Position numbers and translations under genes: made by a program | The notes under the pieces: generated by a model | The model's input: the letters and a program-made list of their open reading frames with translations, nothing else | What the model was told of the DNA's origin: nothing | Database searches by the model: none | Assembly (NCBI RefSeq): GCF_026914265.1 | Contig: NC_069135.1 | Location: forward strand, 23,367,639-23,431,638 | Direction of reading: 5' to 3' | DNA: 64,000 nucleotides | Origin: Mya arenaria | Taxonomy: Eukaryota > Mollusca > Bivalvia > Myida > Myidae | Part shown: positions 1 to 64,000 of the stretch, one piece after another | Position numbering within the stretch: the stretch's first letter is position 1 | Layout of the letters: every line of letters begins with the position of its first letter

Positions 1-78
1 TCAAAATTGACTATTTGTTTAGTTCTTAAAAAATACTTTTTAGATGAGCTTCTGTTGTAATATTTATCTTTTTTACAG

Positions 79-882
79 TTTGTTCCATTTCGTGACTTCC
101 TCAGTGGTCGCTATGGAAATGACATCAATCTTTCGAAAGCTGCCCTTGCTAAGTCGGTCCTCGCAGAAGTGCCAGATCAAGTCATACAATGGATGAAAAA
201 ACATGGAATTAAACCTAAACCACAGAGGCCTATACCACCTGCCAGTCAAGCAAATCCTAATTCCCCTCCCGCAAGTCAATCGCAGTGGGGCACACCACAG
301 GGAAATGTTCAACAGCCAGGTGCCCCTGGGGCTCCACCAGGGGGCCAACAACAACAAGGAGGCTACCCACAGGGACCAAGTCAAGGTCAACCTGGCTACC
401 CTGGTGGTGCCCCTCAACAAGCGGGCTACCCACAGGGGCAAGGTCAAGGTCAACCTGGCTACCCTGGTGGTGCCCCTCAACAAGGGGGTTATCCACAGGG
501 ACCTCAGGGTTACGCCCAAGGTGCCTCTGGGACTCCTCCTTACCCACAGTCTGGGGCTCCAGGTCAATCTGGGGGTCAAGTTCAACCAGGTCAGCCTCCA
601 TACCCCCAGACTCAAGGACAAGGGGCCCAACCGTCTTATCCATCTACTCAAGGACCATATCCTAATGCTGGCCAAGGGGGTGCTCCACCTTACCCACAAG
701 GTCAACAAGGGGGTGCTCCACCATACCCACAAGGTCAAGGTCAAGCCCCCTACCCGGGGGCTCAAGGGGGAGGAGGTGGAGCCCCTTACCCTACAGGTGC
801 CCAGGGATCAGCTCCATACCCATCTGCCCCCCCTGGGGCTCCACAACGGCCACCACCAACCTACCAAAACGCACGGAAATAA
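79..882 (+). CDS. Copine, terminal coding exon with long Gly/Tyr/Pro/Gln-rich tail
   Basis: Copines are calcium-dependent phospholipid-binding proteins (two C2 domains plus a vWA-like domain) that move to membranes. Only the last exon is in the window. It opens after a polypyrimidine acceptor (tttttacag, ending at 78) and reads in frame 0 as VPFRDF...[17 protein letters not shown]...KKHGIKPKP, the characteristic end of the copine vWA domain. About 219 further residues follow up to the TAA at 880-882, with about 14 Tyr-Pro motifs (GYPQ, GYPG, PYPQ, SYPS) in Gly/Gln/Pro-rich sequence. Known copines end in a much shorter proline-rich tail. A 63-bp direct repeat (copies near 391 and 454) suggests the tail grew by in-frame duplication. 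Synexin-type annexins carry a similar composition at their N-terminus, but the vWA ending argues for copine. The upstream exons lie outside the window. The GTG at 169 is not a start. Confidence 0.85.
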
Positions 883-1770
883 GAAAAAAATAAGTTTATT
901 AAAAATAGATTTGTCAGGTATAAAAGTGACAAAGAATTGCTATCTTCCTTTTGTGAAGAATAATAAGATGAGGTACAAACTGCAATACAAACTGATAAAA
1001 TCAGAACAATTGTGTTTTCATAAGCTATAGATCAAAGGTTTCATACATTATTTCCTGTATTATTCATTACGGTATTTAAAATATCTTTTTGCTGAAATTT
1101 GAAAGAAGTATGGATTTTTTAATCCTGTTACGTGAACAACAAGAAGTATTAATATAAAGATTGAAATTGAGATTTATAAGCAAAAAATCGAGTTTGATTA
1201 GGCCAAATCAGAATTTCAGAAAATTTGAAAAATAATTTTCATAAAGAAATGCTATTTTTTATTGTTAAATTCCTCAATTAAAATTAGCTGCAAGTTTTAA
1301 GACACTTTCCAGATCAATTTTGAAGATTTTTTATTTTCATTATTCAAAAGCAAAAGTAATGCTGGATTTGAATGGGAAATTGATTCTTTAATTTTTAAAA
1401 CTTTGCATTAACCTCAAAGCTCTTCAACTGTTTATGTAAAAATTGTGAAGTGTGACCAGTTTAACACATTCCAGGATTTTTTTGAATGAAAAACAAAAAA
1501 ATATTAGCGACATAAACCTTGATTCAACACAGTATGTGAAACACAAAACATTTTAAGTATGATTTCTATGTTTCATAACTGTTGTATTTTTGTCATAATT
1601 TTTAAAATCTGTGGTATTTCAGAAGAGTATGATTAATAGCTATTTTCTACTGCTTAATTTGTATATTTTATTAATGTGATAAAAAATGCTTCAGTGGTCC
1701 TTTTATGCTTCGTAACAGAGCCATAAAGTTCTCACACAGTTCTGTCTCAGTAACGACTCAGTAACCATTT
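883..1770. other. Copine 3' untranslated and flanking DNA
   Basis: AT-rich sequence with short A and T runs. A possible poly(A) hexamer variant (ATTAAA) lies about 17 bases after the copine stop. I see no coding exon. Confidence 0.4.
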
Positions 1771-2107
1771 AACCCTCACAATATTGGTGGATGCAAAAAT
1801 TTATTTATTTTTTATTTTAATGCATTATCGTGTTTAACTCCTTAGACTTTACTGATCAAAACAAAGAAGTGCATATGATTTAGGTACAGATACAAAAATA
1901 TTAGCGATGTTAAGGGGCATTTTTAACTGGGGATTTTGTGGCTACATAACTATTAATTTGAAAAACCCATTTCTAAAGGCTTATACTTTTTATCTGTGCC
2001 TAAATCATGTGCTTTTTTCATCATTCAAGTCAATGAAAATGCATTAAAATCATAAATAAAAAATGCATCAACCTATTAATGGCATTAGTATTGTTGTGAA
2101 TTGGACC
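1771..2107. mobile_element. MITE-like inverted-repeat element, family A, copy 1
   Basis: The two ends are inverted copies of an AT-rich sequence of about 50 bases: the left end reads ggtggatgcaaaaatttatt and the right end is its imperfect reverse complement, with gcatcaacc near 2070. The interior carries no ORF. A diverged copy with the same layout and the same internal block (aatattagcgatgtt-like) lies at about 17950-18236, which shows this is a dispersed family. No transposase or clear target duplication was found. Confidence 0.5.
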
Positions 2108-3871
2108 ATGTTTTACTATCAATAAATGGAGAGTGAAAAATTGTTTTATAATTAATAATCAGATATTTTTGTGCCTGTGTAAAAACTACCAAATTTACAT
2201 TTTTGCTTCATTTTTTATAATGCATATTTTTTATGCTTTTTCTTACTTGTCGACATTGATTCATGTAGATTGGATCAGATTGAAAATTGCAGTATCAAAT
2301 TTTAAGGAAGAGAAATGGGGCGAAAATTTAAATAAAATGTTACTTTAACATGAATTTTTTATGGCAAAATAGGATAAAACAGCTTTTTTTGTAGCCAACG
2401 ATTTTCAGTTAATTTTCAATTATTAGTGATCATAGGAATAACCCATACATTAATTTCGAAAAATTAGAAGTTGCATGTATTAAAATTATGCTAGCGCTCA
2501 AAGGTCCATATCACACATGAATTCAATTCATGTAATAGGAATAACCTAGAAAAATGTTAATGGGATTTTTATTAGCTTTATTCAATGTCATGTATTCAAT
2601 GGCTATCCATATGCTAATATCATTTTGGTGTGAGGTGTGTGGGATAGGAATTACCTAACAAAATGTTTTTCAAAAAAATGTTAATGGGATTTTTTTAAGC
2701 TTGTGCTATACATATGTCAAGATATGTCCTCTTTTTTTTGGGGGGGGGGGGGGGGGGGGGTGTTAATTTTTACATTTCTGTGATAGTTGTTGTCAGGATA
2801 AAATAGTAAAAATACAAAGGAAAAAAGGAAAGTACATTGTCAGCTTGGCCGGTATTCATACACATCAAGTTATTTCTTAGCTCAAATTTCAAAAAATTTC
2901 ATAGTCCAGGTAAATGAAAACCTGTTTATTTATAAGTGTTTTTAACATAACAGTATGTATTTTCAATCAAATCAATGAGAGTATTTGAGTCTACTCTAGT
3001 TCAGATATTTTTAAGTTACTTTAAGAAATTACTTAAGTTATTAATTTATATGATTTTTTTAGAATTTTGTAAATTTACAAATACTAAATGGGTCAGAGGT
3101 CAATGTAATACTAAATTTACAGGTTTTTATTACGCTAAAGTATTGAGATGTTTATTGTTCTGCTGCTTTTGCTGTATTTCGTTTTAGAATTATGCTATTA
3201 CATAATAGGAACTTTATACGTTGTTTGTAATGATGGCAAGCCTAAAGGTATTTGCCTTTGTGTAAGTCTTATTTATGGATGTGATGTAATTCAATCAAGG
3301 GAAATGTAATAATGCTATATGTCATATGTTATCATAACCTAATTAATCCTGTATTTTTATACTCTTATTTATTTTTATTATTTGTTATTTTCATCAGCAG
3401 TTATGAATTCACCATTACATAAACTATGTGTGAATTTTATATATCATCATGTTCGACTAGAGGATGCCATTTGAAAAGACGTAATATGTTATCAGTGTCA
3501 ACGACAGTTATTAAATAATATTGTCCTCGAAATGTTACCATTACACATATTTCTTACTGCTTAAATATGTTAGCGATCATTTAAGCACTGTGCAATAATT
3601 TATAAGTAGTTCTATCACATCATTAGATAATGTAGTAATGAGTTCCGAATGTGATGTTTCAGTAAGGCCATCCTTAAACACTGTTTGAGAGTCTGTTCCA
3701 ACTCATTGTTCCATCTCTGAAGGCGACAGTTTTATTGTAGCATATTGTAGCATAACAAATAATTCCCAGCCTTTCATGACACTGGATATGTTTGCATAAC
3801 AACTGCACACACACACAATGTTTTAAAGATGGCCATTATCCGATAATATAAAGAAAAGAATGTGTTTAATC
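2108..3871. other. Intergenic AT-rich DNA
   Basis: Contains a G homopolymer of about 22 bases near 2739-2760 and two short related blocks around 2535-2575 and 2645-2700 (aatgttaatgggattttt). Small ORFs here (71 and 70 codons) have the composition of random AT-rich DNA and are not called. Confidence 0.4.
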
Positions 3872-4130
3872 ATCAGCTGAAGAATGTGTTGAATATCAGC
3901 TAAAGAATGTGTTGAATATCAGCTAAATAATGTGTTGAATATCAGCTGAAGAATGTGTTGAATATCAGCTAAAGAATGTGTTGAATATCAGCTAAAGAAT
4001 GTGTTGAATATCAGCTGAAGAATGTGTTGAATATCAGCTAAAGAATGTGTTGAATATCAGCTAAAGAATGTGTTGAATATCAGCTGAAGAATGTGTTGAA
4101 TATCAGCTGAAGAATGTGTTGAATATCAGT
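3872..4130. repeat. 23-bp minisatellite, about 11 units
   Basis: Unit atcagctgaagaatgtgttg plus aat, repeated head to tail. Units alternate between CAGCTG and CAGCTA forms in the order G-A-A, G-A-A, G-A-A, G-G, so the array has grown mostly in blocks of three units (69 bp). CAGCTG is a palindromic E-box; five units carry it. Confidence 0.9.
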
Positions 4131-4676
4131 TGCCAATTGTATAAAACATTGATAGGTTGGCCAGGTTAAAAGTTATCTTTATGCTAGTTTTCACAATTGA
4201 TTTGATTATTAAATAGTATTTGTATAAATATCGACCAGTCAATAAACATTTCGGCTAACTTTGACCAACCAAGAAACTAACCATTTCTATACAAATGGCT
4301 GCTGAAGAAGATATTTAGTTATTGATGTTATGGTTTCTTGCAAACTTTCTGCACTCTAGTAGTATCCAATAAATTATTTATAAGCTTGTGTTGCAATTGT
4401 CATGCAGTTTAAGAATTCCTTTGGACAATTAAAAATCATTTTTAGCTCTACTGGCCAAAGGTTGAATAGGTTAAGAGATGGCATGGTCTCCGTGCGTCTG
4501 AAAACAATTGCTTGTGAATGAGATACAGTATTCAGTTTTTTAATGTACCTTTATCAAACTTATAATTTAGTTAGATATCAATGAGAGCTCGAGTTCTTTC
4601 TTAAACCAGATCTTCAGATCCACCCATGAATGACTAGATTATGGCCCTTGAAATGCTGAAGTATTTTCTTAGGACA
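4131..4676. other. Intergenic DNA
   Basis: AT-rich sequence with no ORF, repeat or RNA signal that I can support. Confidence 0.4.
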
Positions 4677-4862
4677 ACAACTTTGTACAGAGAGTTTTGT
4701 AGTATGGTAGTAGTTTATTCCCTTTGCTAAGGGTGACAACTTTGTACAGAGAGTTGTGTATTATGGTAGTAGTTTATTCCCTTTGCTAAGGGTGACAACT
4801 TTGTACAGAGAGTTGTGTATTATGGTAGTAGTTTATTCCCTTTGCTAAGGGTGACTACTTTG
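4677..4862. repeat. 59-bp minisatellite, about 3 units
   Basis: Unit begins gacaactttgtacagagagt and ends ccctttgctaagggt. Three nearly identical copies are followed by a short degenerate fourth. Confidence 0.85.
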
Positions 4863-5145
4863 TGCAGAGATTTATGGGATGTCGACCTCCAAGATTTGGA
4901 CATTATTATTTGTGACTATGGTTTGTGATAATCACTGTTTGATCAGTTGTTCACATGAATGATAGACTATTATGTTTGTGTTATTGCATTGCGCAGCCAG
5001 AGAATCCTAATATTTAACATCACTTAGGGAAACAGACAACATGACGCATTCATATAAACGATTATCTAATTAAATGTAAAATATAATTGTTACTAGTATA
5101 CAAAAAACTTTAAAAAAACAACAACATCCGTCTAGGCTTATTTAA

Positions 5146-5382
5146 GCATCAATTAAATCGTCGATCGGTTTTCAATCTTCGGTCATCCGTAGTATAAAGT
5201 TTGTGCGATACCCAAGACTAGAGCAATGGCTTATGCACGAGGCAAAGTTTAATGGTCGCAAGAAAAAGGTCATAAAACCAGAGAATTTTAGAAGTACTTT
5301 CAAAATGGACAGCAATCTCTTGAAACAGGCACAGGTGTGGTCAGCGTTTAGTTGTATTCTCAATCGAGTTCAAATGATTTAA
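5146..5382 (+). other. Unrecognised open frame, possible exon or gene relic
   Basis: A stop-to-stop frame of 78 codons ending in TAA at 5380-5382. The translation includes IKFVRYPRLEQWLMHEAKF, then a basic GRKKKVIKPENF stretch and LLKQAQVWSAF. The mix of charged, aromatic and small residues looks protein-like, unlike the low-complexity frames nearby. There is no suitable early ATG, so if real it is an internal exon or the remains of one. I do not recognise the family. A minus-strand frame of 63 codons covers the same bases and looks less protein-like. Confidence 0.25.
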
Positions 5383-5744
5383 CATGACATGGCATAACAC
5401 ACAGACGCATCAAACAACACATTGAGCACTTATTTGAAAAAAAAGGTTTACATTTCTCTTTTACCTTTTAAACACGGCTATGTCGGGTCAGGGTTGTCTA
5501 ATTGTTTATTTCTCTCTTATTAATTCATTTCCAGTGGGAGCATGATGCTCCGGACTCCTAGCAAGCTGTGCTTGCACATAAATCCTAGTCTTGCTTTGCC
5601 CCTGAATAAACTGAAGCACACCTCACAATCAGAATTGCTTTAACAATCAAAAGTAGCTTTTGCCATTGTGGTTAAGCCTTCAAAATTCGTTGACATAATC
5701 TGAGGGAGAAAGTAATTTGTTTTGATGCAAATATTATAAGTGAA
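5383..5744. other. Intergenic DNA
   Basis: No feature supported; mixed-composition sequence leading into a LINE fragment. Confidence 0.35.
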
Positions 5745-5965
5745 AAAATGTCCAAATGTCAAAGATGACGAGCTACTTTTTCACAACTATCAGCTCCATT
5801 CAGAAAGGACAGGTCTGACAATCATGGAGGCATCCTCGTGTACGTTAATCACAGCATACCAGCAATACGTAAACATGACCTCGAACTTACCACTATTTAA
5901 AGCATTTGGGTTGAAATGCATATAAAACACCGGAAGATACTCTTTGGTACATTCTATAGTATAGA
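5745..5965 (+). mobile_element. LINE endonuclease-domain fragment
   Basis: The translation gives DELLFHNYQLHSERTG, then with one frame change NHGGILVYVNHSIPAIRKHD, LEL, one in-frame stop, and SIWVEMHIKHRKILFGTFYS. This is the middle of the APE-type endonuclease of non-LTR retrotransposons (G-G-x-L-V-Y-V, then R-H-D-L-E-L, then I-W-V-E, then G-x-x-Y). It is short, broken and has no flanking reverse transcriptase, so it is a relic. Confidence 0.7.
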
Positions 5966-6069
5966 GGATACAAAATTTAAATAACTAAATATAAATCACC
6001 TCTGTCATAGTTGAATGAAGAACACCCGTTTCTGCTGAAGTCAACTTGCGAGATTATGTTCGCTTTCTC

Positions 6070-6303
6070 TTAAAGGCCTAGTTTAAGCCTTCTATAAGTG
6101 ACACCCCCCCCCCCCCCCCCGGAAAAAAATCGTGTCTTAATCTAATTGCCTGGTGCCTTCTTATCAGTTCTGCAATCTGAGTATCCTGCTGTGCAGTTTT
6201 GGAGGTTTCATTATATTAGACTCTTAATGGCCCTAAGCCAATAAATCAATATACAGGAAATTGGTGATTATCATGCCAAACATTCCTTAAACTAGGCCTT
6301 TAA
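6070..6303. mobile_element. MITE-like element, family B, copy 1
   Basis: Terminal inverted repeats read aaaggcctagtttaag at the left and cttaaactaggccttt at the right, both against TTAA. The interior holds a C run of about 17 bases near 6104. A reverse-complement relative with matching interior (ctgctgtgca..., ggccctaagccaataaa-like) lies at 42051-42345. No ORF. TTAA next to both ends would fit a piggyBac- or Kolobok-type target, but TTAA is also part of the repeat, so the class is open. Confidence 0.65.
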
Positions 6304-6772
6304 AGAGTCGACCATAGTTTCGGTACCATATATGGAAGGCTGAAGTATATTAAAAATCGTATTTCAAAAAAATACTTTGCAGACATTGTGCACATAATAT
6401 TATTTTGAAATAGCAGATAATAATACTTCCTGAAACGTTGGTTGTGTTTAGCAAACTAATATGCGTTTACATGTTTTTTTTGTGATATTTAACTTACCTG
6501 AACGCTCCGTTCCAAAACTGGTGGTTCATCTGTGATTTCTTAATTGAATGATGATAGTTGTTTAATTGGACACATAAAACACTGACGTATTTATATATGT
6601 ATGTTCAAAGTGTAATTGAATTAAACCTAAAACATAACATCTGAATATACGAACGAAAATAATAATGATAATATACCAACATAATTTAAGTTGCAACTAT
6701 CATCATAATTGTAGTAACTTGTGTAATTCCAGAAGCCGGAACAACAATCTACACCAAAAATAATGAACACAG

Positions 6773-6903
6773 CTAATTCAACTTTACACTCATTTCCCAA
6801 ACAGGGAATTGTTCAACAATATCGTCGGAACTTATACTTAAATCCCTTTTAGGAATATTTTCTTCGCATGGCCAGCGCACAAACAAAACTTCCTCAGCTC
6901 CAT
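6773..6903 (-). other. Unrecognised open frame with splice acceptor, possible terminal exon
   Basis: On the minus strand an acceptor (taaactacag) precedes a frame that reads DGAEEVLFVRWPCEENIPKR, then DLSISSDDIVEQFPVWEM and a few residues to TAG at 6773-6775. It runs 43 codons in phase 2. Charged and hydrophobic residues are spread as in a folded protein, and the frame ends just before AT-rich DNA, as a last exon would. Upstream exons would have to lie beyond the LINE at 6968-10560. I found none and do not recognise the family. A mobile-element relic is equally possible. Confidence 0.3.
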
Positions 6904-6967
6904 CTGTAGTTTAAGCCAGATAAAACATAAATAGTGTATGTAATGTTATAAATTATTACATATTTGT

Positions 6968-9900
6968 ATCGATCCATCTATCTATCTTCTTTATTTCCTC
7001 CATTACTGAAGATATACAAGTTCTGTACAAATTATTACAATAAACATATTATAAATGGAAGGGTTACATAATGTTTAAATAAGACAAAAAAAAAAACATG
7101 GTGATGCACAATGCAGCATACATGTAGTTAACACAATATATGTACAGCTTTTGCGTGTCGGCCAGGTACATGCATTTACATATGCATATATATTTCTATA
7201 AACGTCAGCAACATGTCCTGCGTGCCCTACGCATTACCTTCCCTAAAGGGGAACTTTAACACAGTCGTAGATGAACTTAAATGATCGTTTGAGGAAAACA
7301 AGGTTTTCCTCTTCATTCAACAGTGGTAAGATAGGAGCACCGAAGAGTCTCAGTAAAAAGAAAGTTCCATCTAGATGCAATAAGTCTGCAAGGAATTGCG
7401 TCCCAAAAACATGAATGTTACTTATGAATGACGTGCGTAATGTCGATGTCGCAACGCATACATGTACACTATGTACTAGCACATCTGTCATTGGAAAAGA
7501 GCATTGATCGCAAATATTATGCTGGAGTTTGACACTGCGGCACCAATGTCTTGCAATAGTGTTCATTATACATCGGTATCCGCTGTGAAAACACACTTTG
7601 TATACTATACATGAACGGACGTTTGGCTGAAGAACCCTAAAATATTGAAAACTGTCATCACAAAGCACACGCGAGTTCCACTCGCTCTCTTCAAACTGGT
7701 AAACTAATGTCTTAACGTGGCCCTTCCAATTTGATTTTGATGGCAGCTTTGATGGATTAACAATCACATCGTTAACAGTTATACAGGATACAACATATAT
7801 CAGGTACAAAACCATACATGCGAGTTCCAACTTGTGATAAATATAATAGATACCTACGAATAAACAGATTCCTGCTAATGCAGTGGACATTTAAGCTTAG
7901 GAGTTTGTACAAAACCATACATGCGAGTTCCAACTTGTGATAAATATAATAGATACCTACGAATAAACAGATTCCTGCTAATGCAGTGGACATTTAAGCT
8001 TAGGAGTTTGTGCAAAAACAGAAGCTTTCTAATTTCAATGTCGCAACTAAGTTTATGCAAGCCAACTATCGCTTCACACATATCAGATCTAGTCAGTTTC
8101 GTAAACCCCAGTATTTTATTTACAATAAAGTGTTGAAACCTATTGAATAAGTTAGCATTTGTCGTAGACATGTTACACCAAAGCTCACAACCATATAATG
8201 CTATTGGTTTGACAATTTTCTTATATATATCTATAGAGATCAGTGGGTTGATTCCATGGGGACTAACTCCCTGCGCAGCCATGGAATAAAATGCGTTTCT
8301 CGCCTTCTGTAATCTTTCTTCGATGCGAGTGGTATATTTTAAATTATAGTCCTGCCTTATACCAAGATGGATTACGTAGCTTGATTGTTCAATGAACATG
8401 TCTCCATAAAGTATTCCAATTGGTGGTGCAGTTCGTCGTTTGGTAAAGACAACCGTGTTTGATTTCTTGACTTTGACTTCAATTTTCCAGCTCTGGCAAT
8501 ATGTATAGACAATGTCTACTAGGCGTTGTAGATTAAGGGGAGTGACTGATACTAGTGAGATATCATCCGCAAACGATGGACTGACATAACCATACTTCCA
8601 TAATTGCTTCGTTTAAGGTCGACGAGAAGTTGTTCGACGTAAACCAAATACAAAAATGTTGACAGGACCCCTCCTTGCCTAACAGAACGCAGAACGTCAA
8701 ACCGCTCTGATTTAAGTCCTTGCACTCTTATCACACATTTCGGGTCCTTGTACGAGCTTATTAGGAGTCTCAGAAATTTCCCAGTGTACCCCAATTTGCC
8801 TAACTTGAAGAAGAGTCCCATGTGCCAAACGGAATCAAAGGCAGCTTTCTGGTCCAAGCAGGCAACGTAGGCGTTGCTTCCACTTTCAATTTGATGGTAG
8901 ATCGTTTCTTGAAGGTTAATCGAGGTAGTTATGCAACTGAGATCTTTTTGGAAACCTTGCTGCTGAGCTGATGGAAATTTTGACTATGCACATTGATGTT
9001 TGTATTTATCCTTGAAAGAAGCATCTTTTCAAACAATTTACAAAAAACACGGAATTAATGAAATCGGCCGGTAGCTGCTTGGATCCGTTTTATCTTGTCC
9101 CTTTCCCTTGAAGAGTGGTACTAAAATGCTTGTTTTCCAAGTTCCCGGTACATTTTCATGGAATAATATTGCATTAAATAACCGTACTAGCGCTTCCTGG
9201 ATGATTTGTCATCCCTTGAGTACGTGCTCGTTGAGGATATTGTCAAGTTCTGTGCTTTAAGCGTTTTGGTGACTTCTTGAACTTCAGTCAATGTAACTTG
9301 CTTTGTAAGTATTTGATTATTGAAGAGTTCGCAAACAGAATACTCGTTAACATCGTCTATTATTGATTTGTCTTTTTGCAATGTTTCGTGGGGTTTGCTA
9401 AACACAGTCTGGAAGTAATGCCGAAAACCGTTGGCTACTACGTTGTCTTTATATGAATGTTTGTCAAATATTATTTCATTGCATCTTTCGGATTGATTCC
9501 CATTACACTTTCTAAGTAACTTCCAAAATCGTTTGTAATCAATTTCAGCGGTTCTGTTTAACTCATCCAACGAGTTATTCTCATATTCATCTTGCTTTTG
9601 TCTTTGGATGCGCCTGAAGTTTGCTTTTGCCTTTTTATACAGAATGTATGACGGGTTTCCATGTCCGCGCGGCTGACCGTCTTCAATCCACAATCGGCGT
9701 AAATGTCTGGCGTGTGTATGAGCGTTCTTCACGGTTTCGCACCAGTAAGGCTTTGCACGTTTGTTAAACTTGCTAACTGGGAGACACTTCTCAGCAGTAT
9801 ACAACGATTGCACGATTATCGAGTTTAAAAAATCAGGGTCGCACTGCTCACTGTTTGTTTCTACAATACATTTAAGATTTACACACAGAACAGCTTGATA

Positions 9901-10560
9901 TCGTGAAAAAATTTGTTCCAGGCTATGGTGGTCCGTGGGGGACTAGCTGGGGTGAAACTGGGCTTGATGTCACAACACATGATAATGGGTAGATGGTCAG
10001 AGGTTAGCACTTTCGTGGAGTCAATAATTTTAAAAGATCGTATCTGTTCAACAAATCCTTCGTCGGTTATTACATGATCCAACACCGTTCTATTTGGTAT
10101 ACACGTGTATTCATCCTGTTTATTAAAATGGTATTGGATGTATTGTAGATTTTTACTTTTGATTAAGCCTGTTAGCAATTTTGACTTCACGTTGCCAGAT
10201 TTGTCACCGTATAAATACTGGCCATTGAAATCTCCGCCTAGTATAATGGTTCCCACCTGTCTATAATAGGCAATAAGTGACTCTAAGTCGCTCAGAATGG
10301 ATTTGTAAAAATCAGTGTCATGGCATGCAGGCATATAAACACAAAATATATACAGTGGAACAGCATCGGTACATTTCACTTCTATGCCTAATATGCGGTC
10401 GTTTGTTACATTACAAAGTTGACTTATACAACAGCTTAGAGATTTTGTATACATTATAGCAGTTCCTGCTCTACCACATCTTAACGGACCATAATTGTCG
10501 GTACTTAAGTCTGCAGATAAACATGTCCTTCCCTTCTGCTTAGGCCCCACACGACGGCGA
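6968..10560 (-). mobile_element. Non-LTR retrotransposon (LINE), minus strand, broken
   Basis: Read on the minus strand, an APE endonuclease comes first (10550-9880: VYMPACHD, GGDFNGQ, VLDHV, SDHLPI), then a linker (9813-9187), then reverse transcriptase (DQKAAFDSVWH near 8857, SVRQGG, and FADDISL near 8565), then the thumb and C-terminal part (8399-7243: IYKKIVKPIALYGCELW). A 3' tail follows with AATAAA and a short GATA-like repeat at 6968-6995. The start of the endonuclease is missing, so it is 5'-truncated. The frame shifts several times between 9187 and 8399, and a 103-bp tandem duplication disrupts the C-terminal part. The YxDD box is FADD, as in CR1/Jockey-like elements; the clade is not settled. 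It is not expected to be active. Confidence 0.9.
7804..8009. repeat. 103-bp tandem duplication inside the LINE
   Basis: Two almost identical 103-bp copies (7804-7906 and 7907-8009), each starting gt(a)caaaaccatacatgcg. Because 103 is not a multiple of three, the duplication shifts the LINE frame. Confidence 0.9.
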
Positions 10561-11646
10561 CACTCTACACAAATCGTCGATCATTGTTTTATCCAGTCTA
10601 TATTGGTCCCAGATCCAACACAGTTCTTAACAGCTGATCGGAACTTTTAACAGTTAAATAAGAAAATTCTAAAACTATATAAACTTTGAGCGAAGTACTT
10701 TTGGGACCAGGAATTATTTCACTAAGTCCATGGGCCCATACTTTCCTCGGGATTTTTCTATTGGTCAGAAGTTCTAGTTCCTAAACTCATAGCGGACTAC
10801 CGGGTAAATAAGCGCCGCATTTTCCGAATCTGCAATTCTTTTGATCTGACTTTGGACCAGAAATACACACTGACTGTACTGTTGTAAAGTAATGTAATGA
10901 TCCTAAAATGGCCTTTCCATTAAATTATGGGACAGTAGTAATTGAAATGCCGATCCATTGTAAATTGCGCTGCCACTGTTGTTGAGAAACCACAGTTGCT
11001 TAAAGTTGTACTTTTTTTATTGAACTTGGAGATATTAATTGAAAGGATATACTTTATTTTATTTTATTTTTTTGTTCTACATCGGTTAATTATACGCCAT
11101 CCTGATAGAGACATAAAAGAGAACCAGATGTGTTACACTTTTATTAAAATATATTTTGTAAAAGAAAAGGAAAAAAATGTCGTTTAAGTCAAAACTGTGT
11201 GTCTTAAGCTAGATTTAGACAACAGATCTAATGAATGGGCAAACGAGGTGTATATAAATTCCAAATTACGGAGAGAATGCAGTAAAATGATAATTAAATA
11301 CATAGTGTATTACGTGTGGTTGAGACCTTCTAATAAAGTCTTTAGAAAAAGGCCAATTATTATGATGAATATATAAACATCCAATTATTTTGCATCCAAA
11401 TTGATTGTAAATTTAATATTTTCCTCTGTAAGGATGATGTTAAAAGCAACATTGGATTTAATTACGCTTTATGTGACAAGTTCGATACTTTCAACCTTTT
11501 CGGACTGTTCATATCTTTAAAATAATATTTACATATAATATTCATGTTCTTATGTTTCCTGTGCTTTCGTTCCATTATATTAATTTACAATAACCCCACC
11601 CACTTAGCTGAAACGATGCAATGTTGATGTGCGTCTTTAAATTAGG
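10561..11646. other. Intergenic AT-rich DNA
   Basis: No gene or repeat that I can support. An 81-codon frame at 10942-11187 has random-looking AT-rich composition. Confidence 0.4.
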
Positions 11647-11982
11647 CATTCAGAACATCACGGCCATTTTCCTCCGAATGTATATGGACGGTTCACAATG
11701 TTAGAAATCTTTACATTTAACTACACTGCAAGTAGATCGCGTAGTTTTCAATTTAAATTAAGTAGTTAAACTAAATGACTTAATTACTCTTTGGAATCTT
11801 GATTATCTATGCAATAACACACTTTACTGGCAATCAAGTTAAACTTAGAAATACAAAACATGTTACAACGCTACAATTAATTAATACTTTTTAGAATTTT
11901 ACGAACTATATTTACTTCTGTTGATATACCGGCATACTTCCGGGATGTTTTTCGATAGAAAATGGCCGAGGTGTTCCGAATG
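11647..11982. mobile_element. MITE family C, copy 1 (336 bp)
   Basis: Ends are cattcagaacatcacggcc at the left and ggccgaggtgttccgaatg at the right, an imperfect inverted repeat of about 48 bases. The interior contains the family block aagtagatcgcgtagt. The flanks share only ttagg, so the target duplication has decayed and this is an older copy. Confidence 0.8.
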
Positions 11983-12896
11983 CACGTTAGGCTATTGAAT
12001 CGGCTTAATTACCGTCATTTACTTTTGTTGTATTCGTTTAAAAATGCTAAGCAGGGCAGTATCTGTGCTATATTAAATTAAATGCGAGAAATAGCTTCAT
12101 ATATATATAATTGCTTCTTAACGTGGTCCTTAAAATGTTTGCGAACAAAACGTCATTTCGGAAATGACGTCACAACCCTTTGCCTGATGACGTCTGATTT
12201 GGACTTGGGAGCTGGCCAACATTTCAAAACATTGACAAATATCAAATTTACATTTTCGGCACTGTTTCAAACTTGATTTTTTTGTATCCTCTGATAAATC
12301 TCAATAAAGCACAAGAAAGCAAATTATACAATCGTATTTCAAACCAAGCATATCTCCTCCTTTTGATACCCGATATTCTGCTTGATACAAATTGATCGCT
12401 TGAAGAAAATATATAGAAAACACAATGAAACAAAAAATGAATAATAGTGGCCTAACTGAAACAATTTCGCCGCCACATAATGTCTATATAAAATCGCCGT
12501 TTTGTCGTATCTAAAGCCTCCGTAGAATACGCTTTCTATTGAAGCCCACCTTTAACATAGAGAACTTCAACGATCAACGGAGAAACGCTGCATTTACCTT
12601 ATTGCGTCAATTACGCAATTTTGGAATAGTCAGTGTTTATCCTTTGAGTAAACAGGCGCAAGAAATAACTTTAATGTAATACTATTTCGAGCTTCATTAC
12701 GCTTGTTTTCCTCAAACGTATTTCAACAAAAACACGCGGCGAAACCATATAACTTTCGTTGAAGAAGGTCTACGAGTACAATTGCAGCTTTTCTCATCGG
12801 AGTCTTAGTGATTACCCATCAATTCTACAGACGCACAAAGGAATAGAAACAATTATACAAATTACAGCTGCATAATCAAACCGCATAATAATAACA
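11983..12896. other. Upstream region of the receptor gene
   Basis: AT-rich flank holding the promoter and 5' untranslated region of the receptor. I see no convincing TATA box or other coding exon. Frames at 12082-12276 (+) and 12248-12433 (-) overlap each other and look random. Confidence 0.4.
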
Positions 12897-14249
12897 ATGG
12901 AGTTTTTAACTGGATCGATGGAAAAGAACTTCATATATGTAGGGATCCCTGAAGCAGTCCTTGGCTGTTTGGGATTTTTACTCAATGCTGAGATTCTGCT
13001 GATTTTATTACGTCACAAAGAACGTGATGCGCTTCTGACGCTGACAATGAGTTTGTCCCTGTCAGATATGCTTACAGGACTGTTTCACGCCTCTTTGTTG
13101 ATTGATCAACACATAAATTTCTTGGACTTCGGACAGACACGTCTGTTTTTCGCTGCATTCCAGGAAATACAGGCGAAGTTTGACTCGTTTGTTATTAATT
13201 TTCCAAATGGAAGTGAACTATCTAGCATGGCATACGTAACAGTGGAAGATTTCGATTTAGTAAGCCTTTTTGATACATTTGAATTTTATTATACCGACTT
13301 AGCTCTTATACCTAATGACACATCTGCTTTCATTAAGGAAATGAGTATGAACGCAACGTTCCAGCCAGACATGATAAAGCAATTTTTATCACAGGAAAAC
13401 AACACTAAGAGAAATGAAGAACTGTTAAACAAGAGTTTAAAGCATTATGATTTAGTTTTACTTTTGATTAATTATTGTTACACTCTCCCTTACTTTACTT
13501 GCATTTTGAATATGCTAGGGATATCTGTTTCAGTTCTTATTATAGTAATTAAACCCCTTAAACAACGCATGATTCTTTCAAAATCAAGAGTGCGAACGTA
13601 CGTCTGTATTGTATGGGGTTTTGCATTGTCAAGCAGTATGGGTATTTGCATTTACACTATTTGTTTCAAACAGTATATATACATGATTTATATGACAGGA
13701 CTGTTGTCTATTGTCACACTTATTACTAGTCTCCTTACTTTTGTAGCATTGGCTTTGATATATTCCGTTATACTGTATGTAATCAATTGCCGCACTGACT
13801 CCCAACTGTCAAAGAGTAAGCGCCGCAGAAGTCTCAAGAGTGTCCTTACTGCTACTGCCATTGTAGTCAGTTACTCTGCGTGTTATCTGCCAATTATTTG
13901 GACATCCATCGCCAGAACCATTTTCGGTGACACTAACCAGGATATTTCGATATGGCTACGTACTCTGCCGCTACTCGCTGCGTCAAATACCATTCTAGAT
14001 GGACTTGTGTATGCGTACCGCTTACCAGTCGTTTCAACAAAGATTGCTTCAACAAGGACATGCTGTATGAATATTCTCAAACAGCAAACTGTCAATCAAA
14101 ATGTTCGGAAATCCCGGGATGAAAATATTGATAAGGATAGAGCAGAAGAAGTAGAACTTGAACAAAAAGTGGCATGTATAACAACACATGACGTCAAGTC
14201 CGAAATAACAACACAGAACAGCAAGGATTGTCCCAATATAACAGCCTAG
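12897..14249 (+). CDS. Divergent rhodopsin-like G-protein-coupled receptor, single exon
   Basis: A 450-residue protein with seven hydrophobic segments at about residues 14-38, 46-70, 186-218, 233-256, 262-297, 315-340 and 353-377. Family marks are present but altered: TM2 SLSLSDML (Asp 2.50), TM6 SACYLP in place of CWxP, and TM7 NTILDGLVYAYR in place of NPxxY. The DRY position after TM3 reads VIKPLKQR. The loop between TM2 and TM3 is about 115 residues, far longer than the usual one to two dozen, and holds five N-glycosylation sequons (N104, N140, N152, N168, N178). A basic third loop (SKSKRRRS) fits G-protein coupling. The start ATG has A at -3 and G at +4. The ligand is unknown. The last 20 or so codons lie in a minisatellite unit. 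It is probably a lineage-expanded orphan receptor at the plasma membrane. Confidence 0.82.
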   Translation: MEFLTGSMEKNFIYVGIPEAVLGCLGFLLNAEILLILLRHKERDALLTLTMSLSLSDMLTGLFHASLLIDQHINFLDFGQTRLFFAAFQEIQAKFDSFVINFPNGSELSSMAYVTVEDFDLVSLFDTFEFYYTDLALIPNDTSAFIKEMSMNATFQPDMIKQFLSQENNTKRNEELLNKSLKHYDLVLLLINYCYTLPYFTCILNMLGISVSVLIIVIKPLKQRMILSKSRVRTYVCIVWGFALSSSMGICIYTICFKQYIYMIYMTGLLSIVTLITSLLTFVALALIYSVILYVINCRTDSQLSKSKRRRSLKSVLTATAIVVSYSACYLPIIWTSIARTIFGDTNQDISIWLRTLPLLAASNTILDGLVYAYRLPVVSTKIASTRTCCMNILKQQTVNQNVRKSRDENIDKDRAEEVELEQKVACITTHDVKSEITTQNSKDCPNITA

Positions 14250-14790
14250 GTCAGCAAGTACTGTTCCAAAATAACAACATAGGACGTCAAGGATTGTCCC
14301 AATATGACAGCCTAGGTCAGCAAGTACTGTTCCAAAATAACAACATAGGACGTCAAGGATTGTCCCAATATGACAGCCTAGGTTAGCAAAGACTTTTCCA
14401 AAATACCAACACAGGACGTCAAGGATTGTCCCAATATAACAGCCTAGGTCAGCAAGTACTGTTCCAAAATAACAACATAGGACGTCAAGGATTGTCCCAA
14501 TATGACAGCCTAGGTTAGCAAGGACTGTTCCAAAATACCAACACAGGATGTCAAGGATTGTCCCAATATAACAGCCTAGGTCAGCAAGTACTGTTCCAAA
14601 ATAACAACATAGGACGTCAAGGATTGTCCCAATATGACAGCCTAGGTTAGCAAAGACTTTTCCAAAATACCAACACAGGACGTCAAGGATTGTCCCAATA
14701 TAACAGCCTAGGTCTGCAAGGACTGTTTCAAAATATCAACACAGGAAGTCAAGGATTGTCTCTAAACTTACAACATATGACGACAAGGAC
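14187..14790. repeat. 66-bp minisatellite overlapping the receptor's 3' end, about 9 units
   Basis: The unit starts gtcagcaagtactgttccaa and ends with atatgacagcctag. Unit length is 22 codons and every unit carries the same TAG in the receptor frame. Units from about 14315 on alternate between a gtcagcaagtactg form and a gttagcaaagactt form, a 132-bp higher-order period. The first degenerate unit supplies the end of the receptor ORF and its stop codon. Confidence 0.9.
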
Positions 14791-14886
14791 TGTCCTTAAA
14801 TATAATTTTGAAGTTTTTGATCCACAGATAAGCGTATTACATGTATTTCCGTTATGTTAAAGGTTCCTGTCCGGATATCCCATACT

Positions 14887-15185
14887 CATTCGGAACTCCT
14901 CGGCCATTTTTATCGAAAACAACCTCGGACGGTTTACATAGCCAGAATTAAATCGATACTGTTTAAGTCCGGTGCAAGTAGATCGCGTAGTAATTTAATT
15001 TTGCAGTTAAACTTAATGACTTAACTCTTGGAAACTTAATTATGCTTGCAATAATACACTTCACTGACAATCAATTTAAACTTAGATCAACAAATACAAG
15101 CTAAAACACTACATTTAATTAATGATATAATTCCAAAATTTACGAACTACTACTGATGAATCGGCATACAGCCGAGCTTCGAATG
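14887..15185. mobile_element. MITE family C, copy 2 (299 bp)
   Basis: The left end cattcggaactcctcggcc and internal gtagatcgcgtagta match the family. The right terminal repeat is degraded (gccgagcttcgaatg). Flanks cccatact and cccatatact look like a decayed target duplication. Confidence 0.8.
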
Positions 15186-15559
15186 CCCATATACTATTGG
15201 TACGAACACTCGGAACTGTTTCATTGTTATAATACCCCTTCTCATGCCCTCAGCTGACTGAGGGCAATATTTGACTTTAATCATATATAATCTTTTTACG
15301 CTATAGTATTATAATATGCATTTTCAAGTAAGACGAAAAAACACTTACCACAAAAGATAGCAACTTATTTGATAAGGGCAAATAAAGTAAGAACTCTGCA
15401 ATCAACATTTTCCTTTGGAATATATTACATTATGTGGTATACATTTTCGTGTCAAAATTCACTTATTATGTTATATTCTATGTTTGTATCATGATTTATG
15501 TTATTATATAATTCTATACTATTAACATACATATATGTTTGAAAATGTTGTGTAATTAA
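15186..15559. other. Intergenic AT-rich DNA between two MITEs
   Basis: No feature supported. Confidence 0.35.
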
Positions 15560-15889
15560 TGCACCAGGCAATTGTAACCACGCCCCCCCCCCCCCAGGTC
15601 CGGGGAATAGCAGGGACTTTGACTTTCGGCCCAGGTCCGGGGAATAGCAGGGACTTTGACTTTCGGCCCAGCCAATCCCGGGTAATATCTCCGTCCTGCG
15701 GAGACAAACTGCTCGTAAAATCCCTGCGAAAGGCCCCCACATCCTGGGGACGTCGTAGGTAAGGCCCATTTCCCGCTACTTTCGGCGCGAAAAAAACCCA
15801 CCGCATTCACTCGGCACTGCGGGGCCACCTGGAAGGTAAAATCACGGCCCATTTTCCCCACTATCCCCAGGTAACAATTGACTGGTGCA
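15560..15889. mobile_element. GC-rich MITE with TAA target duplication (family D)
   Basis: Terminal inverted repeats tgcaccaggcaattgtaacc and ggtaacaattgactggtgca are flanked by TAA on both sides (15557-15559 and 15890-15892). A three-base TAA target is what PIF/Harbinger-type elements use. The interior is strikingly GC-rich compared with its surroundings and holds a perfect direct duplication of about 38 bases (15597-15671) after a C run. Several overlapping frames of 67-105 codons here come from the GC content and are not genes. Confidence 0.75.
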
Positions 15890-16209
15890 TAATGATAAGC
15901 TGTACATGTTTAGATCAGAATAAACTGTTGTTAAGTTATGTATGACGCATGTTCTAGCTCATCGTTTTGAAGATGTAAGAATGTTTGATATTAAAACTAT
16001 TGAGAGGTGGGTAAAGCGTGTTAGATAAACTCTTATCATGGAAGAAGATTTACATGACATAAGATTTATCAAATTTGTTTTTAGGCCAATGACAATGATA
16101 ATATGGTTTAATGTATTGTTTTCTTGTTTCATTTAAAAATGGATAACCAACGAGGAAATGGTATTCTTTATCTATCACGTTTGTTCACAGCGTGTACATA
16201 TTTTATCTG

Positions 16210-16538
16210 CTCTCGGAACACCTCGGCTATTTTTCATCGAAAACAACCTCGGATATATATGGATGGTTTACAATGTCAGAAAACTTAACATTAACGCTGC
16301 AACTAGATCGCGTAGTGTTTTCATTTTAGCAGTTAAACTTAAATGGCATTCCTTTTGGAAATCTTAAGTATGTATTCAATGATACACTTCACTGGCAATC
16401 AATTTAAACTTAGAAATACAAAACACATGTTTAAACACTACACCTAATTAATGCTATTACTTAAAATTTACTTCTACTTATGTAATGGCATACATCCGAG
16501 GTTGTTTTCGACGGAAAATGGCCGAGGCGTTCCGAATG
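16210..16538. mobile_element. MITE family C, copy 3 (329 bp)
   Basis: Ends ctctcggaacacctcggc and ggccgaggcgttccgaatg. Flanked by attttatctg (16200-16209) and attttaactg (16539-16548), a 10-bp target duplication with one mismatch. Confidence 0.85.
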
Positions 16539-16790
16539 ATTTTAACTGCTCGATCGATGGTAAAATGTCTACCTTTTTCAATCATGAAGTCGTGTGATGA
16601 AATGCTATACAGGACATAACATCTAAACTATGAGGTTGATCTTAAAACCGTGGCAAAATTATTTCATTCAAACATTTTTCAAAGGGGATATTGTTTTAGG
16701 AGGCGTTTCATAGAAGGAGGAATCATTCACGGTCTGCTCTACATTATATTTGAAAACGGTAACATTTAATTCAAGCTTCGTGCAACACTT

Positions 16791-19467
16791 CTAAGGCGTG
16801 ATCATCTTGGTGAACTCTGGAAAAAATTAAAAGAACATGTGTATGCGAAATAAGGGCTATTTCAAACGTTCAGCAAATAATTAGTGCGTAAGTAACATAG
16901 AAGGGAGTATGAATATCTATAGATTAATTATGTTTCATTTACATATTGACACTTCTGCAATGCCATATCAGTTATGGACATGACGAGGAATTGAGTCCAA
17001 GGCCCATGTTCACAAACAATCTCGTGCCTGTGATAAGAATTAAAGCTACACTCTCACAGATTGACCGTTTTTTGGCATTTTTTTGTCTCGGAATGAACCA
17101 ATCTTGGCGTAAATATCTGGAAACCAGTGATATAAGACTGGTGACAACATATCAGATCACAATGTTTAATATTTACGTTCGGAAATTGAAGTTGTGTGGC
17201 TAATTAGTTAGGGGGGTTACGACATAAAATATCAATTTCCGAACTTAAATATATAAAACTACGATCTAATCCTTTGTCAGCAGTCTTATATCACTGGTTT
17301 TCAGACATTTACGCAAAAAATGTGTCATTTTAAGACAGAAAGAAAATGTCAAAACGGTCCACCTGTGAGATTGTAGCTTTAAGGCTCAAAACTGAAAAAT
17401 ATCCTTCTTACAGAATGTTTATTTATACATCACTATTGTTAAGGGGGCACAATACACAGTGTACCACGTGATAAATTACGTCATATATGCTACGTCGGAA
17501 GGCAATATTTTTCTTAAAATAAAGACTTAAATTAAAGATAACTTTTCGCTTACTTCACCATTTTAAATGAAACAAAGGCCAGTCAATGCAGCTTAAATAG
17601 CCCCACCTTTGATTATAACCGGAGTTTGATAAGGTGATTAGTTTCATTAAACACTTCGACAAACCTGTTTCCCAAACAATGTTTTGACAGTGCTCCGTCA
17701 GACGGCCGTATCGTGAAAAGGTTTGTCGAAGTGTTATAAGAAACTAAACTCTCAATCAAAATTTGGTAAAAGACCAAAGGCGGGGCTCCGTAAGCTGCAT
17801 AGACTGCGCTATGTTTCATTTAAAATGTTAAAGAAAATGAAAAGTTATCATTGTTTTAAGTCTTCAATCGAAGCAAAATATTGCCTTCCGACGTAGCATT
17901 TATGACGCAATTTATCACGTGCTATACACACACTGAATACAGGTTGTTGTAAAAAAAATAATTAAAGGATACTTATGTTTAACTCATTTGACTTAAATGA
18001 TCAACACTAAAGAAAACATACTGGTTGTGAATAGATAAAAAATATTAGCAATATTTTTGCGCATTTCAAACTGGTAAATTTGTGGCCACGAAGCTTTTAA
18101 TTAAAAAAGACATTTATTTATAAAGGCTAATCTTTTTTTATATTTACGCACATATTTTGATTATAAAAGTCAAATGAGTGAATGCATTAATATAAATAAT
18201 TGCATCGACCGATTATTGTTGTGACCCTTTAATTGTCACTGATAAAAAGCACTCTTTTCTGAGTCGCTAAAACTGAGTCAAACTTGAAAATGTTCGTAAA
18301 CATTAAACCTTAATCATAGCAGCTAAATGTAGAGTATGTGTAATTACATAGAATGGATTATTTATTAAAATTCTCTATTACTATGAAACAAACCTTCATA
18401 GTTTATATTTCCATCGCCGTTGATATCAGCGGCCGCCATCAGTTCATCAAGTTCCTGCTCATTAACCTTCGTACCAAGGGTTGCTATAGCGTCCCGCAGT
18501 TCCGGCTTGGAAATACTTCCGTTTCCGTCCGAGTCGAACACTCGGAACGCGTCTACGATTTCCTCTTCCATGTCAACTTTCTGTAACTTCCGGCTGATAA
18601 GCTTCACAAATTCATCGAAATCAACTTCGCCATTTCCTATGCATAATAATTATGATCGTATATTTTGACAGTAAATATTGGTATTTTGGTGATATCAAAA
18701 GGCATCAATTGCATAATTTAATTTGGAAACTGCGCCAAACATTGATCACAATGTATGCTGGTTTACGGTATACTACGGTGGTAAAAAACACGTTCGTTTT
18801 AAGGAAACTTAGAAAGTAAGACAACTGAGATTGTACCGTCGGCGTCCACGATTTTCACCATCCTTCTTAGTTCTTCTTGGCTGGGGTTTTGTCCGAGAGA
18901 CCTCATCACAGTGCCCAGCTCTTTGGTCGTGATGGTCCCGTCTCCATCGGAGTCAAACAGCCGGAATATCTCGCGAAACTCTATAAACAATTTAAAGATA
19001 TGATTGACAACATCTGTAATAGATAAAGGGTATCATTTATTCAATTTACCAGAAAGAAAGAAAAAAGCCCTTATCGATTTAAATTACCTAGACAGTATCA
19101 GTGGTCACTTGTTTTGGTGTATGTTTAAAGAACGATATTTAATAGATATTCCATTTTAGTATTTATATGAAAAAACTACATGAAAAACATACATAAACCA
19201 GTACAGTAGTCAAAAGTTTAAACATAAACCCCGTTTAATGGCACATGGTCAACGCCAATGACATACAACACATAAACAAACAATCACAAACCAGAAACAT
19301 GGAACAACAGCACAAAACTCTACAAACAACACACTACACGTATAATAAATATAACAACTTAGTATGTACATTGTTTGCGCCGTGTACAGATTTCTTGAAA
19401 GGGGCTTTAAATGGGTTTAATCAATACCTTTCACCAACGTTGCATTTCCAACATTAACGCTTGCCAT
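16791..19467 (-). CDS. Calmodulin-like protein, four EF-hands, four exons
   Basis: Exons on the minus strand: 19428-19467, 18837-18980, 18394-18636 and 16791-16816. All introns are GT-AG and every junction falls in phase 1. The joined frame is 150 residues; calmodulin has 149. Calcium loops are complete: residues 23-34 [12 protein letters not shown], 59-70 [12 protein letters not shown], 96-107 [12 protein letters not shown] and 132-143 [12 protein letters not shown]. The sentence [13 protein letters not shown] is almost calmodulin itself. The N-terminus ([13 protein letters not shown]) lacks calmodulin's LTEEQIA helix start, and the C-terminus ends FTKMITP. The 26-base last exon follows a strong acceptor (aattttttccag) and matches calmodulin's short final exon. 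It probably acts as a cytosolic calcium sensor. The first exon is the least certain piece. The last intron (1577 bp) is mostly foldback and MITE sequence. Confidence 0.88.
17044..17378. mobile_element. Foldback element flanked by TTAA (family E)
   Basis: The left arm starts agctacactctcacagattg and the right arm is its reverse complement ending tgtagct, with arms matching imperfectly for over 150 bases. TTAA lies at both ends (17040-17043 and 17379-17382). It lies inside the last intron of the calmodulin-like gene. An 85-codon frame in it is incidental. Confidence 0.8.
17440..17945. mobile_element. Long foldback element (family F)
   Basis: Two arms of about 230 bases pair across a spacer near 17670-17710. 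The left arm holds cacgtgataaattacgtcat and gctacgtcggaaggcaata, and the right arm (17860-17935) holds their reverse complements. There is no transposase; the 68-codon minus-strand frame follows the palindrome. In the pre-mRNA of the calmodulin-like gene it would form a long hairpin. Confidence 0.8.
17950..18236. mobile_element. MITE-like element, family A, copy 2
   Basis: Shares layout and internal blocks with 1771-2107 (tttaactcatttgactt, aatattagcaatatttttgc, aattgcatcgaccgatt). Ends are weakly inverted. The copy is old and diverged. Confidence 0.45.
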
Positions 19468-21221
19468 TATCCCACATATGCCGTTCAACTGGAATTACAT
19501 CTGAATGATGGGCTAAAAGGATGAACTAGCGTATTAAATACTGAGATAATCAGAATACCATCGATAGTGTTCAACAAGCATTGAAAAATGGTCGCATATA
19601 ATCGCGTCAATTGAACCGTAAGTATTTGTTTAAATAGTCGTAATTACTCCCTTACATGGAGACTACAAGCAAATCTGATGAAAAAGAAGCTAATTTATTT
19701 TCATATTTTTAATATACATGTACTAACAAAACACCCACTGACTTACCTCACTTTGGAAAAGTTAACGTCCTTTAAAGAATCATATTATAAAGCGAAGTGA
19801 AACAAGATAAAATAACACGCACTCGGTAAATTATCTGAAAACTGACATTGCCGAAATAGTTTATGAAAATATTGAAAGGTGTATTCAATGGGCAACAATT
19901 AAATTTTGTCAATATTGATAATACCCTCCGTAATAAAAGACACCTATTTAACTTGCAGTAGTTTATATTAAAAGTAAATTGCTATAAATAAGTATTAATG
20001 ATTTTATGTCAGTTTCTATAAATATTAGCATATTTTAGATTTAGACATTAATTATTTCATGTTTACACCTCTAACGCTTTATACGATAATAACGTCACTG
20101 TATTTTGGTCAGAAAATATTACTTAAATATTTATTAGGGTCATATTGTTACATATACACGTATATGAAAAGAAAAACAAATTAAGAACATGATAATTATA
20201 CAGGGGCCGTATTGATAAAGTACCTTGGTGGGGGAAACTCAGCTTACTTGGAAATGTTTTTTATGTTGAAATTAAAGAGTATTAAAGATGTTTGAACACC
20301 AAACATTTGAAAACGAGCAAGAAACAGTAACAATTATGATTGCATATGAATGAGTTTGATTAAAAAGTGATAGAATCAAACCAAGTCGTTGCCAAAGAGG
20401 AAAAAGATTGTGCCAACGATACAAGAAGCAGAGGATCCGATCCTAGTCTTCTGTACCGGACAACACACGTTAACTTTCAGGCAAGGTGCCCTTTAAATTG
20501 TCGTGATTTGCACTCATTGAATGAAACAAGCTGAAGTTCTGTACATATATTTAAATGTAATGTTGTGACAAAAGATCAGTTGCGGCTCTGTCGCCGATTT
20601 GTTATCGCTGATGGCCGATGGTCGTCGACCTTTTATAAAAAAAAAATTGTATTTTAGTTCCAAATACAGAACACAAGTTTAATTTACAACATGCTTAATA
20701 CTTTGCAACATGCTGTGTGATTCCCATGATCAACATACTTGCCAGTTGGAGACTCGCCGCTATCTACACACTGTAAACATTTCTCCTTCCATTGTACACT
20801 ATCACAGAGCAACACATAACTTTAACCTTTCTAGAAACACAGACAATTCCAACCATTGAGCTTTCCGACGATCTAAATGCCTGTTTCTTCAGAGAAGTTC
20901 AACGTTTCATTAAAAAACGTAACTGATGTTGGTATAACTCGTGGCCAAATGTTTATTTGTATGTTTGATAATTAATCATTTGTCTCAAATACTATGTAAA
21001 CATGTTTATGTTGTATTGATTGTTTCATTGTATTTGCATTCATGCAATATATTATTATTAAAATAACAGACTTAAATCATACAATTGAGAATGGTCCAGA
21101 ATGGACATAGGAAGCTCTGATGTCTTTATCCTATATAGGATGCCACGCATTTAGTATGTTTCGTTGTTGTTTTCCAGGAAGTTAGATAGGTTTTCGAACT
21201 GAAGGTTGATGCTCAACATAA
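19468..21221. other. Upstream region of the calmodulin-like gene
   Basis: AT-rich, presumably including the promoter. An open frame of about 57 codons near 20354-20535 (+) has no ATG and is unrecognised. No repeat array or RNA gene is seen until the 61-bp satellite begins. Confidence 0.35.
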
Positions 21222-24200
21222 AAACAATTTGGTATGGCCTTATCCTGAGATGCGTTGTTTATAAGCTGTTTGCTAACGGGCGAAACAATTTGGTATGGCC
21301 TTATCCTGAGATGCGTTGTTTATAAGCTGTTTGCTAACGGGCGAAACAATTTGGTATGGCCTTATCCTGAGATGCGTTGTTTATAAGCTGTTTGCTAACG
21401 GGCGAAACAATTTGGTATGGCCTTATCCTGAGATGCGTTGTTTATAAGCTGTTTGCTAACGGGCGAAACAATTTGGTATGGCCTTATCCTGAGATGCGTT
21501 GTTTATAAGCTGTTTGCTAACGGGCGAAACAATTTGGTATGGCCTTATCCTGAGATGGGTTGTTTATAAGCTGTTTGCTAACGGGCGAAACAATTTGGTA
21601 TGGCCTTATCCTGAGATGGGTTGTTTATAAGCTGTTTGCTAACGGGCGAAACAATTTGGTATGGCCTTATCCTGAGATGGGTTGTTTATAAGCTGTTTGC
21701 TAACGGGCGAAACAATTTGGTATGGCCTTATCCTGAGATGCGTTGTTTATAAGCTGTTTGCTAACGGGCGAAACAATTTGGTATGGCCTTATCCTGAGAT
21801 GCGTTGTTTATAAGCTGTTTGCTAACGGGCGAAACAATTTGGTATGGCCTTATCCTGAGATGCGTTGTTTATAAGCTGTTTGCTAACGGGCGAAACAATT
21901 TGGTATGGCCTTATCCTGAGATGCGTTGTTTATAAGCTGTTTGCTAACGGGCGAAACAATTTGGTATGGCCTTATCCTGAGATGCGTTGTTTATAAGCTG
22001 TTTGCTAACGGGCGAAACAATTTGGTATGGCCTTATCCTGAGATGCGTTGTTTATAAGCTGTTTGCTAACGGGCGAAACAATTTGGTATGGCCTTATCCT
22101 GAGATGCGTTGTTTATAAGCTGTTTGCTAACGGGCGAAACAATTTGGTATGGCCTTATCCTGAGATGCGTTATTTATAAGCTGTTTGCTAACGGGCGAAA
22201 CAATTTGGTATGGCCTTATCCTGAGATGGGTTATTTATAAGCTGTTTGCTAACGGGCGAAACAATTTGGTATGGCCTTATCCTGAGATGCGTTGTTTATA
22301 AGCTGTTTGCTAACGGGCGAAACAATTTGGTATGGCCTTATCCTGAGATGCGTTGTTTATAAGCTGTTTGCTAACGGGCGAAACAATTTGGTATGGCCTT
22401 ATCCTGAGATGCGTTGTTTATAAGCTGTTTGCTAACGGGCGAAACAATTTGGTATGGCCTTATCCTGAGATGCGTTGTTTATAAGCTGTTTGCTAACGGG
22501 CGAAACAATTTGGTATGGCCTTATCCTGAGATGCGTTGTTTATAAGCTGTTTGCTAACGGGCGAAACAATTTGGTATGGCCTTATCCTGAGATGCGTTGT
22601 TTATAAGCTGTTTGCTAACGGGCGAAACAATTTGGTATGGCCTTATCCTGAGATGCGTTGTTTATAAGCTGTTTGCTAACGGGCGAAACAATTTGGTATG
22701 GCCTTATCCTGAGATGCGTTTTTTATAAGCTGTTTGCTAACGGGCGAAACAATTTGGTATGGCCTTATCCTGAGATGCGTTGTTTATAAGCTGTTTGCTA
22801 ACGGGCGAAACAATTTGGTATGGCCTTATCCTGAGATGCGTTGTTTATAAGCTGTTTGCTAACGGGCGAAACAATTTGGTATGGCCTTATCCTGAGATGC
22901 GTTGTTTATAAGCTGTTTGCTAACGGGCGAAACAATTTGATATGGCCTTATCCTGAGATGCGTTGTTTATAAGCTGTTTGCTAACGGGCGAAACAATTTG
23001 ATATGGCCTTATCCTGAGATGTGTTATTTATAAGCTGTTTGCTAACGGGCGAAACAATTTGGTATGGCCTTATCCTGAGATGTGTTGTTTATAAGCTGTT
23101 TGCTAACGGGCGAAACAATTTGGTATGGCCTTATCCTGAGATGCGTTGTTTATAAGCTGTTTGCTAACGGGCGAAACAATTTGGTATGGCCTTATCCTGA
23201 GATGCGTTGTTTATAAGCTGTTTGCTAACGGGCGAAACAATTTGGTATGGCCTTATCCTGAGATGGGTTGTTTATAAGCTGTTTGCTAACGGGCGAAACA
23301 ATTTGGTATGGCCTTATCCTGAGATGGGTTGTTTATAAGCTGTTTGCTAACGGGCGAAACAATTTGGTATGGCCTTATCCTGAGATGGGTTGTTTATAAG
23401 CTGTTTGCTAACGGGCGAAACAATTTGGTATGGCCTTATCCTGAGATGTGTTGTTTATAAGCTGTTTGCTAACGGGCGAAACAATTTGGTATGGCCTTAT
23501 CCTGAGATGCGTTGTTTATAAGCTGTTTGCTAACGGGCGAAACAATTTGGTATGGCCTTATCCTGAGATGCGTTGTTTATAAGCTGTTTGCTAACGGGCG
23601 AAACAATTTGGTATGGCCTTATCCTGAGATGTGTTGTTTATAAGCTGTTTGCTAACGGGCGAAACAATTTGATATGGCCTTATCCTGAGATGTGTTGTTT
23701 ATAAGCTGTTTGCTAACGGGCGAAACAATTTGATATGGCCTTATCCTGAGATGCGTTGTTTATAAGCTGTTTGCTAACGGGCGAAACAATTTGGTATGGC
23801 CTTATCCTGAGATGCGTTATTTATAAGCTGTTTGCTAACGGGCGAAACAATTTGGTATGGCCTTATCCTGAGATGCGTTGTTTATAAGCTGTTTGCTAAC
23901 GGGCGAAACAATTTGGTATGGCCTTATCCTGAGATGCGTTGTTTATAAGCTGTTTGCTAACGGGCGAAACAATTTGGTATGGCCTTATCCTGAGATGCGT
24001 TGTTTATAAGCTGTTTGCTAACGGGCGAAACAATTTGGTATGGCCTTATCCTGAGATGGGTTGTTTATAAGCTGTTTGCTAACGGGCGAAACAATTTGGT
24101 ATGGCCTTATCCTGAGATGCGTTGTTTATAAGCTGTTTGCTAACGGGCGAAACAATTTGGTATGGCCTTATCCTGAGATGGGTTGTTTATAAGCTGTTTG

Positions 24201-24271
24201 CTAACGGGCGAAACAATTTGGTATGGCCTTATCCTGAGATGTGTTGTTTATAAGCTGTTTGCTAACGGGCG
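21222..24271. repeat. 61-bp satellite array, exactly 50 units
   Basis: The unit starts aaacaatttggtatggcctt and ends ctaacgggcg. The span of 3050 bp is 50 units of 61 bp with no insertions or deletions. Units differ almost only at three sites: the base after gagatg (C, G or T), ttgG/Atatgg, and ttG/Attta. Three consecutive G units occur twice (units 6-8 and 34-36). Units 29-31 and 40-42 share the rarer A and T forms in mirrored order. There are no spacers, so it is not CRISPR-like. The homogeneity implies recent amplification or continuing homogenisation. Confidence 0.97.
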
Positions 24272-24769
24272 AAAAACAAATTATGTACAACGATACATGC
24301 GTGATTATTTGGAAAAAATCGGCATGTGATCTTGTTCATATGTACGTACTAAGTAATGTAGTGTTTGACTTCATACTGAATGCTTAACATAATAAAAACA
24401 GTATAACATAATCTAAATAACTGAATGTATACAAACATAACTCACGATAGAGAGATAGACAGCCGCGTGACATGTGTGATTATGGCTATAGTACATGATG
24501 ATACGTAGTCAAACTTATTTACATAGAAACAAATGGAAAACGATTTGCACATAAACTTTTTAGGTGAGGTTCGGAATAGACGTACATGTAGCTGGGTCCA
24601 CAACTAGTATGGAATCATTTTGATTATTGCTTCACGGACACACTGTTTACAGTTCATAAATAAGCCAAAGCCCGTCGAAGGACTACGCTTTTGGTAATGT
24701 TGATAATATATGATAGGCTTTTTCATACCCCGACTGTTCTGAATCTGAATCTAAAGCTGATCTAAATAA
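24272..24769. other. Intergenic DNA
   Basis: No feature supported between the satellite and the LINE fragment. Confidence 0.35.
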
Positions 24770-24990
24770 ATGATACGTGGTAGAGTCCAATACTGGCTTT
24801 AACACCACGGGGAAGGAATGTACGTGCTTAATCACTTTTTGTTAATGACAATTTAAAAAACTTCACTGAATCAGAGTGGACTAAATTGTCACTTAGTTTG
24901 TTCCAGTCAATAGCAGTTCTCACAAAGAATGAGTTTTTATAAATTTCACTTTTAGCATGAACAGCCACAATTTAAAGCACTTGGTGCTGT
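24770..24990 (-). mobile_element. LINE ORF2 C-terminal fragment
   Basis: The minus strand reads EIYKNSFFVRTAIDWNKLSD, then NLVHSDSVKFF. This is the R-T-x-x-x-W-N-x-L-S sentence that closes ORF2 of many CR1/Jockey-like LINEs. It is short, with no reverse transcriptase next to it. Confidence 0.65.
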
Positions 24991-25049
24991 TGTTCACTGA
25001 TTTCGGCGAAGAAATCCCAGGGTACAGTTGGCTTTCTTACATAAGTTGT

Positions 25050-25183
25050 TGTAATAACTGTTGTAATAAGATTTCATAAGCTTTACACACATTTATTCTC
25101 GACCAGCATCACAGTAACTGAATACATTTAGACAATGCAAACCATAAGTAATACCAAGCTATAGTCTATTTCACATTACTACA
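25050..25183 (-). repeat. 3' LTR of the Gypsy element
   Basis: On the minus strand it begins TGTAGTAATGTG and ends in ...TTATTACA (TG...CA). It contains AATAAA as a poly(A) signal. Confidence 0.9.
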
Positions 25184-25706
25184 TCCTTCCCCCCTAAATT
25201 AAGAGTTCATTCATGAATCCATCGAGAAATTGTCCCTGAATTCCCATGAAATAAAACTGTTTTGTTTTGATAACCTTTGCTAACATTTGTAAGTTGAATC
25301 CTGGGTTTGGCAATTATACTCCAATAACAAAACTTTATCAAGTTAATGTGGTTGTTGACTGGTTATAATGTCAAACACTCTGGAAATGTACATGAAAATA
25401 ATAACCCAATGTCCTAGATTAGCTTTTTGTGAAAAATAGTGTTCCAACATTCCAACGTTAATTTAAGTAGATATACAAAAAAATGCTGATTCTTTCAAAC
25501 AATCATTCACATAACGTAATAAACATATACAGATGAATATATATGGTTATTAATTATAATAGCATATACTAGTATATAAACATTGATATATACTAATTTT
25601 CTATCAATTTATGAAAGAAAATATCAGCTTAGTATGCTACTTGACACTTATTGATGGTTAGGGATTATTATGCCCTTTTAACACACAACAATATTGTAAG
25701 AATCTT

Positions 25707-27051
25707 TTAGCACACATAATCCTTGTAACGAATTGGCGGTTTGCGCTCGCGTTGTGGTCGTTGATACTGCTGTTGTAGCTGTAGATTTGGTGGTTGCTGT
25801 GGTTGTTCCGCTGCTATTGAAGTATCGGCGGTGGTTGACGAATCCTGCGTTGTTGGCGAATCCTGCACTTCTGGCATACTCTCGATTGTATCGTTCTGTT
25901 GCACAAGCGTAGCTGGATTTGGAATTGGGGGTATAACATCCTCCAATTCAGGTTTTTCTGTGATATCAACACAGTGTCGGTCACGCAAATGATCCACATG
26001 TTTTTTTATCCTGTTTGTTTAATAACTGTCCCCTGTGTCCATGATTTTCTAACACTTTCCCACACAAAAACCTTTTCTCCAGTTTGAAATTGTCTGGCTT
26101 TTGCACGTGCATCGTGGTAGGTTTTCATATTTGCCTGTTTATTTTGAACCTTTTCAGTGAAATTTGGCATTACCACATCTAACCTTGACCTTAATTTTCT
26201 TCCATATAGAAGTTCACACTTATAAGTGTCGTCTGCGGTGTGAGTCGATATGTGAGTAACACCTTTACCAACTTTTGCCGAATAGTCCCATGACGTTGCT
26301 TCTTTAACCCACTTTTGATTATCCCTACAGCTCGCTCTCCCAGACCATTGCTTGCTGCGTGGTAACTCGGAACTCGAATGTGCTTTATGCCATTCTTTTT
26401 CATGAACTCATCAAATTCTGAACAAGTGAATGCACTTCCATTGTCTGTGACCAGTTGCTGACATAGTCCATATGTAGCAAATGTCCTTTGTAATAGTTCA
26501 ATTGTCACTGCTTAAGTAGCTTTGTTCGTATCGAATGCTTCGATCCACTTCGAATGAGCATCGATTATGACCAAAAACATTTTCCCCATGAATGGACCTG
26601 CATAGTCGACATGCAGTCTCACCCAAGGTCGTTGCGGCCATTCCGACGGATGCAATTTCGCTTCTGCGGGCATGTTTCTGTTTGTCTGACATAGTTGACA
26701 GTGTTTCACATGATTTTCAATTTCAGTGTCCATTAAAGGCCACCATACATACATTCGAGCTAAGGATTTCATCCTGTTTGCGCCTGGATGTCCTTCGTGC
26801 AAGGTGTCCAACATCGTTTCACGTCCACGGGGAGGTATAATTACACGATTTTCTCGAAGAATGCATCCATCATGCATGCTCAAATCATTTCTAACAGCAA
26901 AATAAGGTCTTAATCCCGTATTTGGACATTTCTCCTGCCATCCCTTTTGCAGAAACACAGCAACTTTTGACATAACCGGATCTCGTTTCGTCCATAGCCT
27001 GACCTGTTGTGATGTTACCGGCGTTTCATCCAATTGTTCAATGGCTAACAT
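25707..27051 (-). mobile_element. Integrase region of the Gypsy element (fossil)
   Basis: The region holds the integrase zinc-binding end (HEGHPGANRMK, CQLC), the catalytic core sentence (LHVDYAGPF, TDNGSAF, SNGLGERAV) and a Pro/Gln-rich tail ending in RERKPPIRYKDYV, typical of Gypsy integrase C-termini. It is treated as a broken relic. Confidence 0.85.
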
Positions 27052-27392
27052 GACTTTCGTTGGAATTGGCGGTACGGAAACCTCTGTAGGTCTCGGTAAT
27101 CGACTTAGACCATCATCATTTCCAATGCTCCTTGAAAACGGTCCCGTATTTGTTCAAAATCGCATTCAAATCATTGTCATCAGTTACCCCACTGATTTTT
27201 ACAGAACAAAATTTTCCCAAGTCAGGCTTTATTTTTTTAAGCCAGTTTCTTCCCAGGAGATTTGGCCCGTCATTATTCACCACAATGATCGGCAATACAA
27301 CGTTCTTGGCCTCGTATTTCACGTTGACGTTGCATTTCCCAAGAATTGTTAAATACTCTCCAGAGTATGTTTTCAACTTTGCCTTAGTTTTC

Positions 27393-27713
27393 TCAAGAGA
27401 TGAAGATTTTTTTTAACCTTTCACAGGTCTCCCGATTAACTATCGTTACTGAAACACCAGTGTCCAGCTCAAATGAAACTGTTGTGGAGTTAAGGTTCAT
27501 TTCAACCTTATATGGCTTTATATGATCACTAATGTACATGGTGTACACTTCATCGTCGTCATCGTCCTCCACAAAGTTGTACATGGTGTACACTTCATCG
27601 TCGTCATCGTCCTCCACAAAGTTGTACATGGTGTACACTTCATCGTCGTCATCGTCCTCCACAAAGTTGTACATGGTGTACACTTCATCGTCGTCATCGT
27701 CCTCCACAAATTT
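27393..27713 (-). mobile_element. Protease region of the Gypsy element with acidic 15-residue repeats (fossil)
   Basis: The protease-like sentence FELDTGVSVTIV lies next to a 45-bp tandem repeat (27534-27713, four copies) that codes for V-E-D5-E-V-Y-T-M-Y-N-F on the minus strand. The repeat lies between the zinc-knuckle region and the protease. The plus-strand Ser/Val-rich frames are shadows of it. Confidence 0.85.
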
Positions 27714-27732
27714 CTGTTTTCCTGGTCTCTTT

Positions 27733-28507
27733 TTAACTGGTTTGGCGGAAGCTATTTTTGCCTTTTCTCCGCTCTACAAGCTTTTTGCACATGTCCTGTT
27801 TTTGAACAATTGTAGCAAACACAATCCTTATATGGACAGTCATTTGGCCCATGAGTTGTACCTGTGCACCTATAACACGGCTTACCACCTGCTTTTCCAG
27901 ATTGCCTGTTGGGAGCAGTCCTTGCTGGCTTGTGCCTATTTTGACCAATTTTATACACAGTACTTAGTGTCATTTATCGACTGATTATGTAAAGTGGCAG
28001 CACTTTTTGTCGCAAGTTCCAAGCTTGTCGCAATATCCAACGCTTTTTTTAAAATCCAACTTGGGTTCTGACAGTAATCTGCGCTGCATTCTGTCTTCAT
28101 TAATACCACAAACGAGTCGATCACGAACCATTACTTCTAATGTCTCTCCAAAACTGCAATCCTCCGACAATTGACGTAATTTCGCCACATAGTTTGATAA
28201 GTTTCTCCACTTTTCGAGCACGGCTGTTAAACTTAAATCTTTTTACTATTTCTGATGGTTTAGGATGATGGTGTTTCTGAACAAGTTCTTTTAATTCAGC
28301 AAAAGATTTGTCACTTGGTTTGACTTGTGAAATTAAATTGCACATCAGTTTGTATGTTTTTGCACCAACCACTGATAATAAAATCGCTTTCTTCTTGTCC
28401 GCATCAGTAATTTCATTTGTAATAAAATAATATTCCAATCTTTCGATGTACTCGATCCAATCTTCTTCCCCATAGCAAAACTCTTTTATTCTTCCGTACA
28501 CAGCCAT
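27733..28507 (-). mobile_element. Gag region of the Gypsy element (fossil)
   Basis: The N-terminal part reads MAVYGRIKEF and then a gag-like helical region (WIEYIERLEYYF). Two CCHC zinc knuckles follow (CYRCTGTTHGPNDC and CYNCSKTGHVQKAC). Broken. Confidence 0.85.
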
Positions 28508-28528
28508 TATCCCATCCTCGTCGCCAAA

Positions 28529-28655
28529 TCTAATAACTTAAGATTTCATAAGCTTTACACACATTTATTCTCGACAAGCATCACAATAACTGAATACTTT
28601 TAGACAATGCAAACCGTAAGTAATATCAAGCTATAGTCTATTTCACATTACTACA
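28529..28655 (-). repeat. 5' LTR of the Gypsy element
   Basis: Same ends as the 3' LTR. On the minus strand it is followed by tttggcgacgaggatggga, the usual place for the primer-binding site. Confidence 0.9.
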
Positions 28656-28660
28656 GTTGT

Positions 28661-28833
28661 TGATGTGGGTTTTCCGTTTGAGATTGTCTGGTTCCCTGTG
28701 TAATGATATTACACACAGTACCGATAGTGTAAGGTGAAGGAACTCACTAAGGCTACCCTCGAAGGTGCCTTTAATTTAAAGTATTTTGTAACCTTAAATA
28801 CTTAAATTATAGTGTTTTTTAACCTAAGGCAAG
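28661..28833 (+). promoter_or_regulatory. Probable MRPL42 promoter and 5' untranslated region
   Basis: Only 173 bases separate the Gypsy target duplication from the MRPL42 start codon, so the core promoter probably lies here or reaches into the element. No TATA box is seen. The start context is aagATGG. Confidence 0.4.
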
Positions 28834-31800
28834 ATGGCGACGTCCATGAAATTTGGAGTGCAGAGATGTTTAAGTTATTGTCAGCTCTCAGTCAGCCTCA
28901 AGAGTAAGAATCTTTCTCCTTTACCTTCAATTTGAAATGTCTTCAATGTATGTCTTCTTCTAACGAATGACCATTGTCCATAATTTTGAAGTAAACTTAA
29001 ATTATCATATAAATTCGCGACTGAATTTCAATGTCAAAATTATAGCTAATTTTTCCCGTTTATAGAGTTCCATTTGAATTTTGTAGTTGGTTATGCAATA
29101 CTTATAAAAACGTTGTCGAGTTGACATTACAACATAGAAAAGTTATTGCAGGTTTTCCACGAGGTCTTGTCTGGCCCGTTGTTTTTTGCCAGCAATTATA
29201 AGTTATTGCAGGTTTTCCACGAGGCCTTGATGCCATCTGCTGGCAAGGCTAATAACTGACACATGTTAAATGAGCTGACATGTTTAAAACCTTATGACCC
29301 CAACTCCTTCTATACTTTATATCAACAGGAAATAGTGAAAAACACCTCTGTAGTAATTGGGATCTTTATCCTTATAGTTGCCCATTATTTCAAAGTATTA
29401 AAGAAATAAGTGTTAAATGATAAGGGTAACATAAATTGCGTGTCATATTATTTGTTTATCAATTCCTTATTTTCCTTTGGTTGACTTATTATTAAGTTGT
29501 AATTGAGAAGCATCGGTGAAGAAAATATGAAACCTATCAGTTTTCTTTTGTTTTGTTTTGAATAAAGATAAATAAGATCCCTCCTGAATCTTCTCTTCAT
29601 TCATGCCTTATGAAATTTCTGGCAGAAACCCTTGACTGAGACATTGTGAAAACATCATTTTATGAAGTGTTTATTATTCCAAATGTCATTCTGACAGTCC
29701 TGTCATATATTGTTAACTATTTCAAAGCATGACTTGAATGAATATTGCTAATGATAGAACTCTTAGATGCAGATTAGAAGCTGAAACATACTTTGATATG
29801 AGGTATTTAGGAGCATTTTACTCATATATCACAGTATGCAGGAACTTGGTGCTGAATTGCAATATTGTTTCTCATTATTTGGTATTCATGATTCAGGTCG
29901 ACAATTAAGGTGTGTATACATTCATATACATTTATTTTATAATTTGTCCAACATATTGAACAAGACAAGACATATTAAAAAAAAAAAAAAATCGGTATAG
30001 TCATAGCCCCAATTCAAATATAATGAATGATGTTATGAAAACTTATTTTTATATAAAGTGATAAACATGTGTTTCATGTTATTTTAGTTAAATAATTTGA
30101 GTTTGATAAAAATGCAATAATAATCATAATTAGTTTGGGGGCCAATCATCAATTTTTCATTATATTTGTTCATCTTGCCTTCACTAGTATTAGGTTTGCA
30201 AGATCGGTCGGGTTACACCCTCAGAGGTACTCAATCAAACCTTGATATGCTTATGTCCAACTGTAGAACAGGCCTTTTTCTACAGTTCCTAAAGGTCCAA
30301 CTATCAGATTTATACCAAAAACAAAATATTTGATATTTTTCCTAATCTTTAAAAAAAAAATCCCAATCAACACATGTTTTCATAGACGCAAGACAAATTT
30401 AAGTGTGAGTGATACAACAGGCATATCTAGGTGAATAGACAAAGAAAAGAAACCAATACTGCATATGCACGTTTGTTTATGGTGATTGATAATTCCGATG
30501 ATCTTGATCAATACAAAGTCTTGCCTTAATAACATGTGTAATGTTTCAGCTTGTTTTATTAAGTATTTTCTAAAAAATTCTCATTCAATGTTCTAATATG
30601 CTTTTAGATCAAAATGTAGCACACAGGAAAATGACAAAATCGTATGCTTTAAAAAACAGTGGAAACAATAAATAACTGAGCAGCTAAATGTTTTATTAAT
30701 ATATAACATACTTTTAAATTTATCGTAATTTATTTTCATGTTTTTTTGTGAGGTAATGTCTTTTGGCAGGTTATTACCAATCAAGTTTTTGATGTTATTT
30801 TATTTTCAATTTGTTTTTAATCCAATTGTAACTGAAAGCACTCATCTGCTCTGACATCATTTTTAAAAATTTAGCAAAACTTTTTCAGAATGATGTATTA
30901 TCCTAGAAAATCCCCAATGCTTTTCAAGTGTTCAGTATTTGTGCCCTCCATAGCATAAATTGAAGGGTGGTTTACGGTCCATAAATTTTAACAATTTTTT
31001 TTACATCAAATTTTAAAGTTCCTGAACCTGAACTTTGACAGATGTTGACATATTAACCCAAAATGTTTCATCCAAAATTATAACTTACTACAACAAATGC
31101 TCTCCAAGATGCATGTAAAAAACCCTCTAAAAGTGTTCGGATTTGTGACCTTAGCCAGTAATGCTATTAATCTATAAGCATTGTTTTGTTTGATATTTCA
31201 GATGGACTAGTGATGCCAAGGTCCTTTGCCACTCTGAAAAAGTCCAAACAATCCAAAGAGAAGAACATTGAAGGGTATTCATTTTTAAACATCAAGATAA
31301 ATTCATAGCAATATAAATTGTATGAATTCAGTGCATGATTTCAAGAAGCATAAATGAATAAATGACTGTATATTCATACATGTTATTGTATTTATTTATG
31401 TATTTAAGAAACTTTATTACACAAAAATGGCAATAAAAACTTACCTAATCTAAAAGGTGCACCTCTTAATAGAAAATAGGATAATATTTATCTAAAATGT
31501 ACTCTATAATTGCCATATTATTAATAAAAATAAAGATACAGTTTGAGACAATAGATACACTTTTAAGGAAGGTTATGTTGTAGAAGAACTCACTTCAGCA
31601 CTGAAGATGCACTTCTTTGCGATCACCTAAAATTGAACAAATAGCAGATTGTCACCATTTGAATTGAATGTTGTTAACAACTGCTTATTCTTGCAACAGG
31701 TCATCTTCCAATTCAATAACCCCATTAGTGGGTATGTCAGAGGATGGACAGACTGTTGTGTGCTGGCACCCAGAGCCGGAGCATCCCTATGAACATACAC

Positions 31801-34463
31801 AGGTATGTATGGAATATTGTGTTGTCTATAAAGAATGGCAGATTTCTTGGGCTCGCTTGGCAGCATTAATAACTTTCAAATGACTTGTTGTGGAGTTTTC
31901 AATCATCGTATGCACATTTGGCCCCTATTTATTCTAAGGTCAGTAGGTCAAAGGGGTGACCTTTAACTGAAAATGTTTTACATGTACAACTATTATTGAA
32001 TGTTTTCTTATAGAGATTATAGAGTTTTCAAACTTAGTATGGGCTTATGTCATTGTTAGTAGATGGCAACCATTGATTTTGAGCTCAGCAGGTCAAATAT
32101 CATGGTAACTTTTATTAAAAAAGTTTCAGGTCAAAGATACATGAATGAATTGTTGTAGAGTCCTCAAACTTTGTCTAGACATTGTTAATGGTAAGAACAT
32201 AACCACAAATTATTTTGGGTCAATATGTCAAAATCCAGGTCATTATAATTAATAAAAATGTTTTCCAAGTAATAATTTGTGACTGACTTGCTCAATAGTC
32301 TGCAACCTGTGTATGCACAGAAATTGCATCATGTTCAGTAGATAGCCTCTATAGGTTTTATAGTCAGTAGGTCAAAGATCAAGAAAGTGGTGACCTTAAG
32401 TAGAAAAATGGTTTTCTATCAATATCTGCATATGAACTTGTAGAGTCTTCAAACTTTGTATGCACATTGGTAAGAAAGTATTACTGTTATTATTTTTGGT
32501 CAGTAGGTCAAAGGTCAAGATCATGGAAACCTTCACTCATGTAATGATTTATGATCAATAACTTGGTGCATATCCTGTTGATGTATGTTTCAGCTTTGTA
32601 TGAACATTGGTCGTAGTCATTAGATAAACCTGATAGCTTCTAAATTAGTAGGTCAAAGGTCCTGGTTATTCAGACTTTGATCAACAGGTTTCCGTCTACT
32701 TAATATATCCAATAAAATTGTATATACCATTCTCAAAGGTAGGAAGGTTCTTGATAATGACTAGAAGTAAACATCTGCTGATTTTACTGTCAAGAAGAAG
32801 GTCAACAGTCAAGATTGTAGTGACCTTAAATTGAAAAACAGTTTCCCTCCAGAAGTTATGATCCTATAGTTCTCAAACTTTGTAGGATTATTGGTCATGG
32901 CCAGTAGGTTTTGATTTTGATGTCATTTGGTGAAAGGGCAAGGTCATTCATTGAAAAAAACATTTTTTACTTAATAAACAAAAAATGTTTAATCATATGG
33001 TCCTGAGGTAAAAGTGGAAGTGACCCCTTGAAAATGGTTGTCTTTTCGATGTATCCATAACACATGATCCTACAGTCTTTAAACTTACTGGAGTTATGAT
33101 TATGAAAAGTATATGACACCATTCATTTTGGCATCAGTATGTCAAAGGTCAATGTCATAGTAGCCCCTTTGACATTTAACTGATATGTAAATTGGCACTT
33201 GCAACAGTCAATACAAACAATTTGAGAAATTTTAGTTAATAGATAGTCCTCAGTGATTCCTTTCTGTGTGTTGATCAATTGATTTTATAGCCCAAAACTT
33301 ACTCTCAGATTCGACATCTTATATTTATAGAGATCAAGCAAAAAAACAAATTATATACAGCCCCATGTTTTTTACTATCATAACTGTTTAATCTTGCTGA
33401 AAAAATAAAAGGCTACACATTTGTACTTGGTACATTCATTTTCAAGAGCAATGCAGAGTTTAAATAGCTGAATGCTTTAATTTTTCATTCAAGTAGTAAA
33501 GTATGCTTGTTGATAAAAGGCGCTCTTGTCGAAATATTTTTATCTTTGTCTGATTTTCAAAAAAGTCCATTTTCCAAAGAAAAAGTGGCGGTTTTGTTAA
33601 AGCTTTGGTTTCAGCATTGGCGGCATTGTCATAAGAAATCTTTAACATTGAACATAACTAAAAAAAAAAGATATTCCAATGTTAATGAGTACACCTGTTT
33701 CAAGAGACAGTATACTCACTTATAGGAAAGCCCATAACTCTTGCATTAATAATTGTTGAGTTATGTCCCTTGTTATTTAAGCAATAACTCTTGCTTCACA
33801 GTGCTCTTGAATTGCTTTTAAAGCCTGCAAATATTTACTTAAGTGCACACATATTCACTAGTGGAACTATTTAACCTCCAGTTGTCAATCCATAATAAAT
33901 TCACTATTGGAACTATATTTACTTTAAATCGTCAATCCGTATGAAAGTATTGACTAGTGGATCTATATTTCTACCTCTATATTTACCTAAATCAAAATGA
34001 ATATATTCTTATGAAATTGCTAAACCCCAATATGTTAATACATCTTGAACAGTTTTTCCCTAAGGGCCTTATCGGGTGAGGTCACCAACACACCTTAACA
34101 GGCAGCTGTAATCCCAACATGTCTTTATAATAGGTCCGACATGATTCTTAAAGTAATCACAAGAGGAACTATTTTCACCTCAAATTGTCAATGCATATGA
34201 ATTTTTCACAAGTTGAACTTTTTTTTACCTCAATTTGTCAATCCATATTTCAGCCAATGGAATATAACAAAGAAGAGCTTTCTCAGGGAACAAGCGTGTT
34301 AAAGGATCAAGTTCTGAGAAACTATGACAGCAGAGTAAGACCTACTGGACCCAACACGCAGGAGTTGAGTCACATCACCTTTACAACCAAGCATCGATGG
34401 TTTCCCAAGCCAGGGAAGAAATTTGCAAAGAGGGATCCGCCTAAAGACAGAGACGCTATTTAG
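28834..34463 (+). CDS. MRPL42: Mitochondrial large-subunit ribosomal protein mL42 (MRPL42)
   Basis: Exons 28834-28903, 31202-31274, 31700-31802 and 34254-34463 join with GT-AG introns and consistent phase into 151 residues; the human protein has 142. The conserved core reads MSEDGQTVVCWHPEPEHPYE, followed by HTQPM, then LRNYDSRVRPTGPNTQELS, and the end is HITFTTKHRWFPKPGKKF. These are the MRPL42 hallmarks. The first 47 or so residues are basic and Ser-rich with almost no acidic residues until SKEKN, as expected of a mitochondrial targeting peptide (MATSMKFGVQRC). It is a structural protein of the mitoribosome large subunit. Introns 1 and 3 exceed 2 kb; intron 3 is filled with tandem repeats. 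A poly(A) signal lies 101 bases after the stop. Confidence 0.95.
31880..33200. repeat. Degenerate ~115-bp repeats with AGGTCA half-sites in MRPL42 intron 3
   Basis: Loosely repeated blocks of the form gt-agagtcttcaaactttgta ... cattggt ... ggtcagtaggtcaaaggtcaagatcatg. At least eight degenerate units are visible. Each has one or more AGGTCA half-sites; 32505-32517 is a perfect AGGTCAAAGGTCA. Related units recur at 35460-36420. Confidence 0.75.
33855..34253. repeat. ~48-bp degenerate repeats ending in the MRPL42 exon 4 acceptor
   Basis: Units near 33855, 33900, 33948, 34154 and 34203 share cac(t)agtggaactatttt, acctcaaattgtcaat and ccatat. The last one runs ...cctcaatttgtcaatccatatttcag directly into exon 4. 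Confidence 0.7.
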
Positions 34464-34563
34464 AATTGTTATAGTTACATTTTTGACCCATCACTGGGAT
34501 TGATACTTTGTTTTTGTATTAGTACATTCAGTGTCTATGAAAATATATTTGTGTACCGTATTG

Positions 34564-34569
34564 AATAAA
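34564..34569 (+). promoter_or_regulatory. MRPL42 poly(A) signal
   Basis: AATAAA, 101 bases downstream of the MRPL42 stop codon, followed by T-rich sequence. Confidence 0.7.
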
Positions 34570-34907
34570 TGACTTCTGTTTTTACTGTTTTAAGTTTATT
34601 AATTAGTACATATGTTCAGCCTCATGAGAGTATTTTCCCCAACCTATGAAAGCACCTTTCTGCCCTCATGGAGAAAAGAATAAGCACCCTTCTGCCTTCA
34701 AAAAATTAAATGCTTAAGATTATCAAAATTATCAAATATTTGTGTTGTTTTGATTATTACTTGTAATGTGATTATGAATAAAAACAAATTTTTACATGTT
34801 TGGTAGTTGAAACCTAATATTACTTCAAATTTCTAACATTTTGTATGAAAATCATAATGCATTTAATTCTTCACTGCCCGATATAATGTGTCTTTTTGTC
34901 CCTCCCT

Positions 34908-35000
34908 ACCCTGTCCCTTTACTGTATCACCCTGTCCCTTTACTGTATCACCCTGTCCCTTTACTGTATCACCCTGTCCCTTTACTGTATCACCCTGTCC
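34908..35000. repeat. 21-bp minisatellite, about 4.5 units
   Basis: Unit ccctgtccctttactgtatc plus a. It gives a 7-residue period (PVPLLYH) in an incidental 71-codon frame. Confidence 0.9.
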
Positions 35001-35459
35001 TTTTCCAGAACCTGGTTAAAACCCTACAATGGGAACTTGATTCAAGGTTAGGCTAAGTTTCTCTTGACGATGAACAAAGTGCTTGCCATGTATGTCTAGT
35101 TCAAGTTTGTACAATCAATAAAGGTCCCAACTTGAAGTGATGTACGGACATCAAATTTGTGAAATTTCATCAGAATAATTGTCTTGGAGAAGTCAGTCAA
35201 TGAATATATGATGTCATCAAAGTAAAATATAGGTCACCAGGTAATACGTTAGATAACACTTTTTTCCCCATTAGAGGCTGCATTTTTCATCAGATCCTTT
35301 TAAGATGTTATTTGATAGATTGTCTTGATGAAGTTTCAAAGTTTGAAAATGGGTCACCTCTAGTCAAACGGTCACTCAGTCAAAATGTTGGTCACTAGGT
35401 CAATTCTTCAAAAAAAATAATGATAATATGGGCTGCTTTTTTATGCACCGATGGGCAGC
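35001..35459. other. MRPL42-APEX2 intergenic DNA
   Basis: Contains isolated relatives of the tcaaagg/ggtcac repeat (for example near 35336-35400). No gene. Confidence 0.35.
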
Positions 35460-36420
35460 ATATGGTAATTTGACTGTTGGTCTGTCCACATGGTTTCCAA
35501 TCAATAACTTTGACCTCAAACTTGGCAGGCATGTTGGTAATTATCAGCAGACAAACCCAGTTAATTTGAGGTCAAGGTCTTGGTGACCTCAAGCTGAAAA
35601 TCCATTTCCAATTAATTACTGAAGAACGCTTAGACAAGTTGGTAATGACTAGCAAATGAACCTTATTGAGGTCAAAGGTCAAGGTCATGGTAGGCTGATA
35701 ATCTGTTTCCAATCATTAACTGAAAAAGGCTTGGGCTCAGAGACCTCAAACTTGGAAGGTAGGATGGTTATGACCAGCTGATGAATCTGTTTGATTTTGA
35801 GGTCTGATGGTCGAAGGTCAAGGTTGTGGTGACCTCTATTGAAAATGCTTTTCCGATCAATAACTGAAGAACACATAGGCCCAAGACCTTAATACTTCGT
35901 AGGAAGGTTGGCAAAGGTCAAGATGGAGATAAGTTTGAGCTGGAAATCTGTTTCTGATAAATAGTTAAAGAAAGCTTTGGCACAGGAACCTCAAACTTGG
36001 TTGGCAGGTTGATAATGACCAGAATATATATGCTATTGGTTATGAGGTAAGTAAGTCAAGGTCATGTTTACCTCCAGCCGAAAATCTGTTTCCAATTGAT
36101 TACTGAAGAATGTTTGGGCCCACAGACCTCAGATCAAGTTGACATCTACGGTACTCAATTTTGAGGTGACTTCTCATCTTGATCAAGTTCCAATATGTGT
36201 ATATGTTATCTCGGTAAATAACTGTTCACAAAGGTCAATGGATCAATATATAATAAACCTGGCTAACACAATATAGACTGCTCTTTTAATCAGATGAGGG
36301 TCTTGATAAAGTTTTGATGAAGTATGAATGTTGATAACTACTGGGTATGTCAAACCATCCATTAACCTTGACAAAGGCTGCTTTTTCTTGACGAGAATCA
36401 TCGTGTTCATGAATTCTCAG
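35460..36420. repeat. Degenerate ~115-bp repeats rich in AGGTCA half-sites, second block
   Basis: Units carry cctcaaacttgg-aggtaggttggt, aatgaccagca-atgaa, then gaggtcaaggtcatggtgacctc and tgaaaatctgtttccaat. 35669-35687 is AGGTCA-A-AGGTCA-AGGTCA. Same family as 31880-33200. Confidence 0.8.
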
Positions 36421-36692
36421 TCAAGTTCTAATTTAGGTCAAAAACTAGGTAATATGGTAAATTTTAGATTAATATTGTTTACACAATAGAAGGTGATTTT
36501 TTCATCAGAAAATCCTGGTCATAACCAGTTTTAACAACAGTGCATATGTGCCTCGCTATAAAAAGCACTTCAGTGTTTATCATTCTCATAATTGCTACAT
36601 TAAACAACAACAGCTGTCACAGAGACAGCATACTCGACTATTACATGCAACATTATCTGACTCAATTAGATAAGTTGGTTTTGAGCCCCTAT

Positions 36693-36794
36693 ATAAAAAG
36701 TTAAAAGTTCTAGTTGTGATAAAGTTCAAAGTTCTAGTTGTGATAAAGTTCAAAGTTCTAGTTGTGATAAAGTTCAAAGTTCTAGTTGTGATAA
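36693..36794. repeat. 24-bp minisatellite, 4 units
   Basis: Unit aaagttctagttgtgataaa plus gttc. It is translated as an 8-residue repeat (ITTRTLNF) in a minus-strand frame that is not a gene. Confidence 0.9.
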
Positions 36795-38102
36795 TTTGTC
36801 CCAAACACCAGCCTCAGGTTTTTTATAGGTCAATTTTTGCTTTGTTTTATGGTCAAAGACACTTTAGGCCTATACATGTTAATTACTGATATTTCTAATA
36901 AGATGTCAAATGGACAAAAATATTAATGATTTGGCATGTGTCTTAATCACCAAATCACTACTGTGGCAAAATTTTATTGTTCGGAACTAAGGGCCTTAAC
37001 TCTGGAAATAATCAGGATAAGCAACTTCAGCCACCAAGTCCAATAATTTAGTTAGCTGCCCTTGGCATACCGGTATCACAAGTCAAGAAAAGGACTCTGG
37101 CCATGTTTCTGGACTTATACATGTAGAGGTCATCCAATCAACCCAGGTGTCATCATTCAACATTTCTGAGTGATTATAAAATCTATTTTGAAACTTATAG
37201 ATTTATTGGTCAACCTAGGCAAAGGTTTTGTTTAAGTTAAAATTTTGATTTGTGACACTCACCCACCATTCAACTGATTTCTTTTATTTAACAATGTAGT
37301 TAAATGCTCGTTCATAAGTCGACCCCTCACTCTTGTGAAATGGGGATATAAAACATTGTTTCATCGAGACTTGAGAATAGAAAATTAACTCAACAGTAAT
37401 TATGTCATTTTCAAAATTTATAACACGTAAACATACGTCAAATAGTCTGAATCAAAATACATATAATGTATGTTCTATATATAATAAAATTGTAAAGTTC
37501 ATGCTACATTCTTTGTGTACTATTTAATGCATCTACAAGAGGAATGCATGGCAGTATTGGTCCAAGACTACAAGACTACTTTATTTCAGGACTTCCATTA
37601 AAGGACGTTTGGAAGTCAATTGGCTAAAACTTCCAAAATTCAGTCCATGAAGTACCAAAACTGCTATAATTTAGGAAAAAGCTTCTATATGTGAAGTTTT
37701 GGAAGCTCAAAGTGTCAAAGTTATTTTTTGGCATTTTTTACACATTTTAATAAATCAAATCTTGAAGTGAAATGAATGATTTGAAAACATTTTCGTGAAG
37801 TTGGCCATTTAAATTTACAAAGTATTTAATATTTAATGGAATAGTTGGACATTAGTGCAAAAATTCTTTGTGTTCGGGAGACTACACTTCCACATTTAAA
37901 TATGATGGCAAAGAAGTTCATACTTCCAATTTCAAATCCTTAATGGAATGACCCTTTAAATAAATTGATCAGTCTATACTTGAGGAAAAACAAATAGATT
38001 CACAATGAGTTCACTGAGTTGACAAAGAATCAAAATGCAGATATTAAAATAACGTGATATATTGCAATATATCTTGTCTGTTTTTTCTATTCATCAAGAT
38101 GT
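36795..38102. other. Intergenic DNA downstream of APEX2
   Basis: AT-rich, including the APEX2 3' untranslated region on the minus strand. No other feature is supported. Confidence 0.35.
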
Positions 38103-41100
38103 CTATTTCTTCACTATCCATTTGAAAAATTCACACCTAGCCTCTGGATTTGATTTAAGACCCTCCCCTCTTGCACAAGTGTAAAACTGACGACCCTTGT
38201 TTGGCCCCGGTTTTTTAACCATTCTCAGCACACATGGCTCCTGATGGCCCTTACACAGTGGAGCAGGACCCAAGCCCCCTAAAAGGTTCTTCCACGCACT
38301 TGCTGTTGATAAGCTATTGTCCTTTACTAATGTTGTGCCCAGTTCTGGCTTTTTTTCTTCACTCCCTTCACAACCATCAGTGGCTGTTTGACTGTTAACA
38401 TTAAAATATTTACTTGTAGCTGCCGTATCCTCCTTTTCAACTTCATTGACCTCGACAAAAACACTCAATTTAGAACTTACTTGACTCTCTTTAACATCAT
38501 TTGCACCAATGCTTACAGCCACTTCACTTTTAACTTGGTCTTTTGAATCTGATCCATTCCCTTTAAAGAATGACATTAAATTAGCCTGCTTTCCGACACT
38601 GTTCGATTTTTTCACAACAGCAGTCTTCTGCTTTTTCATTGGCTGAGAACATCCAGGTTTCTTTTCAGGGGACCTTTTCACACTTTTTACTCGACTCAAG
38701 TTCTCACTGCTTACCCTTGGTAAAGATTCATCCCGATTCTGAGAACAATTTTCACACTTTTCATTGATTTTCATTTCCACGTCTCTTTTTGTCAACTTTG
38801 TGAAAAATGTCGACAATTTCTGTTGCTTCCCACTAAACTCAGGCATGAATTTTGTGCAAAGTTGTGGACAAGCTTTAGCAGGGATGACCTGACAATCAAG
38901 ATCGACAGATATCGGACAGTGGTCAGAGCCCTCGACTTCGGCAAAAATGGAAGCTCCAATAACGCAGCGCCTGGTAAGTTCAGTATCTGCGAGGATGTAG
39001 TCCAAACGTCTCCCATAGTTTGTGGAACGAGCATTCGTCAGTGTACACCAGTTGGTGTAACAGCCCTCCTGTAACAAAACAGAGTAGATACAATAATTGC
39101 AATTAGTTAAAGTTACATGACACGATATTTTGTGTCTTAGTAAAAATACCAATATTGATAGAAAGTATATGAGGGTAGTACAATAGTTTGTTCACTTCTT
39201 AAATAAATTTGAAATTTTATGACATACTTATATTTTATTCTGACAGGACACACACTGACATGTTCTTAATAACCTAGAATGAGCCAAATGCTTTTATTGC
39301 ACTGTTTAGTTGTACGGCCTGGGCGCATGTGAGTTTGGTTAGTGGTCACCAAGCCGGACAAGTGGGTTTTCTCCGGGTACTCCGGTTTCCCCCACAACAC
39401 AAGACCACACTCACGCGCAACATCGTGCCAACGAGAGTGATTAATATAAGTTGTAATAGCTTGTTTCACAATCGTTGTAAAATTAAATAAAGTTTAAACT
39501 AGTTGTAAGATGGACAAAACTTGTAACACTAGGGAGGCCATGCTAGAAGAGATTACTATTAATTTTGGAGTCTTACATTTATGTTTATCAATTTTTCGAG
39601 ATTCAATTCTGGAAATTTCAAGCTAATATCATTACATTTGAAAACAAGCTTTAAAGCGTGATAAGCTTCGGTAAAATCTGGATGTAAATATTAATGGCAT
39701 GGATATTTCTTTTTGCATGTATTGAAATCATATTGCATATCATTTGATTTGATATGTTTAATTGCCTCGTTTAACATCTAAATAAGAGATTTGTCAATTT
39801 ACACTTATATTTCAACAAGAATGCCATTACCCCCGCAAAGTTAAGAACAGTATCATTTTTGTCAAAAGATAACAATGAAATTTAACAAATGGCAATAACT
39901 AAAAAATATTGCAGCAGGAGTTATGGTTTCTGTGCACTGCACTTTTCCTAAATGAGATTGATCATAATCCCTCAAAATGATCAAACACTGAAATACAGCG
40001 AAAGAGTTATCTTTCATTTCTGAACAATGTACATAAGTATACATTACCTCATCAGGGTGAAGATGTCTAAAAGTGTCCACAAATTTGCCTCCAACTGTGT
40101 AGGGTGTTGTCGCCATGAATTCCTCTCGGTCAAGGTCGCTGTCAAGGTCAGGGTCACGACCTTCAGGCCACATCATCTGGTTAAACCAAAGTCTGCTTGG
40201 GCGCTTGTTGGACTCCTGCAGGACAATCATATAGCAGGTTTCACTGCAGTTTGCTTCCATATTTCGTATAGAGAATATTTTGAAAAAAATTAGTGTAAAG
40301 ATCAAGACTAAGGATAAAAATGAGTTGTTCTCTTTATACTATTGTTTGTAAATAAACTTAGCAAAGCATCAATCAGCTAATAAAAACATAATCATCGACT
40401 CTTGCATTTTGAAATGAAGACAAAGTCAATTTGAACTGCCTCAAAAGCACCTTTAAACAGTAAGTTTTCGGCACTCCAAAGAGCATAACGTAAGGGTATG
40501 ATTTAATTGGCCAGTTCTTGTGAAACCAAGGCACACTGTGCATGAAGCGATCCTTTGCAGGCGTGAGTATGAGCCTGTCCTTAGTAATAAGTTTTATGTT
40601 GATATGTGAAAGAATATCTGTAGCAGTGGCAGTAGGCTTTCTTTAATGTGTAAAGTTGATTGACTGGCACTTGATAGGGAACTGACTTGTTGTCAAAAGC
40701 ATGATCATTCATTGCTACAAAACCTTCAAATGCTATAGGTTCATATTACAAACAATAGTTATTCTATGTAAAACAAGTGTCCCCAGTGTGGCTCAATTTG
40801 AGCAAACTTGGTAGCGAACCACTCGTAAATGCTGCATAACAAATAGCTAAGCTCTTGTCATAATGTTTTTAGAGTATTCTCTTAGCCAATTTCAATGGAT
40901 GCCATCCAAGGACCATACCTACACAGTTTGAAATTCACACAGTAGTTTAAGGAAAGAGAGGTTTAGAGCTTGTTGTTTGAAGCAAAATGTTGTCCCACAA
41001 CAATATATATATATGTTATGTACACACAGATATCCAAATAAAGCTCCCTTCAAGCACAAGCTTAAATGTGACGCATGTCTTTTAAATGAAACAAATCCAA

Positions 41101-44100
41101 GTTGGGTGACAACTATTCAAATGCAATTTAGATCTTTATACATATAACAGTAACAGTTACGGTAGATTAAAATCCACCATAAGGCAAAGAAAGAGATCAT
41201 GAATACTTACACCATCATCTGAGTCACAGCGATCTATGAGCCTGTGGGTTGTGTTGATATCACCAAGAATTATCACATGCCTGAAAAAATTATTATCATA
41301 ATTTAGTAAAGATGCAAAAATGAATCTACTATAGGAAACATACACAAGCATTGCTAACAAATTTAAATGCTCATCACATGTTTTCCAATTCTCCAATTGT
41401 TCAAGAAAGTTCCATGTCAAATATCTAAAGTTTTCATATAATGCCAAAGAAGACACCAAGGCAATACCAATACCTTGACCTTAAAGGACGACCAGAAGTG
41501 GTTGAAATAAACACAAGCCTACATGCACTGGTAAAATGTTTTCCGAGCTTGTTCATATTCTGAATTATATATAGCATGGCTTGTTAAATAATTGATGCCA
41601 AGCAATAGTATAAGAATTTGAGATTGTTCAGCCCAAAGATTACTTAAGATGACTGGGCCAAACAAACTTATGGATTCCCTAGCTGACACAGATCTTAAAA
41701 ATTGGTACAGGATTGCAGTACATTATAAGTATCTTCCATGGCCGAGAGTGTAAGATAGGTTCATCCCAACCGAAGCGAAGGGGATTTTGCGGAAACGAGG
41801 TTTACCGAGGATGTTCAATGTTGGCGAGATATAAACTAAATAATACTTGCTCACAAAACTTTAACTAGAATCTATGTGTCAAACAAGGGCCATAATCTGC
41901 ATTAACCCATCTTGATTAATTTAGTAGGTCTGTTGACTCATTATTTTGTGAATAGTGCCAGGGCCCTTAGAATAGTGATAATAGAGACAAAATGCCTAAA
42001 ATTGTGAATTTACTCAGCCCCTTGATATTGGTCAGAGAGGCAAAGCCCCTTTTAAAGGCCTAGATTAAGGAATGATTGGCGTGATAATCCCCTGCTGTGC
42101 ATCTTCTACTAATTGCACTGGTGTCACAGTAGGGGCCAATTTCCTGTGTATTCGTTTATTGGCTCAGGGCCATTTAGGGTCCATTTGTATAATAAAACCT
42201 CCTAAACTGCACAGCAGGATACTCAGATCAGAGATCTGATAAAAGGGATCATGGCAAGTAGATTAAGATCAATACACAGAAGCTGTGTACTGTACACAGA
42301 TTTGGGGGGGGGGGGGGGTAGTATAAGGTAAGAATTAGGGCTACTAAATCCAAGACTTTGTTCAATGACTGTTTACATCAACAAACTTATGATAAACCGT
42401 AAGCTTTTTATCGTAAATTACACCTTCTTGCTACAGCTGTTTTTACATGAAATAATACATGAAGCATAATTTAGGTAATAATCCAAATTTATAATAGATC
42501 TCCCACCTTCCACTATCCAGCAAAGCCTCTGCCCGGGTCTGCAGAAGAGCGAAGAACCTCAACTTGTACTGGTGTCGGTCCTCACGGTCGGGATCGAACC
42601 TCGGGCAGTACACATTGATTATTGCCAGGTCTTTCTCTTCTCCATCACGAAATCTGTAGAGATATAACTATGTTGACTGGTACACATATTGAGGGTATTT
42701 TAAATATAAACCATTCCACTTTCTATATTAAAATATGTATGGCTGACAAAATAGTCTTGGTGTTATTTGAAAGGTGGGACATAAAAATGGGGATTTTTGA
42801 CATGTTCTTGTTTACCATTATAAACTTTTCTCAGTGGAAGTCATATCTTAGATAAACAAGAGGCCTACCAAGGCCTACGATCTACTGACATGGCTTGTGT
42901 GGTCATAATCTATCCAGACCATGTAGGTATGGGTATAGGCAATCTTTTAACATGCATCGGCGGATCTTGCTGGCTAAAAAGGTTCGAAAGGAACTTAGCT
43001 CTCATGGATTTCTAACTACATGTACTGTATAAGTTTGAATGAGACACAATGAAAACTGAGCACTTTATTGTGTTCACAACCATTTTTTAACAAATGCACA
43101 GAAGACAGACTACCAGTATGTGCAATAGCATAAAAGGCCAGAAGAGCTAAAACAACAGATCTTACAAGTGATAATAATAACCCTCCTGACATTCTTAGAA
43201 ATTTGAACCATATGAACCGCCTTAAGTAACAAACTTTTCAAGTTAGCAACCAAAGAAGGGGCCAAGGTAACCCTTTCAAGAGCTTAAGGATACTAACTCA
43301 AGTAATGTATTCGCTAGACTACTAGCAGTGGCTACCTGATTCGGTGTTGGGTAATTACAGCCCGTCCCTCAGCATCCAGGCTTTTAAGCTCATCCTCAGT
43401 GAAACTTGTATGATTACCATAGCAACCAATTATGCCCTCAACCTTTGCGCTCAAGCCCCCAGATAGACCTTCCTCGGCATTAGTTGGGGTAACATGGTCC
43501 CTGCAGAAATTTGCCACACCTAAAATATTTAAAAAACTAACCTTTCACCACTGTCATTCATTTTGGAAACTTAAATTTACAAACCTACAAATATTTACAA
43601 AACATCTTTATTATTTGGGTATTTGAATTAAATGACATTTCAGGAATTTATACTGAAAATTTCATGATAATATCACTTATATTAGGTTAGATATATGTCT
43701 TTACAAGTGAGACCATGTATTGTGGATTTTGAATAGCAAGTTTGATGTCACGCACATGACGTAATAACAAAAGTATATTATTGAACTGATGTGCAGCATT
43801 AACATATCAATATTACAACTAGCTTATAATTTTCATTGTTTTCCTAACGTGCAATCTTTATGGAACATAAAGAAAGAAAAAAACATTCATTTGGGTATTC
43901 TTATTCCATTAGGCAGTGGGGACAAAATCCGTTGTTGCTTTGCCAATAAGATTAAACTAATGGTCCTTAATCATCAAAAGGTGATATGGCAATAACAATC
44001 CTGTAAAAGAAAGGAGTTTATATACAGTACATTATTACTTCATATAAAAATTCCTTATTTCTGCTTTTTTTTTACTATTAAATGATTATTTCATATGTAA

Positions 44101-47067
44101 TGATAATGTTTGAATGCCTCAAAATTGCGCGATGTGGCTCATATATATTGAAGAATTATTGCTTAATTTTTTAATTTACATTGATGAGCATTAAATTCTT
44201 GCTTGCGAATGTTATTTTTATGTATCAGAGTTCTGGGCGAGTTCTTTGGCCCCCTTCTCCTCCTTGAAACATGTATATTTTCCGAATTTTTGATGTCAAT
44301 ATCAAAATTTCCATCAGAGCTGTCCTTTTCATGAAGCATTCTGTTGCATTGCGCTGTCTTTAGAATTCATTGAATGTGATTCTCTATTAAACATGAAACA
44401 ACATTTATATAATTTTAGATGATATTGTTATGGACTAAGCAATCCTGCGTTTACTCAAAGTTACCCTTAATAGACAAAAATTCCACTGAAGAAGGACCCC
44501 GTCTCCAATCCCACATAGTCAGACAGAAAGAAGAATGCCCTTGATTAAAAAAACCCATAATTTTCCTTCAATTAATCTGTGTGCAATATCAAGTCAAAAT
44601 CAATTTAATTCATACATAAATAAGTATTTATTGCAACAACTTATTTATGTAAACAAATGCCACTTCATCATCCTAAAGTTTTCAAGTCGTTAAAATGCCA
44701 AATATGAAATATCCCATAAAAACAATTGTTGTTTCTTAGGCAGTTTATTCTCTGTTTTCAAAAAGGTCCCCAAAAAAAATTGTGTCGTGACAGCAACATC
44801 TTTTCTGAAAACAGGTGGTGTAAGTATTTATATTGTTGTATTATTTGCCTTTATGTATTTATGTGTTATTGTCATCGTAAGGCAATGGCGTAGGCAATGG
44901 CGTTAAAAAAAATAGTATAAAGCTTTTCAGATAAACTAATAAAACACACAATTTAAAAAAAAACGGTAGGGTCTGGTAATCCAAACCAGAACTATTTCTT
45001 TATAAGTTTTTATAGAGTTATAATGTACAACTTTTGACTTTTTCTATGAATTCAAAAACCTTTTAAAACCGGTTAGCACTTCATACACTCGTGTTGAATG
45101 CTGCCATTACCTGAATAGCCACTTCTTTTCTTAGAGAAGCTGAAGTAAGAGTTGTATCCCTCGACGATAGCCGTTGCTTCATCTAGCATATCGCCTGCAA
45201 GAAATAGATACATCAATAAACAATGAATTTATGTTCTGAGAAGAATGCAAGTTGTTTGGAGACAATTGGTTAAAAAATAATTTAGTTATGAGCTTTACTA
45301 CCATAGCCCATAATATGGTTTAACAAGTCAAACTTAATTGAGAGTATAAGTATTTTTTTATTGGAATTTTCAATGAATTTTGGTCTGAAAACAAAAAATT
45401 GTCTGATTTTTTTTAAGGAGGGAGATGTGGCCATAGGATGGGTCATATCAACGCAATAGTCCAATTAATTGACGGATCTTTTTTACGATTTAGGATATGG
45501 CAAATCCTTCAAGTACAAATTGTTTTGTACCAAAAATGGGTAATTATTCTGACCAGGATTCCGGGTTAATGCGTATTGCTTCAATAAAATATCATAAAAA
45601 CAAGAAATTTTACCATGTTATTTTATCATGTTATTTTATATTAGTTCTGTACTAAAACTAAAATAAATAAACTAAATAATAATGTAAAAAATAAATATCC
45701 AACGAATAATTATGAGTTTGATGTGTTTTTTTTCATTTCATACTGTCAAAATGTAACGATTTATACATTAAAGGCACCTGCAAGGCTGCTGTTGACAGTT
45801 TTACAACAATCGGAACACCTCAGTGATGGCCGAGTTGTTAGGATTGTATTAACAACGTCTATCTCAAAGCATGCCGGAGATGGTCGACTTGTTACGATTG
45901 GCACAATTGTTGTCTGTTTCAGTCATGTTTCGTTTAATTGGAAAGGTAAATCCTGTGTTTTAATGCATTTAAAGCTTGTTTTGTGCAAAATATCTTTGCA
46001 ATGACATTATATTTGGCTCACACGTTACAATAGGAATAGAAGTATTCATTATCTTCAAACATAAAATACTTCTCTAAATACAATTTCAATATTTTTCACC
46101 CCCCCCACCTGTTTTTTAACAAACCCGTTTAGACGTTAGGGATTTGAATAATCCCATATAACACGTCTATTAATTTAGACTAATCAACGCCGTAACTGCC
46201 GCTAGCTACAATAATGAGCGATCAGGGATACTTTTTTTTATTATTTTGACATTTCTTATGTATCCCTCTCTACCATTTAACAACGGGCGAAATGATATAC
46301 TGTAATAATATGCATTGATGTTGAATAAAAATGACAAAGTTTTTCAATTTTTATCCGACAGTGATCTGAACTGGATTTAATTTGTCATTAGAGTTGTTCT
46401 TTTCACATTAATATATTATGGGTCACGAATACCGTTACATGTTCACAACCAGTCAGACTTGTCCCAGATTTACCGATATCGGGATACTTGATAAACAATC
46501 GACACTTTAAGTGTTTTATGATAAGTTAACATGTTTTTTTGGGCATACTGACATAACTTAATATGTGTTTAATAGTAGGCAATAATATTTGCGTAGAAAT
46601 TTGAATTTATAACGGAGATAATTTCAAAATTGTGGCCGCGAGGATTCTCTGCGCAAGGACCGCTTGCTACTTTTTGTTGGGATGGTGGACGTCACGAGTC
46701 TGCCATATTAAAAAAATCGTCAAAAGACTTGTTGACGGCCATTTAGGTGGACTATAACTGCCGCCTGCGCTCCCGCCTCTTGAAAATCCTGGCATAAACC
46801 CTAAGTGCGAACATAGACCATCACTAAGATCAACTCCCATAGTGCAAATGCAAGGAGTGACTCTGCTATGAATATCAACACATTATAATCAATTGTAAGG
46901 TACTTAGTTCATATCCGAGTTAGGTTTATCCGAAATAACACCAGTTACTTACGGGTAACTTTTGTTTCTTGTAGGCATAAAACATCTCCACCGATTGATT
47001 TAAATAATGACTTTAGGTCTGTTTTAGATGCACGTATCCCATTTATATTCCAGGATACTATTTTCAT
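38103..47067 (-). CDS. APEX2: AP endonuclease 2 (APEX2), seven exons
   Basis: A nuclear base-excision-repair enzyme: AP-site incision and 3'-5' exonuclease/3'-phosphodiesterase activity, tied to PCNA and ATR signalling. Exons (minus): 46953-47067, 45111-45194, 43336-43519, 42507-42653, 41211-41280, 40048-40215 and 38103-39068. All are GT-AG and in phase, giving 577 residues (human 518). The start is at MKIVSWNING; an upstream in-frame ATG at 47208 is unlikely by homology. The catalytic set is complete: N7/N9, E34 in LQETK, YSYFSFS-like SYFSFS, NVYCP (141-145), GDIN (D184, N186), LDYILAD and SDH (304-306). Exon 7 adds two PCNA-box-like motifs, QQKLSTFF (338-345) and QANLMSFF (417-424). It ends in a GRF zinc finger (CKGHQEPCVLR, then FYTCARGEG and CEFFKW) that binds single-stranded DNA. 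The gene converges with MRPL42. Confidence 0.97.
39266..39480. repeat. Dispersed repeat in APEX2 intron 6
   Basis: A GC-richer insert in AT-rich intron: ggttagtggtcaccaagccg, tgggttttctccgggtactc and catcgtgccaacgagagtg, ending in aaattaaataaagttt. The A-rich end and compact size suggest a SINE or a LINE tail. I see no clear pol III boxes. The 67-codon minus-strand frame is incidental. Confidence 0.45.
42051..42345. mobile_element. MITE-like element, family B, copy 2 (in APEX2 intron 4)
   Basis: Begins tttaaaggcctagattaagg and continues with sequence that is the reverse complement of 6070-6303 (ctgctgtgca, aatttcctgtgtatt, ggctcagggcc, actgcacagcaggatactca), including a G run near 42304. The far end is degraded. 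Confidence 0.6.
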
Positions 47068-47499
47068 CTTTAAAGCAGGAAAACTACAAATAACTTTGAA
47101 ATGGATAAAAAAGCATCGACACCGCTTTGTAATTTTCATCACAATAATTTCGTGGCTATATAACACTAAATTAAAGTAAAAATCGTAATTTGTCCCAAAA
47201 CAGAACATTGCATGTTATCGATGACAAGAAGTGTAAAGTCTTATAATGACTAAGAATGGGCGGACTGGGTGAATCGAACGAGCCCGATGAGCATCGTCTT
47301 CCAGCAGACCTACAATACTGTTTAAGTCCCTACTGATTGGCAACATTGCAAACTTTGGAGCTTATCAGGCTAACGCTATCGATTTCTCCTCTCAGTGCAA
47401 TAGATGCGGCTACATCGGCTATTTTAGGACTTTGCTTTGATAAAGTACTAAAATCCCAAGTCTTCTCTGATTAACGAACTATTAAGGATGGATTTGTTG
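47068..47499. other. APEX2 upstream flank
   Basis: Probable APEX2 promoter and 5' untranslated region (minus strand). No TATA box is evident. No other gene is supported before the LINE fragment. Confidence 0.35.
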
Positions 47500-48265
47500 A
47501 TGTCCATCACCCCAGACAAATGCGCGGTCACCAAGAAGCAGAAATAAATTGATGCTATCTACAGTATACAGAACTCGGACACATCAAGTATGCCAAATAC
47601 CTGGGCGTCCTGATAAGCGACACGCTATCGTGGAACACGCATGTTGACAAAGTATCGAAGAAGGCCAACAACACCACAGCCTTCCATCAAAGAAACCTGT
47701 CGTCCTGTCCCCAACATATCAATCATGAATTAATCATGATGAAGCATAAATTATGAATCATGAATCATATCAAGGCCACGTGTTACAAGACCGTTGTCAG
47801 ACCATATGTAGTTGGAATATGCAGCAACTGTATAGGACCAAAACACAAACAACAACATAGCTAAACTGGAAGCTGTTCAACGCCGTGCTACTAGATTTAG
47901 TAGAAATTGACTACAATCAGACAGGTAGCGTTACAGCGATGATGAGAGCCCTTGAATGGGAAAGTCTTCATCAGCGCTGTCACAAGGCCAAAGCAGTTAT
48001 GATGTACCGGATAGTGAACGCACTGGTTGATATCCCTTCAAAACCTCACCTCCATCCACAAGGTGCAGCAACAAGAGGAAACCAGTCCAGATTCAAGTAC
48101 GTTCCATACAGCAGGACAGACACACAGAACGGCATTCATCATCCTTCTGGTATTTGTCTGTGGAATCAGCTTCCAGAAAGCATATATATTCAACTCTTGC
48201 TCGTCCCTCGATGTCTTCAAGACTGAGCGGACAATTTTCGAGCAATTACGCTTTCATCAGCTATT
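47500..48265 (+). mobile_element. LINE ORF2 3' fragment, type 1
   Basis: The translation shows HIKYAKYLGVLISDTLSWNT, then HVDKVSKKANNTTAFHQRNL, and further on KATCYKTVVRPYV, MMRALEWESLHQRCHKAKAV, MMYRIVNALVDI, TRGNQSRFKYVPYSRT and WNQLPESI. This is the region after the reverse transcriptase of a CR1/L2-like LINE. Several frame changes and stops interrupt it. A relic. Confidence 0.85.
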
Positions 48266-48309
48266 TTAAATATTTGAGCATATTCTGTTAGGGCGATCTA
48301 AGGAGTGTA

Positions 48310-49470
48310 TAATGAAACATATTAACAAGCAGCAAGGAGGATTCCAAAAAGGTCTTGGATGTACCATGACTTCCTTCATTCTTCTGGAAAGTGTTAATTT
48401 TGCACGCGAACATGGGTATAAGGTCTATGTAGCGTTTATGGACTGCAGAAAGGCCTTCGACACTGTTTGGCACTCAGGAATCTGACATATACATACTTAA
48501 AAAGAGTGTGATCTAGACCCAACTTCGTTACTATGTTATTTAGCGATGTACACCGATATGACAAGCTGCGTACGTTACCACGGACATACATCAGAGTGGT
48601 TCTCAGTACGACAGGGCACCAGACAGGGGTCAAGTCGTCGCCGATAATATCTCCTATATATCAATAAGCTTCTAAACTTACTAGAAACTAGTGGACAAGG
48701 ATTGTGTATGAAACTTGGAACCCCCACCGTGGCAGATGACATTGTACTCATTTCCTTTTCCGTTAATGGACTTAATAAAAATGCTTGACATTTGCGAACA
48801 CTATTCAAGACGCTGGACATATACTTACAATGCTAACAAATGCTCGGTTATTGTATTTAACGAAAACCCGAACGTGGGAAGTAAAATCATCAACGAGGCA
48901 AAAAACTATACCCATCTGGGAATTAAATGTGACGCATATCTCAATATTTCTGACACCATCGATGACGCGTGTGTTAAAATGCGCAGTACGATTCGTAATA
49001 AGCATTTGTAATAGTGGTGTTCGCCCAGGTAAATTAAATCCATTGACGTCAAAAACAATATATACTTCTGTTGTTATCCCGAAGTGTTTGTATGGCTGCG
49101 AGTTGTGGTCAAATATTTCACCCTCGGAGCTTCTAAAGTTGGAAAGAGCGCACAGGTTTTGTGTGAAGTACGAGTATATGCAGTCTCTACCTAGGAGCAG
49201 CAGTACAAACTAGTCACTTTGTGCAATCGGGATTGCCCCCATTGAAAATACCATTGATGTGAGGAAGCTGCATTTTTTTTTTGACAATTGTGTCGGTTAC
49301 CAAACAAATATTTTGATAAACAAATATTTAATAGTAGGCTATGCAGATTTATTGGCTATGATAACCAGTCAAGGGGAACCATTGCCAACTTTGGAGATCA
49401 ACTTACTTCCTACATATATGTTAGGATAATTCTTGCCCTTGAAGATGATGGTTTTGTATTAATTGTATGA
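48310..49470 (+). mobile_element. LINE reverse-transcriptase fragment, type 2
   Basis: GGFQKGLGCTMTSFILLES, VAFMDCRKAFDTVWHSG, VRQGTRQGS, LYINKLLNLL, VADDIVLISF, CSVIVFNENP, NYTHLGIKCDAYLNISDTI and IPKCLYGCELWSN occur in order, split by frame changes and stops. The family resembles the 6968-10560 LINE (GCELW box). It follows the type 1 fragment directly, so one may have inserted beside the other. Confidence 0.85.
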
Positions 49471-49835
49471 TTTTTACATTTTGGTCCTTTTTAAGGGTTT
49501 CGTTGGTCATTAAAAGTTACATTGAAATAAGAATGAACTAAAAATTGTTTTGCTATTTAAAGTCATTATAGACAGAAATGTATAGGCTATTGTCAAAATA
49601 TTGGGTGCTGAATATTCTGTAGATATAAACTTTTTACAGACTTGGACATTTCCACCAACGTATACGTGGAAGGTAATGTTGGATAGATACATTAAGGCCC
49701 CATCATTTCGATGTCAATTTCAGAAACTTAGTCAAACCTATTGCCGGCCGTTTGTCCTAAGTATTTGAAGGGAGAAAACTGGGTCAACCCTGTGGGAAGT
49801 TTCCCGAAGGCAACCACAATTATCTCCCTTGTGTC
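49471..49835. other. Intergenic DNA, possibly LINE 3' tail
   Basis: AT-rich; no independent feature. Confidence 0.3.
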
Positions 49836-49845
49836 GCATGCTGGT

Positions 49846-50181
49846 CATTCGGAGCTCCTCGGCCATTTTATCGATAAAAACCTCGGATGTATTTGGACGG
49901 TCTACATACTCAAAAAGTGGTACGTTTAAATCCGCTGCAAGTAGATCGCGTAGTAATTTTATTTAGCAGTTAAACTTTGTGACTTAACTCTTGGAATTCT
50001 TAATTATGTTTGCAATAATTCAATTCAATGGCAATCAACTTTAACTTAGATCAATAAATACAACTCTAAAACACTACATTTAATTAATGATATAATTCAA
50101 AATTTTACGAACTACTTCAACTGATGTACCTGCATGCATCCGAGGTTGTTTTTGAAAAAAATGGCCGAGGAGTTCCGAATG
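49846..50181. mobile_element. MITE family C, copy 4 (336 bp)
   Basis: Ends cattcggagctcctcggcc and ggccgaggagttccgaatg; internal aagtagatcgcgtagta. The perfect 10-bp target duplication GCATGCTGGT lies at 49836-49845 and 50182-50191. A young copy. Confidence 0.92.
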
Positions 50182-50429
50182 GCATGCTGGTGTGTTTGAT
50201 GTGCACCTTACTGTCCAATAACTTTAAACAGCGTTGTTGTAAATGCGAGTCATTGACTGAAATACTTATTGTGCATAGATATAGAAATATCAATAAAATA
50301 TAAGACACCTTTAAAACAATCAATATACGACATACTAAAAGTACGAAAACCAATCAAACAAATATAAAATGTGATATTGTACTAGTCGTTAAAACATTAA
50401 CATATATGAAATTTAAAGGACTTCCCGGG

Positions 50430-51050
50430 ATTAAGCTCTCCCCCTCGTCCGACTTCCACACCCTTTTCACCCACCAACAACTTTGGCATACAGGTCACGA
50501 CCAAAATGAAGTAATGTATTAAATATCGGCGTACACACCCTCGCATACTCTTTTGTATGTAAGGTACGAGCCCTACCCTCCTTTACCTCTACACTTTGAA
50601 ATGAGGTATGTGAAAGTAGTATTTGAGACTTCTTCATAGCCAACCCCAATTCCTCCGACTTCCCCACGCATCTCAAACCACCAACAACTACGGCACACAA
50701 ACCACCTCGCAGACTCTATTGTATGTAAAGTATGATCCCTACCATCCATTACCTCCACACTTTGAAATGAGGTATGTGAAAGTAGTATTTGAGACTTCTT
50801 CGTAGCCACCGACCCCTCCTCTGACTCCCCCACCACTCTCCAACCAACCTCAACCACGACATACAACCCACTTAAACACAATACAGATTTAAACCATACT
50901 GCATTCTCTTTTGTATGTACTTAGAAATATGAATGGGGTTCCGGGGTTTTAATCAATCCAGTCACCACAACCCCCACCCCCACCCCTCCTCCAACTTCTC
51001 CACCCCTCTCCAACCTCCAACAATTATGGCATACAACATTCGAACACAAT
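50430..51050. repeat. ~166-bp tandem repeat, about 3 units
   Basis: Blocks with acactttgaaatgaggtatg and tgaaagtagtatttgagact recur 166 bases apart (50591 and 50757), joined by C-rich spacers. A third unit near 50930-51050 is degraded. Minus-strand frames of 77 and 102 codons follow the repeat and are not called as genes. Confidence 0.75.
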
Positions 51051-51461
51051 TAATAAAGTATTAAATCCGGGTGTATAAAAGAAAACGACATATACCTATG
51101 AAATTGAAAGGGGATTTCGGTATTTACCAGGATTTCGGGATTTCGGTAATTCCACCGACCCGGCAAATCATAGTATTTGAAGTATTAGCAACGCGAAACC
51201 TGGGAAACAACTATTTTGACTTTTGACTTTCACAATCATTTTTGTTTCTTATCCGAAAAGTAAATTGAAAATACACCATTACAAATAAGCGTGCTTCAGG
51301 GTCACACCAGGTTATAAAAACAAACCCTGCAGGCGATGGTACACTTGCGGTCGGTAATAATTTCTAGAACATCTTGGGCTCAACTCAGAGTGAATATCAG
51401 TACCAGAGCCTGCATTATTTTGACCCATATTAATCTGATAAATATAACGATCTATAAACAG
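51051..51461. other. Intergenic DNA
   Basis: Nothing supported apart from low-complexity blocks (ggggatttcggtatttacc-like). Confidence 0.3.
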
Positions 51462-51471
51462 TTATATTCTG

Positions 51472-51808
51472 CATTCGGAGCTCCTCGGCCATTGTTTTCT
51501 AAAACAACCTCGGATGTATTTGGACGGTTTACATACTAAAAAAGAGGTACGTTTAAGTCCGCTGCAAGTAGATCGCGTAGTGATTTTATTTAGCAGTTAA
51601 ACTTTATGACTTTACTCTTGGAAATCTTAATTATGTTTGCAATAATATACTTCACTGGCAATCAGTTTAAACTTAGATCAATTAATACAATTCTAAAACA
51701 CTACATTTCTAAAATGATTTAATTCAAACAAATACGAACTACTTTAACTGATGTACCGGCATACATCCGAGGTTGTTTTTGAAAAAAATGGCCGAGGAGT
51801 TCCGAATG
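51472..51808. mobile_element. MITE family C, copy 5 (337 bp)
   Basis: The same terminal repeats as copy 4, with the perfect 10-bp target duplication TTATATTCTG at 51462-51471... read as 51462-51471 on the left and 51809-51818 on the right. The full terminal inverted repeat is about 48 bases. Confidence 0.92.
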
Positions 51809-52279
51809 TTATATTCTGCTAAATATAAAACGCCGGGATACAGAAATACAGCGCGGAAATAACCGAAAAAGCAAGAACTCATACTCGGACCGCAATACAA
51901 CTAATCTATTTTTATGATTTCGTCGTCATTCTGCTAAACATAGAGGGCATTGAGACAAAAATGGGTTTAAACGACATGAAAAGAAGTAGTTCTTTGGATT
52001 TTGCGGTCTTAAGACTACCTGCGCGCATGCACACATAAATACACACACATGCAGTGACACACAGAACATAGTTCAGATGCAAATTATTAGGCGAAGGCTA
52101 GACCGAAAGCGAAATTCTAGAATCCACCACTTAAGTTATATATTAAATTATGAAAAACATCACACAATGAAATGGTATCTACACATTAGTGCAAACCTAG
52201 CCCGAAAACGAAGTAACTAGGTATGTAACTGTATTGTTGATAAACTCTGGCTAACGGCTTTCTAATTTCTAATTTCACC

Positions 52280-52700
52280 GCGGGACCATCTGATAAGCTC
52301 TGCATTTTGATAGGAATTATTGCTAAAGTTGCTCGTAAAAATAAAATCATTTTCCTTAAACAATTAAAATGTGTATGTTCATAAAACTTGCCTAACGTAT
52401 ACTATCTAATCAAAGCACCGAAAACCCGTTAGAAGCGATTGAAAGGGGCATGCATTTTTACTTTAAATACATGGGGATACGTCGACTGAAGTGATAAGCT
52501 GTGCATTTTGAATGGAATTATTACTTAAGTTGTTTGTAAAAAAAAAAAGGTTTCCCTTAAACAAAACGTGTATGTTTATAAAAGAAAATGCAATACATCA
52601 TATATATCGTATGATATCTAATCAAAGCAAAGAAAAACATTAAGAGACGATTGAAAGGGGCATGCATTGTAACATTAAATACATGGGGATGGGGGATTAC
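52280..52700. repeat. ~212-bp direct duplication
   Basis: Two copies share gaaaggggcatgcatt (52441 and 52653), taaatacatggggat, tctaatcaaagca and aagctctgcattttga/aagctgtgcattttga. Diverged, so not recent. Confidence 0.75.
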
Positions 52701-53999
52701 GACGATTGAAGTGACATTTACATTAACAAAATGACACAAGACGCCATAAAATAGATAAAGATATGTTTGTTTCCTCACCCAATGTGGGCACAAGCGCTCT
52801 TGACCCTCGGCACATTTTCACTTTTATCTATGTGCCGTTCACCCATTCCCATTGTTCAAATAAAATATGCAACTCTCACATATTTGCCCGCAGATAGTCT
52901 TTCAGCGCCTCGCGCTTTGATTATAAACAGTGCGATGATACCTAGAAGAAGAAGTTTTGCATCTGATATTCCTTGTCTCTTTTAAGTCTATAATAAATCG
53001 TTCAAAAAGACATTTAATGAAAGCCATTTTTCACATCTATTATAACAGATTCGGAAATTTCGGGAAAAGGACAGATAAAACGAAATATAACCTGCCGCAG
53101 TATCATTTAGTACCGGTCTTTAACGACAAGTTAAAATGTCATTTCTGTTGATAAAACAGATAAAACATTAACTACAAAAGAATCAATGAAGGAGAATATC
53201 TTCCTAGTGGCAAGCCAGAACAACCAATCTCGGGTTGGGTGCCAAAAAATAGACCGACGTGTTTACAATCAACTTGGAGTAGGATTACTGGTATTATTAT
53301 GTATTATTGGTCCCAGCAATCAAGAATTAAAATTAAGCATAACTAATAAACATGTTGCCTCAATGCAGATATGCAAATAATTATCTTTCTATACCCTTAT
53401 GTATTGCCAATATTGCCATTTTAACTTGAAACATTATATAAAAAGAAAAATCAATTAAAAACTTATGAATATGTAATCAGAAATTACATCAGATAAACGA
53501 AAATACATTGTAACAGTCTCACATCGAGTATCATTATTTGAATAATAGTGATATAAGGAAAAATGCAATCAAGCACAAATCACAATTCATTTTCAGATAG
53601 AACTAAGGACCGCAGTAGTAAAAAAATATTTTTATTCTATAAATGACTTTGTTTCACATGCCATACCCAAAGCGGATGGAGTATTCCTACCCCCACTGAG
53701 ATGACTCCGCGGGAGGGACAAAAAAAAACCTGTATAGTACAGTTGAATACACAGTTCCTGAGCAGCGATTCTATACTAATTCTACATAATTTTTTATAAA
53801 AAGACCAAAATATATTTTTATATTCATTTTTTACGAAAAGTCGCGGCATTTAAAAGAGAGCAAAATCCTGCATCGTAATCCGAGCTGGTAGCTAAGCGAT
53901 CGGATGTCTATAGGTAACTTTAAATAGCAGTTTTTGCTCCTTCTCAATTGAGTGTACTTTGGGTGACCAACATAACCCATAAAATCATGAAAATTAAAA
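52701..53999. other. Intergenic AT-rich DNA
   Basis: Four frames of 64-72 codons are present, none with recognisable domains, splice sites or codon bias. No repeat. Confidence 0.35.
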
Positions 54000-54175
54000 C
54001 AAAAACTTCATCTTAATGGGCAAGAATTATCCTAACATATATGTAGGAAGTAAGTTGATCTGTTGAAAGACTAATTCGTGAGAACTGTTTAACCATATTT
54101 TCGCTATGTAACTCTATATGCACTTTCGCTACTCTGGATTTCTCCAAAGTTGGCAATGCAGGCTAATATTACAGC
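54000..54175 (-). mobile_element. LINE fragment related to 49380-49450
   Basis: The minus strand contains ttgccaactttggaga and atcaacttacttcctacata, tatgttaggataattcttgc, matching 49388-49440. This copy keeps about 80 bases between the two blocks that the 49-kb copy lacks. Confidence 0.7.
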
Positions 54176-54189
54176 TGTTTATAAGAAAG

Positions 54190-54775
54190 TCCGACGAAAA
54201 CACCTAGCAATCTAACTATTGACCCGTTCCATTGCCATATCTATCATGTAAAACCATGGGGCAAATTGTTTTAGTCAAATTATGAACCACCGAGATCACA
54301 AGAACATTCTAGTGAGTTTTCAACATGGATTTAGAGCTAAATGTTCCTTCAAAACGCAGCTATTTAATACAGTCGATGATGTATCCAGATGACTCGACCA
54401 GAGGCAGACCACCGACTTCCTGATCCTTGACTTCAGTAAGGTCTTCGACACCGTGCCCCACCGACGACTTCTATACAAGTTACAGCACTGCGGGACCTCC
54501 GGAACCACAATCAGATTAACCGAGTCCTGGTTATGTACACGCCAACAGAGATTGGTCCTTGATGGCTCTACCTTTACACATTCACCAGTCATCTCAGGAC
54601 ATTCGGAGCTCCTCGGCCATTTTTTTCGAAAAAGTTGTTGGCCGAGGAGTTCCGAATGATCTCAGGAGTCCTCCAATGAAAGTTGCTAGGTCCGCTGGTG
54701 TTTATGCTATATATCAACGACTTTATGTACTTTTATGTACTTTTGTTGATATTACTTTAAGTCATCTAACTGAGT
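54190..54775 (+). mobile_element. LINE reverse-transcriptase fragment, type 3
   Basis: The frame reads FQHGFRAKCSFKTQL, then LDQRQTTDFLILDFSKVFDT, VPHRRLLYKLQH, RLTESWLCTRQQRLVLDGST and HSPVIS. After a 59-bp MITE remnant and a repeated ISG it continues GVLQ, stop, KLLGPLVFMLYINDF. This is the palm of a CR1/Jockey-like reverse transcriptase (D-F-S-K-A-F-D-T-V-P, then G-V-P-Q, L-G-P-L, L-Y-I-N-D). It has at least two stops besides the insertion. Confidence 0.9.
54600..54658. mobile_element. 59-bp remnant of MITE family C inside the type 3 LINE
   Basis: Almost only the two terminal repeats: cattcggagctcctcggcc, then ttttttcgaaaaagttgtt, then ggccgaggagttccgaatg. Flanked by a perfect 9-bp duplication ATCTCAGGA (54591-54599 and 54659-54667). 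Together with the LINE codons for I-S-G this defines the insertion exactly. Confidence 0.95.
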
Positions 54776-56559
54776 AGTATTCTAAATACTACTTCATTGG
54801 CTGACACAATGTCAATAATAAATAAGCTCTTACACACACTCTCGTTGTTTTAAAAATGTTTTAAAAACAAATTGCCCGTTGTCACGCCAAAAAGATTATA
54901 TAGAATGTATAAAAGTATGGAATGAAAAAAAAACGTCACTCCAATCGCACGCCAGTAAGCCGGACACCTGTTTCATAACTTGATAAGAGTATACGTATCT
55001 TATTTTATAGTTTAACTATGAATCAATAACTTATCATTTGTTTTGTTAGAATATCTACAAAATGTCACGCGGTATGCAAGCGTATAAGGTAGTTTTGTTG
55101 CTGACTACAACTGATAATGACGCTTAATTGCTATTTTGATAACGATTTGAACAAACATAGGCCCTCTTGAAAAGCTGCATTCGTCCTGGGGGCCGGTTTG
55201 TTATTGGCCATTATGTTATATCACTGCACTTGTTTCTATGCATCAATCCATAATAAAGTTCTTACTAGTATAGTCACACCGATCTGAGTGTAAAATAAAA
55301 TTAGATTCATAATCGAGATGTATTAAAACGCTCTGTTTTATCTAATTCCTTATTATTTAAAACTACGTTTTGGGAGTCATTTAATGTAATATATTCTTCT
55401 AGTACTGACTATAATGAAGATGTCTTTAAAACAATTAAGTTTAACAGGTAGTCACGGTACATACACCTTATGAGCATATACATTTCTTTCTTATAAGTTA
55501 TGACTGACTTTAAACTGTGTCAGGGAGAAGGAGTCACTGTACTGTTGTTTTATACTGCCATGGTAAATATTGTTTTAAATTACGCTTCGCTTGTTCAGCG
55601 ACGAGTGTCCTTGATTCAAATGTGGTAAACAACTCCTATCACATATGGGCTTTGTTGAAAACTCGCACACCGAAACCTAGATTATGGACATTGAACTCCA
55701 GCTGTTGGACATTCTATGATATCAGCTCTTAATTTGTTATCAATATCGTTATCAACCAAATCGAAAGCAGATCTATAAAGATATATTTAAGCATTGGTTA
55801 AGCCGCAAGAACAAAATACCATTTAAGATGAAATTTTCATAAAGCCATAAAAACACAAATAAAAAAGATGCTGACTTCATTTCGGTAAAAAAAATTTTAC
55901 TTTCGTAACTTAATTGATTTGCTGATTTATCTAATATTAAGCAACTATATATTAAAACACTTACACAAGTAAAATCATACAAAATGTTAACATGAATTAC
56001 GGTAAATTAAAGACACGCACGCCCATGTATAACATTACTACGGTTCGGAAATGTGAACAAATAAGCAATACAATATGGCAATAAGACACCATGTGGTTCA
56101 GGTGGCCTAATATTGAACTCTTGGCCGTCTCTCTGCTGACAACGCACACACATTCAACAGCTGTTTACAAAGGTTTTGGGTCGAAACTCCATAGAAGCCA
56201 GCAAAGCCTAATCACATGGCTTTTGATCAGCAATATACATGTCATCGGGGATAATCAAAGTTCATTTATACTAGTCGAGTTTAAATATGGTCTTGTTTTA
56301 AATTGTTTATCATATTTCGACCGCATTTTGCGTGTCCAAAAACTGTTGCAATATATTTTTAAATATAGCATGACAGATAAGAGACTCTTAATAAACAACT
56401 TCCCCATGCTGATTACCGATTTAAAAGCTATTTTTAAATAATATTCGACCTTATTTTTGTCACATTTTATATTTCAATCGTTGGATAAACAGTAAATTTA
56501 CACCCTTCGTTCATACTGTGAAATTAATTTGGAACAATGCACAAAATAACATGGTGCCT
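54776..56559. other. Intergenic AT-rich DNA
   Basis: A 116-codon frame at 56091-56441 (+) has no recognisable domain and mixed low-information composition; it is not called. No other signal. Confidence 0.35.
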
Positions 56560-56845
56560 TAATCAGCATTACTCAGTCGAAATAAGCAAACAGACTGATA
56601 TACTCCCTTAAATGCGGCAGTTTTTGCAAATCATTATAGTTTTTACCCTTATCAATCTTAATAAGCAATTGCGTCATTCTGTTATATCAACCGACCGATT
56701 TACCCTCTTAAATGCAGCAGTTTTTGCAAATCATTATAGTTTATACCCTTCTTAAGCGAAATAAGCAATTACGGCATTCTATTATATCAAACCCTCTCTT
56801 AAAAGCAGCAGGTTTAGCAAATCGTTATAGTTTATGCCCTGTGGA
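56560..56845. repeat. ~100-bp tandem repeat, about 2.8 units
   Basis: aatgcagcagtttttgcaaa, tcattatagtttataccctt and aataagcaattgcgtcattc recur at spacings of about 100 and 91 bases. The array ends about 500 bases before a TATA box. Confidence 0.8.
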
Positions 56846-57355
56846 GCTCTCTTTCGAGAACAAACCAGTTTCAACTGAATGGTTGCCGCAGTGCGAAATA
56901 TTGCGGCATTCTTTAAGGTGGCGCCGTCTATCAATAAACATTCTTAAACAAATGTGGTATGTTTGTTAATAACGACCCAGAAAGAATTGTTTTAATATTT
57001 AATAGGACTTTTGTTATTATTATTGCCTGATTGTATCATTTGTTTCATTGAACAAGTTGTTTACGTCTGTAATAAAAGTACTTGTGATAATCTTGATTAT
57101 TTTGTGTAAGATGTACCTGTGTGCACGTGGATGTCAAACGTTACATGTTTAATGAGTAAACGTTCAATGATAAATCACCAAAGGCTTTCTCCTATTCGTA
57201 AACACATTTTTAAAGCGTCATAACTTAAAATTTCTGAAATTCACTCTTCATAAATATTTACATCTTTTGCTGGTTGAAAATGGAAGGTTGCACCACCTTA
57301 AACTGGTTCATTGATTGGAAATTATACGCCTTGTGCGCAAGCGCTCGGCGCCCGG

Positions 57356-57363
57356 TATATAAA
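57356..57363 (+). promoter_or_regulatory. TATA box of the two-cistron mini-gene
   Basis: TATATAAA in a locally GC-richer block (gcgcccggTATATAAAcc). An initiator-like tttagtttgc about 28 bases downstream marks a probable start near 57387. Confidence 0.6.
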
Positions 57364-57426
57364 CCTTGCGGCCGATTTTCCGTTTAGTTTGCTTTACGAT
57401 ACAGTGTTGATCGTGACCTGAGAATT

Positions 57427-57456
57427 ATGAGAAGGATATCGGTTGGGCATATATAA
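57427..57456 (+). other. Short upstream ORF (9 codons plus stop)
   Basis: ATG to TAA encoding MRRISVGHI between the predicted transcription start and the 57-codon ORF. It might modulate translation; no more can be said. Confidence 0.25.
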
Positions 57457-57522
57457 ATCAGCTGATTAATCTAAACTTTAACTAAAGCTTTATTTTGTGA
57501 ATATTTTAACAACACTAATTAA

Positions 57523-57696
57523 ATGGTTTACAGTCGTTTTCGCGACCTTTTTTGGGGAAAATTCCTGGACGGTGATCACGCCGAAACATTTAATGAATTC
57601 AAGAACTCCGAGAAATTTGTTGAAAATAAAGTGCTAGAGACTATTGAAAGTGTGATTTTAGATATTTCTGAAGATCTTGAAGATAAATTCTCATAA
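57523..57696 (+). CDS. 57-residue ORF, first cistron of a possible dicistronic gene
   Basis: The ATG has A at -3 and G at +4. The protein runs MVYSRFRDLFWGKFLDGDHA, then ETFNEFKNSEKFVENKVLET and IESVILDISEDLEDKFS. The first half is basic and aromatic, the second acidic with a heptad-like hydrophobic pattern that could form a helix. The TAA at 57694-57696 shares its last A with the next ATG (TAATG), an arrangement known to favour termination-reinitiation. No family is recognised. It could be only an upstream ORF that throttles the next cistron, but its length and protein-like composition make a product plausible. No repeat overlaps it. Confidence 0.4.
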   Translation: MVYSRFRDLFWGKFLDGDHAETFNEFKNSEKFVENKVLETIESVILDISEDLEDKFS

Positions 57697-59323
57697 TGGA
57701 GAACGCGATCATTCTACTAAGTGAAGCTTCAGTGAAGGTAAGTAGTAAATTATAGTGAATTATGTGTACAGCTCGTCTGCGTAACTCGCAACTTCTTCGA
57801 TTAACTTTTAATAGACATGTTTAGTTTTCGGTAAAGAACCTTACGATTCCATTCTCCAATGAGTGAAGTTTCGATGACTAATAATGGAAATTTACCAATT
57901 TTCTTCGTCTATTGAATCGTTTATTGATCGGTCACTACGGCTTGGTTGTCAGCTGATTTTTGTAAAAAAAAAATGGCGTCGCTGACCTAGTTTACGCCTA
58001 AATATTAATCACCCTTGTCCAACGATACATAGGCTGTACAAATAACCTGCAGTTATGTGTATTTGCCCACACTTAAAATGTCATTTATATCGGAGATAAA
58101 TATACCAAGTTAAGACAGGTAAACGGTATGGTGCGGACTTTAATATTTGCCCCTCAGGTGTTCGACTTGGTTCGTATGTGTGAGGTCTCAAAATGATTAT
58201 AAGGACACCATACGGAATATGTGGCTTACTTACATGATATTATACTCAATTCAAATTACGACTGTATATTATACTTTTGAAAACTAAGCTTTTATCAACT
58301 TTGTTTATAATTCAATCATAAAACACTATGGTTAACAATCGTCTTTTATAGGAGTGATGCTCACGGTTAAAATCGACTGAACACTAGCGGGTTAAGACTT
58401 GGCATTCCCACATACACACCTTTTAAAAAATTTATGACAATATCAGACAACCAATATTAAAGAGATGAATTTGCAATATTTCTGACAAAAAAACTGGAAC
58501 ACGTCTAGCCAAAATAACTCATTTAAACCCGTTATTGTTCGTATTCCCTGGGAATGAGGATTACTTTCTTTGTTGCGCTCCTAACGCCCGCCCAAACAAT
58601 TTTAAATCTGCCCTGCTAATACCTTTAAAGTTAAAACCAACTTTAATTATATTGTTATTTCGATAAGTAGCATCCAATAGATGATCATGTTTTTATACCG
58701 CACCAGCAATTGAGTCGAATATACCTGTGATTTGGCCGGTCACGTGTAATTTATTAACCTAGATTTTTTCCCCATTACAGCCGCAGGTGCTTCCGTTTCT
58801 GAGAATATGCGAGTCGCACGCGACCGAGGCCAAAAAGGTTGGTATATACTATTAGTTTGCTTGCGTATACCTCAACATTTAATAATAATAAGGAATGATT
58901 AAATAAAATCTACCATTTTAGCGCTTTTTACTTTTAATGTTGAAATGGCGTATACTACTATTAACACAATTTTCAAATGCGTAGCCTTATCAAATTGATC
59001 TTCAATTAAGAATTGATTATGCTGCATTATATTAATATTAAATTATACTATATTAATATTAGATTATACTGCATTCCTCTGCACACTGTGAAGACGTATA
59101 AAGTTTTTGCAGATGTTCTAATATAAATAAACATTAAGACCACAAATATTTTATTAAGTCGAAAATTTGTGAAAACTTGTTTACTCTCTTTCAGACGGCC
59201 TCGCGTCAGCCGTACTTGACTGGCGGTGTTGCGCTAGGTGGCGCCGCTTTTGCGGCCACGGTCGCCTCTAGAGGGCGTTGTCAACAACTAGTGCGGCTTG
59301 TCAAGCAAGCCAAAAACATGTAG
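57696..59323 (+). CDS. 75-residue glycine-rich, probably membrane-inserting protein, three exons
   Basis: Exons 57696-57737, 58781-58837 and 59195-59323 have good GT-AG signals (AAG|gtaagt, ttacag|CC, AAG|gttggt, tttcag|AC), and all junctions are in phase 0. The product starts MENAIILLSEASVK, continues PQVLPFLRICESHATEAKK, then TASRQPYLTGGVALGGAAFA, ATVASRGRCQQ, and ends LVRLVKQAKNM before TAG. The stretch L-T-G-G-V-A-L-G-G-A-A-F-A-A-T-V-A has GxxxG-like spacing and suits a short membrane helix, followed by a basic tail. The coding part is clearly more GC-rich than the introns. The exons are too short to show up as long ORFs. No family is recognised. The start ATG overlaps the preceding stop. 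Confidence 0.55.
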
Positions 59324-60782
59324 AATGAGGAGGAGAGGAAACAAAATCGATCAATAGCTACTTCTTGAATATGACGTCATTATATGGGAAAAGACCCCCT
59401 ATTGAGCAGCGAATTACCAGCTGTAACCTTTTTTGTATTATAGCTTTTATTGGCACATATATGAACAATTGCCACAACAGCGAATCACCCGTGTACAGCT
59501 GATGTCGTAGACAACGACAAGACTTGACTCATCACTTGTGATGTGCTAATGACGTCATATCAACGTGGGTTTCGAACTAAATGACTTGATCGTCATGTCA
59601 TTCATCGCCTTGAGGCCAAGCTAAGATGGACCCTTTAGAAGTAGCTTTTACAACATCTCGACGAACTTCATCGCAGTTTCAAGCTATCCAGAGCTCGTGT
59701 TTTACAACGTGTATTACGTTAACGTGATGCACATGACGTAATGTTATCGTAAACACGTGTCTTAAGATCGAGAAACCTTATAAAATGGCTTCAGACTGAT
59801 GCTGCCGGCTGGAAAGACTTGTATAATATACTGTGATTGTTTGTGTGTGTGTTTTTTTAATCTCTTTTATACGTTGCTAGATTTAACATCACTATTTAAA
59901 TACTATAGTAGTCAGATGTCAATTTTAATGTGATATCTGACCATATTTGTAGGGTTTATATAGCTACAGTTTAGAACATGTTCCTTACAGATCGGGCTTA
60001 TCAACGATCGTTCAATGAATTAAACATAAGCTCGAAACATCATGCTCGAAATATAAACTGAATCAATTTTAATTTTATATTTTCTAAACAATGAAAAAAA
60101 ACACCACCAACAACAAATGATCAGTGAATTAAAACAGCGGTATTTTATGAAATGCCGCACTTTTGTATATATACAACTAACTCGAATTTACATGAAATGA
60201 TTGTACTTTTTATAATGTATAAGTTTTTATTCAATCACTTTTTGTCTTAAATAAATATAGAACACCATACAATATTGCACGGTGGTAAACCAGTGATCGC
60301 AACCATTCTCTGAATGATTCGTTCAAAGTCGAGGTACATGTGAAACATTTCCATCATTGTATATAATTTAATGCCGCAGTTTAAGAATGAAATAACAACA
60401 TTTACTACCGGCAAACATAAAAAATAAGAACAGAAACTCTTTGTATTCATGTATTTCTTGTCTGATTGATTTTGGTTTTATGTATATAACAGTGTTTTGC
60501 ATTTGCGAAAATGAAATAAAATGTTTTAAACATTCGTTCCTCGATTGCCGATAAATGATTTGTTGCCATGTATATAAATGATAGATGTCCATACACAACA
60601 ATAATAGGCATATATTTTCTCAAGAAAATGGAATCTTATCATCGTCGGATACTGTATGAATGGAGAGTAATGAAATAGGGGGCATGAAAAAGAAAGTAAG
60701 TGTATTCAAAAGAAATATACAACACAAAAAATATTTGATATAGGCCAATATGACCCGCGATCAAAGTAACGTAATGCAATAT
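59324..60782. other. 3' flank of the mini-gene and intergenic DNA
   Basis: Begins with the probable 3' untranslated region. AATAAA occurs near 60250. Two overlapping minus-strand frames of 67 and 77 codons look random. Nothing else is supported. Confidence 0.35.
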
Positions 60783-60910
60783 ATGGCTTGCATGTATATA
60801 TCTGTGGTTATCCGATGGCTTGCATGTATATATCTGTGGTTATCCGATGGCTTGCATGTATATATCTGTGGTTATCCGATGGCTTGCATGTATATATCTG
60901 TGGTTATCCG
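60783..60910. repeat. 32-bp minisatellite, exactly 4 units
   Basis: Unit atggcttgcatgtatatatc plus tgtggttatccg. Four perfect copies (128 bp) and the start of a fifth. Confidence 0.95.
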
Positions 60911-61326
60911 ATGGCTTGATCGAAAGAAACATTGACATCGTTTTAGGTCCCATACCAAATGGATATTAAGCGACAGGTCTCCTTTTCAACACCTACCTAG
61001 CGGGCAGAAAACCCTCAAATAGAATGAATATTCATCAAACGTATGTTTGATTTTGATTAATAATTTTAAGCTGCAAACATGCATTTCTTCCGACTATTTA
61101 ATATTCAAAGGCGGATACCGTTTCGCGGACAGAACATAAAACTTTGGAATATAATTGGTTTGACCTATCGTCATATTTCCGGAATAACACATGATGTTCG
61201 TATCATATGAATTTGCGGATGAAAACACTTGAAACTGTAATTTACTTTCAACCATCACTTGTACTTTGCATGGACTAGGCATGATTTCATTGTGTACCGA
61301 GTACTTCACACGCACTGCGTTGTGTA
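60911..61326. other. Spacer between tandem arrays
   Basis: Unique sequence; no feature supported. Confidence 0.3.
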
Positions 61327-61712
61327 CGCTGTAATGGGAAATGAAAGCGCCATGTATGCGCGCACAGTAATGTACGCTGTAATGGGTAATGAACGAGCCA
61401 TGTATGCGCGCACAGTAATGCACGCTGTAATGGGAAATGAAAGCGCCATGTATGCGCGCACAGTAATGTACGCTGCAATGGGTAATGAACGAGCCATGTA
61501 TGCGCGCATAGTAATGAACGCTGTAATGGGTAATGAACGAGCCATGTATGCGCGCACAGTAATGTACGCTGTAATGGGTAATGAAAGCGCCATATATGCG
61601 CGCACAGTAATGCACGCTGTAATGGGTAATGAAAGCGTCATATATGCGCGCACAGCTATGCACGCTGTAATGGGTAATGAAAGCGCCATGTATGCGCGCA
61701 CAGCAATGCACG
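61327..61712. repeat. 48-bp tandem repeat, about 8 units, open in several frames
   Basis: Unit starts acgctgtaatgggaaatgaa and ends gcgcgcacagtaatgt. The first units alternate between gaaagcgcc and gaacgagcc, a 96-bp period. Because 48 is a multiple of three and the unit lacks stops in several frames, long ORFs appear on both strands (153, 207 and 131 codons) with a 16-residue period. This openness is a by-product of the repeat. I do not call a gene. Confidence 0.92.
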
Positions 61713-61719
61713 CTCACTG

Positions 61720-63237
61720 ATTAATGTACGCACACTGAGCGCACACCGAATAATGTACGGGCACTAGGTAATGTACGCACACCGAGTAATGTACGCGCAC
61801 TGAACGGACACTAGGTAATGTACGCACACCGAGTAATGTACGCGCACTGTACGGACACAAGGTTAAGTACGCACACCGAGTAATGTACGCGCACTGAACG
61901 GACACTTACTCATGTACGCCCACGGAGTAATGAACGCACACTGTACGGACACTAGGTAATGTACGCACACCGAGTAATGTACGCGCACTGAACGGACACT
62001 AGGTTATGAACGCACACCGAGTAATGTACGCGCACTGTACGGACACTTACTCATGTACGCACACCGAGTTATGTACACGCACTGTACGGACACTTACTCA
62101 TGTACGCACACCGAGTTATGTACGCACATTGTACGGACACTAGGTAATGCACGCACACCGAGCTATGTAAGCGCACTGTACGGACACTTACTCATGTACG
62201 CACACTGGGTAATGTACACGCACTGTACGGACACTTACACATGTACGCACACCGAGTTATGTACGCACACTGTACGGACACTTACTCATGTACGCACACC
62301 GAGTTATGTACGCACATTGTACGGACACTAGGTAATGCACGCACACCGAACTATGTAAGCGCACTGTGAGAACACATGTACGCACACCGAGTAATGTACG
62401 CGCACTTTTCGGACATACTCATGTACGCACACCGAGTTATGTACGCGCACTGTACGGACACTAGGTAATGCACGCACACCGAGCTATGTAAGCGCACTGT
62501 GAGAACACATGTACGCACACCGAGTAATGTACGCGCACTTTTCGGACATACTCATGTACGCACACCGAGCTATGTACGAGCATTGTATGCGCGCTGAGTA
62601 ATGTACGCACACTGTACACATTTTAATTAATGTACTCGCATACGAAGTAAAATACGCGCACTGATTAATGTAGGCACATTGAGTAAAGGTACGCACACTG
62701 TACTCGCACTGATAAATGCACGCACACTGAGTGATGGTGCGTGCACTATAGGCACACTGGGTAATGTACCGCGCACTGAGTAATGTTCGCACTCTGAATA
62801 ATGTTCACACACCGAGTAATGTACCCGCACTGTACACACACTGAATAATGATCGCGCAAATTACATAATATACACACACTGATTAATGTATGCATACCGC
62901 GTCATGTGCGCGCAGTGTTTACAAAATGAGTAAAATACGCACACTGAGTAATGTTCGCACATTGTACGTGTACTGGGCAATGTTTGTGCATTGAGTATTG
63001 TACGCGCATTGAGTTTTGTACGCGCACTGAGTTTTGTACGCGCACTAAATGTCGTACGCGCACTGAGTATTGTACGCGCACTGACTATTTATGCACATTG
63101 TACGTGTACTGGGTAATGTATGTGCATTGAGTTTGTACGCACAGTGAGTAGTTTTCGCGCATTGTACGTGCACTAAGAATTTTACGCTCAATAGTAATGT
63201 ACACACACTGTATGCGCACAGAGTAATTTACGCGTAC
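61720..63237. repeat. Degenerate ~18-bp GTACGC-rich array
   Basis: About 1.5 kb of variants on acgcgcactgagtaatgt, partly arranged in compound periods of about 47 bases (acgcacaccgagtaatgt, acgcgcactgaacggacact, aggtaatgt). It shares the gcgcgcac-agtaatgtacgc core with the 48-bp array, so the two probably have one origin. Density falls towards 63237. Confidence 0.85.
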
Positions 63238-63240
63238 TAA

Positions 63241-64000
63241 TGGCCCAGTCACATAGCCCGGCCGATGTCCGGCATCGGTAGAGCTCGGTGGATTTTTTTG
63301 GTGCCACCGAGCTCTCCTCATCGGAAGCAGAGCTCGGTGACGTGAACGGACTCCGTCCGGACATCTTCAGGCGACCGACCGAACACCGGCCGGTGACCGT
63401 ACGGAGTCTGTCTCAAAATGGGAGTTTTTTTCTGCCGATGTGGCAGCAACTACCGGCCGGAGGTCGGCCGGACATCGGAAGGAATACGGCCGGTACCCGA
63501 GCAGGGAACAGGACACCGTGCGATCGCCGGCCGGGTTGTTAACGGGCTTTGAACAATGACCGGCCGATGCTCGTCCGATGTAACACGGACTTGGGTGCCG
63601 AGCTATTCCGTTCTTCCTACCTGACATTGTCAGTTCATAACTATGGCTGCACCGAGGAGACTTCGAATGGCACTGCTCGAACACGAACTAGCTCAAGCAA
63701 GGTTCCAGTACTACCTGGTCCTGGCGGCAATACTAGAAGCCGCCGAGAGGGAGCGACAGAGGGCCCGCAGAAGAGAAAGACGCTGGTGGGTGCGAGAGTG
63801 GATCCTACGCAGACCCCTTTTCGGCCAGTACGAGACTCTCATGAAGGACCCCGAGGCCGAGCACGCTGCCGACTTCAAAGCCTTCCTCCGCATGGAGCCA
63901 CAGATGTACTATGAGTTGCTTAACCGAGCTGGCCCCCGCATTACCAAGAGTACAACGTAAGTTAATCCGTATTTTGCAAACAAAATTCCCTCCAAACATT
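63241..64000 (+). mobile_element. PIF/Harbinger DNA transposon, 5' part (runs off the window)
   Basis: Begins at tggcccagtcacatagcccg directly after TAA (63238-63240), the three-base target type of Harbinger elements. The first 400 bases are GC-rich and packed with CCGGCCG-type words (for example 63259, 63386, 63454, 63526, 63560), probably subterminal binding sites. The transposase exon follows. The right end and second terminal repeat are outside the window. Confidence 0.8.
63643..63956 (+). CDS. Harbinger transposase (HARBI1/ALP1-like), first exon
   Basis: 104 complete codons from ATG at 63643, ending at a consensus donor (ACAAC|gtaagt). The protein starts MAAPRRLRMALLEHELAQA, then has a charged helix (AAERERQRARRRERRWWVRE) and the Harbinger N-terminal sentence WILRRPLFGQYETLM, then FKAFLRMEP, YELLNRAGPRITK. 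In this family the sentence precedes a helix-turn-helix and the DDE nuclease, which would lie in exons to the right of the window. Up to the donor the frame is intact and the codon use is clean, so this may be a young copy. A 121-codon frame on the same strand is a shadow. Confidence 0.82.

Follow-up and report, generated by a model that had tools for sequence, protein, structure and literature searches.

Layout of the ORF1-ORF2 locus

The locus described here lies on the forward strand of the window, the 64,000-nucleotide stretch of Mya arenaria DNA that was analysed, which is part of contig C14 of a 1.216-Gb genome comprising 18 contigs. Two short open reading frames, designated here as ORF1 and ORF2, were found to share a single base at a TAATG stop-start junction (Table 1). 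ORF1 and the first exon of ORF2 are contiguous in the genome, and the three exons of ORF2 join in phase 0 to give 75 codons followed by TAG. The ATG of ORF1 is directly preceded by an in-frame TAA. ORF1 is separated from the end of an upstream ORF (uORF) by a 66 nt gap, while 239 nt lie between the end of the uORF and the ORF2 AUG.

An earlier note on this DNA had outlined a TATA promoter, a 57-codon ORF and a one-base TAATG overlap with a second, three-exon ORF of 75 codons, and each of these elements was confirmed at the positions given in Table 1. The same note had assigned an A at -3 and a G at +4 to both start codons, which is correct for ORF2 and for the +4 position of ORF1, while the -3 position of ORF1 is a T. 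The uORF and the second TATA-like run are absent from that description.

Table 1. Features of the ORF1-ORF2 locus, with positions numbered within the window
Feature	Position	Strand	Basis and remarks
TATA-box-like motif TATATAAA	57356..57363	+	Motif match; transcription start inferred ~30 nt downstream (near 57386)
10 nt perfect complement of 57688-57697	57424..57433	+	Pairing would join the uORF start to the TAATG junction
uORF, 9 codons	57427..57456	+	Sequence scan; A at -3, A at +4
Second TATA-like motif TATATAAA	57450..57457	+	Sequence; candidate promoter, could start transcription past the uORF
ORF1, 57 codons + TAA, intronless	57523..57696	+	Start context TAAATGG (T at -3, G at +4)
TAATG stop-start overlap	57694..57698	+	Sequence; one base common to both ORFs
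ORF2 exon 1, 14 codons	57696..57737	+	Start ATAATGG (A at -3, G at +4; optimal); donor AAG/GTAAGT
ORF2 exon 2, 19 codons	58781..58837	+	GC 58%; donor AAG/GTTGGT; skipping keeps the frame
ORF2 exon 3, 42 codons + TAG	59195..59323	+	GC 60%; hydrophobic stretch YLTGGVALGGAAFAATVAS, basic tail
AATAAA, candidate poly(A) signal	60250..60255	+	Motif; another at 60515

Positions 56589-56840, upstream of the promoter, contain a pair of direct repeats of 100 bp that are 85% alike, along with an incomplete third copy that has 45 bp in common. Downstream of the locus, the regions 61094-61720 and 61978-62804 are repetitive and open in several frames on both strands, with a minisatellite-like appearance. 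On the reverse strand, a 68-codon ORF (18365-18571) ranked third in the window for codon score on a per-codon basis, and a splice chain of 157 codons was also obtained from its ATG. When ten frames of the window were compared with Pfam, copine, integrase zinc-binding and GRF zinc-finger domains were identified above the curated cut-offs, while the matches to 7tm_1 (E=2e-6) and Exo_endo_phos stayed below theirs. In the genome at large, ten protein-kinase matches with open frames of 920-924 codons were distributed over seven contigs, their equal or near-equal scores suggesting a kinase gene that is mobile or was amplified recently.

Coding signal and predicted splicing

Codon composition was scored using a model trained on 14 non-redundant kinase and AAA fragments from the same genome (1778 codons), 38 of the 52 fetched fragments having been dropped for in-frame stops or redundancy. 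ORF1 was shown to exhibit a log-odds score of +7.5 bits, which was reached by none of 2000 open single-base shuffles (mean -8.9, sd 4.2), these being the shuffles that stayed open among 216728 in which base composition, but not dinucleotides, was kept. Per codon, ORF1 ranked eighth among the 116 ATG-initiated ORFs of at least 50 codons in the window, and at least two of the seven placed above it come from a repeat-rich copine exon read in alternative frames. The other five frames of the ORF1 region all scored negative, and the GC content of ORF1 (34%) is at background level. The codon composition of ORF1 is above chance and the frame looks coding; that its peptide is both made and selected is considered an evenly balanced proposition.

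For ORF2, an unguided search for splice chains starting at its ATG returned as the best chain exactly the three exons of the earlier note. The spliced frame scored +12.4 bits over 75 codons, the third-highest value among 316 strong-context ATGs of the window, 20 of which gave any chain and 296 none under the splice thresholds applied; a further nine of the 325 strong-context ATGs, located near the strand ends, were skipped. One of the two starts outranking ORF2 represents an alternative copine frame. The two donors score 9/9 and 7/9, the latter being counted against the model, and the acceptors contain 12/15 and 13/15 pyrimidines. Exons 2 and 3 also exceed in GC content the parts of the window around them (35-37%). 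Both the splice chain and the codon composition of ORF2 exceed chance, and ORF2 probably represents a real gene.

The TAATG overlap by itself is not unusual. Of the 86 ORFs in the window that reach 57 codons, two terminate in TAATG or TGATG, compared with a mean of 2.7 out of 52.5 in 30 Markov-1 sequences, which is a chance-level frequency, and ORFs of this length are commoner in the window than modelled (86 versus 52.5 expected).

Predicted products and their relatives

The ORF1 protein (57 aa) carries a net charge of -7, and its best 19-residue segment displays a hydropathy of 0.49, so that no membrane span is evident. AlphaFold2 predictions made without an alignment consisted of four helices, with a mean pLDDT of 85.4 and a pTM of 0.58 for the best model and 62-71 for the other four models. 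The ORF2 protein (75 aa) has a net charge of +6 and a basic tail, and encompasses one moderately hydrophobic 19-residue segment (mean hydropathy 1.29); exon 3 modelled alone was predicted to form one helix (mean pLDDT 75.4, pTM 0.31).

The two proteins did not align to each other at E values up to 100, and neither matched Pfam at E values up to 10. A sequence search of the PDB yielded no convincing relative for either of them, and a Foldseek search using the ORF1 model returned no match. Searches of the 1.216-Gb genome, by DNA and by each protein, revealed no further copy among the best candidates scored, and the locus is thus not a repeat. A SART1-like transposon ORF pair was rejected on the same grounds, as the locus occupies a single place by DNA and by protein among those candidates.

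The best non-self genome match of ORF1 was an open frame of 377 aa at ~42.87 Mb on contig C9; this frame itself has no Pfam match. The shared segment reads FRDLFWGKF in ORF1 and FRDLFYGKF in the 377-aa frame, and further matches extend to the end of ORF1 (pattern FRDLF[WY]GKF...EFK...E.VES). Within this pair, which was chosen from 1.2 Gb, the raw score of 77 was reached by none of 5000 shuffles (maximum 48), but genome-wide the match is not significant (E=0.75, 1.8 and 1.65). The nine-residue motif pattern, which was chosen after the match had been seen, occurs twice in the genome and not at all in a reversed control. A third match to ORF1, with a like score (E=0.82), reads RLRELFFGKY followed by a stop and looks like noncoding DNA; the presence of a similar motif in this stop-broken sequence suggests chance as the origin of the resemblance, and the putative kinship of ORF1 to the 377-aa frame is regarded as a weak lead.

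Decoding of the putative two-protein message

In the preferred reading, two small ORFs with no sequence relationship reside on a single mRNA and are translated chiefly through leaky scanning, both products being predicted, and this is given about an even chance of being correct; should both proteins be made, leaky scanning is likely to be the main route. Some scanning ribosomes would start at the weak-context AUG of ORF1 and produce the acidic helical peptide, while the others, either by passing over this start or by resuming beyond the uORF, would reach the optimal AUG of ORF2 and yield a basic protein that probably spans the membrane once. On this view, the TAATG overlap would reflect tight packing more than a reinitiation device. 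A weak ORF1 start followed by a strong ORF2 start makes up a leaky-scanning pattern, to which the single further ATG inside ORF1, weak and out-of-frame (versus 3.9 expected in 171 nt at the window rate), may add. The uORF AUG upstream of ORF1 would take some ribosomes and is counted against the model, and translation of ORF1, which leaves two exon junctions downstream, could expose the message to nonsense-mediated decay. Transcription, splicing and leaky scanning of this message, as well as the manufacture and function of both proteins, are what we infer from the sequence. The two-protein gene proposed by the earlier note appears plausible, both ORFs being coding-like by codon score and ORF2 being supported by its splice chain.

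A comparable arrangement is described in the available text on Drosophila sloth1 and sloth2 (human SMIM4 and C12orf73/Brawnin), smORFs of 79 and 61 aa that are located on one mRNA with a 5 nt spacer (PMC9681215). There, the first start is poor and the second optimal, impairing the first raised and strengthening it lowered expression of the downstream ORF, and reporters support leaky scanning (PMC9681215). The locus resembles this pair in its two smORFs, weak-then-optimal starts and almost complete lack of a spacer; it differs in that ORF1 has no evident transmembrane segment, the two proteins did not align to each other and the ORFs overlap by one base. No homology of ORF1 or ORF2 to SMIM4 or Brawnin was detected using Pfam at E values up to 10.

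SMIM4 and Brawnin themselves were identified elsewhere on the same contig, above the family cut-offs (C14:16720356, E=2.3e-17, and C14:16721951, E=4.1e-14, respectively), 1.46 kb apart on one strand and in the sloth1-sloth2 order (region C14:16718500-16724500). Were a splice to run from directly after the SMIM4 TAG to an acceptor ahead of Brawnin, the spacer would be 7 nt, similar to the 5 nt of the Drosophila pair; given a donor of 5/9 and an acceptor of 8/15, this join is a guess, whereas the tandem order is not. In this pair a weak start is not followed by a strong one: SMIM4 carries A at -3 and C at +4, Brawnin G at -3 and C at +4. The tandem is a possible precedent for a two-smORF gene in the same genome, its shared message being a guess, and the window gene would be another of this kind, unrelated in sequence to SMIM4 and Brawnin.

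Adjacent or overlapping ORFs are also documented in other eukaryotes. The available text of PMC11291117 describes green algal bicistrons that are decoded by leaky scanning, some of them with overlapping stop and start codons. Ciona operons without an intercistronic region, as presented in the available text of PMC7986045, contain adjacent ORFs with no spacer, as does the locus. Those operons are reported to be resolved by spliced-leader trans-splicing; with regard to such trans-splicing, the nearest AG before the ORF2 ATG is at 57681, inside ORF1.

The main rival to leaky scanning, itself rather unlikely, is a regulatory uORF pair of the ATF4/GCN4 type, in which ORF2 would be the sole protein that matters and the ORF1 peptide would be irrelevant. 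The 9-codon uORF would permit reinitiation, ORF1 would act as a long inhibitory uORF ending just past the point where the ORF2 AUG begins, and under stress a slower reacquisition of eIF2 would allow ribosomes to bypass ORF1 and reach ORF2. ATF4 carries a 3-codon uORF1 and a longer uORF2 overlapping the main ORF, according to the available text of PMC5972666, and the order and sizes at the locus fit this scheme (a 9-codon uORF, the 66 nt gap and a 57-codon ORF1 overlapping the ORF2 AUG). The short-then-long overlapping arrangement is present if the upstream TATA is used, whereas the second TATA would yield uORF-free messages. Unlike in ATF4 and GCN4, the main ORF would encode a small, probable membrane protein, the overlap amounts to 1 nt and ORF1 looks coding; the coding-like codon choice of ORF1 speaks against a purely regulatory role without being decisive. 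The helical single-sequence model of ORF1, fairly confident in one of five runs, and its possible 377-aa relative, though not significant genome-wide, point in the same direction.

Coupled termination-reinitiation at UAAUG, whereby a ribosome would end ORF1 and restart at the overlapping AUG, had been put forward by the earlier note, yet it is not the best reading of the locus and is considered improbable. The available text of PMC5972666 reports the use of UAAUG by influenza B segment 7 and the SART1 retrotransposon and of UGAUG by mouse embryonic GAD mRNA, with which the locus has the overlapping stop-start pentanucleotide in common. Moreover, the leader with ORF1 and exon 1 (57386-57737) folds more stably than shuffles (z=-2.64; 1/100 shuffles as stable). 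The 10-nt complement between the uORF start and the junction, which was noticed post hoc, was reached in length by 20/2000 Markov leaders, and by 36/1000 when a 305-nt leader was used. In contrast to the three cited cases, the locus has no UGGGA and start contexts of a leaky type, and no second genome copy was found among the best candidates scored. The UGGGA core of the TURBS element (TGGGA) is absent from ORF1, in which one TGGG occurs at 57553, ~140 nt upstream of the stop-start; the absence of the core is not decisive, since some coupled viruses also lack it (PMC5972666, available text). The weak ORF1 start and optimal ORF2 start suit leaky scanning, the overlap occurs at chance frequency, a uORF precedes ORF1, and reinitiation after long ORFs is presumably very rare (PMC5972666, available text).

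It is improbable that ORF1 is a chance open frame without a regulatory role in the leader of a one-protein gene (ORF2), or that the ORF2 model is wrong as well: the abundance of 57-codon ORFs in the window, the chance-level overlap and the lack of a credible homologue among the searches made for either ORF would fit, but the splice chain of ORF2 and the codon scores obtained for each of the two ORFs argue against it.

Returning to leaky scanning, a broader version of this reading, which is unlikely as a whole, holds that the locus may be a lineage-specific bivalve gene encoding two interacting partners on one mRNA: the acidic helical peptide (net -7), which would be soluble, and the basic product (net +6), which would cross the membrane once. 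The proportion of the two would depend on start-codon leakage, with a possible switch provided by the helix between the uORF start and the junction or by a choice between the two TATA motifs. In this version, a short domain not described before would be common to ORF1 and a larger protein of the species. A limited open-licence literature search (titles and abstracts) revealed no comparable two-protein gene in a mollusc. The two-smORF layout itself is known but uncommon, and the locus is a probable further case. If the preferred reading is true, the locus would bring to light two small proteins that had gone unrecognised, encoded in a mollusc by one natural message, and would offer a compact test, in an animal gene, of leaky scanning versus reinitiation at a one-base overlap.
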